DNA of 53,050 nucleotides from Limimaricola variabilis. Lineage in GTDB: Bacteria > Pseudomonadota > Alphaproteobacteria > Rhodobacterales > Rhodobacteraceae. Within the stretch, counting starts at the first letter, position 1. Each line of letters starts with the position of its first letter. The DNA is taken from assembly GCF_014195545.1 (NCBI RefSeq), contig NZ_JACIBX010000018.1, positions 1 to 53,050 on the forward strand. The letters run 5' to 3'. The notes under the pieces were generated by a model. The model made no database searches. It was not told where the DNA came from and worked only from the letters and a program-made list of their open reading frames with translations. Made by a program: the position numbers and the translations under genes. Positions 1-53,050 of the stretch are shown here, piece after piece.

Positions 1-150
1 TCGGTCGTCAGCCAGAAAAGGTTGCTCATTGATCATGCTCCTCGGGGAGCCTGAATCACGCAGCCTCATCAAGATCAATGGGTCCTGAGCCTAGCAAGCC
101 CTGCGGCGTCAGCGTCGGAGGGACAACCGGTCGAACCTACGCGCCGCTAA
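1..150. other. Left-edge non-coding stretch
   Basis: No coding region is supported here. It lies downstream of the minus-strand sensor kinase. A small hairpin (GCTCC-TCGG-GGAGC at 37-50) is visible but has no T run on either side, so I do not call it a terminator. Confidence 0.4.
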
Positions 151-1494
151 TTACTCCGCCTCGCCTGGAGTGAACAGGATTTCGCAGCGAACGCCGTCGG
201 GCCGGTAGTCGAAATCCACCTGGGCCGAGAGGTCGGATTTGACCACGGAATTGATCATCTTGCTGCCGAAGCCCCGGCGGGTCGGCGGGGTGACAGGGGG
301 GCCGTCCTTCTCCTGCCAGACAAAGCGGACCTGGCCCGCTTCGTCCTGCTCATACCCGACCGAGACATGCCCTCCGGGCTGAGAGAGCGCGCCGTATTTC
401 AGAGCGTTCGTCGCGAGTTCATGAAGCGCCATCGACAGGCTCGTCGCCTGATGCGGCGGCAGGACGACGCTCGGTCCCGTGATGCGGAAACGCTCGCGGC
501 CGCCCGCCTCCTCTGCGGTGAAGGCGAGCAGGTCGCGCAGATCCGCGCCCTTCTGATCTTCTGACGCCAGCGCGTCATGCGCGCGCGAAAGCGCATGCAG
601 GCGGGCGATGAAGCCGTGGCACACCTCGGCGGGCAGGGTCTGCCGGGCGATGCCCGAAACCACCGCGAGCGTGTTCTTCACCCGATGCTTCATTTCGCCC
701 AGCGCCATCTGAAGGCGGCGCTCCGCCCGCTTGCGCTTGGAGATGTCGCGCAGCACGACGGAATAGTGCCGCGTCGCTGGGAGGGGTTCCTGTTCGTCTA
801 TCGGGGCCACCGTGATCTCGAAGTGATGGCCCTGCGAAGAGGTGGTCTCGAAGGTGACTTCCTCGGCCGCCCTGCAGGCCTCCACGGCGTCATCGAACCA
901 GTGCGGCTGCTCGTCGAAACGAACGGCCTCCTGGACCGGGTGCCCCAGAACGGTTTCGAGAGATTGGCCGAGGAGCCGTTCCGCGCCCGCGTTCCAACTG
1001 CTGATGCAGCCGGACTGATCGACGCTCAGTATGGCGTTCGGGGAGGTGCGCACGATCGCGGCGAGTTCCTCGGCCTTGCGCCGGGCGCTGCGAAGCTCGT
1101 CCTCGTAGATCCGGCGCTCGCGGGCATCGAAGATGGTGTAGTCGAAGCGGACGGGGTCGCCCGCCGTATCGTAGCGGGTGACCCCGCTGAGCAGCACCGG
1201 CAGCGGCGCGCCGTCCCTGACCTTGAGGGAGCAGGAAATCTCGCGCGCGAAACCCTGAAGGCGCATCATCGGGGCCAGGTGCGTCTCGTAATAGAGCTGC
1301 CCCGGCAGGGTCATCAGCTCCGGCAGCCGGGAGGGGCGGTCGGCCGGCGCCGCCGGCAGTCCGAGCCACCGGCTCAGGGTCTCGTTGACATAGCGCAGCC
1401 GCCCGTCCGGATCGGTGACGACCATCCCGCAAGGCGCGTCCTCGACCATTTCGGCGAGGGTCTGGAGTCGCTCGTCACCGGCGTCCTTCGCCAT
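151..1494 (-). CDS. PAS-PAS sensor histidine kinase, HWE family
   Basis: A cytoplasmic sensor kinase of 447 residues with no membrane segment. Two PAS domains (about residues 10-125 and 145-260) are followed by an HWE-type transmitter. The phospho-acceptor lies in the H-box MKHRVKNTLAVV (His270). The N-box HELATNALKYG and the W-x-E motif (VWQEKDG) are the hallmarks that give the HWE family its name. The ATG overlaps the stop codon of the upstream RsbQ-like hydrolase by one base (TGATG), so the two are co-transcribed and probably coupled in translation; a TTG at 1497 is an alternative start. The first PAS, with its YYETHLAPMMR segment, is inferred to be the sensor for the hydrolase product, as the PAS of RsbP is for RsbQ. 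No response regulator lies nearby, so the phosphotransfer partner is unknown. Confidence 0.9.
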   Translation of the reverse strand: MAKDAGDERLQTLAEMVEDAPCGMVVTDPDGRLRYVNETLSRWLGLPAAPADRPSRLPELMTLPGQLYYETHLAPMMRLQGFAREISCSLKVRDGAPLPVLLSGVTRYDTAGDPVRFDYTIFDARERRIYEDELRSARRKAEELAAIVRTSPNAILSVDQSGCISSWNAGAERLLGQSLETVLGHPVQEAVRFDEQPHWFDDAVEACRAAEEVTFETTSSQGHHFEITVAPIDEQEPLPATRHYSVVLRDISKRKRAERRLQMALGEMKHRVKNTLAVVSGIARQTLPAEVCHGFIARLHALSRAHDALASEDQKGADLRDLLAFTAEEAGGRERFRITGPSVVLPPHQATSLSMALHELATNALKYGALSQPGGHVSVGYEQDEAGQVRFVWQEKDGPPVTPPTRRGFGSKMINSVVKSDLSAQVDFDYRPDGVRCEILFTPGEAE

Positions 1495-2297
1495 CAAATA
1501 TCCTCGAGAAACTCACGTATCGCGGCGGTCACCTCCGAAGGGACGGTCATGTGCGGGGTATGTCCGGTCGCATCCAACACCTTCAGGGTCGCGCCGGGCA
1601 CGTTCTCGCGCATCCAGTCGGCGACCTGCATCGGCACCAGCGCGTCGTTGCTGCAGTGGATGATCAGCGCCGGCCGGGCGGCCTGCTCGAATTCCGACCG
1701 GCGATCGGCAAAGAAGGTGACCCGCCCGAAATGCTGGGCGATGGCGGGATCGGTGCGGCAAAAGCTCTGCGTCAGCTCTTCCGTAGCCGGCTCGCCGGCC
1801 GGCTGGCCCGCGATGGTCGGCGCCAGCTGGGCCGACCAGCCGAGATGGTTCTCGTCGAGAAAGCTTATCAGCTCGCCCAGATCCGCGGCGGAGAACCCGC
1901 CGTGGTAGCCATGCGCCTGATCCTCCAGGAAGGAGGGGGTGGGGGAGACGAACACGAGCCGCGACACCCGCTCGGGCGCTTGGTTGGCGGCAAGGAGCGC
2001 GATCGTCGCGCCGATCGAATGGCCGACGATCACAGCATCCCGGAGATCGAGCTCCTTCAGGATCGAAAGCAGGTCCTCGGCATGTGCCTCGAGATCGGCA
2101 TAGCGCCTCATGTCATAGGCCGAGAGGTCCGAGCGGCCCATTCCGGTCAGGTCGTAGGTCACGACCCGCATCTCCGCCTCGAACGACGGAGCGACCTGGC
2201 GCCACATCGACTGATCGCAGCCGAACCCATGAACGAAGACGATGGGCCGTCCCTGGGGCTGGCCGGAAACGACGACTTGGTTGCGCTCGACGATCAT
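1494..2297 (-). CDS. RsbQ-like alpha/beta hydrolase
   Basis: A 267-residue alpha/beta hydrolase closely resembling RsbQ of Bacillus, which processes an unknown small hydrophobic ligand and activates the PAS phosphatase RsbP. The oxyanion/N-terminal motif HGFGCDQSMW is RsbQ-like. The triad is Ser94 (GHSIG), Asp218 (SNDAL) and His246 (GHTPH), within two residues of the B. subtilis RsbQ positions as I recall them. The same fold is used by the plant receptors D14 and KAI2. A longer open frame continues upstream, but the ATG at 2297 places the first strand where the family has it. There is no signal peptide, so it is cytosolic. It is the first gene of a two-gene unit with the PAS kinase. Family assignment is firm; a signalling role is inferred from the partner gene. 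Confidence 0.9.
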   Translation of the reverse strand: MIVERNQVVVSGQPQGRPIVFVHGFGCDQSMWRQVAPSFEAEMRVVTYDLTGMGRSDLSAYDMRRYADLEAHAEDLLSILKELDLRDAVIVGHSIGATIALLAANQAPERVSRLVFVSPTPSFLEDQAHGYHGGFSAADLGELISFLDENHLGWSAQLAPTIAGQPAGEPATEELTQSFCRTDPAIAQHFGRVTFFADRRSEFEQAARPALIIHCSNDALVPMQVADWMRENVPGATLKVLDATGHTPHMTVPSEVTAAIREFLEDI

Positions 2298-2519
2298 GCC
2301 GGTCCCTTTCCGCGGTATCGGTTCTTCGGCTCTCCTTCGTGCGTACCGCATGAGGTGGGATTGCGCCACTGGACGAATGAGAAGCGGCCTATCCCGAATG
2401 TCGCAACGACCTGTTTTCAACCGGAGATGCCAAGGGTGGCCGGTTCGATGGGCTTGGGTTGTCGGGAGCGTTCGACCGGCGCCGGTGGGCCGACAGGCGC
2501 GTCGCTCTAGGTGAATGAC

Positions 2520-3005
2520 ATGGACCTGACGAATCTTCTGGGGGATGCCTCCTCCGACCTCACGGCCCTGCAGGTCGGCCTGCGGGCGATACTGGTGTTC
2601 CTTTTCGCGGTCGCGCTTTTCCGGCTGCTGCCGCGCAAGTCGCTGGCCGATACCACGGTCATTGATCTGGTGCTGACCCTGCTCATCGGTTCGAGCCTGA
2701 GCCGGGCCCTGACCGGCAACGCGGCGATCGGTCCGACCTTCGTGGCCTGCATCGTGCTGGCCGCGCTCTGGATCGGCATGGGCATGCTGGCGATGAGGAG
2801 CGATTGGGCGTCGCGGCTGCTCAAGGGTCGGCCGCTCGAGATCATCCGTGACGGCAAGGTGGACGAAGCAGCCCTGCGCCGCGCGCATATGGGCAGGCGC
2901 GATCTCGAACAGAAGATCCGCGGGCAAGGATATCGACGGGTGGAGGACGTGCCGCTGGCCTATATCGAGCGCAACGGCTCGGTCTCCGTGGTGTCGAGGG
3001 AGTAA
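2520..3005 (+). CDS. DUF421 (YetF-like) membrane protein
   Basis: A 161-residue membrane protein with about three N-terminal transmembrane helices followed by a small soluble domain (GRPLEIIRDGKVDEAALRRA), the typical DUF421/YetF arrangement. Its function is unknown; relatives are found in the inner membrane. An in-frame GTG lies at 2511, but AGGTGA sits just upstream of the ATG at 2520, which I prefer. It is divergent from the RsbQ-like gene across about 220 bases and stands alone on its strand. Confidence 0.85.
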   Translation: MDLTNLLGDASSDLTALQVGLRAILVFLFAVALFRLLPRKSLADTTVIDLVLTLLIGSSLSRALTGNAAIGPTFVACIVLAALWIGMGMLAMRSDWASRLLKGRPLEIIRDGKVDEAALRRAHMGRRDLEQKIRGQGYRRVEDVPLAYIERNGSVSVVSRE

Positions 3006-3535
3006 CGCGGTACTGAGGGCCAGCCGATAGTCAGACTTCCGAATTTCGAGACCGCAGTTCGGCCTGCACTCAGAAACATGACCGAAGGATCGGTCGGACT
3101 CAGCAGCATCTGTCGTCGGGCCATCCCAATTCATCCGTTGATTGTAGGGCGGAAGACAATCCTACCTGCGGGACGAATAAGTGCAGCGCAGGCTCAGGCT
3201 TGTTTTTTCTGTTTTGACCAAAATTAAGTTCGGGCGCAGGAATTGTGCAGTTTCATTCTCGGAGCGAGGGCAGCCGGCACGTTTCTAAATCGAATGCCCC
3301 AGCGCGCAAATGGGCGCGTTTCTACCGAAAATGAGTCTGCTGACAAAACAGGTGACCTGACCTGTTCGACCCCACGAACCGGCCAGAGCAGACGGCCGCG
3401 TCCGCTCCGCGAGCGTGCGCCGATAGGGAAAGGATTGCGCGCTGCGGTTGGCTGCGCCGGCAGGCAGGGAGGAGCCTGCCGCGCGGGTCCGGCAGAGGCG
3501 AGACGACATTCACGAGATCTACGGGAGGAGATCTG
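3006..3535. other. 530-base intergenic region upstream of dddT
   Basis: I see no credible gene here; overlapping frames lack family resemblance. The middle (about 3195-3260) is more AT-rich than its surroundings and holds a TTGACC-like hexamer near 3216, a plausible promoter region for the BCCT transporter. A good ribosome binding site (GGGAGGAGA) lies just before the ATG at 3536. Confidence 0.4.
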
Positions 3536-5206
3536 ATGCCCATGAAACCACCACTGACCGAGCTGCCGATCCGGGTCGCGGACTCCGGCTTCTACCGCGG
3601 CTTTGCCAAGGACGTGGCGGTCACCGCAAAGGTGATCGTCGGTGCCCTCATTTTGTGGGCCATCGCCTTTCCCGAGCATGCCGCCGCCATTCTCGGGGCG
3701 TTCAACGCCTTCATCCTCGCCAGCTTCAACTACTGGTACGTCTACGTGACGGCCTTCTTCTTCCTGCTTTGCGTCGGACTGGCACTGCTGCCGGCATCCG
3801 GACGCCTGAAGCTCGGGCGCGAGGGCGATCGGCCGGAATTCTCCAACTTCTCGTGGTTCTCGATGATGTTCGGGGCTGGCATCGGGGTCGGCATGCTGAC
3901 CTTTGCCACCGCCGAGCCGATGTATCACTTCGCCAAGAACCCCAGCACGATCATGGGGCTCACCGAGGGCAGCACCGCCGGCAACGTGCGCGAGGCCTAT
4001 GTCTGGTCCTTTACCCATTGGGGCATTGCCGCCTGGTCGGCCTATGCCATCGTCGGACTGGCGCTGGCCTATTTCTGCTATCGTCGCGGCCTGCCGCTGA
4101 CGATCCGCTCGGCGCTGACGCCGCTCTTCGGCCGGGCCATGTCCGGACCGCTCGGCCACGCCGTCGACATCTTCGCGGTGGTCGCCACGGTGCTGGGCGT
4201 GTCGCAGACGCTGGGCTTCGGCTCCGAACAGTTCGTCTCCGGACTGTGGCGGATCGGGGTTGGCGACTGGCTCTACACGGTGGCCGCGGACGGCACCAAA
4301 TCGACCTCAGCCATGGGTATCGTCGTCTCGCTCGCGGTGATCATGGGGCTGTCGACGCTGTCGGCGCTCTCGGGCGTCGGCAAGGGCATCAAGTGGCTCT
4401 CCAACTTGAACATGGTACTGAGCCTGTTCCTGCTGCTGTTCTTCGTGGCCTTGGGCTCGACCTGGTTCGGCCTGACGACGCTCTTCGTCGGCGTCTTCGA
4501 CTATCTCGCATCGATGCCCGGCAACCTCTTCGCGGTCTGGGTCGAGGACGGCACCGAGACCGGCGATGCGCTGGCGGCCTGGCAACGCGGTTGGACCATC
4601 TTCTACTGGGCCTGGTGGATCGCGTTCGCGCCTTTCGTCGGGCTGTTCCTGGCCCGTATCTCCAAGGGGCGCACGGTGCGTGAATTCGTCCTCGGCGCGA
4701 TCATCATCCCGGCCTTCATGTGCTTCGTCTGGTTCGCCATCGTCGGCGGCACGGCGATCGACCTCGAGCTGTCGGGGGTGGCCCAGGGAGCGATCGCCGA
4801 AGCAGGGCAGGCGGATCAGCTCTTCGCCATGCTGGGCGTGATCCTGAACGGCCCGCTGGCCTATCTGCTGTCGATCGTGGTGGTGGTGTTGCTGCTGACC
4901 TTCCTCGTGACCACGGCCGACAGCGCGGTGCTGATCATCAACACCATCGCCGCGGCGGGTGACGAGGGCCCGAAATCGCGCCCCCATATCGTCTTCTGGG
5001 GCACGGCGCTGGCGCTGGTGGTGGGCGGCCTGATCATGGCCGGGGGCCTCGGCGCGATCCAGATGGCGATGGTGATCGGCGCACTGCCCTTCAGCCTCGT
5101 GATGGTGCTGATGGGGCTGGCGCTGATCAAGGCGATCTGGCGGGATTCGCTGCGGATGCGTCAGGGTCTCGTCGCTTCGGAGGTCGTGCTGACCGCCGCC
5201 GAATAG
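3536..5206 (+). CDS. dddT: BCCT-family transporter, probable DMSP importer (DddT-like)
   Basis: A 556-residue betaine/carnitine/choline transporter with the twelve-helix BCCT pattern, the glycine-rich GAGIGVGMLTFATAEPMYH segment in helix 3 and the WAWWIAFAPFVGLFLARISK signature in helix 8. BCCT proteins import zwitterionic onium compounds such as glycine betaine, choline and dimethylsulfoniopropionate. The next gene downstream is DddD, and DMSP clusters of Marinomonas and Halomonas carry a BCCT transporter called DddT in this position, so DMSP uptake is the likely job. An in-frame ATG six bases downstream is an alternative start. The gene has its own hairpin after the stop, so dddD is probably transcribed separately. 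The family is certain; the substrate is inferred from context. Confidence 0.88.
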   Translation: MPMKPPLTELPIRVADSGFYRGFAKDVAVTAKVIVGALILWAIAFPEHAAAILGAFNAFILASFNYWYVYVTAFFFLLCVGLALLPASGRLKLGREGDRPEFSNFSWFSMMFGAGIGVGMLTFATAEPMYHFAKNPSTIMGLTEGSTAGNVREAYVWSFTHWGIAAWSAYAIVGLALAYFCYRRGLPLTIRSALTPLFGRAMSGPLGHAVDIFAVVATVLGVSQTLGFGSEQFVSGLWRIGVGDWLYTVAADGTKSTSAMGIVVSLAVIMGLSTLSALSGVGKGIKWLSNLNMVLSLFLLLFFVALGSTWFGLTTLFVGVFDYLASMPGNLFAVWVEDGTETGDALAAWQRGWTIFYWAWWIAFAPFVGLFLARISKGRTVREFVLGAIIIPAFMCFVWFAIVGGTAIDLELSGVAQGAIAEAGQADQLFAMLGVILNGPLAYLLSIVVVVLLLTFLVTTADSAVLIINTIAAAGDEGPKSRPHIVFWGTALALVVGGLIMAGGLGAIQMAMVIGALPFSLVMVLMGLALIKAIWRDSLRMRQGLVASEVVLTAAE

Positions 5207-5228
5207 CGCGGATTGAGAAGCTGGAACG

Positions 5229-5256
5229 GGGCCTCCCGCGCAAGCGGGGGGCCCTT
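5229..5256 (+). terminator. Hairpin after dddT
   Basis: An 11-bp stem (GGGCCTCCCGC / GCGGGGGGCCC, one G-T pair) with a GCAA loop starts 22 bases after the dddT stop. Only a weak T-rich tail follows. It likely separates dddT from dddD transcription. Confidence 0.6.
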
Positions 5257-5324
5257 CCGTTTGCGTGAGATGGCGCCTGCCGCGGCATGCGGAAAGTGAG
5301 CGCCGGTGCACCCTTGGCATGTCG

Positions 5325-5356
5325 ATAAATTTTCTGAGGCCTCAGAGCGAATTTAT
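5325..5356. promoter_or_regulatory. Large palindrome upstream of dddD, candidate LysR operator
   Basis: A perfect 14-bp palindrome TCTGAGGCCTCAGA (5333-5346) lies between AT-rich arms ATAAATT (5325-5331) and AATTTAT (5350-5356). It is centred about 165 bases before the dddD start, in an AT-rich patch. The T-N11-A class of LysR sites and the two nearby LysR genes make this the best candidate for the DMSP-responsive operator. The function is inferred. Confidence 0.5.
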
Positions 5357-5503
5357 TTCCTTTGTTCGAATTCGGCTCATGGCGGATACCGATGCCAGAG
5401 AGGTTTTCCGAATTCGACGACACCCGACGCGGCCGCAACGCGGCCCGCGAAGGAGGAATTGCGGATTGTCTCATGGATCAGAATTCCTCGGCGGGAGGTC
5501 GAA

Positions 5504-8017
5504 ATGGAAGCCACCAACAAGTTGCCCCTGAACGGTGTCAGGGTCGTCGATTTCGGGCAGCAGATCGCCGGACCGGCGGTCGCGATGATCCTCGCCGATC
5601 TCGGCGCCACGGTCGTGCATGTCGATCCGATCGACGGGCCGCTGTGGGATCACCCGGCCAATGCCGTGCTCAACCGCAACAAGCTCTGCCTGCGGCTCGA
5701 CCTTCGGCAGGCGGAAGGCCTCGCACAGGCGCATGCGCTGATCGCCCGCGCCGACATCGTGATCGAAAGCGACCGCCCCGGCGCAATGAAGGCGGCCGGC
5801 ATCGATTTCGCCGCGCTGCGCGCCGCGCGCCCCGAGCTGATCACCTTGTCGGTGCCGGGCTTTGCCAGCAACGACACGCTGCGGCGCGAATGGAAGGCCA
5901 CCGAGGCGGTGATCGCCGCCACGGCCGGTGCCTTCACCGACATGGGCTTCAACCGCGTGCTGATGGGTCTCAACCCGAGCTTCTCGCCGCTGCCGCTGGG
6001 CTCGGCCTATGCCTCGACCTTGGCCGCCGGTTCGGTGGCGCTGGCGCTGCAGGCGCGCGAGCGCACCGGGCGCGGTGACAGCATCGAGGTACCGGTCGTC
6101 GCGGCGCTGATGGAGGGGCTGTCCTACAACTCCTACGTCATCGACGGGCTGCCCGAGCGCTACAAGACCATGCGCGAGACCGAGATCGAGCGCCGCCGCG
6201 CCGCGGGCATCCCGATGGATCTGAGCTACGAGGATCTGCAGGAGTATCTCGACCCGTTCTACCGCACCTATCTGTGCGCCGATGGTCGCTACTTCTACTG
6301 CGTCTGCCCCTCGCACCGCAACCATGCCAAGCGCGCGCTGGAAGCGATGGGTCTCTACGAGGAGCTGCTGGCGGAGGGCCTGCCCGAGGTCGAGGATCTG
6401 CACGCGCCGGTCAGCGAGTGGAAGGGCGAGACCTCGATCGGGGTCTATCCGCTGCCGAAGAAGTGGGCCGACATCATCTCGGCCAAGATGAAGCGCGTCT
6501 TCCTCACCAAGACCTCGGAGGAATGGGGCCGGATCTTTGGCGAGGGCAAGATCCCCGGCGCGCCGCACCGCACCACCCAGGAATGGGTGAACATGGAGCA
6601 TACCAACACCGCCAAGCTAATCGTCGAGGTCGAGGATCCGCAGTACGGGCTGATGAAGCAGCCCGGCCCGGTGGTCTGGATGGAGGATTGCGCGCATCTG
6701 ATGGTGACTCCGCGCCCGCGCCGCGAGGTCGGCTTCGACGAGGCGCTGGCCGAGCTGGCCGCGGTGGAGGCAGCGGAGACGATCACCCGTCCGACCGGTG
6801 ATGCGATCGCCCCCGAGGGCTCGGGCGGCTGGCTCGACGGGGTGCGGGTGCTCGACCTCACCAACGTCATCGCCGGCCCGCATTCGACCGCCTTCCTCGC
6901 CCGTTTCGGCGCCGAGGTAATCAAGCTCGACCCGGTGAAGCCGCTCTATGATCCTCTGATCGGCACGCTGTTCACCTTCCAGACCGGCATGGGCAAACGC
7001 AGCGCGCTGGCCGACATGACCACGCCGGAAGGGCGCGAAATCTTCAACCGCTTGGTGCGCTCGGTCGATGTCGTGGTGATCAACGCCGCCGAGCGACAGC
7101 TCGCCGGGCTGGGCCTCGATCACGCGGCGCTGCAGGCGCTGCACCCCGGCGTGCTGTTCTGCCGGCTCGATTGCCTCGGCGGCCCCCTGCCGGGACCCAA
7201 GAGCAACTACATCGGCTATGACGACATCATCCAGGCCCATAGCGGTATCATGAGCCGCTTCGGCGGGGTCGACACGCCCGAGGAGCACGCCCATCTCGGC
7301 ACGCTCGATGTGAACTGCGGCTTTGCCGCCGGGCTCAGCGTGGCGGTGGCGCTCTACCGCAAGCAGCGGACCGGCGCCGTGTCGCGGTCGCGGACCTCGC
7401 TCTCGGCGGTCACTAACCTCGCGCAGATCCCCTTCGCCTTCGACTACGAGGGGCGCGCGCCCTTCGACGAGCCCTCGGGCCGCGGCGTGCTCGGCAATGG
7501 CGTGATGTCGCGCTTCTACGAGACTGCGGAGGGCTGGCTTTTCCTCGACTCCCATTTCGACGAGGTGCCGCTGCTCGACCAGGTGCCCGGTCTCGAAGGC
7601 ATCGCCGGCACAAACGATATCGGCGCCTTCCTGTCCGAGGCTTTCCGCACGGCGCCTGCCGCCGACTGGGCCGAACGCCTGCGCGCGGCCGACATCGCGG
7701 CCGCCGAGCCGATGTCGATCGAGAAGCTGCGTGAGATGCATGCCCGCGATGCCGACGATCGGGTCGGGACGGATCTCGGCAGCTTTGCCTTCACGATCCA
7801 CCGCGATCACCCGAGCGGGCATACCGTCACCCAGATCGACCACTACGCGATCCGGCCTGAGAATTCGCGGATCCGCGCGATCTCGCTCCCCGAGCGCTGG
7901 GGACATTCGACCCGCGAAGTACTCGGCAGCATCGGCTACGAGGAGCCCGAGATCGCCCGGTTGATCGAGACCAACGTGGCGGGCCTCGGCTGGAGCCGGG
8001 AGTTCCTGCCGAGCTGA
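5504..8017 (+). CDS. dddD: DMSP CoA-transferase/lyase DddD
   Basis: An 837-residue fusion of two class III (CaiB/BaiF) CoA-transferase domains, about residues 1-420 and 435-837. DddD transfers CoA to dimethylsulfoniopropionate and cleaves it, giving dimethyl sulfide and a 3-hydroxypropionate unit. The N-terminus (NGVRVVDFGQQIAGPAVAM) and the second-domain start (DGVRVLDLTNVIAGPHSTAF) closely match known DddD. With the ATG at 5504 the aspartate of the GTLDV motif is residue 602, the number reported for the catalytic Asp of the Marinomonas enzyme. The equivalent place in the first domain (LPLGSAYAS) has no Asp, so only the second half should carry the acyl intermediate. The open frame extends 198 bases upstream, but GGGAGG eight bases before this ATG and the family N-terminus fix the start. 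Ordinary CaiB proteins have one such domain, so the tandem form is diagnostic. Confidence 0.95.
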   Translation: MEATNKLPLNGVRVVDFGQQIAGPAVAMILADLGATVVHVDPIDGPLWDHPANAVLNRNKLCLRLDLRQAEGLAQAHALIARADIVIESDRPGAMKAAGIDFAALRAARPELITLSVPGFASNDTLRREWKATEAVIAATAGAFTDMGFNRVLMGLNPSFSPLPLGSAYASTLAAGSVALALQARERTGRGDSIEVPVVAALMEGLSYNSYVIDGLPERYKTMRETEIERRRAAGIPMDLSYEDLQEYLDPFYRTYLCADGRYFYCVCPSHRNHAKRALEAMGLYEELLAEGLPEVEDLHAPVSEWKGETSIGVYPLPKKWADIISAKMKRVFLTKTSEEWGRIFGEGKIPGAPHRTTQEWVNMEHTNTAKLIVEVEDPQYGLMKQPGPVVWMEDCAHLMVTPRPRREVGFDEALAELAAVEAAETITRPTGDAIAPEGSGGWLDGVRVLDLTNVIAGPHSTAFLARFGAEVIKLDPVKPLYDPLIGTLFTFQTGMGKRSALADMTTPEGREIFNRLVRSVDVVVINAAERQLAGLGLDHAALQALHPGVLFCRLDCLGGPLPGPKSNYIGYDDIIQAHSGIMSRFGGVDTPEEHAHLGTLDVNCGFAAGLSVAVALYRKQRTGAVSRSRTSLSAVTNLAQIPFAFDYEGRAPFDEPSGRGVLGNGVMSRFYETAEGWLFLDSHFDEVPLLDQVPGLEGIAGTNDIGAFLSEAFRTAPAADWAERLRAADIAAAEPMSIEKLREMHARDADDRVGTDLGSFAFTIHRDHPSGHTVTQIDHYAIRPENSRIRAISLPERWGHSTREVLGSIGYEEPEIARLIETNVAGLGWSREFLPS

Positions 8018-8049
8018 GCCTGCCCGAGGGTTTCATCCGCGACTGCGGC

Positions 8050-8078
8050 GGCCCGGACCGGTCAAAGGTCCGGGCCTT
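8050..8078 (+). terminator. Hairpin after dddD
   Basis: A perfect 10-bp stem GGCCCGGACC / GGTCCGGGCC with a seven-base loop, beginning 33 bases after the dddD stop and followed by only two T residues. Confidence 0.6.
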
Positions 8079-8168
8079 GCCATCTGCCGGGGGCGGCGGT
8101 TGCGGGTTGCGCTCGCAGCGCGCTTGGCCGAGCGTCTGGGTGGGGACGAGGGGAGGGGTGTCGAATTC

Positions 8169-9065
8169 ATGGCACGCAAGAAGAACACGCCGCCACTGAA
8201 CTGGCTGCGCTCCTTCGAGGCGGCCGCGCGTCTCATGAGCTTCACGCGGGCGGCGGCGGAGCTCAACATGACGCAGGCCGCGATCAGCCAGCAGATCAAG
8301 GGACTCGAAGCGCATCTCGGCGCCAGCCTGTTCAACCGGCTGCCGCGCAGTCTTGAGCTGACCGAGACCGGCAAGGCGTATCTCCCCGCCGTGCACGAGG
8401 CGATGGAGCGGCTCGCCGCCGCCACCAACGAGATCTTCGGGGAGGGACGCGGACGGTTGCTCACGGTCCGGGTCAACCTGGTGTTCTTCACCCGATGGCT
8501 CGCGCCGCGGCTGGCGCGGTTCCGCGCCCGGCACCCAGATATTGGCCTGCGCTTCAACAGCAACATCTGGCTGACCGAGCACGAGAAGGTCGCGGCCCAG
8601 CTCGACATCCGTTACGGCAAGGGCAACTGGCCGGGTCTCGACGCCGATCGGCTGACCTGGGACTCGTTGATGCCGGTCTGCAGCCCGGAACTGGCCCGGG
8701 GCGTCGCGGCGCAGAGCATGGACGAGGCGCTGACCGCCAACACTCTTTTGCATGTCATCGGATACGAGGAAGGCTGGGGCTACTGGCTCCGGCGTGCCGG
8801 GCTCACCCATCTCGACGCCTCGCACGGGATGCAGTTCGACACGCTGATCACCGCGCTCGAAATGGCCGAACGCGGTCACGGGATCGCGCTGGGCCGGACC
8901 TCGCTGGTCGCAGGCGCCCTGGCCGAAGGCGGGCTCGTGGCACCCTTCGATGTCGAGGCGCCGACCTCCGAGGCGTTCTACGTGGTCAGCGCCCGCGGCC
9001 AGTATCAGCCGCCGCAGGCGCGGGCCTTCCGTGACTGGCTGGTCGAGGAGGCCGCCGCCGGCTGA
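8169..9065 (+). CDS. LysR-family regulator, GcvA-like, next to dddD
   Basis: A 298-residue LysR-type regulator. The N-terminal winged helix (LRSFEAAARLMSFTRAAAEL, then MTQAAISQQIKGLEAHLG) is GcvA-like, and an effector-binding domain follows from about residue 95. The start at 8169 gives the usual MARKKN-PPLNWLRSFEAA N-terminus; the frame runs 69 bases further upstream without a family match. It lies 150 bases after dddD on the same strand and converges on the GMC dehydrogenase. LysR regulators of DMSP clusters (DddR) activate dddD in response to DMSP or 3-hydroxypropionate, and this gene probably has that role. The ligand cannot be read from the sequence. Confidence 0.85.
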   Translation: MARKKNTPPLNWLRSFEAAARLMSFTRAAAELNMTQAAISQQIKGLEAHLGASLFNRLPRSLELTETGKAYLPAVHEAMERLAAATNEIFGEGRGRLLTVRVNLVFFTRWLAPRLARFRARHPDIGLRFNSNIWLTEHEKVAAQLDIRYGKGNWPGLDADRLTWDSLMPVCSPELARGVAAQSMDEALTANTLLHVIGYEEGWGYWLRRAGLTHLDASHGMQFDTLITALEMAERGHGIALGRTSLVAGALAEGGLVAPFDVEAPTSEAFYVVSARGQYQPPQARAFRDWLVEEAAAG

Positions 9066-9092
9066 AGAACATGCCCTGCGGCGGCCGGGCCT

Positions 9093-10754
9093 TCAGGCGT
9101 CTTCGAGGATCCAGCGCGCCGCCTTTTCGGCGATCATCATCGTGGGCGCGCTGGTGTTGCCGCTGGTGATCTCGGGCATGACGCTGGCATCCACGACCCG
9201 CAGCGCGTCTACGCCCCGCACCCTGAGCCGCGAGTCGACCACCGCCATCGGATCGTCGGCGCGGCCCATCTTTGCGGTGCCGACCGGGTGGAAGATGGTG
9301 TTGGCGATGTCGCCGGCGAGGCGGGCCAGCTCCGCGTCGGTCTGGTATTGCGGGCCGGGCTTCCACTCCTCGGGCGCGTATTTCGCCATCGCGGGCTGCG
9401 ACAGGATTTCACGCACCTGCCGCAGGCTGGCGGCCGCGACCCGACGGTCCTCCTCGGTGGCGAGGTAGTTCGGTGCGATCAGCGGCGCGTCCTCGCAGCG
9501 GGCTGAGCGGATCCGCACCGCGCCCCGGCTGGTGGGGTTCAGGTTGCACACGCTCGCGGTGATCGCCGGAAAGCCGTGCAGCGGCTCGCCGAAGGCGTCG
9601 AGACTGAGCGGTTGGACGTGGTATTCGAGGTTGGGATGCGCCCGCTCCGGCTCGGAGCGGGTGAAGGCGCCGAGCTGGCTGGGCGACATGCTCATCGGCC
9701 CGGAGCGCCTGAGCGCGTATTCGAGGCCGATCCGCGCCTTGCCGAACAGGCTGCCGGCCAGCGTGTTCAGCGTCTTCGCGCCCTTCACCTTGTAGACGGC
9801 GCGGATCTGCAGGTGGTCCTGCAGGTTCTCGCCGACGCCGGGCAGGTCTTGCCTCACCTCGATCCCGTGCGCTTTCGACTGCGCGGCCGGGCCGATGCCG
9901 GACAGCTGCAGGATCTGCGGCGAGCCGATCGCCCCGGCCGAGAGGATGACCTCGCGACTGGCCTGCACCGTCACCGTTTCGCCGCCGCGCCGCACCACTG
10001 CGCCGCTGCAGCGCGGCCGGCCGTCGGCGCCGGTCTCGAAGACGAGCCGTTCGACCTGCGCCTCGGTCCAGATCACGAGGTTGGCCCGTCCCTTCGCGGG
10101 GCGCAGGAAGGCCTTGGCCGCGTTCCAGCGCCAGCCGTTCTTCTGGTTCACGTCGAAATAGCCGACGCCGCCATTGTCGCCGGTGTTGAAATCGTCGCTC
10201 CGCGGTATGCCTGCCTGCGTGGCGGCGGTGGCGAAATCCTCGAGCACGTCCCAGCGCAGACGCTGCTTCTCCACCCGCCATTCGCCGCCATGGCCGTGCA
10301 GGTCGGAGAAGCGACCGTTATGCCCGGTCGCCGGATCGGCCCCGCCGTCGCGCCGGTAGTGATCCTCATGCGCCATGAAGTCCGGCAGCGCCTTGTCCCA
10401 GCTCCAGTCGTCATCGCCGGTAAGCCGGGCCCAGTTATCGTAGTCCCGCGCCTGGCCGCGCATGTAGATCATGCCGTTGATCGAGGAGCAGCCGCCCAGC
10501 CCCTTGCCGCGCGGATAGCGTAAGGAGCGCCCGTTCAGCCCGGCCTCGGGCGCGGTCTGGTAGAGCCAATCGGTGCGCGGGTTGCCGATGCAGTAGAGAT
10601 AGCCGGCCGGGATATGGATCCAGGGATGGTTGTCGCGCTTGCCCGCCTCGAGCAGCAGCACGCGCCGCCCAGGGTCACGGCTGAGCCGGTTGGCGAGCAG
10701 ACAACCGGCCGAGCCAGCGCCGACGACGATGTGGTCGAAGCAGTCACGCGTCAT
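9093..10754 (-). CDS. GMC-family FAD alcohol dehydrogenase, DddA-like
   Basis: A 553-residue glucose-methanol-choline oxidoreductase of the choline dehydrogenase type. The FAD-binding GAGSAGCLLANRL motif is at residues 12-24. The GMC signatures (GKGLGGCSSINGMIYMRG and GAIGSPQILQLSGIGP) and the C-terminal active-site region (HPVGTAKMG, then NTSAPTMMIAEKAA) are all present. In Halomonas DMSP clusters a GMC enzyme, DddA, oxidises 3-hydroxypropionate to malonate semialdehyde, which would be the step after DddD. Choline or another primary alcohol is the main alternative, and no betaine aldehyde dehydrogenase or dddC-type aldehyde dehydrogenase lies in the window. It is convergent with the first LysR gene (27-base gap) and divergent from the second. 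Confidence 0.88.
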   Translation of the reverse strand: MTRDCFDHIVVGAGSAGCLLANRLSRDPGRRVLLLEAGKRDNHPWIHIPAGYLYCIGNPRTDWLYQTAPEAGLNGRSLRYPRGKGLGGCSSINGMIYMRGQARDYDNWARLTGDDDWSWDKALPDFMAHEDHYRRDGGADPATGHNGRFSDLHGHGGEWRVEKQRLRWDVLEDFATAATQAGIPRSDDFNTGDNGGVGYFDVNQKNGWRWNAAKAFLRPAKGRANLVIWTEAQVERLVFETGADGRPRCSGAVVRRGGETVTVQASREVILSAGAIGSPQILQLSGIGPAAQSKAHGIEVRQDLPGVGENLQDHLQIRAVYKVKGAKTLNTLAGSLFGKARIGLEYALRRSGPMSMSPSQLGAFTRSEPERAHPNLEYHVQPLSLDAFGEPLHGFPAITASVCNLNPTSRGAVRIRSARCEDAPLIAPNYLATEEDRRVAAASLRQVREILSQPAMAKYAPEEWKPGPQYQTDAELARLAGDIANTIFHPVGTAKMGRADDPMAVVDSRLRVRGVDALRVVDASVMPEITSGNTSAPTMMIAEKAARWILEDA

Positions 10755-10881
10755 TCGATTTCCCTCTCCTCGCCGAGGGCCGTCCGCTGCTCACTCCCAG
10801 CGCAGGCCGCCCATTCGGTTGCTGCATCAAGCGATGCGCCGCTCGGCCGGCAAAATCCAATGACTAATAGACCCGATCATT

Positions 10882-10896
10882 ATAAGCCGGATTTAT
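10882..10896. promoter_or_regulatory. ATAA-N7-TTAT inverted repeat at the LysR start
   Basis: ATAA (10882-10885) and TTAT (10893-10896) flank seven bases and overlap the ATG of the divergent LysR gene. This fits the LysR-type T-N11-A symmetry and an autoregulatory site that could also cover the GMC gene promoter. Inferred from sequence symmetry only. Confidence 0.4.
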
Positions 10897-11827
10897 GAGG
10901 CCACTCGCCGATCTGCGGACCTTGCGGTCCTTCGTCACCGTGGCGCGCGAGGGCAACGTCTCCCGCGCGGCCGAGCGGCTGCACCTGACCCAGCCGGCCG
11001 TGAGCCTGCAGCTCAAGCGGCTCGCCGAGGAGGCCGGTTTGGAGCTGTTCCGCCGCACCGCCAAGGGCCTCGACCTGACGCCAGATGGCGAAATGCTGCT
11101 GAAGAAGGCCGAGCAGGTGCTTAAAGCGGTCGATGAACTAGGCCAGACAGCGCGACGGATGACCGGCAGCGTGCGCGGCACGCTGCGGATCGGGACCATC
11201 ATCGATCCCGACTTCATCCGGCTCGGAAGCTTTCTCGCGGGGCTGCTCGAAGCGGCGCCGGAGCTACGGACTGAGCTGGTTCAGGGTATGAGCGGCGACG
11301 TGCCGGTGCGGCTCGACCGGGGCGAGATCGATGCCGGCTTCATGCTCGAGGATCCCGGGGCAGTGCAGGGGACGGCCTTTGGCGGATCGGCGCTCGCCAC
11401 GGACCTGCTGTTCCGACCACTTACCAGCTTTGCCTACCGCATCCTGGCACCCGCTGGCTGGCAGCGCCGCACCGCCGGGCTGGATTGGACCGGGCTGGCG
11501 CGGCTGCCCTGGATCGGGACGCCGCCCCGTTCGATCCATTCGCGGCTGCTCGATCGTCGGTTCGAAGAGGCCGGTGTCGTGCAGAACCGGGTCGCGCTCG
11601 TGGATCAGGAACCCTCGATGCTGGCCATGGTCCGCTCCGGCGTGGGGCTGAGCCTCTGCCGGGAGGCGATCGCCCTGCACGAGAACCAGGTCCGGGGGAT
11701 GACCATCGTCGGCGAACATCGCCTGCCGGCCACGCTCGGTTTCTCGGTGGCAACGTCGCGCATGGAAGAGCCCAGCCTGGCCCTCGCCCTGCAGACGCTG
11801 GAACGGGTCTGGGCGTCGGAATTCTGA
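10895..11827 (+). CDS. LysR-family transcriptional regulator
   Basis: A 310-residue LysR-type protein with a clear helix-turn-helix (FVTVAREGNVSRAAERLHLTQPAVSLQLKRL, about residues 13-43, as two adjoining segments) and a substrate-binding-protein-like effector domain. It is divergent from the GMC dehydrogenase, with about 140 bases between start codons, the classical arrangement for LysR regulators and their targets. It is followed at 148 bases by the Rossmann/SAF oxidoreductase on the same strand. Likely target is the GMC gene, the SAF gene or itself; the effector is unknown. Confidence 0.85.
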   Translation: MRPLADLRTLRSFVTVAREGNVSRAAERLHLTQPAVSLQLKRLAEEAGLELFRRTAKGLDLTPDGEMLLKKAEQVLKAVDELGQTARRMTGSVRGTLRIGTIIDPDFIRLGSFLAGLLEAAPELRTELVQGMSGDVPVRLDRGEIDAGFMLEDPGAVQGTAFGGSALATDLLFRPLTSFAYRILAPAGWQRRTAGLDWTGLARLPWIGTPPRSIHSRLLDRRFEEAGVVQNRVALVDQEPSMLAMVRSGVGLSLCREAIALHENQVRGMTIVGEHRLPATLGFSVATSRMEEPSLALALQTLERVWASEF

Positions 11828-11975
11828 CGGGCGGAGCGCCGTTTTTATACTCGGACGCACGCCGTGTTGGACTGGGCATACACAGGGGCAGGCCCTCCTC
11901 TGGCCCCATGACGGGATGCATGGACCCCGCCCAGGTTTTCGCCTTCACTGCGCACAGGGAGAAGGAGAGGCATCC

Positions 11976-13280
11976 ATGAATCTGGCGAAGCTCTGCGCGG
12001 CGCGCGCGGCCGAGGGGCGGCCCGTCACCGCCGGCCTGATCGGCGCGGGCAAGTTCGGCTCGATGTTCCTGGCGCAGGTGCCGCATGTCGAAGGGCTGGA
12101 GGTGGCGGCGATCGCCGATCTCGACCCCGAGCGCTCCCGCGCCGCCTGCCGCGAGGTCGGCTGGGACGAGGCGCGGATCGCGGCCACGCACTTCGTCACC
12201 GACGGTGCGGAGCTGGCGGCGATGGACGGGGTCGAGGTGGTGATCGAGGCCACTGGCCATCCGCGCGCGGGCATCCGCCACGCGCAGGCGGCGATTGCGG
12301 CGGGGCGGCACGTGGTGATGGTCAATGTCGAGGCCGACGTACTGGCCGGCCCCGTGCTGGCGCGCCGTGCCGCCGAAGCGGGGGTGGTCTACTCCATGGC
12401 CTTCGGCGACCAGCCGGCGCTGGTCTGCGAGATGGTCGATTGGGCCAGCTCGAACGGGTTCCGGGTCGTCGCGGCGGGCAAGGGGACGAAATACCTGCCG
12501 AGCTATCATGAGGTGACGCCCGACGCGGTCTGGGAGCACTACGGTCTGACGGCCGAGGAGGCGAAGAAGGCGGGGATGAACCCGCAGATGTTCAACTCCT
12601 TTCTCGACGGCACCAAGAGCGCGATCGAGGCGGCGGCGATCGCCAATGCCACCGGGCTTTCGGTGCCCGAAGAGGGGCTGGCCTTCCCGCCTTGCGGCGC
12701 GGATGATCTCGCCCGCGTGCTGCGCCCGCGCGAGATCGGCGGGCAGCTGGAGAGGTCTGGCATGGTCGAGGTGGTTTCAAGCCTCGAACGCGATGGGCGG
12801 CCGGTGTTCCGGGATCTGCGCTGGGGCGTCTACGTGGTGATCGAGGCGCAGAGCGACTACGCCGCCGCCTGCTTCGCGCAATACGGCCTGCCGACCGACG
12901 CGACCGGGCGCTATGCCGCGATGTACCGGCCGTTTCACATGATCGGCCTGGAACTTGCGACCTCGGTGCTGTCGGCGGCGCTCAGGAGCGAGGCCACCGG
13001 AGCGCCGCTGGGCTTTCACGCGACGGTCGCCGCCATCGCCAAGCAGGATCTCGGCCCCGGCGACCGGCTCGACGGTGAAGGTGGCTACACCGTCTGGGGT
13101 CGGGTCATGCCCGCCACCCGGGCGGCGCACGACGAGGTACTGCCGATCGGGCTGGCGCAGGGGGTCACGCTGCGCCGCGCGGTGGCCAAGGGCACGGCCC
13201 TGCGCTTCGCGGATGTCGAGATCGGCGAGGACGAGGCAGTACGGCTTTACCGCGACTGCCTCGCCGTGGCGCAGGGCTAG
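11976..13280 (+). CDS. Rossmann-fold NAD(P) oxidoreductase with C-terminal SAF domain
   Basis: A 434-residue protein with an N-terminal homoserine-dehydrogenase-like NAD(P)-binding domain (GLIGAGKFGSMF at about residues 18-29, then DLDPERSRAA) and a C-terminal SAF domain from about residue 350 (AKQDLGPGDRLDGEGGYTVWG). Such fusions occur in sugar-acid and apiose-type degradation pathways and are often misannotated as FlgA-like; the substrate here is not recognised. A strong ribosome binding site (GAAGGAGAGG) precedes the ATG at 11976; the frame is open for 60 bases upstream. It follows a LysR gene and converges on the amine operon, so it could serve either the DMSP island or a separate carbon source. 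Confidence 0.75.
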   Translation: MNLAKLCAARAAEGRPVTAGLIGAGKFGSMFLAQVPHVEGLEVAAIADLDPERSRAACREVGWDEARIAATHFVTDGAELAAMDGVEVVIEATGHPRAGIRHAQAAIAAGRHVVMVNVEADVLAGPVLARRAAEAGVVYSMAFGDQPALVCEMVDWASSNGFRVVAAGKGTKYLPSYHEVTPDAVWEHYGLTAEEAKKAGMNPQMFNSFLDGTKSAIEAAAIANATGLSVPEEGLAFPPCGADDLARVLRPREIGGQLERSGMVEVVSSLERDGRPVFRDLRWGVYVVIEAQSDYAAACFAQYGLPTDATGRYAAMYRPFHMIGLELATSVLSAALRSEATGAPLGFHATVAAIAKQDLGPGDRLDGEGGYTVWGRVMPATRAAHDEVLPIGLAQGVTLRRAVAKGTALRFADVEIGEDEAVRLYRDCLAVAQG

Positions 13281-13343
13281 AGCCAAGTCTCGGGCGGGTC
13301 ATGAGGCAATGTCGCCCATGCCCGCCGACCGGCCGCGGAGGGA

Positions 13344-14648
13344 TCAGACCCCGAGCCGGTCGCGCAGCGCGTACCAGGTCATCGCCAGCGTCAGCAGCGG
13401 CGCGCGGAAGCGGCCGCCGCCCGGAAACGGGGGGACGGGCAGGGTGGCGAAGGTGTCGAAACGGTCGGCTTGTCCCGCCACAGCCTCGGCCATCACCCGA
13501 CCGGCCATGCCCGACAGCGCCACGCCATGGCCGGAGAAGCCCGCGCCCGACAGGATGTTGGGCCCGATGCGCTGCAGCGACGGCAGCCGCGACATGGTGA
13601 TACCCAGCGTTCCGCCCCAGACATTGTCGATGCGCACGTCCGCAAGCTGCGGAAACAAGCTCTCCATCCGGCCGCGCAGTGCGGAGGTGATGTCGGTCGG
13701 GAAGCCGATAGAGTAGCTTTCGCGCCCGCCGAAGAGGAAACGGCGATCCTCGGTCATCCGGTAGTAATTCACCACGAAACGGGAATCGGCCACGGCGATG
13801 TCGCGGCTCAGCACTTCGCGCCAGCGCTCGCCCAAGGGCTCGGTCGCGGCGATGAAGCTGTTGATCGGCATCACTCGGGCCGCGACCTCGGGCATGATGC
13901 CGGGCAGGTAGCCATTGCCGGCGAGGATCACGTGATCGGCGGTCACCTTGGCACGTGGCGTGTGCAGCACCGCAGGGGTGCCCCGCTCGACCCGCGTCAC
14001 TTCGGTCAACTCGTGGATCGTGGCGCCCGCCTTTTCCGCCTCGCGGGCCAGCGCCCGGGCGTAGCGCAGCGGGTGAAGGTGGCCTGCGCCTTCGTCGATC
14101 AGCCCGCCGTGATAGGCCTCCGTCCTGACGATGTCGCGGATCTCGTCGCGCCCGAGCGGCCGGATCGCGTCATAGCAGTAGCGCTTCGACAGGTGCTCGG
14201 CCTCGGCCCGGTCGCCCGCCGCCTCCTTCTCGGAATAGGCGCCATGCACCACGCCGGGAAGGAACCGGGCCTCGGGCGCATGTGCGTCGCAGAAGTCGCG
14301 CAGCTGCCGCTTGGCCTCTTCGGCCAGATCCCAGAGCTGCCGCGCGGGGCCGGTGCCGAGCTTGTCCTCGAGCCAGAGCTGCCCTTTGTTGAAACCCGAT
14401 CCGACCTGGCCGCCATTGCGCCCCGAGGCGCCGAAGCCTGCGCGATGGGCGTCGAGCACGACGACGTCGAGCCCGGCCCGCGCCGCCGTCAACGCGGCCC
14501 AGAGCCCGGTGAAGCCCGCGCCGACGATGGCGAGATCGCAGCGCCGGTCGGCGTCGAGCGGATCGCGGTCGGCCGCGGGCGCTGCCGAGGCCACGTACCA
14601 GCTGCGCGGCATCTGGCCGGGGCGGTCGTTACGGTAGAGCGGGTTCAT
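13344..14648 (-). CDS. FAD-dependent oxidase, gamma-glutamylputrescine oxidase-like
   Basis: A 434-residue DAO/PuuB-family flavoprotein. The dinucleotide motif CDLAIVGAGFTGLWAALTAA lies near residue 38, followed by GFGASGRNGGQVGSGFNKGQ, typical of PuuB-like oxidases. It would oxidise the gamma-glutamylated amine made by the upstream ligase, releasing an aldehyde and hydrogen peroxide. It is the last gene of the eight-gene minus-strand operon and its ATG overlaps the preceding ligase stop by four bases (ATGA). The open frame upstream of 14648 runs inside that ligase gene. No PuuC-type aldehyde dehydrogenase follows, so the next step must be encoded elsewhere. Confidence 0.85.
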   Translation of the reverse strand: MNPLYRNDRPGQMPRSWYVASAAPAADRDPLDADRRCDLAIVGAGFTGLWAALTAARAGLDVVVLDAHRAGFGASGRNGGQVGSGFNKGQLWLEDKLGTGPARQLWDLAEEAKRQLRDFCDAHAPEARFLPGVVHGAYSEKEAAGDRAEAEHLSKRYCYDAIRPLGRDEIRDIVRTEAYHGGLIDEGAGHLHPLRYARALAREAEKAGATIHELTEVTRVERGTPAVLHTPRAKVTADHVILAGNGYLPGIMPEVAARVMPINSFIAATEPLGERWREVLSRDIAVADSRFVVNYYRMTEDRRFLFGGRESYSIGFPTDITSALRGRMESLFPQLADVRIDNVWGGTLGITMSRLPSLQRIGPNILSGAGFSGHGVALSGMAGRVMAEAVAGQADRFDTFATLPVPPFPGGGRFRAPLLTLAMTWYALRDRLGV

Positions 14649-15997
14649 ACGTTGAGCAGCAGGTGCTGGCGCTCCCAAGGGCTGATGACCTGCAGGAACT
14701 CGTTGTATTCGGCCCGCTTTACGATCGAGTAGACGCGCACGAATTCCGGCCCCAGCACCTCGTGCAGCTCCTTGGCCCCGTCGAACAGGTCGAGCGCCGC
14801 ATAAAGCCCCTGCGGGATCTCGTCGGCGGCCTCGTAGGCGTCGCCGCGGAACCGCTTGTCGGGCCAGATCTCGTTCTTCATGCCCAGATACCCGCAGGCC
14901 AGCGAAGCGGCGATGCAGAGATAGGGGTTGCAGTCCATGCCCGCCAAACGGTTCTCGACGCGGCGCGCTTGCGGCGGCGAGATCGGCACGCGAATGCCGG
15001 TGGTGCGGTTGTCGCGGCCCCATTCGAGGTTGATCGGGGCGGCGTGGTCGCGCACGTAGCGGCGGAAGGAGTTCACATAGGGCGCGATCATCGCGATCAC
15101 GCTCGGCATGTGTTCCTGCAACCCGCCGATGAAGTTGAAGAAGGCGTCGGTCTCGCCGCCCTGCGGGCCGGTGAAGAGGTTGCGCCCCTTGGCGTCGATG
15201 ATCGAGTGATGGACATGCATGGCCGAGCCCGGCTCGCCCTCGATCGGCTTGGCCATGAAGGTGGCGAAGCAGTCATGCTTGAGCGCGGCTTCGCGGATCA
15301 GCCGCTTGAAGTAGAACACCTCGTCGGCGAGCTTGACCGGGTCGCCATGGCGCAGGTTGATCTCCAGCTGGCCGGCGCCGCCCTCCTGGGTGATGCCGTC
15401 GATCTCGAAGCCCTGGATCTCGGCATATTCGTAGATGTCGTCGATCACCGGGCCGTATTCGTCGACGGCGGTCATCGAATAGGCCTGCCGCGCGGCGGCC
15501 GGGCGACCGGTGCGGCCCATCATCGGTTCGATCGCTTTGGCCGGGTCGACGTTGCGGCCGACCAGGTAGAATTCCATTTCCGGCGCGACCACCGGGGTCC
15601 ATCCCTCGGCCTTGTAGAGATCGACCACGCGTTTGAGCACGTTGCGCGGCGAGCAGCCCACCGGTCGGCCCTTCTGATCGAAGGCGTCGTGGATCACCTG
15701 TAGCGTGCCGTCGGCGGCCCACGGTGCGGCGGTGGTGGTCGAGAGATCCGGCTTGAGGATCATGTCCGGCTCGACGAAGCCCTCCGGCCCCGCCGCCTCG
15801 CCCCAGTCACCGGTGATGGTCTGGAAGAAGATCGAGTTGGGCAGGTGGAAGAACTGCTGGCGCTCCCACTTGGCGGCGGGGACCGCCTTGCCGCGGGCGA
15901 TGCCCGGCAGGTCGGCGATCACGCATTCCACCTCGTCGAGGCGATGCTGGTCGAGATAGAGGCGGGCGGCTTCCGGGATCTCGTCGAGCCAGCTCAT
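14645..15997 (-). CDS. Glutamine synthetase-family gamma-glutamylamine ligase (second copy)
   Basis: A 450-residue GS-family protein, probably ligating glutamate to an amine at the cost of ATP, as PuuA does. The catalytic-domain motifs EMEFYLVG, EGGAGQLEINL and SAMHVHHSI are present, as is the C-terminal R-x-P substrate region (NRTTGIRVPISPPQARRVENR). Its start overlaps the amidotransferase stop by four bases. The first residues MSWLDEIPE match those of the other GS gene in the operon, and an 18-base stretch around the start codon is identical, pointing to an old duplication or shared translation signals. It is distinct from housekeeping GlnA; the true amine substrate is unknown. Confidence 0.87.
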   Translation of the reverse strand: MSWLDEIPEAARLYLDQHRLDEVECVIADLPGIARGKAVPAAKWERQQFFHLPNSIFFQTITGDWGEAAGPEGFVEPDMILKPDLSTTTAAPWAADGTLQVIHDAFDQKGRPVGCSPRNVLKRVVDLYKAEGWTPVVAPEMEFYLVGRNVDPAKAIEPMMGRTGRPAAARQAYSMTAVDEYGPVIDDIYEYAEIQGFEIDGITQEGGAGQLEINLRHGDPVKLADEVFYFKRLIREAALKHDCFATFMAKPIEGEPGSAMHVHHSIIDAKGRNLFTGPQGGETDAFFNFIGGLQEHMPSVIAMIAPYVNSFRRYVRDHAAPINLEWGRDNRTTGIRVPISPPQARRVENRLAGMDCNPYLCIAASLACGYLGMKNEIWPDKRFRGDAYEAADEIPQGLYAALDLFDGAKELHEVLGPEFVRVYSIVKRAEYNEFLQVISPWERQHLLLNV

Positions 15998-16671
15998 GCA
16001 GCCCCCTTCAAAACGCGCGCCATGCGGTCGGCCAGGATGTCGGCATCGACCGGCTTGTCGAGATTGGCGAGCGCGTAATCGATCTGGTCCTGCGGCACCA
16101 CGCCTATGGCGCGGGTGGTGGCCAGCCCCTCGATGAAGCGCGACCCAAACTCGGGGTGGGGCTGGATGGTGAAGACGTGATCCCCCCAGGCCAGCGCCGC
16201 ATGCGCGCAGAAATCGTTGCTCGCGCAGACCCGCGCCCCTTCGGGCAGCGTCACCACCTGGTCCTGATGCCAGGCGTTGAGCGCGATCTCGCGGCCTTCG
16301 AAATCATAGCTCTTGCGGCCCACCGACCAGCCGCCGGCGAATTTCTCCACCCGGCCGCCCAGTGCCTGGGCGATGATCTGGTGCCCGAAGCAGACGCCGA
16401 CGAGCGGGATCCGCTGCGCGTGGATCTCGCGGATCAGCTCTTCGAGCGGGGCGATGAAGGGGTGATCCTCGTAGGCGCCATGCTTCGAGCCGGTGATCAA
16501 CCAGCCGTCGCAGGCGTCGGCGCCCCCCGGGAATTCCATCGCCTCGACGTCGAAGCGACGAAAGGCGAAGCCGTGCCCCCCGAGGAGCCGCTCGAACAGG
16601 TCCGAATAGTCGCCGAGTTCCGGGCGCAGCGCGTCTGGCGCGTGGCCGGTCTCAAGAATGCCGATCTGCAT
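15994..16671 (-). CDS. Class I glutamine amidotransferase-like hydrolase
   Basis: A 225-residue GATase1-fold protein with the nucleophile in GVCFGHQ (about residue 95) and the His-Glu pair in TIQPHPEF. In gamma-glutamylation pathways a hydrolase of this fold (PuuD) removes glutamate from the oxidised product, which fits its place between two GS-like ligases. The PHPEF motif is closer to GMP-synthase-type amidotransferases than to PuuD itself, so the exact reaction is open. The start overlaps nothing upstream (60-base gap to the first GS gene), but its stop overlaps the next gene by four bases. Confidence 0.82.
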   Translation of the reverse strand: MQIGILETGHAPDALRPELGDYSDLFERLLGGHGFAFRRFDVEAMEFPGGADACDGWLITGSKHGAYEDHPFIAPLEELIREIHAQRIPLVGVCFGHQIIAQALGGRVEKFAGGWSVGRKSYDFEGREIALNAWHQDQVVTLPEGARVCASNDFCAHAALAWGDHVFTIQPHPEFGSRFIEGLATTRAIGVVPQDQIDYALANLDKPVDADILADRMARVLKGAA

Positions 16672-16731
16672 GAAGCACCGTGTTTGTGGATGGCCCGAAG
16701 CTAGTCCCCGCAGCCCCGCTCGGCAAGCCGG

Positions 16732-18063
16732 TCACACAGTGTCGAGATAGAGCTCGAGCTGCTGATCGGGACTCAACTCCGCCATGTAGTGCAGCTCCTG
16801 CCGCTTGGTCATCACCAGATTGTCGATCAGGAGCTGCGGAAAGATCCGCTTGACCAGCGGCGAGGCCTCGAAGGCGTCGATCGCGGCTCCCCAGGTCTGC
16901 GGGATCTGCGCCATCTCCTGCTCGTAGGCGTTGCCGACGATCGGCGGCGGCGGGGTCATCGCGTCCTCGATGCCCACCAGCGCGGCGCCGAGCACCGCGG
17001 CGAGGAAGAGATAGGGGTTCACGTCGCCGCCGGCAACGCGATGCTCGATCCGGCGCGCCATGGGCGAGCCGCCGGGCACGCGCACGCTGGCGGTGCGGTT
17101 GTCATAGGCCCAGCAGATGCCGGTCGGCGCATGGCTCTCGGGCACCAGCCGGTCGTAGCTGTTGGCATGCGGCGCGAAGGCCAGCGCGCAGTCCGGAATG
17201 CCCTTGAGACAGCCGGCGATGGCGTGACGCAGCACCGGCGTGCCCTCGTGGCTGCCATCGGCAAAGATGTTGCGGCCGGTCTCGTCGAGCACCGAGAAAT
17301 GCGTGTGCAGGCCGTTGCCCGCGAATTCCTCGTAGGGCTTGGCCATGAAGCTCGCCGCCATGCCATGCTTGCGGGCCAGCCCGCGCACCAGCATCTTGAA
17401 CAGCCAAGCGTCGTCAGCGGCCTTGAGCGCGTCGGGCACGTGGACGAGATTGACCTCGAACTGGCCGAGACCCACCTCCGAGATCGCTGCCTCGGCCGGG
17501 ATGTCCATCAACTCGCAGGCGTCGTAGAGATCATTGAAGAAGATGTCGAAGGCGTCCAGCGCCCGCAGGCTGAGGATGTCGGCGCCCATGCGCCGCTTGC
17601 CCGAGCGGGGGCTTTTCGGCTGGCGAATCTCCTTGCCGCTGTCGTCGACGAGGTAGAATTCCATCTCGGTCGCAACCACCGGCTTGAGGCCGCGCGCCTT
17701 GTAGCGCTCGACCACCCGCGCCAGTGCATGGCGCGGATCGCCGTCGAAGGGCTCGCCGGCCTCGGTATACATCCACAAGGGCAGCAGCGCCGAGGGGATC
17801 GACAGCCAAGGCATCGGAACGTAGCCGCGCTCGGTCGGCTTCAGCACCCCGTCCGGGTCGCCGATTTCGAAGACCAGCGGGCTGTCCTCGACGTCCTCGC
17901 CCCAGATGTCGAGATTGAGCACCGAGAGCGGAAAACGGGTGCCCTCTTCCTCGATCTTGCGGGCGAAGCGGACCGGTACGCGCTTGCCGCGGGCCTGGCC
18001 GTTGAGGTCGGCGGCGCCGACGCGGATGTTGCGAACCTCGGGGTGCTCGTCGAGCCAGCTCAT
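16732..18063 (-). CDS. Glutamine synthetase-family gamma-glutamylamine ligase (first copy)
   Basis: A 443-residue GS-family ligase with the motifs TEMEFYLVDD, EVGLGQFEVNLVH, GNGLHTHFSV and NRTASVRVPGGSPMARRIEHR. It follows the ABC permease with a four-base overlap. It shares the MSWLDE start with the second GS gene but diverges strongly afterwards, so the pair probably acts on different amines or works as a hetero-complex. Close relatives are the PuuA/glutamine-synthetase type III-like proteins common in Rhodobacterales. The start at 18063 is chosen because the longer frame lies inside the permease gene. Confidence 0.87.
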   Translation of the reverse strand: MSWLDEHPEVRNIRVGAADLNGQARGKRVPVRFARKIEEEGTRFPLSVLNLDIWGEDVEDSPLVFEIGDPDGVLKPTERGYVPMPWLSIPSALLPLWMYTEAGEPFDGDPRHALARVVERYKARGLKPVVATEMEFYLVDDSGKEIRQPKSPRSGKRRMGADILSLRALDAFDIFFNDLYDACELMDIPAEAAISEVGLGQFEVNLVHVPDALKAADDAWLFKMLVRGLARKHGMAASFMAKPYEEFAGNGLHTHFSVLDETGRNIFADGSHEGTPVLRHAIAGCLKGIPDCALAFAPHANSYDRLVPESHAPTGICWAYDNRTASVRVPGGSPMARRIEHRVAGGDVNPYLFLAAVLGAALVGIEDAMTPPPPIVGNAYEQEMAQIPQTWGAAIDAFEASPLVKRIFPQLLIDNLVMTKRQELHYMAELSPDQQLELYLDTV

Positions 18064-18869
18064 CTGAAAATCGTCCTGAGACCGCCGCGTCGCGGGGCGC
18101 CCGCGGCATCGGGGAGGTGACGGTTGAGACGGCGCCCGATCAGCCCCATCGCAGCGATGACCACCAGCGTCAGCAGGACGAAATAGCCCGCGAGGATGGG
18201 GTAGGGCACGAAGGGGTTGAATGTCTTGTCTGCGAAATAGGACGCATAGTAAAGCGCGTCGCCCTGCTGCCGCGAAGCCGGGAAGCCCGAGAAGAACACC
18301 AGCGTGGTGGCGTGGAACAGGAAGATCGCCTCGTTGGTGTAGGCGGGCCATGCCAGGCGCAGCGTGGTCGGCCAGACCACGCGGCGAAACTTGGCCCAGC
18401 CCGACAGTCCGTAGGCGTCGGCAGCCTCGATTTCGCCCTTGGGCACCGAGCGCAGCGCGCCGTAGAAGATCTCGCCCGAATAGGCGGCGGTGTTGAAGAA
18501 CAGCACCACTGCGGCGCCGAGCCAGGCGCTGGTCAGCGCGTCGAAGGCCGGAACCTGTCCCTTGAGCGACAGGAACAGGAAATAGGCGAAGAAGAACTGG
18601 ATGAAGAGCGGCGAGCCGCGAAACAGGAAGATCGTCCATTCGGCCGGCTTGCGGAACCAAGGCGAGCGCGACGCCTTGCCCACCGCCAGCGCGGTGGCGA
18701 GGACGAAGCCCGACAGCAGCGCCACGAGGCCGAAATAGACGTTCCAGATCATGCCGGAGCCGATCAGCACGAATTGCTGGCACAAGGTGAAGTCCGAGCG
18801 CGGCAGCAGCCGCTCGCCATAGCCCAGCGAGCGCAGCCCGTAATCCATGATCGTGTCGTAGCAGCTCAT
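18060..18869 (-). CDS. ABC transporter permease, polar amino acid type (HisM-like)
   Basis: A 269-residue inner-membrane permease of the His/Glu/Gln/Arg/opine family, with about five helices and the cytoplasmic EAA loop (EIEAADAYGLSGWAKFRRVV) that contacts the ATPase. It pairs with the adjacent permease and overlaps it by four bases. The frame extends far upstream, but ATG at 18869 is the one coupled to the previous stop. Confidence 0.88.
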   Translation of the reverse strand: MSCYDTIMDYGLRSLGYGERLLPRSDFTLCQQFVLIGSGMIWNVYFGLVALLSGFVLATALAVGKASRSPWFRKPAEWTIFLFRGSPLFIQFFFAYFLFLSLKGQVPAFDALTSAWLGAAVVLFFNTAAYSGEIFYGALRSVPKGEIEAADAYGLSGWAKFRRVVWPTTLRLAWPAYTNEAIFLFHATTLVFFSGFPASRQQGDALYYASYFADKTFNPFVPYPILAGYFVLLTLVVIAAMGLIGRRLNRHLPDAAGAPRRGGLRTIFR

Positions 18870-19771
18870 GGCGGGCCTGCCTTGTTCATGCCGATGGGAC
18901 CGGTGCGGGCGTGGTTGGCCAGCGTCTCGCGGCCATGGCTCAGGCGCAGCATGATCCGGTCGAGCACGATCTCGGAGATCCGGGTGAAGCCGAGATAGAA
19001 CACCAGCAGGAACAGGAAGTACCACATCCGCCAGTCGCCATGCGGGTAGGCGGTGAATTGCGGCGTCTTGGTCGAGCCCAGCTCGCGCGCCCAGTAGACA
19101 ATGTCCTCGACGCCCAGCAGGAACAGCAGCGGCGAGGCTTTGATCAGCACCATCCACAGGTTCGAAAGGCCGGGCAGGGCATAGACCCACATCTGCGGCA
19201 CAAGCACGCGGCGGAACACCTGCGCGCGGGTCATGCCATAGGCCTCCGCGGTCTCGATCTGGGCTCGCGGCACGGCGCGCATCGCGCCGAACAGCACGTT
19301 GGCGGCAAAGGCGCCGAAGACCAGTGCGAAGGTGAAGACGGCGAGCCAGAAGCCGTAAACCTCATGCACCCATTGGGCCGAGGTCGAGAGCGGCATCTTG
19401 GCCTCGGCGCAGACGATGAAGTCGTTGCCCTGCCGGATCGGCTGGTCCCAGTCGGGGCATTTCGCCTTGTGGCGCAGCCACTCGATGCCCTGATCGAGCG
19501 CGATCACGAAGAACAGGAAGAAGGCGATGTCGGGCACGCCGCGCACCACCGCGATGTAGCTGCGTCCCAGCCAGGACAGCGGCGCGATGCGCGAGCGTGC
19601 CGCCACCGCGCCGCCGAAGCCGAACAGCAGCGCCACTGGTGCGGTGACCGCGAGCAGCAGCAGCACCGTGCCGAAGGCACCATAGAAGGCGAGGTGCTTG
19701 CCCGTGGTGAGGTAGCACGCGAGCCAGTTCAGGCCGGAGAGCGTTTCGGGATCGGCGCAGGAAGCGAACAT
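18866..19771 (-). CDS. ABC transporter permease, polar amino acid type (HisQ-like)
   Basis: A 301-residue permease of the same family, with an EAA loop (QIETAEAYGMTRAQVFRRVL) and a periplasmic insertion of roughly 50 residues containing KCPDWDQPIRQGNDFIVCAE, larger than in E. coli HisQ. It follows the binding-protein gene after a 43-base gap holding a stable stem-loop. ATG at 19771 is preferred; a TTG lies one codon upstream. Confidence 0.87.
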   Translation of the reverse strand: MFASCADPETLSGLNWLACYLTTGKHLAFYGAFGTVLLLLAVTAPVALLFGFGGAVAARSRIAPLSWLGRSYIAVVRGVPDIAFFLFFVIALDQGIEWLRHKAKCPDWDQPIRQGNDFIVCAEAKMPLSTSAQWVHEVYGFWLAVFTFALVFGAFAANVLFGAMRAVPRAQIETAEAYGMTRAQVFRRVLVPQMWVYALPGLSNLWMVLIKASPLLFLLGVEDIVYWARELGSTKTPQFTAYPHGDWRMWYFLFLLVFYLGFTRISEIVLDRIMLRLSHGRETLANHARTGPIGMNKAGPP

Positions 19772-19784
19772 CAAAGGATCCGAT

Positions 19785-19807
19785 CGGGGCGGCGCGTGGC
19801 CGCCCCG
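19785..19807 (-). other. Intercistronic stem-loop after the binding-protein gene
   Basis: A perfect 9-bp stem CGGGGCGGC / GCCGCCCCG with a five-base loop lies between the substrate-binding protein and first permease genes. Such structures commonly protect the upstream mRNA or attenuate downstream expression, giving more binding protein than membrane parts. It is not followed by a T run on the minus strand. Confidence 0.55.
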
Positions 19808-19814
19808 TCAAGTG

Positions 19815-20552
19815 TCACTCGAAGGTGTTGGCGTTTTCGCCGAACCATTTCAGGATCAGCTCGTTGAGCGAGCCGTCATCCTTCATCGACTGGATCGCGG
19901 CGTCGAGCTTGTCGCGCAGCTCGCCGTCGCTCTCGCGCAGGCCGACACCGATGCCGTCACCGAGCGGCACGTCGTCGCCCACAAACATCAGCTCGCCGCC
20001 CGAGGCCTCGACGATCGGCGCCAGGAAATCCTTGTCGGCGAAGACCGCGTCGGCCTCACCGTTGCGCACCGCGGCGACCGCCTCGTCGGGGGTGGCGAAT
20101 TCCAGCAGCGCGGCGCCGCTGTCGGCGACATGGCCGGCTTGGATCGTGGTGGCCTGGGCCGAGATCACCCCGCCCTCGAGATCCACGTCCTCGGACGGCG
20201 CGGCATAGGCCGACGCCGCGGGCGGGAAGTAGTTCTGGGTGAAGTCGATGACCTCGTCACGCTCGTCGGTGATGCTCATCCCGGCGATGATCGTGTCGTA
20301 GTTGCCCGAAACGAGGTTGGGGATGATCGAATCCCAGTCGTTGGTGACCCACTCGCAAGTCAGCTCGGCGCGCGCGCACAGCTCGTCGCCGACCTCGCGC
20401 TCGAACCCGTCGACCTCACCCGCATCGTTGAGGAAGTTGTACGGAGGGTAGGCGCCCTCGGTGCCCAGGCGCACGGTCTGCGAGTGGCTCTCGGCCAGCG
20501 CGGCACCGGCGCTCAGTGCGAGCGCGGCGGTCGTGAGGATCAGCGTCTTCAT
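19815..20552 (-). CDS. Periplasmic substrate-binding protein, polar amino acid ABC family
   Basis: A 245-residue secreted protein with a signal peptide (MKTLILTTAALALSAGAALA) and the bacterial SBP3 domain, from VRLGTEGAYPPYNF through the C-terminal LNELILKWFGENANTFE. It resembles lysine/arginine/ornithine/histidine-binding proteins, consistent with uptake of a cationic amine or amino acid that the downstream ligases would glutamylate. AGGAGA lies 11 bases before the ATG. The ligand cannot be assigned from sequence alone. Confidence 0.9.
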   Translation of the reverse strand: MKTLILTTAALALSAGAALAESHSQTVRLGTEGAYPPYNFLNDAGEVDGFEREVGDELCARAELTCEWVTNDWDSIIPNLVSGNYDTIIAGMSITDERDEVIDFTQNYFPPAASAYAAPSEDVDLEGGVISAQATTIQAGHVADSGAALLEFATPDEAVAAVRNGEADAVFADKDFLAPIVEASGGELMFVGDDVPLGDGIGVGLRESDGELRDKLDAAIQSMKDDGSLNELILKWFGENANTFE

Positions 20553-20593
20553 CGTCAGGTGGTCTCCTGTTGGGGATAGTGCCGTGCCCGCTC

Positions 20594-21382
20594 TCAGGCG
20601 GGCTGCGGGTGCGGGGCGGAATGCGACAGGAACTGCCGCAGCCGCTCTGACTTCGGGTTGCCGAACAGCTCGGCGGGCGGGCCCTGCTCTTCGATCAGCC
20701 CCTGGTGCAGGAACACGACGTGGTCGGCCACGTCATGCGCCATGCGCATGTCATGGGTGACGATGATCATGGTGCGGCCTTCCGCGGCCAGATCCTTGAT
20801 CACCCGCACCACCTCCTGCTCCAGCTCCGGGTCGAGCGCCGAGGTCGGCTCGTCGAACAGGAGCGCGCGCGGCTCCATGCACAGCGCGCGGGCGATCGCG
20901 GCACGTTGCTGCTGGCCGCCCGAGAGCTGCGCGGGCCAGGCGTCGGCCTTGTCGCCGATGCCGACCTTGTCGAGATACTCGCGCGCCTTGGCCTCGACCT
21001 CGTCGCGAGGCCGGCCCAGCACCGTCACCGGCGCTTCCATGACGTTCTGCAGGATCGACATGTGGGCCCAGAGGTTGAACTGCTGGAACACCATCGCGAG
21101 GTTGGTGCGGATGCGCGTGACCTGCTTGGGATCGGCGGGACGACGGTTCAGCCCCTGGCCCTTCCAACGCACCGGTTCGCCCTCGAAGATCACCTCGCCC
21201 TGCTGGCTGTCCTCGAGCAGGTTGCAGCAGCGCAGCAGCGTCGACTTGCCCGACCCTGAGGAGCCGATCATCGACACGACGTGGCCGGCGGGCGCACGGA
21301 TGTCGACCCCCTTGAGGACCTCGAGCGATCCATAGGATTTGTGCAGATCGCGGATCTCGATGACCGGCTTGCTGTCGCTCAC
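20594..21382 (-). CDS. ABC transporter ATPase, polar amino acid type
   Basis: A 262-residue ATPase with Walker A GSSGSGKST, signature LSGGQQQRAAIARAL, Walker B ALLFDEPTSALDPE and the H-loop IVTHDM. It belongs to the HisP/GlnQ group that matches the two permeases and binding protein downstream. It is the first gene of the operon and starts at a GTG. The 114-base gap upstream, before the terB-like stop, should hold the operon promoter; no clear hexamers are evident. Confidence 0.92.
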   Translation of the reverse strand: MSDSKPVIEIRDLHKSYGSLEVLKGVDIRAPAGHVVSMIGSSGSGKSTLLRCCNLLEDSQQGEVIFEGEPVRWKGQGLNRRPADPKQVTRIRTNLAMVFQQFNLWAHMSILQNVMEAPVTVLGRPRDEVEAKAREYLDKVGIGDKADAWPAQLSGGQQQRAAIARALCMEPRALLFDEPTSALDPELEQEVVRVIKDLAAEGRTMIIVTHDMRMAHDVADHVVFLHQGLIEEQGPPAELFGNPKSERLRQFLSHSAPHPQPA

Positions 21383-21496
21383 GTGCTCTCATGTCCCTTT
21401 TCTGACGAGGGAGTAGGGGACAGTTTCACCGAAAATGCAACGGGGGCGGGGCCTTTGCCCCGGCGTCACGCACGCAACGGAAAAAAACGCTGCCGC

Positions 21497-21943
21497 TTAA
21501 CTGTGCATCCGTTCGGCGGCGCGCTGGCGGGCATGGGCGCTGTCGGGATCGGAGACGCCCAGCATCGGTGCGACCATCCGCATCAGCGCGTCCTCCTCGT
21601 CGTCGCGCTGGCCATCGGCAAGCACGACCTCCCACAGCGCCTCGATCACCGCCTCGCGGTCCTCGTAGCTCACCGCGTCCTTGATCGCGCGGGTGAAGCG
21701 GACCGTGTCGGGGGCCTCGCTCTCCATCACCTCGCAATCGGTGCGCAGCCGCGCCGCGGCGGCGGGGTCGAGCCGGTAGCGCGCGCCGAGGATGCGGTCG
21801 ATGCGCCGGGCCTCCTCGGGGCTGTAATGCCCGTCGGCGCGGGCGATCCGCACCAGCAGCGCGCCGAGCGCGAGCCGGGCATCGGCATCGGGAAGGCGCG
21901 CGGGCGCGGGATCGGTGAGGCGGCGGAGGAGATCTGCGAACAT
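21497..21943 (-). CDS. TerB-like tellurite-resistance-family protein
   Basis: A 148-residue alpha-helical TerB-like domain protein (LALGALLVRIARADGHYSPEEA near residue 25, and VVLADGQRDDEEDALMR near residue 110), with two acidic motifs that in TerB bind metal. Standalone copies are common in Rhodobacterales and rarely linked to tellurite; the role is unknown. The open frame runs through rlmJ upstream, but ATG at 21943 fits the domain. Confidence 0.82.
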   Translation of the reverse strand: MFADLLRRLTDPAPARLPDADARLALGALLVRIARADGHYSPEEARRIDRILGARYRLDPAAAARLRTDCEVMESEAPDTVRFTRAIKDAVSYEDREAVIEALWEVVLADGQRDDEEDALMRMVAPMLGVSDPDSAHARQRAAERMHS

Positions 21944-21981
21944 GCGGCGAATATAGAGGTTCCCGGCTCGCGGGAAAGGGG

Positions 21982-22767
21982 TCAGGGCTGCGGCGCCAGG
22001 GTGGCGAAGCGATCGCTCAGCCATTGTGCCTGCGCGTGGAAGCCATAGGGCGGGTTGACCACGAACAGCCCCGAGCCGGTCATGCCATGCCCCTTCCGGG
22101 CGGGCGGAAAGGCCACCTCGTGGCGCACGCCCTCGGGAATGTCGCGCTCCAGCTGGCGCAGCATGGGCGCATGGGGCGTATCGCGGAGGATCGGGTACCA
22201 CAGCACGATCACGCCCACCGGCCATTTGCGCGCGATGCGGCGCATCGCCTGCGGGATGGCGCGGTAGTCCTCCTTGATCTCCCAGCTCGGGTCGATCAGC
22301 AAAAGCCCGCGTCGAGGCTCGGGCGGGGTCAGCGCCACGGCCATCTCGATGCCGTCGCGACGATGCGTCCGCGCGCGGTCGCCCATCGCCGCGGCCAACG
22401 CCGCGTGCTCCCGCGGATGCAGTTCGGCGAGGTCGATCCGGTCGGTCTCGCGCAAGAGCCGCGCCGCGATTTCCGGCGAGCCGGGATAGGCCTGCGCCCC
22501 GTGATCGGCGCGCACCGCCTCGATGACCTGCGCATAGGGGTGGTCGGGCGCGAACCAGTCGCGCACCCGCAGGATGCCCTGTGCCGCCTCGCCGGTCTTT
22601 TCCGCCTCGGCCGCATCGAGCCGGTAGAGCGCCCGACCCGCATGGCTTTCGAGATAGCTCAGCGGCTTGGGTTTGGCCGCGAGGTAGCCGAGCATCCAGG
22701 CCAGCGCCGCGTGCTTGTGCACGTCGGCGAGGTTTCCGGCATGATAGCCGTGCTGGTAGGACAGCAT
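21982..22767 (-). CDS. rlmJ: 23S rRNA (adenine-N6)-methyltransferase RlmJ
   Basis: A 261-residue protein with the characteristic RlmJ N-terminus (MLSYQHGYHAGNLADVHKH) and the methyltransferase motif LLIDPSWEIKEDY. In E. coli the enzyme methylates A2030 of 23S rRNA. GGGAG lies six bases upstream of the ATG at 22767; a second ATG two codons earlier sits directly on that site and is less likely. It may be co-transcribed with the TerB-like gene 38 bases downstream. Confidence 0.93.
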   Translation of the reverse strand: MLSYQHGYHAGNLADVHKHAALAWMLGYLAAKPKPLSYLESHAGRALYRLDAAEAEKTGEAAQGILRVRDWFAPDHPYAQVIEAVRADHGAQAYPGSPEIAARLLRETDRIDLAELHPREHAALAAAMGDRARTHRRDGIEMAVALTPPEPRRGLLLIDPSWEIKEDYRAIPQAMRRIARKWPVGVIVLWYPILRDTPHAPMLRQLERDIPEGVRHEVAFPPARKGHGMTGSGLFVVNPPYGFHAQAQWLSDRFATLAPQP

Positions 22768-22934
22768 GATCATCTCCCTTGGCGCGTGCGCCCCGCTGGT
22801 AGCGGGGGGGCGGTGGCGGGGCAAGCCGTGGCATCGACGCCGCGTCGCCTGCCGATACCGGGGCGGGGGGATTGTCCGGCGTCGCGGGAGGCGTATCTCT
22901 AGAACAAGCCCCGACTGCCGAAAGGATTTCGCCG

Positions 22935-23735
22935 ATGCGCCGGATCACGCTCGCCATCGTTCCGATCATGGCCCTCGCGCCGCTGACCGCGCTCGCCGGA
23001 TCGCTTGACCAGCCCGTGTCCGAGGCGCCGGTGACGGTCCTTCCCGCGCCGACCCCGGTTCAGGCCGCGCCTGCCAACGCGCTTGGCTTCACGCTGCGCG
23101 GCGGCCTGGCGGTCTCGCCGGAATATTTCGGCTCGGATGATTACGTGGTCGGCCCGGATCTGGGCTTTGCACTCGACCGGCTGCGTTTCGGCCCCTTCGA
23201 CATCGGCAGCGACGATCCCGATTTCGTCTCCGAGGGATTCGGGCTGCGCGGCTCGTTCCGCTATATCGGCGAACGTGAGGCGGCCGACGTGGATGGCGTG
23301 GCCGGGCTCGACGACGTCGATGCGGCGTTGGAGCTGGGGCTGGGCGCAGGCTACGACACTAGAAACTTCGGGGTCTTCGCGGATGTGCGTCGCGGCTTTG
23401 GCGGCCATGAAAGCTACGTGGCCGAGCTGGGCGCCGACGCCTATTTCTATCCCAACGACCGGCTGACGTTGCGGGCCGGACCGCGCGCGCTGTTTGCCGA
23501 GGATGACTATGCGCAGACCTATTTCGGCGCACAGGCTTTCGAAGCGCGGGGCGGCCTGATCTCGGCGGGGGCCGAAATCGGTGGCGTCTACGAGATTGAC
23601 GACCGTTGGGGCGTCGACGCCGCCGTTACCTATGAACGGCTGATGAACGATGCCGCCGACAGCCCCGTGACCGAGGATGACGAGCAGTTCGGGGCGCGGC
23701 TGGGAATCACCCGGCAGCTCGACTTCCGGTTCTGA
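22935..23735 (+). CDS. MipA/OmpV-family outer membrane protein
   Basis: A 266-residue exported beta-barrel protein. A signal peptide (MRRITLAIVPIMALAPLTALAG) is followed by a short proline-rich linker and the MipA/OmpV barrel (GGLAVSPEYFGSDDYVVGPD), ending in the aromatic C-terminal residue (DFRF) recognised by the BAM machinery. AAAGGA precedes the ATG. E. coli MipA scaffolds murein enzymes, while OmpV relatives are porin-like; which applies here is unclear. Confidence 0.87.
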   Translation: MRRITLAIVPIMALAPLTALAGSLDQPVSEAPVTVLPAPTPVQAAPANALGFTLRGGLAVSPEYFGSDDYVVGPDLGFALDRLRFGPFDIGSDDPDFVSEGFGLRGSFRYIGEREAADVDGVAGLDDVDAALELGLGAGYDTRNFGVFADVRRGFGGHESYVAELGADAYFYPNDRLTLRAGPRALFAEDDYAQTYFGAQAFEARGGLISAGAEIGGVYEIDDRWGVDAAVTYERLMNDAADSPVTEDDEQFGARLGITRQLDFRF

Positions 23736-23855
23736 GAAGGACCCGCGCGCCGTCCCTGATGACCGGCACGGCGCGCTTTCGCGGCCCGCGACCTGTGGCC
23801 GTTTCTCAATCCGTGGTAGCATGGCCCCGTTCTCACCAGTTACGGGAGGTTCCCC

Positions 23856-24323
23856 ATGCGCCGCCTAGCCGCCCTTCTCGGCGCGCTGGCCTTTGCCAGT
23901 ACTGCCTCGGCCGAGACGACCCCGACCCAGCAAGACATCGCTAATATTGAACAATGCGTGCGATCGGTCGGCGCGCGCGGAAACCAGAGACAGGTGTTCA
24001 GGAGTTGCACCGAGCTCATCGCCGGCCCGTGCCGCAATGGAACGACTCTCGAGATCGCCGATTGCCTGATGCGCGAGACCAATGCCTGGGATACCTGGCT
24101 GAACGCCTGGTGGAAGCCGATGCGCACGCGCGCAGAGGCGAATGGCTCCTGGGAGCGGCTGCTCGCCGCGCAGCGCCAGTGGATCAAGGATCGGGATGCC
24201 GAATGCTTCCGCGCCTATGACAGCGTGGATGGCGGATCGCTGCGCGTGATCTACGGCGCGGCCTGCCACCGTGACCTCACCGCCCGCAAGGCGATCGAGT
24301 TCTACTTCAGCCTCTATCGCTGA
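23856..24323 (+). CDS. LprI-like secreted protein (DUF1311)
   Basis: A 155-residue exported protein with a signal peptide ending in STASA and a DUF1311/LprI N-terminal domain with four spaced cysteines in the first half and WERLLAAQRQWIKDRDAEC near the end. Relatives inhibit lysozyme in mycobacteria. GGGAGG precedes the ATG. The gene converges on pyrG across a shared hairpin. Confidence 0.82.
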   Translation: MRRLAALLGALAFASTASAETTPTQQDIANIEQCVRSVGARGNQRQVFRSCTELIAGPCRNGTTLEIADCLMRETNAWDTWLNAWWKPMRTRAEANGSWERLLAAQRQWIKDRDAECFRAYDSVDGGSLRVIYGAACHRDLTARKAIEFYFSLYR

Positions 24324-24329
24324 AGGGTC

Positions 24330-24357
24330 CGGGCCGCCGCTTGGACGGCCCGGTATT
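24330..24357. terminator. Bidirectional hairpin between convergent genes
   Basis: A perfect 8-bp stem CCGGGCCG / CGGCCCGG with a nine-base loop lies between the LprI-like gene and pyrG. Short AT-rich flanks are compatible with termination from either side. Confidence 0.55.
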
Positions 24358-24361
24358 CCGT

Positions 24362-26005
<1,644 letters not shown>

Positions 26006-26017
26006 GGTCGGAAGTAC

Positions 26018-26084
26018 CCCGTGATCGTCGAATGAGCATCGAATGGAAGACTGCCGCGAAACGTGGGTTTCGCGGCATCACGGG
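26018..26084 (-). other. Nested hairpins in the secG-pyrG spacer
   Basis: An 11-bp perfect stem TGCCGCGAAAC / GTTTCGCGGCA (26052-26077, four-base loop) is nested inside an outer 8-bp repeat CCCGTGAT / ATCACGGG (26018-26025 and 26077-26084), which share one base. It lies between the secG stop and the pyrG start. It may end secG transcription or modulate pyrG. No T run follows it. Confidence 0.5.
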
Positions 26085-26178
26085 ATTTGAGGATATCCGG
26101 ATTCGGCCCGTGACCGCAACCGGGGGCGCAAGATCATGTGGCCGAAACCGGCCGACGCCCAGTGGTTGTGGATTCTCG

Positions 26179-26544
26179 TCAGTCCGCCTGCGGCACGACC
26201 GGGCCGCTCGACGGCGGCAGAAGGTCGCTGCCGAGGCCGTTCTCTTCGGGCGCGGTGCCGGGCGTGCCGACCGTTTCCTCGGGGCTGTCGGCCAGCCGGT
26301 CGAGCACCGAACCGCCGGCCGAGTTCTCGGCCGCGATGATGGTCAGCGCGATCGAGGTCACGATGAAGGCAGCCGCGAGGCCCCAGGTCACCTTGCCCAG
26401 CGCGGTCGCCGCGGCGCGGCCGGACATCACGCCGCCACCGCCGCCTCCCATGCCGAGGCCGCCGCCCTCGGAGCGCTGCAGCAGCACCACGCCGATCAGC
26501 GACAGCGCGAGGATCAGGTGGACGATCAGGACGACGTTTTCCAT
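26179..26544 (-). CDS. secG: Preprotein translocase subunit SecG
   Basis: A 121-residue inner-membrane protein with two helices ([19 protein letters not shown] and [16 protein letters not shown]) separated by the typical SecG loop [16 protein letters not shown]. It stabilises SecYEG during export. The Pro/Ser-rich tail is longer than in E. coli but usual in alphaproteobacteria. It precedes pyrG on the minus strand. Confidence 0.95.
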
Positions 26545-26718
26545 GCGGACCTCTGCTTGCGGCGGGGCGGGGCGGAACGCGCCGTATCTAGAAGAGGGGC
26601 GGTCCTGTCGCAACCCCGAAGTGGGGGCAGGCGCACCGACCGGGGCAGTTTGCGGTTTCGCGCTGCCGCCCCCGGCGCTATAGGGACGCCGGATTGCATG
26701 ACCGGAGAGGACAGGTTC

Positions 26719-28010
<1,292 letters not shown>

Positions 28011-28011
<1 letters not shown>

Positions 28012-28247
28012 TGGCGCGCAAGCTCAGCCACAAGACCCGGCGCAGGTTGTCGCTGCTGATCCTGTTGGTCGGCCTGCCGGCCTATATCGTGGTGGCGATC
28101 ACGCTGGTCGGGCTGATTGACCGGCCCTCGATCCTCGTCGAGCTGGCGATCTATGTCGGGCTTGGCATCCTCTGGGCCCTGCCGTTCCGGCGAATCTTTC
28201 TGGGGGTGGGCAAACCCGACCCGGAAGAGGATCCCGGCGAGCACTGA
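28011..28247 (+). CDS. DUF2842 small membrane protein
   Basis: A 78-residue protein with two transmembrane helices (LSLLILLVGLPAYIVVAITL and ILVELAIYVGLGILWALPF) and a charged N-terminus, the DUF2842 pattern. Function unknown. Translationally coupled to purA (TGATG) and followed by a strong terminator. Confidence 0.85.
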
Positions 28248-28263
28248 GCGGGACTGGCAAGAG

Positions 28264-28298
28264 AAAAGGGGCGGCACCACGCGGCGCCGCCCCTTTTT
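28264..28298. terminator. Strong bidirectional terminator
   Basis: A perfect 12-bp stem AAAAGGGGCGGC / GCCGCCCCTTTT with a ten-base loop, followed by TTTTT on the plus strand and preceded by AAAA for the minus strand. It ends the purA unit and the convergent large gene. Confidence 0.9.
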
Positions 28299-28316
28299 CA
28301 TGTCCGCTGCCGATCG

Positions 28317-30599
28317 TCAGCCGGCGCGGCGCTCGGGGTTGAAGCGGCTGGAGCGAGCCACCGCGAAGCGGCCGCCGCGCACGCGGGTCAGTGCGCCTTG
28401 GCGCAGCAGCGTGCCGAAGCAGCGCAGCCCATCCTCGCGGCTGACCGGTTCGGGGCTGGCCTCGCGCACCCGCTCCATCAGCTGCGGGCGCGAGAAATCC
28501 TCGGCCCCTTCGACAAAGGCGGTGTAGGCAGCGGCGGCCTCCAGCAACTCGCCCAGTTCTTGCGCGCCCATCCGTGCGGCAAAGGCGGCAAAGCTCTCGG
28601 CCGGGGCAGGGGTGGCGTCCGGCATGGCGGCGCGCTGGGGCTGCGCCTCGACCGCGTCGTGATGCAGCTCCTGCGCCGCGCTGTCGCCCGAGACGACCCG
28701 GCGGGGCCGAACCGGGACCACCCGCTCGGGGCGCGGTGCCGTCTGGCCGAGATCGACGCGCTGCGCAGCGACCAGCTTGAGCGGGGCCGGGCGCGGCCGT
28801 TCGGGCTGTGCCGCGGTACCCTCGTCGCCACGCGACGGCATGGCCGGGCGGCGCGGACGCACCGCTTGGCGCAGATCGTCGCGGAAGGCCTCTTCGGCGT
28901 GGTCGGGTTTGGCCACGTCGCCGAGCTGACGCGCGGCCTCGGTCGCGGCGACCGCGGCCTTGAGCTGGGAGATCGAGTCGCGGCGGCGGCCCGCTTCGGG
29001 GTCGGCCATGCGGGCATCGGTGGCGGACATGATCCGCGACAGGTCGGCCTCGTCGGTGGCCAGCGCCGGATGGCTGTTCACCGGATGGGCACGGGTTTCT
29101 TCGGACGCGGCCGGCGCATCGGCTTTGGCGGCGACTTGCTCCTGCTCCTGTTTCGGCTGCGCATCGGGGGCCGTCGCGTCGGCGGTGGGCCCGAACTCGA
29201 ACTCGAGATGCTGGCGCGCCGCTTCGGCCGGATCGAAACCACCGATCCAGTCGGCATCCGTCACGTCGCGTGCCGTATCAGCTTCGGCGGCCTCTTCGGC
29301 TTCAGCGGTTTCCTCGATCTCGGCGGTCTCTTCGGCTTCGTCCGCTCGGGCTTCTTCGGCTTCTGCGATCTCCTGCGAGGCCGGACCATCGCCCTCGAGA
29401 CCCATCTCGCGCTCTAGCGCTGCCAGTTCGGCGAGCAGGGCCCGCTCGGCCTCGTCGGACAGATCGGCCTCGCGGCGCTTGGATTCGGCGGCCTCTTCGC
29501 GGGCTCGGGCCGCGGTATCAGCTTCCTCCTGGGCGGTCTCGGCCTCTTCAGCTGCCTGTTCTTTGTCCGCTTGCGCCGTTTCAACGGTATCGGCTTCGGT
29601 TTCGGCCTGCATCGGGGTCGTGTCGGGAGCGGTGTCTATCGCTTCCTGCGCCGCCTCCGTCTGCGCGGTTTCGACCTGCGCCGCGTCTGCTTCTGCTTTG
29701 TCCTGCGCGGCAGCCGACGGGGTCGGCTCGGCGTCCCGCTCGGCCGACACCTCTTCGGCAGCGCTTTCTTCTTCCGTCATCATGCGATGCGCTTCGCCAC
29801 GGGCGACGGCGCGCTCGAAATCGGCCTTGCGCATCCGCACCACGCGGGCGCGGGCCGGACGGGCGGGCTCCGCCTCGTTCGTCTCCGCCTCGGCGTGCCG
29901 GGGCGATTCCGGCTCGGCCTGCTTGGCGGTTTCGCGCGGCTGCGCCGGGGCGGTGTCGAACAGGCCGGCTGCCGGCCGCTGTCCGGCGGCGGGGGCGATG
30001 TCCTCTTCGTCTTCATCCGCGGCAAAGGCCGGCTGACGGCCAACGACGGCGCGGATCCGCTGCAGCTTTGCGGCGACGCTGTCGCCATCGGGCGCCGGGC
30101 GGGCCGGCGCGGGACGTGCCGCGGCCGGCTGCTGAGCTACCTGGGGCTCGGCTTGGCGCGGCGCGGCCGGAGCCGGCTCGGGCTTCGGTGCGGCAGGTGC
30201 CGCGGCGGCGGCAGGAGCGGCAGCGGGAGCAGGCGCTTCGGCGGCCGGGGCTTCTTCCGGGGCTGCGGGGGCGACATGCGGCTGCGGGGCAGGCTCCGGG
30301 GCGGCGCGGGCCTCGGTCTGTGCCGGGGCGACCGGCGGCAGCGCCTGCCCGGCGCGCAGCACGATTCCCGTGCCTTCGCTGCGGGCCTCGACCCGGCGGG
30401 CGACCTCGCGTTCGGCGATCCGTGCCAGCATCTCGGCGTCGGGCGTCGGCGGCTCGGCTCCGAAATAGCGGTCATCGGCAGCCAGGTCGCGGAAATACTC
30501 TGCGATGGCCTTCATCGTGTCGAACGAGTCGTCGAAGCCCTCCAGCGTGCAGGAGAACGTCCCGTAGGACACCGTGAGTATCTTGCTTGATCCAACCAT
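28317..30599 (-). CDS. Large Ala/Glu-rich protein of unknown function
   Basis: A 760-residue protein not assignable to an enzyme family. Residues 1-75 form a conserved-looking globular start (KILTVSYGTFSCTLEGFDD, then AIAEYFRDLAADDRYFGAEP). A long Ala/Pro-rich linker follows. Residues about 285-450 are extremely Ala/Glu-rich and probably coiled-coil or disordered. The last 95 residues are again globular (GLRCFGTLLRQGALTRVRGG). Similar proteins in Rhodobacterales carry misleading chemotaxis-type names; no CheA motif is present. There is no signal peptide, so it is cytoplasmic and scaffold-like. It converges on DUF2842 at a shared terminator and is divergent from thiN. Confidence 0.75.
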   Translation of the reverse strand: MVGSSKILTVSYGTFSCTLEGFDDSFDTMKAIAEYFRDLAADDRYFGAEPPTPDAEMLARIAEREVARRVEARSEGTGIVLRAGQALPPVAPAQTEARAAPEPAPQPHVAPAAPEEAPAAEAPAPAAAPAAAAAPAAPKPEPAPAAPRQAEPQVAQQPAAARPAPARPAPDGDSVAAKLQRIRAVVGRQPAFAADEDEEDIAPAAGQRPAAGLFDTAPAQPRETAKQAEPESPRHAEAETNEAEPARPARARVVRMRKADFERAVARGEAHRMMTEEESAAEEVSAERDAEPTPSAAAQDKAEADAAQVETAQTEAAQEAIDTAPDTTPMQAETEADTVETAQADKEQAAEEAETAQEEADTAARAREEAAESKRREADLSDEAERALLAELAALEREMGLEGDGPASQEIAEAEEARADEAEETAEIEETAEAEEAAEADTARDVTDADWIGGFDPAEAARQHLEFEFGPTADATAPDAQPKQEQEQVAAKADAPAASEETRAHPVNSHPALATDEADLSRIMSATDARMADPEAGRRRDSISQLKAAVAATEAARQLGDVAKPDHAEEAFRDDLRQAVRPRRPAMPSRGDEGTAAQPERPRPAPLKLVAAQRVDLGQTAPRPERVVPVRPRRVVSGDSAAQELHHDAVEAQPQRAAMPDATPAPAESFAAFAARMGAQELGELLEAAAAYTAFVEGAEDFSRPQLMERVREASPEPVSREDGLRCFGTLLRQGALTRVRGGRFAVARSSRFNPERRAG

Positions 30600-30742
30600 C
30601 TGAGTGCTCGCTTTCTACCCTGTCCGCTCCGATGTAGCAGTGAATGGGTTTGAAACAGGATCACGACATGGGTGGCCGCGGGATGTTTTCATGGCAAAAC
30701 CGCGGCAGACCGTTCGGTCCGAGGCGATGATGGAGGGCCGGC

Positions 30743-31411
30743 GTGGCAATTGTCCAGAGCGATGGGGCTGTAACGCTGCTGGGCGGCGGAGCGCTCGGGA
30801 CGGGGGATCTGGCGCTGGCGCTGTCGCGCGCGCCGGTGCTGGTCGCCGCTGATGGCGGCGCCCGCCATGCCGCCGCTGCCGGGCACACGCCGCGCGCGGT
30901 GATCGGCGACATGGACAGTATCGGCAGCGCCGCGCCGCTCTTCGGAGGCCGCCTGCATCCGATCGCCGAGCAGGACAGCACCGATTTCGACAAGGCGCTG
31001 CGGAACATCGACGCGCCGCTGGTGCTGGCGGCGGGCTTCACCGGCGGCCGGCTCGACCACGAGCTGGCGGCGTTCCACGTCCTCGCGGCCCGGCCCGATC
31101 GGCGCTGCGTGCTGATCGGCGCCGAGAGCGTGGTGTTCCTCTGTCCTCCCGAGATCACGCTCGACCTCTCGGCGGGAGAGCCCTTCTCCCTCTTCCCGAT
31201 GGGGGAGGTGAGGTGCATCTCGCGCGGCTTGCGCTGGCCCACGGCGGGCCTTGCCTTTTCTCCCGCCGGGCGGATCGGCACATCGAACGAGGCGGAAGGA
31301 CAGGTGGAGCTGTCCTGCGACGCGCCGCTGATGCTCGCCATCGCGCCGCGCGCCGCGCTCGACGCCGTGATCGCGGGGGTGGGACGGGCCCCGGGCTGGC
31401 CGGGGCGCTGA
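30743..31411 (+). CDS. thiN: Thiamine pyrophosphokinase
   Basis: A 222-residue enzyme transferring pyrophosphate from ATP to thiamine. The motifs LVAADGGARHA, VIGDMDSI, DSTDFDKAL and GGRLDHELA are those of thiamine diphosphokinases. The GTG start has GGAGG six bases upstream. Standalone; upstream of ribB, with a 124-base gap that holds no recognisable riboswitch. Confidence 0.92.
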   Translation: MAIVQSDGAVTLLGGGALGTGDLALALSRAPVLVAADGGARHAAAAGHTPRAVIGDMDSIGSAAPLFGGRLHPIAEQDSTDFDKALRNIDAPLVLAAGFTGGRLDHELAAFHVLAARPDRRCVLIGAESVVFLCPPEITLDLSAGEPFSLFPMGEVRCISRGLRWPTAGLAFSPAGRIGTSNEAEGQVELSCDAPLMLAIAPRAALDAVIAGVGRAPGWPGR

Positions 31412-31535
31412 GCGCACATTACCGGTGCGCGACGGCAGCGTGCCGCCACGGCCCTGCGGGCTTTGCAAACCCGCCCCCAGCCGTTATCTGCACGCTCATC
31501 CACCCCTCTGCGCATCAAACCGTCAGGACCCGCCA

Positions 31536-32666
31536 GTGACCGACAGCTTCGAGAATCCCGGCCCCGTCGAACGCGACTGGTCCGACGCGATCAGCCCGAT
31601 CGAGGAGATCATCGCCGACGCCCGCAACGGCCGCATGTTCATTCTCGTCGATCACGAGGACCGCGAGAACGAAGGCGATCTGGTGATTCCGGCGCAGATG
31701 GCGACGCCCGACGCGATCAACTTCATGGCCACCCATGGCCGCGGGCTGATCTGCCTGTCGCTGCCGCGCGAGCGGATCGACGCGCTGGGCCTGCCGTTGA
31801 TGTCGACCAACAACTCCTCGCGCCACGAGACCGCCTTCACGGTGTCGATCGAGGCGCGCGAGGGCGTCTCGACCGGTATTTCGGCGCATGACCGTGCGCT
31901 CACCGTCGCCGTGGCGATCGACGCCTCCAAGACCGCGGCCGACATCGCCACGCCGGGCCACGTGTTCCCGCTGCGGGCCCGCGAGGGCGGGGTGCTGGTC
32001 CGCGCCGGCCATACCGAGGCGGCCGTCGACATCTCGCGGCTGGCCGGGCTCAACCCTTCGGGCGTGATCTGCGAGATCATGAAGGAGGACGGGACCATGG
32101 CCCGTCTGCCGGATCTCGTGGCCTTCGCTCAGAAGCACGCGCTCAAGATCGGCACGATCAGCGACCTGATCGCCTATCGCCGTCGTCACGACAATCTCGT
32201 GCGGCTGCGCGACGAGCAGCAGATCCAGTCCGAGTTCGGCGGCGACTGGACCCTGCGCGTCTATGTCGACGAGACGCAGGGCGCCGAGCACATCGCGCTG
32301 GTCAAGGGCGACATCTCGGGTCCCGAGCCGGTGCTGACGCGGATGCACACGCTCGACCCGATGCTCGACGTGGTCGGCACCGGCCCGCGGGGCCGTGCGC
32401 GCGAGTTCGGCGACGCGATGAGCCTCATCGCCGAGGAAGGGCGCGGCGTGTTGGTGCTGCTGCGTGACCTGCACATGAAGCTCGCCACCACCGAGGAGCA
32501 TTCGCCCCATGTGCTGCGGCAATACGGCCTCGGCGCGCAGATCCTCTCCTCGCTCGGCTTGTCGAAGATCGTCCTGCTGACCAATTCCCCCCAACCCCGC
32601 GTGGTCGGGCTCGACGCCTACGGGCTCGAGATCACCGGCACCCGCAAGATCTCGGAGATCGGATGA
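31536..32666 (+). CDS. ribB: 3,4-dihydroxy-2-butanone-4-phosphate synthase with degenerate GTP cyclohydrolase II domain
   Basis: A 376-residue two-domain riboflavin enzyme. Residues 15-215 are a complete RibB domain (DHEDRENEGDL, THGRGLICLSL, STGISAHDRA, AGHTEAAVDISRLAG). The C-terminal part has the RibA fold but lacks the zinc-binding cysteines: the usual R-x-H-S-C...RCDCG region reads RMHTLDPMLDVVGT. GTP cyclohydrolase II activity should therefore be absent and a separate RibA required. GTG at 31536 is the probable start. The stop overlaps ribH by four bases. Confidence 0.92.
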   Translation: MTDSFENPGPVERDWSDAISPIEEIIADARNGRMFILVDHEDRENEGDLVIPAQMATPDAINFMATHGRGLICLSLPRERIDALGLPLMSTNNSSRHETAFTVSIEAREGVSTGISAHDRALTVAVAIDASKTAADIATPGHVFPLRAREGGVLVRAGHTEAAVDISRLAGLNPSGVICEIMKEDGTMARLPDLVAFAQKHALKIGTISDLIAYRRRHDNLVRLRDEQQIQSEFGGDWTLRVYVDETQGAEHIALVKGDISGPEPVLTRMHTLDPMLDVVGTGPRGRAREFGDAMSLIAEEGRGVLVLLRDLHMKLATTEEHSPHVLRQYGLGAQILSSLGLSKIVLLTNSPQPRVVGLDAYGLEITGTRKISEIG

Positions 32667-33181
32667 TGGCCGGCCCCACCCACCACGTGCTCGCGCGTCC
32701 CGAATTCGACGAGGGTCCGAAGATCCTCATCGTCGTGTCGCCCTATTACAAGGACATCGCCGACAACCTCGTCGCCGGCGCCATGGCCGAGATCGAGGCT
32801 GCCGGCGGCAGCTACGAAGTGATCGAGATGCCCGGCGCGCTCGAACTGCCCAGCGCGATCGGCATCGCCGCCCGGATGGGCGAATATGACGGCTTCGTCG
32901 CGCTGGGCTGCGTGATCCGCGGCGAGACCACGCATTACGACACCGTCTGCAACGACAGCTCGCGCGGGTTGACGCTGCTGGGCCTGCAGGGGATCTGCAT
33001 CGGTAACGGCATCCTGACGGTCGAGAATTACGAGCAGGCGGCGGTGCGCGCCGACCCGCAGGGCCAGAACAAGGGTGGCGGCGCCGCCGCTGCCGCGCTG
33101 CATCTGGTCGCGCTGTCGCGCAACCTCAAGGAGCAGGGCAAGGGCCTCGGCTTCACCGCCGACCGGCTGGGAGAGGGCTGA
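32663..33181 (+). CDS. ribH: 6,7-dimethyl-8-ribityllumazine synthase
   Basis: A 172-residue lumazine synthase that condenses the RibB product with the ribitylaminouracil. Motifs PGALELPSAI, ALGCVIRGETTHYD and GNGILTVENYEQA are canonical. Coupled to ribB by a four-base overlap and to nusB by a one-base overlap. Confidence 0.97.
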   Translation: MMAGPTHHVLARPEFDEGPKILIVVSPYYKDIADNLVAGAMAEIEAAGGSYEVIEMPGALELPSAIGIAARMGEYDGFVALGCVIRGETTHYDTVCNDSSRGLTLLGLQGICIGNGILTVENYEQAAVRADPQGQNKGGGAAAAALHLVALSRNLKEQGKGLGFTADRLGEG

Positions 33182-33648
33182 TGGCGGATCGTCAGAACCA
33201 GAAACGCCGGATGCGTTCGGCCGCGCGGATGTACGCGGTGCAGGCGCTGTTCCAGATGGAATCCTCGGGCCAGTCGGTCGACCGGGTAATGCGCGAGTTT
33301 GAGACCCATCGCTTCGGCGCCGTCTATGACGAGATCGAATGGGAAGAGGGCGACGTCGACACCTTCCGCGCCCTGATGGAGCGTGCCGTCGACGAGCAGG
33401 CCCAGATCGACCAGATGACGCACCGCGCTTTGGTCGCGAAATGGCCGATCGCCCGGATCGACCCGACGCTGCGGGCGCTGTTCCGCGCCGCCGGAGCCGA
33501 GCTTCTGGCGAACGCCACGCCGCCCAAGGTGGTGATCGTCGAGTTCGTGGAGATCGCCAAGGCGTTCTACCCCGATGGCAAGGAGCCGAAATTCGTCAAC
33601 GCCGTGCTCGATCACATGGCGCGCGAGGCCCGGCCCGAGGCATTTTGA
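33181..33648 (+). CDS. nusB: Transcription antitermination factor NusB
   Basis: A 155-residue all-helical NusB, with RMRSAARMYAVQALFQME at the RNA-binding end and VEIAKAFYPDGKEPKFVNAV at the conserved C-terminal end. It acts with NusE on boxA RNA in rRNA operons. Third gene of ribB-ribH-nusB, a common bacterial arrangement, followed by a terminator. Confidence 0.97.
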   Translation: MADRQNQKRRMRSAARMYAVQALFQMESSGQSVDRVMREFETHRFGAVYDEIEWEEGDVDTFRALMERAVDEQAQIDQMTHRALVAKWPIARIDPTLRALFRAAGAELLANATPPKVVIVEFVEIAKAFYPDGKEPKFVNAVLDHMAREARPEAF

Positions 33649-33672
33649 GCCACGTGGCAGGCGGAATGAGGG

Positions 33673-33702
33673 AGGGGCGTGGTCGATGGCCACGCCCCTT
33701 TC
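33673..33702 (+). terminator. Terminator after nusB
   Basis: A perfect 10-bp stem AGGGGCGTGG / CCACGCCCCT with a seven-base loop followed by a short T run (TTTC). Confidence 0.75.
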
Positions 33703-33726
33703 GCATGGGACGGGGCCGGGGATGCC

Positions 33727-34068
33727 TCAGGGGTAATGGTCGCCCAGCCAGTTGCCATGCGCCCAGCCCAGTCGGGCCTCGGGACCGAAGCTGATCGCGT
33801 ACCATGGCCCGCGTGCGTCATAGGTGCGGACCCGGTCGCCATTATGGATGCGGGCGATCATCGGATACTGGGTGCCCGGCCCGGTGCGCACCGCGAGGAA
33901 GCCGTCGCCGTTCGGGTCGAGCCCTATCACCGTCGCCGCGCCGAAACAGGCGGCCTGTGCGTCCGGCGGGCAATAGGTATCGAACGGCACGTCGAGCGGT
34001 TGCGCCGCGATCGGTGTGGCAAGGAAGATCGGAACAATGAGCGGCAGGGCCCTGATCGTAATCGTCAT
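33727..34068 (-). CDS. Secreted SH3-like domain protein
   Basis: A 113-residue exported protein: signal peptide (MTITIRALPLIVPIFLATPIAA) and a bacterial SH3-like domain (GFLAVRTGPGTQYPMIARI, then WAHGNWLGDHYP). Such domains bind cell-wall peptides. GGAG six bases before the ATG at 34068 supports that start over the GTG at 34080. Monocistronic, convergent with nusB. Confidence 0.82.
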   Translation of the reverse strand: MTITIRALPLIVPIFLATPIAAQPLDVPFDTYCPPDAQAACFGAATVIGLDPNGDGFLAVRTGPGTQYPMIARIHNGDRVRTYDARGPWYAISFGPEARLGWAHGNWLGDHYP

Positions 34069-34187
34069 GGCGAACTCCACGGATCGTGATGTCCGCCCAG
34101 CCTACCATGGAAAGGCGTTTCGTCGCAGCTCGGGGGGTGCGGAAATGGCGGGAACCGCAGCGACCGTAGGGGTGAGAATTCCCGGGG

Positions 34188-34203
34188 ACCTGTGTATACA
34201 GGT
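34188..34203. promoter_or_regulatory. Short perfect inverted repeat, possible operator
   Basis: ACCTGT (34188-34193) and ACAGGT (34198-34203) flank GTAT. The symmetry resembles a dimeric repressor site. It lies upstream of the SH3-like gene and the mmcB leader. No regulator is adjacent. Confidence 0.35.
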
Positions 34204-34277
34204 GGGCGCCAGATAAACGAACCAGGGTCCGCACAGAGCCAGCTCCCGTGGAATTGCTTAAGGCCTCTGGAATTTGA

Positions 34278-34347
34278 CCCCTTGTCACGAGAAGAGCAGA
34301 ACCCGCCGCGACCACATCTAGGATCGCGGATCGGGCGTGACAAGGGG
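34278..34347. ncRNA. Long structured element, candidate small RNA or leader
   Basis: Perfect 12-base arms CCCCTTGTCACG (34278-34289) and CGTGACAAGGGG (34336-34347) enclose CCCG / CGGG and CCGCGA / TCGCGG arms around a 12-base loop. The stack is a three-part hairpin with an asymmetric internal loop, far stronger than chance spacing would give. There is no T run on the plus strand, so it is not a simple terminator. It may be an sRNA, a leader of mmcB or a DNA-level site. Which strand is transcribed is unknown. Confidence 0.4.
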
Positions 34348-34377
34348 CCGCGCCCCGGCTTTCGCTGCTTGAAGCGT

Positions 34378-34392
34378 GTTGCTGATATGTTC
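34378..34392 (+). promoter_or_regulatory. LexA-like box before mmcB
   Basis: GTTG-N7-GTTC matches the alphaproteobacterial SOS box GTTC-N7-GTTC at seven of eight positions. Its 3' half covers the candidate ATG at 34387, so translation probably starts at 34396 or 34405. MmcB is SOS-controlled in Caulobacter, which supports the call. Confidence 0.55.
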
Positions 34393-34404
34393 ATGATGCC
34401 GCCC

Positions 34405-34938
34405 ATGACCGATGACTGGGACGATTGGGAACAGGGAGAGCGCCGGGTGGCAGCGCTGCCTGACGATGCGCTATCAGCCGAGGCGCTGTCGCGGCCGCGT
34501 GCCCTGCCGCAGCCGGGGCAGATCCTGGCGCGTGGCGTCTGTCGTCATCTCTTGGGTCATGGCTTCGTCACGGTTGAGGAGTTCGTGCCGGCGCCGGGGC
34601 TCCGGGTCGACGTGATGGGTCTCGGCCCGAAGGGCGAGCTTTGGGTCATCGAGTGCAAATCGTCGCGCGCCGATTTCGCCGCCGATCGCAAATGGCAGAG
34701 ATACCTCGAATATTGCGACCGCTATTTCTGGGCGGTGGATGACGCCTTCCCGCTGGACCTGCTGCCGGAGGATACCGGGGTGATCGTGGCCGACGGCTAT
34801 GACGCCGAGATCGTGACCATGGCCCCCGAGGCGAAGCTGTCAGGCGCGCGGCGCAAGGTGATGCTGCAGAAATTCGCGCGCCATGCCGCCTTGCGCTGGC
34901 ACAAGGCGCGCGATCCGGCGATCAGCCTTTCTTCTTGA
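34405..34938 (+). CDS. mmcB: MmcB-family DNA repair protein
   Basis: A protein of about 177 residues with a PD-(D/E)XK-like core (VDVMGLGPKGELWVIECKSS, then ADFAADRKWQRYLEYCDRYF); the Asp and the Glu-x-Lys of the nuclease-like site are present. MmcB family members are SOS-induced in Caulobacter and contribute to mitomycin C resistance. The start is uncertain: in-frame ATGs lie at 34387, 34393, 34396 and 34405 with no clear ribosome binding site, and a LexA-like box overlaps the first. The 3' end overlaps the convergent DUF6324 gene by 17 bases. Confidence 0.85.
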   Translation: MTDDWDDWEQGERRVAALPDDALSAEALSRPRALPQPGQILARGVCRHLLGHGFVTVEEFVPAPGLRVDVMGLGPKGELWVIECKSSRADFAADRKWQRYLEYCDRYFWAVDDAFPLDLLPEDTGVIVADGYDAEIVTMAPEAKLSGARRKVMLQKFARHAALRWHKARDPAISLSS

Positions 34939-35116
34939 CCGAGCGCGCGGCGCGCGCGGCGGCCATGATTTCCTCGGCGATGTCCTCGGCTTCCTCGGGT
35001 TCGAAATCCATCGGGATCTCGGCGCCGTCGGCCTCGATGAACAGCCGCACCATGCCGTGATCGGTCGGGCCGATCTGCAGATTCGCCTCGATGTCGCGTT
35101 CGGTGTTGATGCCCAT
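34922..35116 (-). CDS. DUF6324 small protein
   Basis: A 64-residue acidic protein (MGINTERDIEANLQIGPTDH) with a basic RSVKKKG tail, matching the short DUF6324 family of Rhodobacterales. Function unknown. GGAAAGGAAG precedes the ATG. Confidence 0.8.
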   Translation of the reverse strand: MGINTERDIEANLQIGPTDHGMVRLFIEADGAEIPMDFEPEEAEDIAEEIMAAARAARSVKKKG

Positions 35117-35240
35117 GGCGCTTCCTTTCCTGGCTGCGACGTCCCTAGCGCGCGGTCGCGCGCCGGACAAGCCGGAGCCGTCGCGGAAGACGCAAGAGGG
35201 GGTTGCAATCCCCGCGCCTCGGCGCTAATTCCGCGCCAGT

Positions 35241-35317
35241 GCCGCCTTAGCTCAGTTGGTTAGAGCGCTGGATTGTGGATCCAGAGGTCCCCTGTTCAAG
35301 CCAGGGAGGCGGTACCA
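35241..35317 (+). tRNA. tRNA-His (GTG)
   Basis: A complete cloverleaf of 77 bases including encoded CCA, with anticodon GTG in the loop TTGTGGA between CTGGA and TCCAG. The acceptor stem is GCCGCCT / AGGCGGT with G1-T72, and the discriminator is A. The base before G1 is T, so the G-1 found in nearly all tRNA-His is not encoded. This matches the known loss of that element in a branch of the alphaproteobacteria. Confidence 0.95.
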
Positions 35318-35475
35318 CTTCCCCGATCTCGCGAAATTGAAGTGACGCGGCTTGCGCGGTTCTTGCCACGTGCCAATGTCATTTCCGAAGCCTTTGTGGC
35401 TTCCGTGGCCCGAGGGCCGCTTCCCACGCATGGACGGCCCGGACGGGGCGCGCCGATGGGTTGGGAGGTGGACAC

Positions 35476-35823
35476 ATGACTCATCGACATCACTGGCAGG
35501 ACTGGCTCTTCGGCGCGATCGGGCTGTGGCTCGTCGCTTCGCCCTTCATGCTCGGCATGGCGGGCGGCTCGGCGCTGTGGAGCGTGGTGGCACTCGGGGC
35601 GCTGGTCGCGACGCTGGCGCTCGTCGGGCTGCTCGATTCCGAGCAGCAGAGCTGGATCGACATGGCGGTCGCGGTGATCGCCATCCTCGTGGTCGCGGCG
35701 CCGTGGATGCTCGGCTTTACCGCGATGGCGATCATGGCCTGGAACGCGGTGCTGTGCGGCATCGTGCTGGCCGTGGCCGCGCTATGGGAGCATCTGGTCC
35801 CGCACCAGGGCGGTCATGCCTGA
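35476..35823 (+). CDS. SPW-repeat membrane protein
   Basis: A 115-residue membrane protein with four predicted helices and two copies of the SPW-type motif (LVASPFMLGM and VVAAPWMLGF), a family of unknown function. GGGAGG precedes the ATG. Alone between tRNA-His and the convergent DUF6476 gene. Confidence 0.85.
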   Translation: MTHRHHWQDWLFGAIGLWLVASPFMLGMAGGSALWSVVALGALVATLALVGLLDSEQQSWIDMAVAVIAILVVAAPWMLGFTAMAIMAWNAVLCGIVLAVAALWEHLVPHQGGHA

Positions 35824-35826
35824 CCC

Positions 35827-35863
35827 GATCGACCGCGCGGCAGGTTACGGCGCGCGGTCGATC
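35827..35863. terminator. Long hairpin at convergent gene ends
   Basis: A perfect 13-bp stem GATCGACCGCGCG / CGCGCGGTCGATC with an eleven-base loop. It overlaps the last codons of the DUF6476 gene and follows the SPW gene stop by three bases. No T run, so termination strength is uncertain. Confidence 0.5.
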
Positions 35864-36153
35864 TGCATCTCCTGCCGCATCACCCCGTCGCGCCCATAGA
35901 CCAGCACCCGGTCGTCCGTCGTCACCACCGCGATCCAGTCCGAACCTTGGGTGAAAGCCTGGGCCTCGGCCCCCTCGGGCAGCGCGATCTGGTCGGGCAA
36001 AGGCAGGGCTTCGGCATTCAGGCGGATGACAAGCGCCGCAATCAGCACTAGGAAGCCGGCGATCATCACGCCCGCCAGCACGATCACCAGCCATTTGAGC
36101 CATCGCAGCTCGGGCGGGATCCGGACCGGGCCATCTGTCTCGGGAGGCTGCAT
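35845..36153 (-). CDS. DUF6476 membrane-anchored protein
   Basis: A 102-residue protein with one central transmembrane helix (WLKWLVIVLAGVMIAGFLVL) and a C-terminal beta-rich domain (GSDWIAVVTTDDRVLVYGRD), matching DUF6476. Function unknown. Its start codon overlaps that of rluD in the tetranucleotide CATG, so each gene's ribosome binding site lies inside the other. Confidence 0.82.
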   Translation of the reverse strand: MQPPETDGPVRIPPELRWLKWLVIVLAGVMIAGFLVLIAALVIRLNAEALPLPDQIALPEGAEAQAFTQGSDWIAVVTTDDRVLVYGRDGVMRQEMQIDRAP

Positions 36154-37171
36154 GGCCGATCTCTCCATCATCCGCTTCACTATCGCCGAAGATCCGCCGG
36201 CGCGTCTTGATAAGGCGCTCGCCCGCGATGTGCCAGAGGAGGCCGCGCTGTCGCGCTCGCGCATTGCCAAGCTGCTCGCCGAGGGGGCGGTGACGGTGGA
36301 AGGGGCAGTGGCGACCGATGCGAAAGCGGCCGTGGCCGCCGGGGCGGTGGTCGAGATCGCGGTACCGCAGGCGGCCGAAAGCCACATGGAGCCGGAGGCG
36401 ATCCCGCTCGAGGTCGTCTGGGAAGACGATGACCTGATTGTCATCGACAAGCCTGCCGGAATGGTCGTCCATCCCGCGCCCGGCTCGCCCGACGGCACGC
36501 TGGTCAACGCGCTGATCCATCATTGCGGCGACAGCCTGTCCGGCGTCGGCGGTGCGAAGCGTCCCGGCATCGTCCACCGGATCGACAAGGACACCTCGGG
36601 CCTTCTGGTGGTCGCCAAGACCGACCGCGCCCATCAGGGTCTGGCGATCCAGTTCGAAAAGCACAGCGCCGAGCGGCATTACTTCGCGCTGTGCCACGGC
36701 GTCCCGGATCCGAACGACCCGCGCCTGCGCGGCGTGAAGGGGGCGAGCTTCGAGACCGGATCGGTGCTGAAGATCCAGACGCTGCTGGGGCGGCACCGGA
36801 CTGACAGGCAGCGCCAGGCGGTGAGCTTCGAGCAGGGCCGCCACGCGGTGACGCGCGCCAAGGTGATCGAGGCCTTTGCCGGGGCGGCGCTGGTCGAATG
36901 CCGGTTGGAAACCGGGCGCACTCATCAGATCCGGGTCCACATGGCGCATGCCGGCCACGCGCTGATCGGCGATCCGGTCTATGGCGGGCGGCGCAAACTG
37001 TCGGAAAAGACCCATGGCGCCCGTGCCGTTACGCTGGCCGCGAATTTCGGCCGGCAGGCGTTGCATGCCGCGAGCCTCGGTTTCACCCATCCCGCAACCG
37101 GCGAAAAGCTGCGCTTCGACAGCCCGATGCCGCCCGACATGGCGGAACTCCTTTCCGCGCTTCGGGGTTGA
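36152..37171 (+). CDS. RluA-family 23S rRNA pseudouridine synthase, RluD-like
   Basis: A 339-residue pseudouridine synthase with an N-terminal S4 RNA-binding domain (SRSRIAKLLAEGAVTVEG) and a catalytic domain bearing HRIDKDTSGLLVVAKT, whose Asp is the nucleophile. RluD modifies helix 69 of 23S rRNA; RluC is the main alternative. GGAGG lies five bases before the ATG, inside the divergent DUF6476 gene. Confidence 0.93.
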   Translation: MADLSIIRFTIAEDPPARLDKALARDVPEEAALSRSRIAKLLAEGAVTVEGAVATDAKAAVAAGAVVEIAVPQAAESHMEPEAIPLEVVWEDDDLIVIDKPAGMVVHPAPGSPDGTLVNALIHHCGDSLSGVGGAKRPGIVHRIDKDTSGLLVVAKTDRAHQGLAIQFEKHSAERHYFALCHGVPDPNDPRLRGVKGASFETGSVLKIQTLLGRHRTDRQRQAVSFEQGRHAVTRAKVIEAFAGAALVECRLETGRTHQIRVHMAHAGHALIGDPVYGGRRKLSEKTHGARAVTLAANFGRQALHAASLGFTHPATGEKLRFDSPMPPDMAELLSALRG

Positions 37172-37196
37172 AAGACGGTAACGAAATTCACATATG
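37168..37196 (+). promoter_or_regulatory. Candidate rpoH promoter
   Basis: TTGAAA (37168-37173) and CATATG (37191-37196) are 17 bases apart, 140 bases before rpoH. The -35 box resembles both the vegetative and the heat-shock consensus and overlaps the rluD stop. Confidence 0.4.
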
Positions 37197-37335
37197 ATCG
37201 AGCCTTTCATGCGCCCCCTCGCCGGATCGGGGCGAAGGGTTCACCATTGCACAGGACCGATGCGGTAGCGGTGCTTGCCGGGCAGGGGCAGGGGCCGTAT
37301 CGCTTGGTCGAACGTCAGACCGAAAGGAGGGGCCC

Positions 37336-38235
37336 ATGGCAGAGACCTACAGCAATCTCCCCGCCCCGTCGCCGGAGCAGGGACTGAACCGATACCTGCA
37401 GGAAATCCGCAAGTTCCCGATGCTGGAACCGGAAGAAGAGTACATGCTGGCCAAGCGCTGGGTGGACCACGAGGACGCCAGCGCCGCGCACAGGCTCGTG
37501 ACCTCGCATCTGCGGCTCGCCGCCAAGATCGCCATGGGCTATCGCGGCTACGGGCTGCCGCAGGCCGAGGTGATCTCCGAGGCCAATGTCGGTCTGATGC
37601 AGGCGGTGAAGAAGTTCGACCCCGAGAAGGGTTTCCGGCTGGCCACCTATGCGATGTGGTGGATCCGCGCTTCGATCCAGGAATACGTCCTGCGGTCCTG
37701 GTCGATGGTCAAGCTCGGCACCACTTCGGGCCAGAAGAAGCTGTTCTTCAACCTGCGCAAGGCCAAGGCCCGTCTCGGCGCGCTCGAAGAGGGCGACCTG
37801 CGCCCCGAGAACGTCAAGCAGATCGCCACCGATCTGGGCGTGACCGAGGAAGAGGTCGTGTCGATGAACCGGCGCATGTCGGGCGGCGACGCGTCGCTCA
37901 ACGCCATGGTCGGCTCGGATGGCGACAGCGCCACGCAGTGGCAGGACTGGCTCGAGGATGACAGCGCCGACCAGGCCACAGACTACGAGGAGCGCGACGA
38001 ACTCGACGCCCGCCGCGAGCTTATGGCCGAGGCGATGGGCGTGCTCAACGACCGCGAGCGCGACATCCTCGTGCAACGTCGGCTGCAGGACGAGGCGGTG
38101 ACGCTCGAGGAACTGTCAGGGCAGTACGAGGTGAGCCGCGAGCGGATCCGCCAGATCGAGGTGCGCGCCTTTGAAAAGCTGCAGAAGCGGATGCAGGAGC
38201 TGGCGCGCGAGCGCGGCATGCTCGAAGACGCCTGA
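37336..38235 (+). CDS. rpoH: RNA polymerase heat-shock sigma factor RpoH
   Basis: A 299-residue sigma-32-type factor: region 2 (AKRWVDHEDASAAHRLVTSH, then ATYAMWWIRASIQEYVLRSW), the RpoH box QKKLFFNLRKAK between regions 2 and 3, and the region 4 helix-turn-helix (YEVSRERIRQIEVRAFEKL). It directs heat-shock and, in Rhodobacterales, oxidative-stress genes. AAAGGAGG precedes the ATG. Species of this order often have two rpoH genes; only one is in the window. Confidence 0.96.
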   Translation: MAETYSNLPAPSPEQGLNRYLQEIRKFPMLEPEEEYMLAKRWVDHEDASAAHRLVTSHLRLAAKIAMGYRGYGLPQAEVISEANVGLMQAVKKFDPEKGFRLATYAMWWIRASIQEYVLRSWSMVKLGTTSGQKKLFFNLRKAKARLGALEEGDLRPENVKQIATDLGVTEEEVVSMNRRMSGGDASLNAMVGSDGDSATQWQDWLEDDSADQATDYEERDELDARRELMAEAMGVLNDRERDILVQRRLQDEAVTLEELSGQYEVSRERIRQIEVRAFEKLQKRMQELARERGMLEDA

Positions 38236-38262
38236 GCGTTGCGCCCGGCGCCGCGTCCGCTA

Positions 38263-38299
38263 CCCTCTCCCGCGAGACCGGGGGAGGGTTTTCTCTTTC
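38263..38299 (+). terminator. Terminator after rpoH
   Basis: A 9-bp stem CCCTCTCCC / GGGGGAGGG (one G-T pair) followed by TTTTCTCTTT, a good intrinsic terminator. Confidence 0.8.
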
Positions 38300-38318
38300 G
38301 GCAGAAAGGGAAGAGACG

Positions 38319-39293
38319 ATGACCGATCCGATCCGCTGGGGCGTGCTGGGCGCCTCGAAATTCGCGCTGGGCGCCATGGCCCGTGCGATCCATTCCGCCG
38401 AAGGCTCCGAGCTCGTCGCGCTGGCCACCTCCTCCGAGGAGAAGGCCGCGCCCTTCCGTGCCTTTCAGCCGCGTCTCAAGGTGCATCTCGACTATCAGGC
38501 GCTGCTCGACGACCCCGAGATCGACGCGGTCTACATCCCGCTGCCCAACGCCATGCATGTCGAATGGACGCTCAGGACGCTCGACGCGGGCAAGCACGTG
38601 CTGTGCGAGAAGCCTCTCGCCATGCAGGCCTCGGAATTCGACGCGGTGATCGCGAAGCGCGATGCGACCGGGCTGATCGCGGCCGAGGCCTACATGATCG
38701 TGCATCACCCGCAATGGATCCGGGCCAAGGAATTGGTGCAGGGCGGCGCGGTCGGCGAATTGCGCCATGTCGAGGCGGCGTTCAGCTTCAATAACGCGGC
38801 CCAGACCGACAATATCCGCAACAAGCCCGAGACCGGCGGCGGTGGTCTGCCCGATATCGGCGTCTATGCCTTCGGCTCGGTCCGCTTCGTCACCGGCGAG
38901 GAGCCGCAGCAGATCCGCCACGCCAATATCCGCTACGAGAACGGCGTCGATGTCTATGCGCAGGTCGCGGCGCAGTTCGAGAGCTTCGAATATTCCGGCA
39001 TGGTCTCGATGCGCCTGCATCCGCGCCAGGAGGTGACCTTCCACGGCGACAAGGGCGTGCTCAAGATGCTTTGCCCGTTCAACGCCAACAGCTTCGGCCA
39101 GGCCGAGATGACGCTCGAGACCGAAGGCATGCGCGTGGTGCATGAGCGCTGGCCCGGCGTCGATCACTACAAGCTCCAAGTCGAGGCCTTCACCGCCGCG
39201 ATCGGCGGCGCGGACTATGCCTGTCCGCTGGAGTTCAGCCGTGGCACGCAGGCGATGATCGACATGGTCTATGCCAAGGGCGGGAACGGCTGA
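38319..39293 (+). CDS. Gfo/Idh/MocA-family oxidoreductase
   Basis: A 324-residue NAD(P)-dependent dehydrogenase with an N-terminal Rossmann fold (WGVLGASKFALGAMARAI) and the family motif CEKPLAMQ near residue 95 that contacts the nicotinamide. The second domain is of the sugar/inositol dehydrogenase type. The substrate is not apparent. It may be co-transcribed with the NAD-binding protein 45 bases downstream. Confidence 0.88.
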   Translation: MTDPIRWGVLGASKFALGAMARAIHSAEGSELVALATSSEEKAAPFRAFQPRLKVHLDYQALLDDPEIDAVYIPLPNAMHVEWTLRTLDAGKHVLCEKPLAMQASEFDAVIAKRDATGLIAAEAYMIVHHPQWIRAKELVQGGAVGELRHVEAAFSFNNAAQTDNIRNKPETGGGGLPDIGVYAFGSVRFVTGEEPQQIRHANIRYENGVDVYAQVAAQFESFEYSGMVSMRLHPRQEVTFHGDKGVLKMLCPFNANSFGQAEMTLETEGMRVVHERWPGVDHYKLQVEAFTAAIGGADYACPLEFSRGTQAMIDMVYAKGGNG

Positions 39294-39338
39294 GCCGGAT
39301 CGCGGTTGTTCCGGCGAAGATCACCGGAGGCAACCGCG

Positions 39339-40040
39339 ATGGCTGACCAGATGAAGATCCTCGTGCTCGGCGCGCATGGTGTGACCGGGCAGGAGGTCGT
39401 GAAGCAGGCGGTGGCGAAGGGCCACCATGTCCGCGCCGCCGAGATGAAATGGCCCGACGATGCGCCCCCCGCCGGCCACAACGTGGAGCGGGTGACGGCC
39501 AACGTGATCGAGGACGATCTTGGCCCCATCATCGATGGCGTCGACGCGGTGATATCCGCGCTGGGCGTGCCCGGCGATCCCAAGACGCTGATGGATCCGC
39601 CGCCGCTCTACACGACGGGCACCCGCAACCTCATCGATGCGTTGGACGCGCGGGGGGTGAAGCGGCTGGTCACGATCTCGGCGAGCTTCGTGGTCACGCA
39701 TGACCGTGGCCCGCTGCTGTTTCGTACCACCGCCATTCCGGCCCTGACCCGCGTGCTGCACCAGATGGGCGAGATGGAGGAGATGCTGCGGGCAAGCGAT
39801 CTCGATTGGACCGCGGTGCGTCCCGGTTGGCTGCTGCCCGAACCGTTGACCGGGGACTACGTCGTCACGCCCGACGTCATCCCCGAGGGTCTGATCCGGA
39901 CCCGTCACGCCGACCTCGCGCATTTCATGCTGCACTGCGTCGAGAGTGGCGAGTGGGTGCGCGCCACCCCCGCCATCGCCCGCCCCGAGGCCGAGGAGCT
40001 GAGCTCGTCCTTCGAGGTGGTCAAGGAGATGCTGGCCTGA
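39339..40040 (+). CDS. NAD(P)-binding protein, atypical SDR (NmrA/SDR_a5-like)
   Basis: A 233-residue Rossmann protein: ILVLGAHGVTGQEVVKQAV at the N-terminus, then RLVTISASFV and LDWTAVRPGWL. This is the NAD(P)H-binding atypical SDR pattern shared by epimerase-like and redox-sensor proteins. GGAGG precedes the ATG at 39339. The substrate is unknown. Confidence 0.85.
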   Translation: MADQMKILVLGAHGVTGQEVVKQAVAKGHHVRAAEMKWPDDAPPAGHNVERVTANVIEDDLGPIIDGVDAVISALGVPGDPKTLMDPPPLYTTGTRNLIDALDARGVKRLVTISASFVVTHDRGPLLFRTTAIPALTRVLHQMGEMEEMLRASDLDWTAVRPGWLLPEPLTGDYVVTPDVIPEGLIRTRHADLAHFMLHCVESGEWVRATPAIARPEAEELSSSFEVVKEMLA

Positions 40041-40148
40041 CCCGCAGGGGCCGGTGGCTGGCCCAATATCGACACATTCACGAGTCATGACCTATCCCGA
40101 AGTAGTGGTCGCCAGAAAGCGACCGTTGGACATGGGGCAGGAGGCATC

Positions 40149-40772
40149 ATGATGTTCAAAACCTATCTCGCGGCTGGAATCGCGGCGGCGGGCCTCGGTC
40201 TGGCGGCGCCAGCCATGGCGGCACCGACCCAAGCCGCGATCGACGCTGTGGTGGCGCACCTCGTCAGCCAGGGCTACAGCGGCGAAATCCGCATCCGGCC
40301 GAGCGGTGACAAGCTGATCGTCGAGGCCAGCGGCGCTTCGGGCAGCACCGAGCGCGTCTACAGCGACGATGGCAGCCGCATGTTCGAAGAGGAAACGCGC
40401 AGCGCCAGCGGCGCGAAGGTCGAACGCGAGTACGACAACGCCGGCAACCTCGTCGAAGAAGAATACGAATACGAAGATGATGACGAGGATGACGACGACC
40501 GCGCCGAACGCGCGAAGGAAGAACAGGAAGATCGGCGCGAGCGCGAGGAAGAGCGTGCCGAAGAGCGTGACGAGCGCGACGCTGAAAAGGCCGAGGAGCG
40601 CGATGAGCGCGACGCCGAAAAGGCCGAGAAGAGCAAAGAGCGCGAGAAGAAGAAGTCCGAGAAGCGCCGCGAGCGCGACGAGGACGACGACGATGAAGAT
40701 GACGACGATGAAGATGACGACGATGAAGATGACGACGATGACGACGACGATGACAAGGACGACGACGACTGA
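40149..40772 (+). CDS. Secreted PepSY-like protein with polyacidic repeat tail
   Basis: A 207-residue exported protein. The signal peptide (MFKTYLAAGIAAAGLGLAAPAMAA) is followed by a PepSY-like domain (about 30-95). The rest is almost only Asp, Glu, Arg and Lys: an imperfect repeat EERDERDAEKA twice, then DDDED three times and an Asp run. The polyacid tail suggests cation binding or a disordered periplasmic buffer. Tandem DNA repeats make length variation between strains likely. Confidence 0.75.
   Translation: MMFKTYLAAGIAAAGLGLAAPAMAAPTQAAIDAVVAHLVSQGYSGEIRIRPSGDKLIVEASGASGSTERVYSDDGSRMFEEETRSASGAKVEREYDNAGNLVEEEYEYEDDDEDDDDRAERAKEEQEDRREREEERAEERDERDAEKAEERDERDAEKAEKSKEREKKKSEKRRERDEDDDDEDDDDEDDDDEDDDDDDDDDKDDDD
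40686..40730 (+). repeat. Three perfect 15-bp tandem repeats
   Basis: Unit GACGACGATGAAGAT at 40686, 40701 and 40716, encoding DDDED three times. Two 33-bp imperfect repeats lie just upstream (40560-40592 and 40593-40625). Confidence 0.95.
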
Positions 40773-40807
40773 GGTCGCCCCGTAGTATCGCATCGCATGA
40801 CATGAAG

Positions 40808-40835
40808 AGGGCCGGGGAATGATCCCCGGCCCTTG
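40808..40835. terminator. Bidirectional hairpin between convergent genes
   Basis: A perfect 11-bp stem AGGGCCGGGGA / TCCCCGGCCCT with a four-base loop between the polyacidic-protein gene and pepF. Confidence 0.7.
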
Positions 40836-40857
40836 TCACGTTCAGGGGATGGGGCGG

Positions 40858-42675
40858 TCAGCCCTCCATCGCCTCCAGCTCGTCGATCATTCCCTCGATC
40901 ATCGACAGGCCCTTGTCCCAGAAGGCCGGGTCGCTCGCGGCGAGGCCGAAGGGCGCCAGAAGCTCCTTGTGGTGCTTGGAGCCGCCTGCCTTGAGCATCT
41001 CGAAATACTTCTCCTGGAAGTTCTCGCCGCCCTCTTCGTAAACGGCATAGAGCGCGTTCACGAGGCCGTCGCCGAAGGCGTAGGCATAGACGTAGAAGGG
41101 CGAATGCACGAAGTGCGGGATATAGGCCCAGAAGCTCTCATAGCCCGGCGCGAAGTCGAAGACCGGCCCGAGGCTCTCGGCCTGCACGCTCATCCATAGC
41201 GCGTCGATGTCGTCGGGCGTCAGTTCCCCCTGCGCGCGCGCCGCGTGCAGCTTGCACTCGAAGTCGTAGAAGGCGATCTGCCGCACGACCGTATTGATCA
41301 TGTCCTCGACCTTGCCGGCGAGCAGCACCTTGCGCTCGTTCTGGTCCTTTGCCTTGGCGAGCAGCTTGCGGAAGGTCAGCATCTCGCCGAACACGCTCGC
41401 CGTTTCGGCCAGCGTCAGCGGGGTAGAGGACAAGAGCTCCCCCTGATCCGCGGCGAGGCGCTGGTGCACGCCGTGACCCAGCTCATGCGCCAGCGTCATC
41501 ACGTCGCGCGGTTTGCCGAGATAGTTCAGCATCACGTATGGGTGCACGGTCGAGACGGTCGGGTGTGCGAAAGCACCCGGCGCCTTGCCCGGCTTCACGG
41601 CCGCATCGGTCCAGCCATCCTCGAAGAACGGCTTGGCCAGCTCAGCCATGCGGGGGTCGAAATCACCATAGGCCTCTTCGACCATGGCGCGCGCCTCGTC
41701 CCAGCCGACGATCCGGTCGGTCTCCATCGGCAGCGGCGCGTTGCGGTCCCAGACCTGCATCCGGTCGAGGCCGAGCCATTTTGCCTTGAGCGCGTAGTAG
41801 CGGTGCGACAGGCGCGGATAGGCGGCAACCACCGCGTCGCGCAGCGCCTCGACCACCTCGGGCTCGACATGGTTCGACAGGTGACGTCCGGTCTGCGGCG
41901 TCGGCATGCCGCGCCAGCGATCCTCGATCTCCTTTTCCTTGGCGAGCGTGTTGTGCACGCGTGCGAAGAGGCGGATCTGCGATTTGAACACCCGCGCCAG
42001 CTCGTGCGTCGCGGCCTCGCGCTTGGCCCGGTCCTGCTCTGTCAGCAGGTTGAGGGTGCCCTCGATGCCGAGCTCCTCGCCATCGACGGTGAAGGTGAGA
42101 CCGGCGATGGTCTCGTCGAACAGCTTGTTCCAAGCCGCCGCACCGACGCTCGACTGGTCGTGAAGGAATTTCTCCAGCTCGTCCGAGAGCTGGTAGGGCT
42201 TCATCGCGCGCATCCGCTCAAAGACCGGACGGTAGCGGTTCAGCTCCTGGCTCTGGCCGAGCAGGGTTTCGAGGTGATCCTCGTCGAGACGGTTGAACTC
42301 CAGCCCCCAGAACACCAAAGGCGTGGTGTAGGCGGTGATCCGGTCCTGGCAGTCGGACATGAACTTGGCCCGCTCGGAGTCGGTGGTGTGCTGGTAATAG
42401 CGCAGCCCGGCATAGGACATGATGCGCCCGGCAACGACGTCGATCCGCTCGTAACGCTGCACCGCCTCCAGCAGCCCGGCGGCGTCGAGCGTGGCGAGCT
42501 TGCCCTCGTAATCGGCGGCGAACTCGGCGCAGGCCTTCTCCAGCCAGTCGATGTCGTTCTTGATCTCGGCGCTGTCGGGTGCCGGGTAGAGATCGCTCAG
42601 ATCCCATTCCGGCAGGTTGCCCAGGGGGCGGCCCCCGGTCTCGGTCGCGGCGTCGAAGCGGGGGGTGATGGTCAT
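40858..42675 (-). CDS. pepF: Oligoendopeptidase F (M3 family)
   Basis: A 605-residue zinc peptidase with the HExxH motif in LAHELGHGVHQ and the downstream glutamate region (LAETASVFGEMLTF). It is cytosolic and degrades oligopeptides of about 7-17 residues. GGAAGG precedes the ATG at 42675, and the N-terminal NLPEWDLSDLYP is typical of PepF. It follows the EEP gene by 78 bases on the same strand. Confidence 0.93.
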   Translation of the reverse strand: MTITPRFDAATETGGRPLGNLPEWDLSDLYPAPDSAEIKNDIDWLEKACAEFAADYEGKLATLDAAGLLEAVQRYERIDVVAGRIMSYAGLRYYQHTTDSERAKFMSDCQDRITAYTTPLVFWGLEFNRLDEDHLETLLGQSQELNRYRPVFERMRAMKPYQLSDELEKFLHDQSSVGAAAWNKLFDETIAGLTFTVDGEELGIEGTLNLLTEQDRAKREAATHELARVFKSQIRLFARVHNTLAKEKEIEDRWRGMPTPQTGRHLSNHVEPEVVEALRDAVVAAYPRLSHRYYALKAKWLGLDRMQVWDRNAPLPMETDRIVGWDEARAMVEEAYGDFDPRMAELAKPFFEDGWTDAAVKPGKAPGAFAHPTVSTVHPYVMLNYLGKPRDVMTLAHELGHGVHQRLAADQGELLSSTPLTLAETASVFGEMLTFRKLLAKAKDQNERKVLLAGKVEDMINTVVRQIAFYDFECKLHAARAQGELTPDDIDALWMSVQAESLGPVFDFAPGYESFWAYIPHFVHSPFYVYAYAFGDGLVNALYAVYEEGGENFQEKYFEMLKAGGSKHHKELLAPFGLAASDPAFWDKGLSMIEGMIDELEAMEG

Positions 42676-42753
42676 GGGCGAACCTTCCGTTGCGGTTTTA
42701 CGAAGGCGAAAGATATGGACGGCAGCGAGGCGGCTCAACCCGTCGCGGCGGTC

Positions 42754-43833
42754 TCAGCCGTCGAAGGCCTCGTCGCGCATGCTGCGGGCCTTCTCCAAGG
42801 TGGCCTCCGCCTCGGCCGGATCATCCTCACGCGGGGCAACGAGGCGTTGATCGGCATTCGGGGTGAGGCACAGATCGGCGCGGACCGGGTAGTGGTCCGA
42901 GCCGATGCCTGGCAACACCTGAAAATCGGCCATGGCCAGCCCCTGCTGCCACAAGATCTGGTCGAGCGGCCATTTCATCCACCACGAATTGGCGTCGAAG
43001 CTCGGCATCGGACCGCGCCCTGCACGCGGATCGATCAGCTGCCCCAGCCGCAGCGTACGGCGGGCGGTGCGCTCCCAGGCAGCAGCGTTGAAATCGCCCG
43101 CGACGATCGCGGGCAGGGTACCGTCGCGCGCCTCGATCGCGGCCTGAAGCATGGTTGCGTCACGCAACGTCGAAGGCTGGAAATAATGCGGCGGTCGGGG
43201 ATGCACGCCCAGCACGCGGACCTGTCCCGTCGGGTGTTCGACCACGCCGTCGAAATAGGGTGTGTCGGCGCCGAAGGGAAAGCGCATCTCGGCGCTTGCG
43301 AAGGGATGGCGCGAAAAGACGTGCATCCCGTAATAGGTGGCCTCGGAAGGGATGTCCTGTTGATGGTGGTCATAGCTGGCATCGAGTTCTGCGAGCGCCT
43401 CGTCCCACCATTCGTTGGTCTCCAGCACCAGGAAGAGGTCGGGATCCTGCTCCTGTGCCAGGGCGATCACCTCCTCCGCCTGCCGGTTCGAACGCTGGAC
43501 GTTCGCGACGAGGATGCTCAGCCGCTCCTCGGGTGCGCAGCTGGCGAGGCCGGGATCCATCTTTGCGGCCAGCGGCTGGTAGGGCCACAGGCGATAGCCA
43601 TGATAGCCCAGCGCCAGCACCGCCAGCAGCGTCAGCCAGCGCGCCGCGCCCCGGCCGATGCCGCCCAGACCGGCCATCAGCGCCCAGAACACCACGATCA
43701 GCGCTGCGAACTGCATGCGCGGGAAATCGAGATAGCGCACCCACCAGGTGTCGGTCTCCCACAGCGGCAGGGCCGAGGCGACGATCAGCAGCGCGAGGAC
43801 GATCCCGGCGATGACGGCGAGGGCATGTCTCAT
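42754..43833 (-). CDS. Membrane-anchored endonuclease/exonuclease/phosphatase (EEP) protein
   Basis: A 359-residue protein with three N-terminal transmembrane segments (up to about residue 90) and an EEP catalytic domain. The metal and catalytic motifs are VANVQRSN, VLETNEWW, VHPRPPH, AGDFNAA and GSDHYPVRADL. The orientation suggests that the catalytic domain is outside the cytoplasm, so phosphodiesters or lipids are as likely as DNA. Yet it is coupled by a four-base overlap to the DNA ligase gene. Confidence 0.85.
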   Translation of the reverse strand: MRHALAVIAGIVLALLIVASALPLWETDTWWVRYLDFPRMQFAALIVVFWALMAGLGGIGRGAARWLTLLAVLALGYHGYRLWPYQPLAAKMDPGLASCAPEERLSILVANVQRSNRQAEEVIALAQEQDPDLFLVLETNEWWDEALAELDASYDHHQQDIPSEATYYGMHVFSRHPFASAEMRFPFGADTPYFDGVVEHPTGQVRVLGVHPRPPHYFQPSTLRDATMLQAAIEARDGTLPAIVAGDFNAAAWERTARRTLRLGQLIDPRAGRGPMPSFDANSWWMKWPLDQILWQQGLAMADFQVLPGIGSDHYPVRADLCLTPNADQRLVAPREDDPAEAEATLEKARSMRDEAFDG

Positions 43834-45434
43834 GCGGCGGTGTCTCCTCCATAGGCGGCAAGCATGTCGCGAAGGTCGTCGAGCGTGTTGATCTCGTCCA
43901 GCGGCTTGTCATGGCGCCAGCGCAGCATGCGCGGAAAGCGCAGGCTCACGCCAGACTTGTGGCGTGGGCTGGGCTGAATGCCTTCGAAGCCGATCTCGAA
44001 AACATGTTCCGGTTTGACGTGACGCACCGGACCATAGCGTTCGAGCGTGTTTTTCCGCACCCACGCCGTGATCTTGCGAAACTCTGCATCGGTCAGGCCG
44101 CTATAGGCCTTGGTGAAGGGCACGAGCCCGTTGCCGTCCCTCACCGCGAAGGTGAAGTCGGTGAACATGTTGGCGCGGCGCCCGGAGCCGGCCTGCGCAT
44201 AGACCATCACCGCATCGATGGTGAGCGGATCGACCTTCCACTTCCACCAGTCGCCCTTCTTGCGGCCCGCAAGGTATGGGCTGTCCGCTCGCTTGAGCAT
44301 CAGCCCCTCGGCCATCAACTCGCGCGAGCGCGCGCGTTCTTCGGCGAGCTGGTCGAGGCTTTCAACCGGGACCAGCGGCGAGAGGCGGAACGGCGCCTCG
44401 GGCGGCAGATCCGTCCCCAGCGCGTCGAGCCGTGCGCGCCGCTCGGCGAATGGCAGGGTGCGGATATCCTCGCCATCCTGCTCCAGCAGATCGTAGCCCA
44501 TCAGGATCACCGGCGCTTCGGCCAGAAGCTTCTTGGGCACCGTCTTGCGGCCGATGCGCTTTTGCAGCGCGTTGAAGGACAGCGGCGCCTCTTCCCCCCA
44601 GGCCAGCACTTCGCCGTCGATCACGGTGCCCATCGGCAGGAAATCCTTCATCCGCGCCAGCTCGGGAAACCGGTCGGTCATCAGTTCCTCGCCGCGCGAC
44701 CAGAGATGGTGATCGCCACCGCGCAGGATCAGCTGGCCGCGGATGCCGTCCCATTTGCGCTCGGCCATCCAGTTCGCGGGATCGCCAAGATCTTCGGGGC
44801 TATCGAGCTGGTAGGCGAGGTAGAAGGGATAGGGGCGCGACAGGCTCGCGGTCGGGTCCGGCTCGTGCACCAGCGCGTGCCACGAGATGTCGTCGGGCGT
44901 CCACGACCCCATCAGCCGATGGGTCAGCTCGGCCTCGTCGATGCCGGTGGCTTGCGCCAGCGCCCGGGTCATCAGCTTCTGGCTCACCCCGACGCGAAAG
45001 CTGCCGGTCAGCAGCTTGGTGAACAACAGCCGCTCGGTCGGCCCGAGCACGTCCCAAGCCGCAAGGATGCCGGCCTTGCGCGCGGCATCGTCCTGCTTCG
45101 ACAGGCGGCGGATCTCGCCGATCCAGTGGCTGAGCGGGCGGTCCTCCTCCCGTTCGGCCGGGGGCAGGACAAGCGAGATCGTCTCGGCAAGATCGCCGAC
45201 GATCGGGTAGGCTTCCTCGAACAGCCACAGCGGGATGCCCGCGCGTTCGGCCGCCCATTCGCGCAGCACGGTGGCGGTGATCGTCCGGCGCGGACGGCGG
45301 CCCGAGAACAGCGCGATGGTCCAAAGCTTGTCGGCATCGGGCGCCTCGTCGAAATAGGCGGCCATCGCCGCGACCTTCTTGGTCGTTCGGGTGGTCTGGT
45401 CGATGGCGCGGAACAGTTCGGCAAAGCGTTTCAC
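43830..45434 (-). CDS. ATP-dependent DNA ligase, exonuclease-associated type
   Basis: A 534-residue ligase with an N-terminal alpha-helical domain, the nucleotidyltransferase core (adenylated lysine K227 in AERKWDGIRGQ, motif IDGEVLAW) and an OB-fold end (FEIGFEGIQPSPRHKSGVSLRFPR). It belongs to the group paired with a beta-CASP exonuclease in bacterial repair operons. GTG start overlaps the exonuclease stop by four bases. The two usual partners, an Lhr-like helicase and a metallophosphoesterase, are absent here. Confidence 0.93.
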   Translation of the reverse strand: MKRFAELFRAIDQTTRTTKKVAAMAAYFDEAPDADKLWTIALFSGRRPRRTITATVLREWAAERAGIPLWLFEEAYPIVGDLAETISLVLPPAEREEDRPLSHWIGEIRRLSKQDDAARKAGILAAWDVLGPTERLLFTKLLTGSFRVGVSQKLMTRALAQATGIDEAELTHRLMGSWTPDDISWHALVHEPDPTASLSRPYPFYLAYQLDSPEDLGDPANWMAERKWDGIRGQLILRGGDHHLWSRGEELMTDRFPELARMKDFLPMGTVIDGEVLAWGEEAPLSFNALQKRIGRKTVPKKLLAEAPVILMGYDLLEQDGEDIRTLPFAERRARLDALGTDLPPEAPFRLSPLVPVESLDQLAEERARSRELMAEGLMLKRADSPYLAGRKKGDWWKWKVDPLTIDAVMVYAQAGSGRRANMFTDFTFAVRDGNGLVPFTKAYSGLTDAEFRKITAWVRKNTLERYGPVRHVKPEHVFEIGFEGIQPSPRHKSGVSLRFPRMLRWRHDKPLDEINTLDDLRDMLAAYGGDTAA

Positions 45435-46459
45435 GCAGCCTCCCCCTCGTCATCGGCATCGACGTTCTCGCCCGCATATTCGGTCGAGACGACATGGGCG
45501 TCGAAGCCCTCGCTCTCCAGCCAGCGGCGGAAGACCGAGGTGTAGCCATGGGTGACGAAAATCCTTTGCGCCCCCGTCTCGCGGATCGCGGCGTTCAGGC
45601 CGGGCCAGTCGGCATGATCGGACATGATGAAGCCGCGATCCGCCGCCCGCCTGCGACGCACCCCCCTGAACGCCATCCAACCGGAGGCAAAGGCGGTCGA
45701 GGCCGGGTTGCCCGCGACGTTGAAGCGCCGCGCCCAAGGGCCGCCAAGGCCCGAGGGAGTGGCGACGACCAGTGCGCCGGCATGCGCCTTGAGATCCAGA
45801 TCGGGCGTGACCCGGATCGTGTCGGGAAGCTTGATGCCCTGCGCGCGCAGCACCGCATTGGTGTTCTCGACCGCGCCATGGGTCAGGATCGGGCCGATCG
45901 AGCTGTCGGCCAGGGACAGGATGCGCTGCGCCTTGCCCAGCGCATAGGCCCCGATCAGGGAAAACCGTCCCTCGGCGGCGTTGGCGGCCCACCAAGCATT
46001 GAGGTCATGCGCCAGATCCGCCTGCGGGGTCCATTTGAACACCGGCAGACCGAAGGTGGATTCGGTGATGAAGGCGTCGCATTTCACCGGCTCGAACGGG
46101 GTCGAGAGCCCGTCATCGATGGTCTTGTAATCGCCCGACGCGACCCAGACCTCGCCCCTGCGCTCGACCCGGATCTGCGCCGAGCCGGGCACATGGCCCG
46201 CCGGGTGGAACGAGACGGTGACGTCGCCGATGGGGCGCGTCTCGCCATAGCGGATCGTGTCGAGGGAGATATCGCCCAGCCGGTGCCGCATCACAGGGGC
46301 GGCGATGTCCGTGGCGAGGTAGCGGTCCATCCCCTCATGCGCGTGATCAGCATGGCCGTGGGTGACGAGCGCGCGGTCGACGGGGCGCCAGGGGTCGATG
46401 TAGAAATCGCCCGCTTCGCAGTAGATGCCCCGGTCGGTGAAGGTCAGCAGATCGGCCAT
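45431..46459 (-). CDS. Ligase-associated DNA exonuclease, metallo-beta-lactamase fold
   Basis: A 342-residue metallo-beta-lactamase/beta-CASP nuclease: zinc motif THGHADHAHEGM near residue 35 and the C-terminal IFVTHGYTSVFRRWL. Members of this group are encoded with ATP-dependent ligases and are thought to process strand ends before sealing. It opens the three-gene exo-lig-EEP unit downstream of metF. Confidence 0.92.
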   Translation of the reverse strand: MADLLTFTDRGIYCEAGDFYIDPWRPVDRALVTHGHADHAHEGMDRYLATDIAAPVMRHRLGDISLDTIRYGETRPIGDVTVSFHPAGHVPGSAQIRVERRGEVWVASGDYKTIDDGLSTPFEPVKCDAFITESTFGLPVFKWTPQADLAHDLNAWWAANAAEGRFSLIGAYALGKAQRILSLADSSIGPILTHGAVENTNAVLRAQGIKLPDTIRVTPDLDLKAHAGALVVATPSGLGGPWARRFNVAGNPASTAFASGWMAFRGVRRRRAADRGFIMSDHADWPGLNAAIRETGAQRIFVTHGYTSVFRRWLESEGFDAHVVSTEYAGENVDADDEGEAA

Positions 46460-46518
46460 ACCCCCGAGGGTAGTGCGGGGGGCGGGGCCGGGTAGGGCGT
46501 ATTTATGGAACGGTGAAG

Positions 46519-46539
46519 GGGAGGGGGCGCGCCCCTCCC
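46519..46539 (-). terminator. Hairpin between metF and the exonuclease gene
   Basis: A perfect 8-bp GC-rich stem GGGAGGGG / CCCCTCCC with a five-base loop, 45 bases after the metF stop in the direction of transcription. No T run. Confidence 0.55.
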
Positions 46540-46583
46540 ATTGCCGTGGACCTGATACGCGAGGGCGCGAAGCCCCCGGCGGT

Positions 46584-47450
46584 TCAGGCCACCTCGCTCA
46601 GCGTGGCCTTCGGCGTGATGCCCAGCGCGTGGCAGACGTCGCGGGTCAGATCCGGCTTGTTGAGCGTATAGAAATGCAGGTGCTCGGCGCCGCCGGCGAT
46701 CAGCTTGTCGCACAGCTCGGTGGCGAGCGCCGTGGCCAGCAGGTCGGCCTCGGCCTGATCCTTCGCGTGATCGAAGCCGTCGGCCACGACCTGCGGGATC
46801 GAGGTGCCGCACATCGCCGCGAACTTGCGCGCGCCCTTCCAGTTCTCGATCGGCAGGATGCCCGGGATGATCGGCCCGGTGATGCCGGCCTTCTCGCAGG
46901 CGTCGCGGAAGCGGAAGAAGGTGTCAGCCTCAAAGAAGAACTGGGTGATGGCGCTATGGGCTCCGGCGTCGAACTTGCGCTTGAGATGCTCGACATCGGC
47001 CAGTTCATGCGCGGCGTCGGGGTGCCGCTCGGGATAGGCGCCGACGCGGATGCGGAAGCGGTCCATCGCCGCCAGCGTTTCGATCAGCTCGACCGAGCCG
47101 GAAAAGCCCTCCGGATGCGGCCGGAAGCCGCCCGAGCCTTTCGGCGGGTCGCCCCTGAGCGCCACGATCTCCTCGACCCCGGCCTTGGCATAGCCCTGCA
47201 CGATGTCCAGCGTCTCGGCCTTGGTCGCCTCGACGCAGGTCAGGTGGGCGGCGACGCGCAGTCCCGCCTTCTTGTGGATCGCGTCCACCGCCTCATGGGT
47301 CAGCTTGCGCGTGGTTCCACCTGCGCCATAGGTCACCGAGACGAATTCCGGGCCCATCGGCGCCAGCGCCTGCACCGTGTCCCACAGGCGGAACGAGCCC
47401 TCGATGTTCTTCGGCGGAAAGAATTCGAAACTGACGGCGGGGCGGGTCAT
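46584..47450 (-). CDS. metF: Methylenetetrahydrofolate reductase
   Basis: A 288-residue FAD enzyme reducing 5,10-methylene-THF to 5-methyl-THF for methionine synthesis. The motifs VSFEFFPPKN, FVSVTYGAGG, ALRGDPPKGSGGF and AITQFFFEADTFFRF are canonical. It is divergent from a MetR-like regulator. Confidence 0.96.
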   Translation of the reverse strand: MTRPAVSFEFFPPKNIEGSFRLWDTVQALAPMGPEFVSVTYGAGGTTRKLTHEAVDAIHKKAGLRVAAHLTCVEATKAETLDIVQGYAKAGVEEIVALRGDPPKGSGGFRPHPEGFSGSVELIETLAAMDRFRIRVGAYPERHPDAAHELADVEHLKRKFDAGAHSAITQFFFEADTFFRFRDACEKAGITGPIIPGILPIENWKGARKFAAMCGTSIPQVVADGFDHAKDQAEADLLATALATELCDKLIAGGAEHLHFYTLNKPDLTRDVCHALGITPKATLSEVA

Positions 47451-47536
47451 GGACGATCTCCTTTGGATGGGGAGCTTGTCGCAGATCGGGTGACGTGAGA
47501 CAAATTCATAACCCTCACCACGATGATGAGTTTCAC
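47451..47536. promoter_or_regulatory. metF / metR-like divergent control region
   Basis: An 86-base spacer between divergent starts. GTGAG (47495-47499) and CTCAC (47514-47518) form a loose dyad around an AT-rich stretch, a possible LysR-type site. The arms are short, so this is weak. Confidence 0.3.
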
Positions 47537-48442
47537 TTGCATATCGAGTTCCGGCACCTGCGCACGATCAAGGCCATCCACGACACCGGCGGTCTGGCTC
47601 GGGCGGCCGATCTGCTGAACATAACACAGTCGGCGCTGTCGCATCAGATCAAGGGCATCGAGGATCAGGCCGGGGTCGAACTCTTCGTGCGCCGCTCCAA
47701 GCCCCTGAAGCTTTCGGCCGCGGGGCTCAAGCTTCTGGCCGCGGCCGAGGACATCCTGCCGCGCGTCGCCGAGCTCGAAGCCGAGTTCGCGGGGCTGGTC
47801 GCGGGCAAGTCCGGGCGGCTGCACATCGCGATTGAATGCCATGCCTGCTTCGAGTGGCTGCTGCCGGTGCTCGAGCAGTTCCGCAAGGCCTGGCCCGAGG
47901 TCGATATCGACATCCGCCCCGGCCTCGCCTTCGAAGCGCTGCCTGCGCTCCGGCGCGAGATGGTCGACGTGGTGATCTCCTCGGACCCCGAAGACCTGCC
48001 GGAGACCGATTTCACGCCGCTCTTCGACTACGAGCCGGTGTTCCTCTGCGCTTCGGGACACCCGCTGGCCGACCGTCCGCATGTCGAGGCCGAGGATTTC
48101 GCCGGCGAGACCCTGATCACCTACCCGGTGGAGCGGGCGCGGCTCGACGTGTTCACCGAGCTTCTGACGCCCGCGCGGGTGGAGCCGGCGGCGATCCGCC
48201 AGGCCGAGCTGACGGCGGTGATCCTGCTGCTGGTGGCGTCGGGGCGGGGCGTGGCGGTGCTGCCCGACTGGGTGGTGCGGCACCTGCGCGGCCATCCCGA
48301 CTACGCGATCCGATCGCTGACGGCGCAGGGTCGGACCCGCAGGCTCTATGCCGCCACCCGCAGCGAAGACACCGCCCGGCCCTACATTGCGCATTTCAAC
48401 CGGCTGGCTCGGCAGGAGGCGGTGAAGCTGCAGCGCGGCTGA
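47537..48442 (+). CDS. LysR-family regulator, MetR-like
   Basis: A 301-residue LysR regulator beginning HIEFRHLRTIKAIHDTGGLA, followed by DLLNITQSALSHQIKGIED. This N-terminus and its position divergent from metF point to a MetR-type activator of methionine genes, which responds to homocysteine in enterics. The start is probably TTG at 47537; GTG at 47495 would add 14 residues that do not resemble the family. Confidence 0.85.
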   Translation: MHIEFRHLRTIKAIHDTGGLARAADLLNITQSALSHQIKGIEDQAGVELFVRRSKPLKLSAAGLKLLAAAEDILPRVAELEAEFAGLVAGKSGRLHIAIECHACFEWLLPVLEQFRKAWPEVDIDIRPGLAFEALPALRREMVDVVISSDPEDLPETDFTPLFDYEPVFLCASGHPLADRPHVEAEDFAGETLITYPVERARLDVFTELLTPARVEPAAIRQAELTAVILLLVASGRGVAVLPDWVVRHLRGHPDYAIRSLTAQGRTRRLYAATRSEDTARPYIAHFNRLARQEAVKLQRG

Positions 48443-48542
48443 GCGCCCTCTTGCCCGGCGAGCGCCAAGCGGCTATGGCGCCGTGATCCGTACATCTCAG
48501 GGCCCCGAAGGGCCTGACAGCCCCAAGCCTCAGGAGGCCCCG

Positions 48543-49337
48543 ATGGCCCGTTCCGCCAATCTCAACGTGATGATGAAGACCGCGCGTCGCGCCGGTCGCG
48601 CGCTGCTCAAGGACTTCGCCGAGGTCGAGCAGCTGCAGGTCTCGACCAAGGGGCCGGGCGACTTCGTCACCCGCGCCGACCGGCAGGCCGAGCAGACCAT
48701 CCGCGAAGCGCTTCTCGAAGCGCGTCCCTCCTATGGTTTCCTTGGTGAGGAAGGCGGCCCGATCGAAGGCGAAGACCCGACCCGGCGCTGGATCGTCGAC
48801 CCGCTCGACGGCACCACCAACTACCTGCACGGCATGCCGCACTGGGCGATCTCGATCGCGCTGGAGCACAAGGGCAAGATCGTCGCCGGCGTGATCTACG
48901 ACCCGGTCAAGGACGAGATGTTCCACGCCGAGAAGGGCGAGGGCGCCTGGCTCAACGAGAGCCGGCTGCGGGTTTCGGCGCGGCACCGGCTGGTCGAATC
49001 GATCTTCTCGAGCGGCGTGCCCTGCGCCGGGCGCCGCACGCTGCCCGCGATGATCCAGGACATCGCGCGCATCGCGCCCGAGGTCTCGGGCCTGCGCCAA
49101 TACGGCTCGGCCGCGCTCAACATGGCCTATGTGGCGGCCGGCCGCACCGAGGGCTTCTGGGAACGCGAGCTGAAGATCTGGGACATCGCGGCAGGAATGA
49201 TCATCGTCACCGAAGCTGGCGGCTTCGTCGGCCCGATCCGCGACGGGCACGACCCGCTCGAGCATGGCGACCTCGTCGCGGCCAATGCCGACATCTTCGA
49301 GAAGTTCGCCAAGCTGGTCCGCGCCCGCGAGGCCTGA
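48543..49337 (+). CDS. suhB: Inositol monophosphatase-family phosphatase (SuhB-like)
   Basis: A 264-residue magnesium-dependent phosphatase with the GEEGG metal motif, WIVDPLDGTTNYLHG, and the C-terminal KIWDIAAGMIIVTEAGG. It hydrolyses inositol-1-phosphate or related substrates; in some bacteria SuhB also assists rRNA antitermination. ATG at 48543 gives the conventional MARSANLNVM start. Confidence 0.92.
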   Translation: MARSANLNVMMKTARRAGRALLKDFAEVEQLQVSTKGPGDFVTRADRQAEQTIREALLEARPSYGFLGEEGGPIEGEDPTRRWIVDPLDGTTNYLHGMPHWAISIALEHKGKIVAGVIYDPVKDEMFHAEKGEGAWLNESRLRVSARHRLVESIFSSGVPCAGRRTLPAMIQDIARIAPEVSGLRQYGSAALNMAYVAAGRTEGFWERELKIWDIAAGMIIVTEAGGFVGPIRDGHDPLEHGDLVAANADIFEKFAKLVRAREA

Positions 49338-49342
49338 GCCCG

Positions 49343-49720
49343 CTAGCGGTCGGCGGAGTGATTGACGCCGTCCGACCACGGGATCTCACCGAGATCGCGG
49401 GGGTTCAGCCCCGCGATCGCCCCCATGTTGACGCTGTATTCGTTCGGGTTCGAACGGCGCTGGTGATGCGTGTGGATGCCGCAGATCCGGCAGAACCAGT
49501 GCTTCGCGGTCATCGTGTTCCACTGGTAGAGCGTCAGTGCCTCCGCCCCGCGCAGCAACTCCAGCTGCTCGAGATCGACCGGCCCCGCGATGTAGCCCCG
49601 CCGGCGGCAATAGGAACAGTCGCAGCGATGCGCGCCTGACAGGCCGTGCTTGAGATGCACGCGCAGCTCGACCGCGCCGCAATGGCAGCTCAGATGATGA
49701 ACCGGTTGCTGGAGTGTCAT
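49343..49720 (-). CDS. GFA/CENP-V-family zinc protein
   Basis: A 125-residue protein of the glutathione-dependent formaldehyde-activating enzyme family, with zinc cysteines in SCHCGAVEL, CDCSYCRRRG and WFCRICGIHTHHQ. The reaction is not settled for most members. Its start overlaps the rhomboid stop by four bases. Confidence 0.9.
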   Translation of the reverse strand: MTLQQPVHHLSCHCGAVELRVHLKHGLSGAHRCDCSYCRRRGYIAGPVDLEQLELLRGAEALTLYQWNTMTAKHWFCRICGIHTHHQRRSNPNEYSVNMGAIAGLNPRDLGEIPWSDGVNHSADR

Positions 49721-50448
49721 CGGCGTCTCCTGACGACGGGAATGTTGCTGCGCCCGAGCGGCGGGGCAGGAGGATGCGGGGGCAGGCCGTGGGTGCGGCT
49801 CCAGAAGGCGGGGCCGCCGCGCCGGAGCCATGGCTGCACGGTCAGCGCGAGCCCGGCGGCGAACCCGCCCGCATGGGCCCAGTAGGCGACGCCGCCCGTG
49901 GTCGGATCGGCGCCGAGCCCGCCCAGCACCTGCAGTCCGAACCATACCGCCAGCACCAGCCAGGCCGGCACCGGCACGACCCGCAGGAGCACGAAGATGT
50001 CGACCCGCGCGCGGGGGAAAAGCAGCAGGTAGCCGCCCATCACCCCCGCGATTGCGCCTGAGGCGCCGATCGTCGGCACCACCGAGAACGGCTCGGTCGC
50101 GTATTGCACGAGATTCGCCGCCACTCCCGAGGCGATGTAGAAGCCCGCGAAGCCCGCATGGCCGAACTGCTCTTCCATGTTGTCGCCGAAGATGAACAGG
50201 AACAGCATGTTGCCCAGCAGGTGGAACAGCCCGCCATGCAGGAACAGCGAGCTGAGAAGCGCCACCGGGTTCTCCAGCGCGGTCAGCCGCACCGGGATCA
50301 TCGCCCAGTCGTAATAGAGCCGCGCCAGATCGTCACCGGTGTCGAGCGTCACCACCATCCACAGATAGATCGCGATGTTGACGACGATCAGGCTCCAGGT
50401 GACCCAAGGGGTGCGGGTCGAAGGGTTGTGGTCGCGAATCGGGATCAT
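49717..50448 (-). CDS. Rhomboid-family intramembrane serine protease
   Basis: A 243-residue membrane protein with about six helices, the catalytic serine in GASGAIAG, the histidine in YWAHAGGFAAG and the upstream HLLGNMLFLFIFGDNME motif. It cleaves helices within the membrane; the substrate is unknown. The C-terminal tail is Pro/Arg-rich. ATG at 50448 is the family start (MIPIRDHNPS). Co-transcribed with the GFA gene. Confidence 0.92.
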   Translation of the reverse strand: MIPIRDHNPSTRTPWVTWSLIVVNIAIYLWMVVTLDTGDDLARLYYDWAMIPVRLTALENPVALLSSLFLHGGLFHLLGNMLFLFIFGDNMEEQFGHAGFAGFYIASGVAANLVQYATEPFSVVPTIGASGAIAGVMGGYLLLFPRARVDIFVLLRVVPVPAWLVLAVWFGLQVLGGLGADPTTGGVAYWAHAGGFAAGLALTVQPWLRRGGPAFWSRTHGLPPHPPAPPLGRSNIPVVRRRR

Positions 50449-50504
50449 GCGGGGTCCGGTGTGGAAAGCTTGACTGGCGCGGGCGCGCCTGGGCAGCATG
50501 TAGC

Positions 50505-51047
50505 ATGATCCGTGCCTCTGCCATGGTCCTATGTCTCGCCGCCGCACCGGCGGCGGCACGCGACTGTCCGCCGCCGCCCGACCACGGCGAGGAAAGGGCA
50601 CAACTGACCGAGCGGCTGGCCCGGGCTCCCGATCCCGGCACCGCGCAGCGTCTGATGGACCGCCTTTGGGAGCTGTGGCGCGACGCGCCGGACGCCGCGG
50701 CGCAGGACCTGCTCGATCGGTCCATTTCCCACCGCCTGGGCGGCCAGGACGAAGCGGCGCTGCAGCTTCTCGACCAGCTGGTCGCGGAATGCCCGGATTA
50801 TGCCGAGGGCTGGAACCAGCGCGCCTACATGCATTACCTGCGCGGCGATTACGCGGCCGCCCTGGCCGATATCGACGCGACGCTAGAGCGGATGCCCGAT
50901 CATGTCGGCGCGCTGTCGGGGCGGGCGTTGGCGCTTTGGGAGCTGGGCCGCGAGACCGAGGCGCGGCGCGCGCTCGACACCGCGCTCGCGCTCAATCCTT
51001 GGCTGCCCGAGCGCAGCCTGATCGAGGCACCGGGCACCGATATCTGA
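50505..51047 (+). CDS. Secreted TPR-repeat protein
   Basis: A 180-residue exported protein with a signal peptide (MIRASAMVLCLAAAPAAA) and about three tetratricopeptide repeats (AEGWNQRAYMHYLRGDYAAA and GALSGRALALWELGRETEAR). It is probably a periplasmic adaptor; partner unknown. Divergent from the rhomboid gene. Confidence 0.85.
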   Translation: MIRASAMVLCLAAAPAAARDCPPPPDHGEERAQLTERLARAPDPGTAQRLMDRLWELWRDAPDAAAQDLLDRSISHRLGGQDEAALQLLDQLVAECPDYAEGWNQRAYMHYLRGDYAAALADIDATLERMPDHVGALSGRALALWELGRETEARRALDTALALNPWLPERSLIEAPGTDI

Positions 51048-51097
51048 GCCGAGGACGCTTTACCGTCGGGCGCGGGCATCGTAAGCCTGCCGCCCGT

Positions 51098-51182
51098 GCC
51101 CGCGTGGTGAAATGGTAGACACACGAGACTTAAAATCTCCTGCCCTTCGGGCGTGCCGGTTCGAGTCCGGCCGCGGGCACCA
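51098..51182 (+). tRNA. tRNA-Leu (TAA)
   Basis: An 85-base class II tRNA with acceptor stem GCCCGCG / CGCGGGC, anticodon TAA in the loop CTTAAAA between GAGA and TCTC, a variable arm (CTGCCCTTCGGGCG) and encoded CCA. Its last 14 bases begin the 78-bp repeat that flanks the integrase cassette, so it is the attachment gene. Confidence 0.95.
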
Positions 51183-51246
51183 AGAATCTTCCTAAGGCAT
51201 TGATAGGCCTCGGCTTTTGATCAGATTAAGCCAAGGCGTAGTACAT
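51169..51246 (+). repeat. Left 78-bp inverted repeat (att-like)
   Basis: Perfectly matches the reverse complement of 52893-52970. It comprises the last 14 bases of tRNA-Leu, 62 bases of spacer and the first two bases of the integrase start codon. Confidence 0.97.
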
Positions 51247-52429
51247 GCCGGAGTACATTCATATCCCTCACTGCTTCCTCAAGGATGGAATCTTCTACTT
51301 TCAGCGTCGGGTGCCGACTGAACTGATTCGCCATTACACGTCTTCGAAGATCTCGTATTCGCTGCGGACGAGGTCAGCGCGAGTTGCGGCTGCGCGGGCT
51401 ATACGAGCCGCGAGCCAACTCGACGAGTACTGGTATCATCTGCGTAGTCAGGATGCGGACCTCCCAGGGAAGCACATGCGGCGACTGGGAGTGGCTGATC
51501 CCCGTCAGCGGGCTTCCGACGGCGGCAGTGTCAACATCGACTGTATAAGCCTCTCTGAGGCTGTAGTGACATACCTGCGGCTCAAGGGCAGCGGAAAGGG
51601 GATTACTTTCCGCCGGGCAGCTGAGCGGGCCTGTGGCTATGTCATCGACACCTGCGGGGACAAGCCGCTCTCTAGCTACACGAAGGCGGACGCCAACGCC
51701 TTTCGTGATGCACTGATCGCCCGCGGGATGGCTGGCAGCAGCATCACCAGGGTCTTCGGCACGGTACGGTCGATCATTAATTTCGCCGCCAATGAAGAAG
51801 GGATCGAACTGACGAACCCCTTCGGGAAGGTCTACTATGACCGATACGCTGGCGTGTCGGATCGCCAGCCTATTCCGGTCGAAGCCATCCGTGCCGTACA
51901 AGCTGAGTGCTACCGCTTGGACGACGACATGCGTTGGCTGGTGGCCTTGGTCGCGGATACGGGGATGCGACTGGCAGAGGCGGCTGGGCTGCTCTGTGAG
52001 GACATCGTACATGACAACGAGGGCAACTACATAGCACGGATCACTCCGCATCCGTGGCGCAGGCTCAAGACCGCTGGCAGCATGAGGGAAGTCCCTCTTG
52101 TCGGATCTGCTCGCTGGGCTGCTGAACGACTAATGGCCGTGCATGGAGGCTCGGGCTTCGCCTTCCCGCGCTACAACAAGACCGACACCACGAATGCCAA
52201 CGCAGCAAGTGCGGGCCTCAACAAGTGGCTGAAGGCGTACGTGCCGGCAGGGGCGACCATGCACAGCTTCCGGCATTCGATGCGCGACCGGCTACGTGCA
52301 GTGGAATGCCCGGCTGACATCGTGGATCAGATCGGTGGCTGGCAGACTAATGGAATAGGACACGGTTATGGAAAAGGGTACGCAGCACAAATAACCATTA
52401 AGTGGATGGAAAAGGCTATTTTCCTTTAA
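51245..52429 (+). CDS. Tyrosine recombinase (phage-type integrase)
   Basis: A 394-residue site-specific recombinase. The N-terminal part (FLKDGIFYFQRRVPTELIRH) is the DUF6538-type arm-binding region, followed by a SAM-like core-binding domain. The catalytic domain shows the first Arg in DTGMRLAEAAGLL, the H-x-x-R in MHSFRHSMRDRL and the Tyr nucleophile in GHGYGKGY. The start codon straddles the end of the left inverted repeat, so its promoter would lie within the repeat. It reads away from tRNA-Leu. Confidence 0.93.
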   Translation: MPEYIHIPHCFLKDGIFYFQRRVPTELIRHYTSSKISYSLRTRSARVAAARAIRAASQLDEYWYHLRSQDADLPGKHMRRLGVADPRQRASDGGSVNIDCISLSEAVVTYLRLKGSGKGITFRRAAERACGYVIDTCGDKPLSSYTKADANAFRDALIARGMAGSSITRVFGTVRSIINFAANEEGIELTNPFGKVYYDRYAGVSDRQPIPVEAIRAVQAECYRLDDDMRWLVALVADTGMRLAEAAGLLCEDIVHDNEGNYIARITPHPWRRLKTAGSMREVPLVGSARWAAERLMAVHGGSGFAFPRYNKTDTTNANAASAGLNKWLKAYVPAGATMHSFRHSMRDRLRAVECPADIVDQIGGWQTNGIGHGYGKGYAAQITIKWMEKAIFL

Positions 52430-52536
52430 TTGGTGCTTGAAAATTTTCGGAAGTTCTCCCAAGAATTGACCTTATGTGATATAAGTCTCTCGACGGACCG
52501 ATTCGGCCGTCAGGTATTTAGTAAGTGGGAACGAAA

Positions 52537-52755
52537 ATGAAAAAATTCATGCTTGCAGTGAGCATTCTGGCCTTTTCTTCCTCAACAGCTTTGGCTGATA
52601 AACCAAACGATAAAGGCGCGGGTGGTCAAGCTGTAAAGGCTCTTAACCAGGATCTGAAAGATACCGACACAAATCTTGGGCAGCTTAAGAAAGATCTCGG
52701 GATTACTGGAATTGGCAGCGAGGTCAGCGCCATAAACCAAGACTCCAACAACTAA
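52537..52755 (+). CDS. Small secreted protein of unknown function
   Basis: A 72-residue protein with a signal peptide (MKKFMLAVSILAFSSSTALA) and a mature 52-residue part that is polar and predicted helical (KALNQDLKDTDTNLGQLKKD), with no cysteines. I do not recognise the family. ATG at 52537 has GGGA upstream; the in-frame GTG at 52525 is less likely. The gene is AT-rich compared with the chromosome and is the only cargo of the cassette, followed by a strong terminator. Confidence 0.7.
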   Translation: MKKFMLAVSILAFSSSTALADKPNDKGAGGQAVKALNQDLKDTDTNLGQLKKDLGITGIGSEVSAINQDSNN

Positions 52756-52793
52756 CGCAAGATTGGCTCCAATTTCGATCGGAAAGAGATCAA

Positions 52794-52834
52794 GGTTCAG
52801 ACACGGGCCTATGCCGTGTCTGAACCCCCTTATT
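52794..52834 (+). terminator. Terminator after the small secreted-protein gene
   Basis: A perfect 13-bp stem GGTTCAGACACGG / CCGTGTCTGAACC with a seven-base loop, followed by CCCTTATT. It could also block transcription entering from the right repeat. Confidence 0.85.
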
Positions 52835-52892
52835 GCCCCTGACCTTTAAAAAATCGATATCCATTTTTTTCTGAAGGCAGTGAGAGCAAAAA

Positions 52893-52970
52893 ATGTACTA
52901 CGCCTTGGCTTAATCTGATCAAAAGCCGAGGCCTATCAATGCCTTAGGAAGATTCTTGGTGCCCGCGGCC
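52893..52970 (-). repeat. Right 78-bp inverted repeat (att-like)
   Basis: A perfect inverted copy of 51169-51246. On its inner side the integrase frame is missing; an A/T run and the terminator follow instead. On its outer side (52971-53050) the sequence is unrelated to the tRNA-Leu body, and I recognise no gene in those 80 bases. Confidence 0.97.
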
Positions 52971-53050
52971 TGTTCCAAGCGGTTTGCCGCCCTGGTTCAG
53001 GTCCTGTTGCAGGCACTTCTTTCGGCATTCGCCCCAGCAAAACAAGCCCT

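Follow-up and report, generated by a model that had tools for sequence, protein, structure and literature searches.

Inverted attachment-site repeats around a tRNA-Leu integrase of Limimaricola variabilis delimit one end of an apparently undescribed type of bacterial mobile DNA

Ordinary islands at tRNA genes carry two direct att sites. PICMI phage satellites and tycheposons combine an integrase with primase or other replication genes and defence cargo, and we know of no inverted attP in either. Nor, to our knowledge, do chloroplast DNA or the herpes simplex virus genome possess integrase sites or integrate. In these two genomes, as in the elements described here, unique regions lie between identical inverted repeats and isomers arise by inversion (PMC3147054). 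The same paper describes Flp recombination at the inverted sites of the yeast 2-micron plasmid, which gives two isomers and may start double rolling-circle replication, a mode that strongly raises recombination between repeats (PMC3147054). Integrase-made inversions in archaea (PMC5495485) concern chromosomes.

The locus analysed here lies at the end of a stretch of 53,050 nt from Limimaricola variabilis (the window), which is the entire contig C18. Like the 2-micron plasmid of Saccharomyces cerevisiae with its Flp/FRT system, as characterized in PMC3147054, the locus and its relatives have their own tyrosine recombinase, two site-bearing inverted repeats that divide the replicon in two, and two isomers. 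Unlike it, they are bacterial and integrate at tRNA genes, and their attP-like sites, composed of arm sites and a tRNA-derived core, are unequal; moreover, no free circle was seen, and the recombinase matches phage-type integrase families. With tRNA islands and integrative mobilizable elements they share an attL at the tRNA 3' end, an int gene next to attL and an attR in direct repeat, while a third, inverted, whole attP and long inverted arms set them apart from ordinary islands. Compared by description, PICMI satellites (PMC10803314) and tycheposons are likewise small marine integrative elements.

The integration target in the window is a tRNA-Leu(TAA) gene at 51098-51182 on the forward strand (ARAGORN). 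A repeat search finds a left arm at 51169-51246 and a right arm at 52893-52970, 78 nt each, 100% complementary and 1646 nt apart. Chance is excluded, because the runner-up inverted pair within the same 5 kb measures only 31 nt at 71%. On the forward strand, the left arm reads as attL, consisting of a core O and a P' arm; the core GGCCGCGGGCACCAA (51169-51183) comprises the last 14 nt of the tRNA plus 1 nt, and the arm ends at 51246, just inside the integrase ORF that begins at 51245. The internal site occupies 52893-53050 on the reverse strand and reads as an inverted attP, with its P' arm at 52893-52955, core O at 52956-52970 and the start of a P/X arm at 52971-53050, where the contig stops 80 nt beyond the right arm and cuts the P/X arm off. 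Within the latter, at 53002-53046 (reverse strand), lie P-arm motifs common to many relatives, one GTGCCTGYARCRGGA-like (53002-53016) and one CTTGTTTTGCTG (53035-53046). Outside the right copy there is no tRNA. In all these points, namely the exact complementarity, the 14 tRNA bases inside the repeat, its extension to the integrase start and the lack of a tRNA beyond the right copy, the sequence-only reading of this DNA was accurate.

The ORF at 51245-52429 (forward strand) encodes a tyrosine integrase of 394 aa with a DUF6538 N-terminus (PF20172) and a Phage_integrase domain (PF00589, E 6.5e-11, over the curated cut-off); these are its only Pfam matches above cut-off in the profile search, and phrog_1 integrase matches at 1.9e-32. 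No paper on DUF6538 turned up in the literature searched. R242, K275, H340-x-x-R343, W366 and Y375 are each at least 97% conserved among 45 aligned sequences, with the query entered twice; we take them to be the catalytic residues R, K, HxxR, H/W and Y of tyrosine recombinases. By domain match and catalytic residues, the protein fits a tyrosine recombinase of the phage integrase type, and a sequence search of solved structures returned chance-level matches only. Tandem arm-type-like repeats, GTAGTACA and GGAGTACA, a pattern chosen by eye, lie 12 nt apart at 51238-51257 (forward strand). The second of the two falls within the int coding region and has no counterpart at the internal site. Further downstream, a 72-aa ORF with a signal-peptide-like start (by eye; 52537-52755, forward strand) is a candidate accessory gene of the integrase module without a significant family match (best E 0.22). 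In the integrase module of the tRNA-Thr element (L009, 6452-7492), we noticed a 346-aa Ala/Glu-rich, coiled-coil-like ORF that has no Pfam family and a look-alike in L077.

The right arm can be understood from other contigs of the same genome. The terminal 95 nt of C18 (52956-53050) recur, exactly reverse-complemented, as the opening 95 nt of contig C5, which departs from the repeat right after the 15-nt core and continues with an asparaginase-like gene (by eye). Analogously, contig C23 finishes with 95 nt identical to C1:620664-620758, and the recurrence of precisely this overlap length looks like the word length of an assembler. C5 and C23 therefore hold attR (P-O-B'), which makes the internal right arm P-O-P', a complete attP in backward orientation. 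This bears out the earlier proposal that the repeats are att-like and that the right copy is an attP-type junction, as the C5 overlap and the core with both P and P' arms indicate. Since the 15-nt core is common to the tRNA-Leu end and the C5 start, the window element has the attL at a tRNA 3' end and the direct attR of a tRNA island, and so do 11 further loci. It departs from such islands in that its att sites are not only two direct ones, a third, inverted, whole attP being present. An ordinary island with a nested second island was ruled out for the window because the internal site has the P and P' arms of the same element and a core that matches attL. Neither the X end of C18 nor that of C1 is carried on by any other contig of the window genome.

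In the relative Limimaricola litoreus (L055), an element occupies the corresponding site, with tRNA-Leu(TAA) on one side and the asparaginase-like gene (by eye) on the other, and its middle is present whole: X arms of 765 bp (96.9% identical) surround a replication-type gene together with transposase-, sulfotransferase- and glycosyltransferase-like genes (by eye). The window genome holds a relative of this replication-type gene (69% identity) on the 3.8-kb contig C29, the only contig that came up, by protein similarity, when the absent middle parts of this genome's own elements were sought. As C29 has no sequence or end in common with C18, C5, C1 or C23, that it is the C module (the replication and cargo part) of one of the two elements of this genome is something we infer. 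The second of these elements lies on C1, where an integrase 88% identical to that of the window at the protein level adjoins tRNA-Thr(TGT). Its perfect inverted arms of 86 nt contain 17 nt of tRNA-Thr and none of tRNA-Leu, and C1 stops 423 nt beyond the right arm. A natural contrast within the same genome is the seemingly ordinary tRNA-Ser(GCT) island at the start of contig C3 (L133, reversed, 4375-8397), which has a distant tyrosine integrase (28%) and 21-nt direct att-like repeats; inverted arms were looked for in this island and none were found.

Integrase matches occur in 44 of 394 genomes of the family (E<=1e-30) and in 10 of 385 genomes of the class (E<=1e-50), the window genome being counted in both, and the elements are present in several alphaproteobacterial families. 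The non-redundant set comprises 62 near-full-length integrases, including the two of the window genome. Searching other genomes for the segment with inverted ends, as had been suggested, was rewarding: the arm is found for 47 of the 55 integrases that reach 40% identity and are followed by 150 nt or more of sequence. It is missing in L033, L035, L038, L056, L070, L127, L130 and L141, the last of which, counted as armless, does have X arms and an inverted core. Integrases below 40% identity lack the arm (0/3), and two of four more with less than 150 nt downstream have it. Arm statistics were computed on 53 elements, all picked for having the arm, which became 51 after two near-duplicates were dropped; shorter fetches of loci already included (L025, L026, L027, L029, L032, L036) and a degenerate copy in G045 (L097) were kept out, and of the class-scan loci only those fetched anew are included. 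An intact tRNA ends inside the left arm in 41 of the 51 elements, overlapping it by 14 nt (20 elements), 16 nt (12), 17 nt (8) or 21 nt (1), and 14 tRNA species serve as targets. Among the ten without overlap, int is nevertheless preceded by a tRNA in L040, L064, L067 and L080. At attL, at the internal attP and, where visible, at attR, the core agrees with the element's own target tRNA, although close relatives use different tRNAs (e.g. L096 vs L098, L009 vs L011).

Contigs that span whole elements display the order attL, int, inverted attP, X, replication/cargo module, inverted X and attR. The search for attR covered 35 loci that extend 200 nt or more past the internal site. A direct core whose P flank is identical to that of the inverted site at 58-60 of 60 positions lies downstream in 11 of them (L113, L096, L098, L110, L055, L068, L077, L136, L139, L141, L142), L136 and L139 having further core copies without a matching P flank. 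L065 has only a direct near-core with an unlike flank (22/60). In the remaining 23, many of which end early, no direct core was found; L140 is among them and is nonetheless spanned by its own inverted arms. Of the 22 loci that continue for over 2 kb past the internal site, attR was found in 12 and not seen in ten (L054, L060, L065, L074, L099, L109, L132, L137, L138, L143). Three of these, L099, L137 and L138, are in single-contig genomes and have int and the inverted site, with no attR even in wider flanks.

Between attL and attR of spanned elements thus lies a complete-looking inverted attP, and X arms bracket the C module. In 12 spanned elements the X arms measure 197-3183 bp and are 95-100% identical, with boundaries that shift from element to element. 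The whole structure is present in the single-contig genomes G045, G604 and G770, in the four-contig genome G200 and on the megaplasmid of Ruegeria sp. TM1040 (L113), where one BRO-family protein accession is annotated in both X arms. In L110 (reversed, 2055-13549), the X arms of 3183 bp are 100% identical and take in an entire helicase-like gene along with the ends common to two RTX-like genes, an expansion of the inverted repeat. L139 (3565-10214) has a pair of related integrases at a single tRNA-Thr, where inverted and direct arms are nested or in tandem, apparently as two elements abreast. Draft assemblies often break at the internal site, and in one set 10 of 22 armed loci end within 130 nt of it. 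No free circular form was recognised in plasmid, phage and IMG/VR collections; the one IMG/VR contig matched, L132, has the same inverted arms.

The orientation of int is fixed, and that of the C module is not. None of the 51 elements has int reversed relative to its target. The direction was read from a tRNA upstream on the int strand in 45 (ARAGORN), from a tRNA 3' fragment upstream in L071 and L110 (by eye), and from the P/X flank at the right arm in L106, L132, L136 and L140. C modules, in contrast, occur both ways. L096 and L098 reside in one single-contig genome, at tRNA-Ser GGA and TGA, respectively; their int sides run in the same order for 2.2 kb (90.0%), but the 5.1-kb C module (89.7%) is inverted between them, so that the primase-helicase gene runs against int in L096 and with it in L098. 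The helicase-like gene runs with int in L068 and L113 and against it in L060, L109, L063, L031 and L132 (a short fragment in the last), and both arms of L110 contain the helicase. The L055 family follows the int direction in L055 and opposite in L054 and L077, with an N-terminal piece in the int direction in L054 as well. Both C-module orientations are therefore seen in each of three replication-type gene families, and C-module inversion in nature is well supported. The isomers were observed across elements, not inside one culture.

Arm sequences evolve in concert, judging from their comparison within and between elements. In 43 of 51 elements, the P' arms (54 nt compared) resemble each other more than they resemble those of the closest other element (two ties, six opposite), with median identities of 1.00 and 0.80. 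Similarly, X arms are 95.3% identical within L096 and 98.3% within L098, compared with 88-90% between the two. P-side motifs adjoining the core recur in most loci with a visible P side, and the arm usually ends between two tandem repeats (e.g. GTAGACCATGTCGGAGACCA). The int-proximal site has more arm-type repeats than the internal site in 39 of 51 elements, an equal number in 11 and fewer in one; these counts are descriptive only, because the pattern was chosen by eye after looking at the data. Such asymmetry would account for the position of int next to the tRNA after integration.

Primase or primase-helicase genes occur in L142, L096 and L098. The L142 protein is a primase of 731 aa (AEP-TOTE 6.2e-16, DUF5906 7.7e-24, phrog DNA primase 5.7e-53), and the L096 protein of 1077 aa matches phrog DNA primase (2.7e-24) and replication-origin-binding (1.2e-15). 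A helicase-like family of 633-655 aa, with weak named matches under cut-off (AAA_19, Herpes_ori_bp), is present in L068, L113, L060, L109, L110, L063 and L031. The L055 protein (497 aa) matches phrog_4756, a family of unknown function, at 1.2e-36 and RNA polymerase weakly (9.8e-4). By eye, this family (L055, L054, L077, L151) has PolA- or T7-RNA-polymerase-like motifs, and it may be a new replication polymerase or primase. No obvious replication gene was found in the C modules of L136, L139 and L141. Cargo varies between elements: the TM1040 element carries type I restriction-modification, in L140 (7910-15797) a DNA cytosine methyltransferase accompanies the defence genes MzaB-E, and other C modules hold TPR proteins and, by eye, RTX-like repeat proteins and transporters.

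These data lend good support to a replicon with the anatomy B-O-P'-int-(inverted: P'-O-P/X)-C module-(X/P-O)-B'. We regard it as probable, with some reservation, that the window is the left, integrase-bearing end of such a tRNA-integrated mobile replicon, whose two-attP circle is flipped by Int and reintegrates through the int-proximal site. Int would excise the element by recombining attL with attR. In the resulting circle, two opposite-facing attP sites would divide the integrase module from the C module, and recombination of both attP by Int, probably the agent of inversion, would turn one module relative to the other. Reintegration would use the int-proximal attP, the sole site with both P' arm-type repeats, the second being inside int; int would thereby come to lie beside the tRNA and the C module in either direction. 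More speculatively, flipping during replication could convert the theta mode to the double rolling-circle mode, in the manner of Flp on the yeast 2-micron plasmid. Such flipping may amplify copy number, the outcome being bursts or concatemers, and replication-linked recombination would also hold the arms identical.

The earlier reading had accepted correctly that recombination between inverted sites implies inversion, and had assigned it to a free-standing 1.65-kb integrase cassette flipping in place. The perfect inverted arms with attachment cores around int would suit such a cassette, yet it is very improbable: the arm-type sites are unequal in most elements, and C18 passes both arms unbroken. 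A uniform orientation, named at the time as what would refute the idea, is what the 51 integrated elements display. The segment is rather the integrase end of a larger element, of which X-cargo-X' and attR are absent from the contig. Nor does int keep the same upstream DNA, as had been supposed, since beyond 78 nt it differs, being tRNA in the integrated state, and in the circle it would be the P/X arm. A chimera of assembly, amplification or library preparation deserves hardly any credence. Inverted repeats are typical of assembly and amplification chimeras and both arms are close to a contig end, but what comes after the right arm is conserved attP sequence and not a mirror image of the tRNA; the same structure in dozens of independent genomes, several of them single-contig, refutes this explanation.

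We consider it unlikely that the second site is a passive duplicate attP and that RecA recombination between the long X arms yields both inversion and arm identity without Int. The length and identity of the X arms would be enough for homologous recombination and their boundaries shift, as this explanation would have it; however, the short P' arms outside X are also kept alike, and the core, the P motifs and the inner arm end near the int start codon recur in divergent elements, which a passive duplicate would not maintain. Quite improbable, too, is an expression switch, in which a flip of the C module or of int moves genes to or from a promoter in the P/X or tRNA region and thereby causes phase variation, be it in the cargo or in int. 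C modules in both orientations are compatible with a switch, as is int downstream of the tRNA in the chromosome and, as it would be in the circle, downstream of P/X. Against it, the same X arm borders both ends of the C module, hence little would change near the ends; moreover, the cargo differs by element and flipped int was not observed in any of the 51 elements.

By the arrangement of attL, inverted attP and attR in 11 loci and L140, the replicon would consist of two parts as in the 2-micron plasmid, provided that the predicted sites function as such. Two isomers occur as well, in three gene families and in L096 vs L098. The elements would work like the 2-micron family but do not belong to it, as they are integrated and lack a Flp-related recombinase. 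No published description of the attL, inverted attP, attR architecture was found in a search that lay largely outside the subscription literature, and within the same scope, papers on double rolling-circle replication in bacteria, Flp-like bacterial plasmids and Rhodobacteraceae islands with inverted repeats described no such element; a Moraxella plasmid paper proved unrelated. The repeats sit at one end of what is apparently an undescribed type of bacterial mobile DNA. The frequent breakage in draft assemblies may be why this architecture was overlooked, and an integrase between inverted tRNA ends near a contig end can be taken as the sign of a missing module in draft genomes.

For recombinase biology, the elements offer a natural pair of unequal inverted attP sites. 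Only tentatively do we extend the probable replicon reading to a widespread group of bacterial integrative replicons, in which a tRNA integrase would double as Flp, module inversion and double rolling-circle amplification, driven by the two unequal inverted attP sites of the excised circle, would alternate with integration as a bacterial counterpart to 2-micron copy-number control, and defence genes would be spread. The elements, such as that of the marine Ruegeria sp. TM1040, raise the question whether bacteria evolved recombinase-driven amplification of the 2-micron type, and whether they rely on such amplification to disseminate type I restriction, Mza defence or other cargo.
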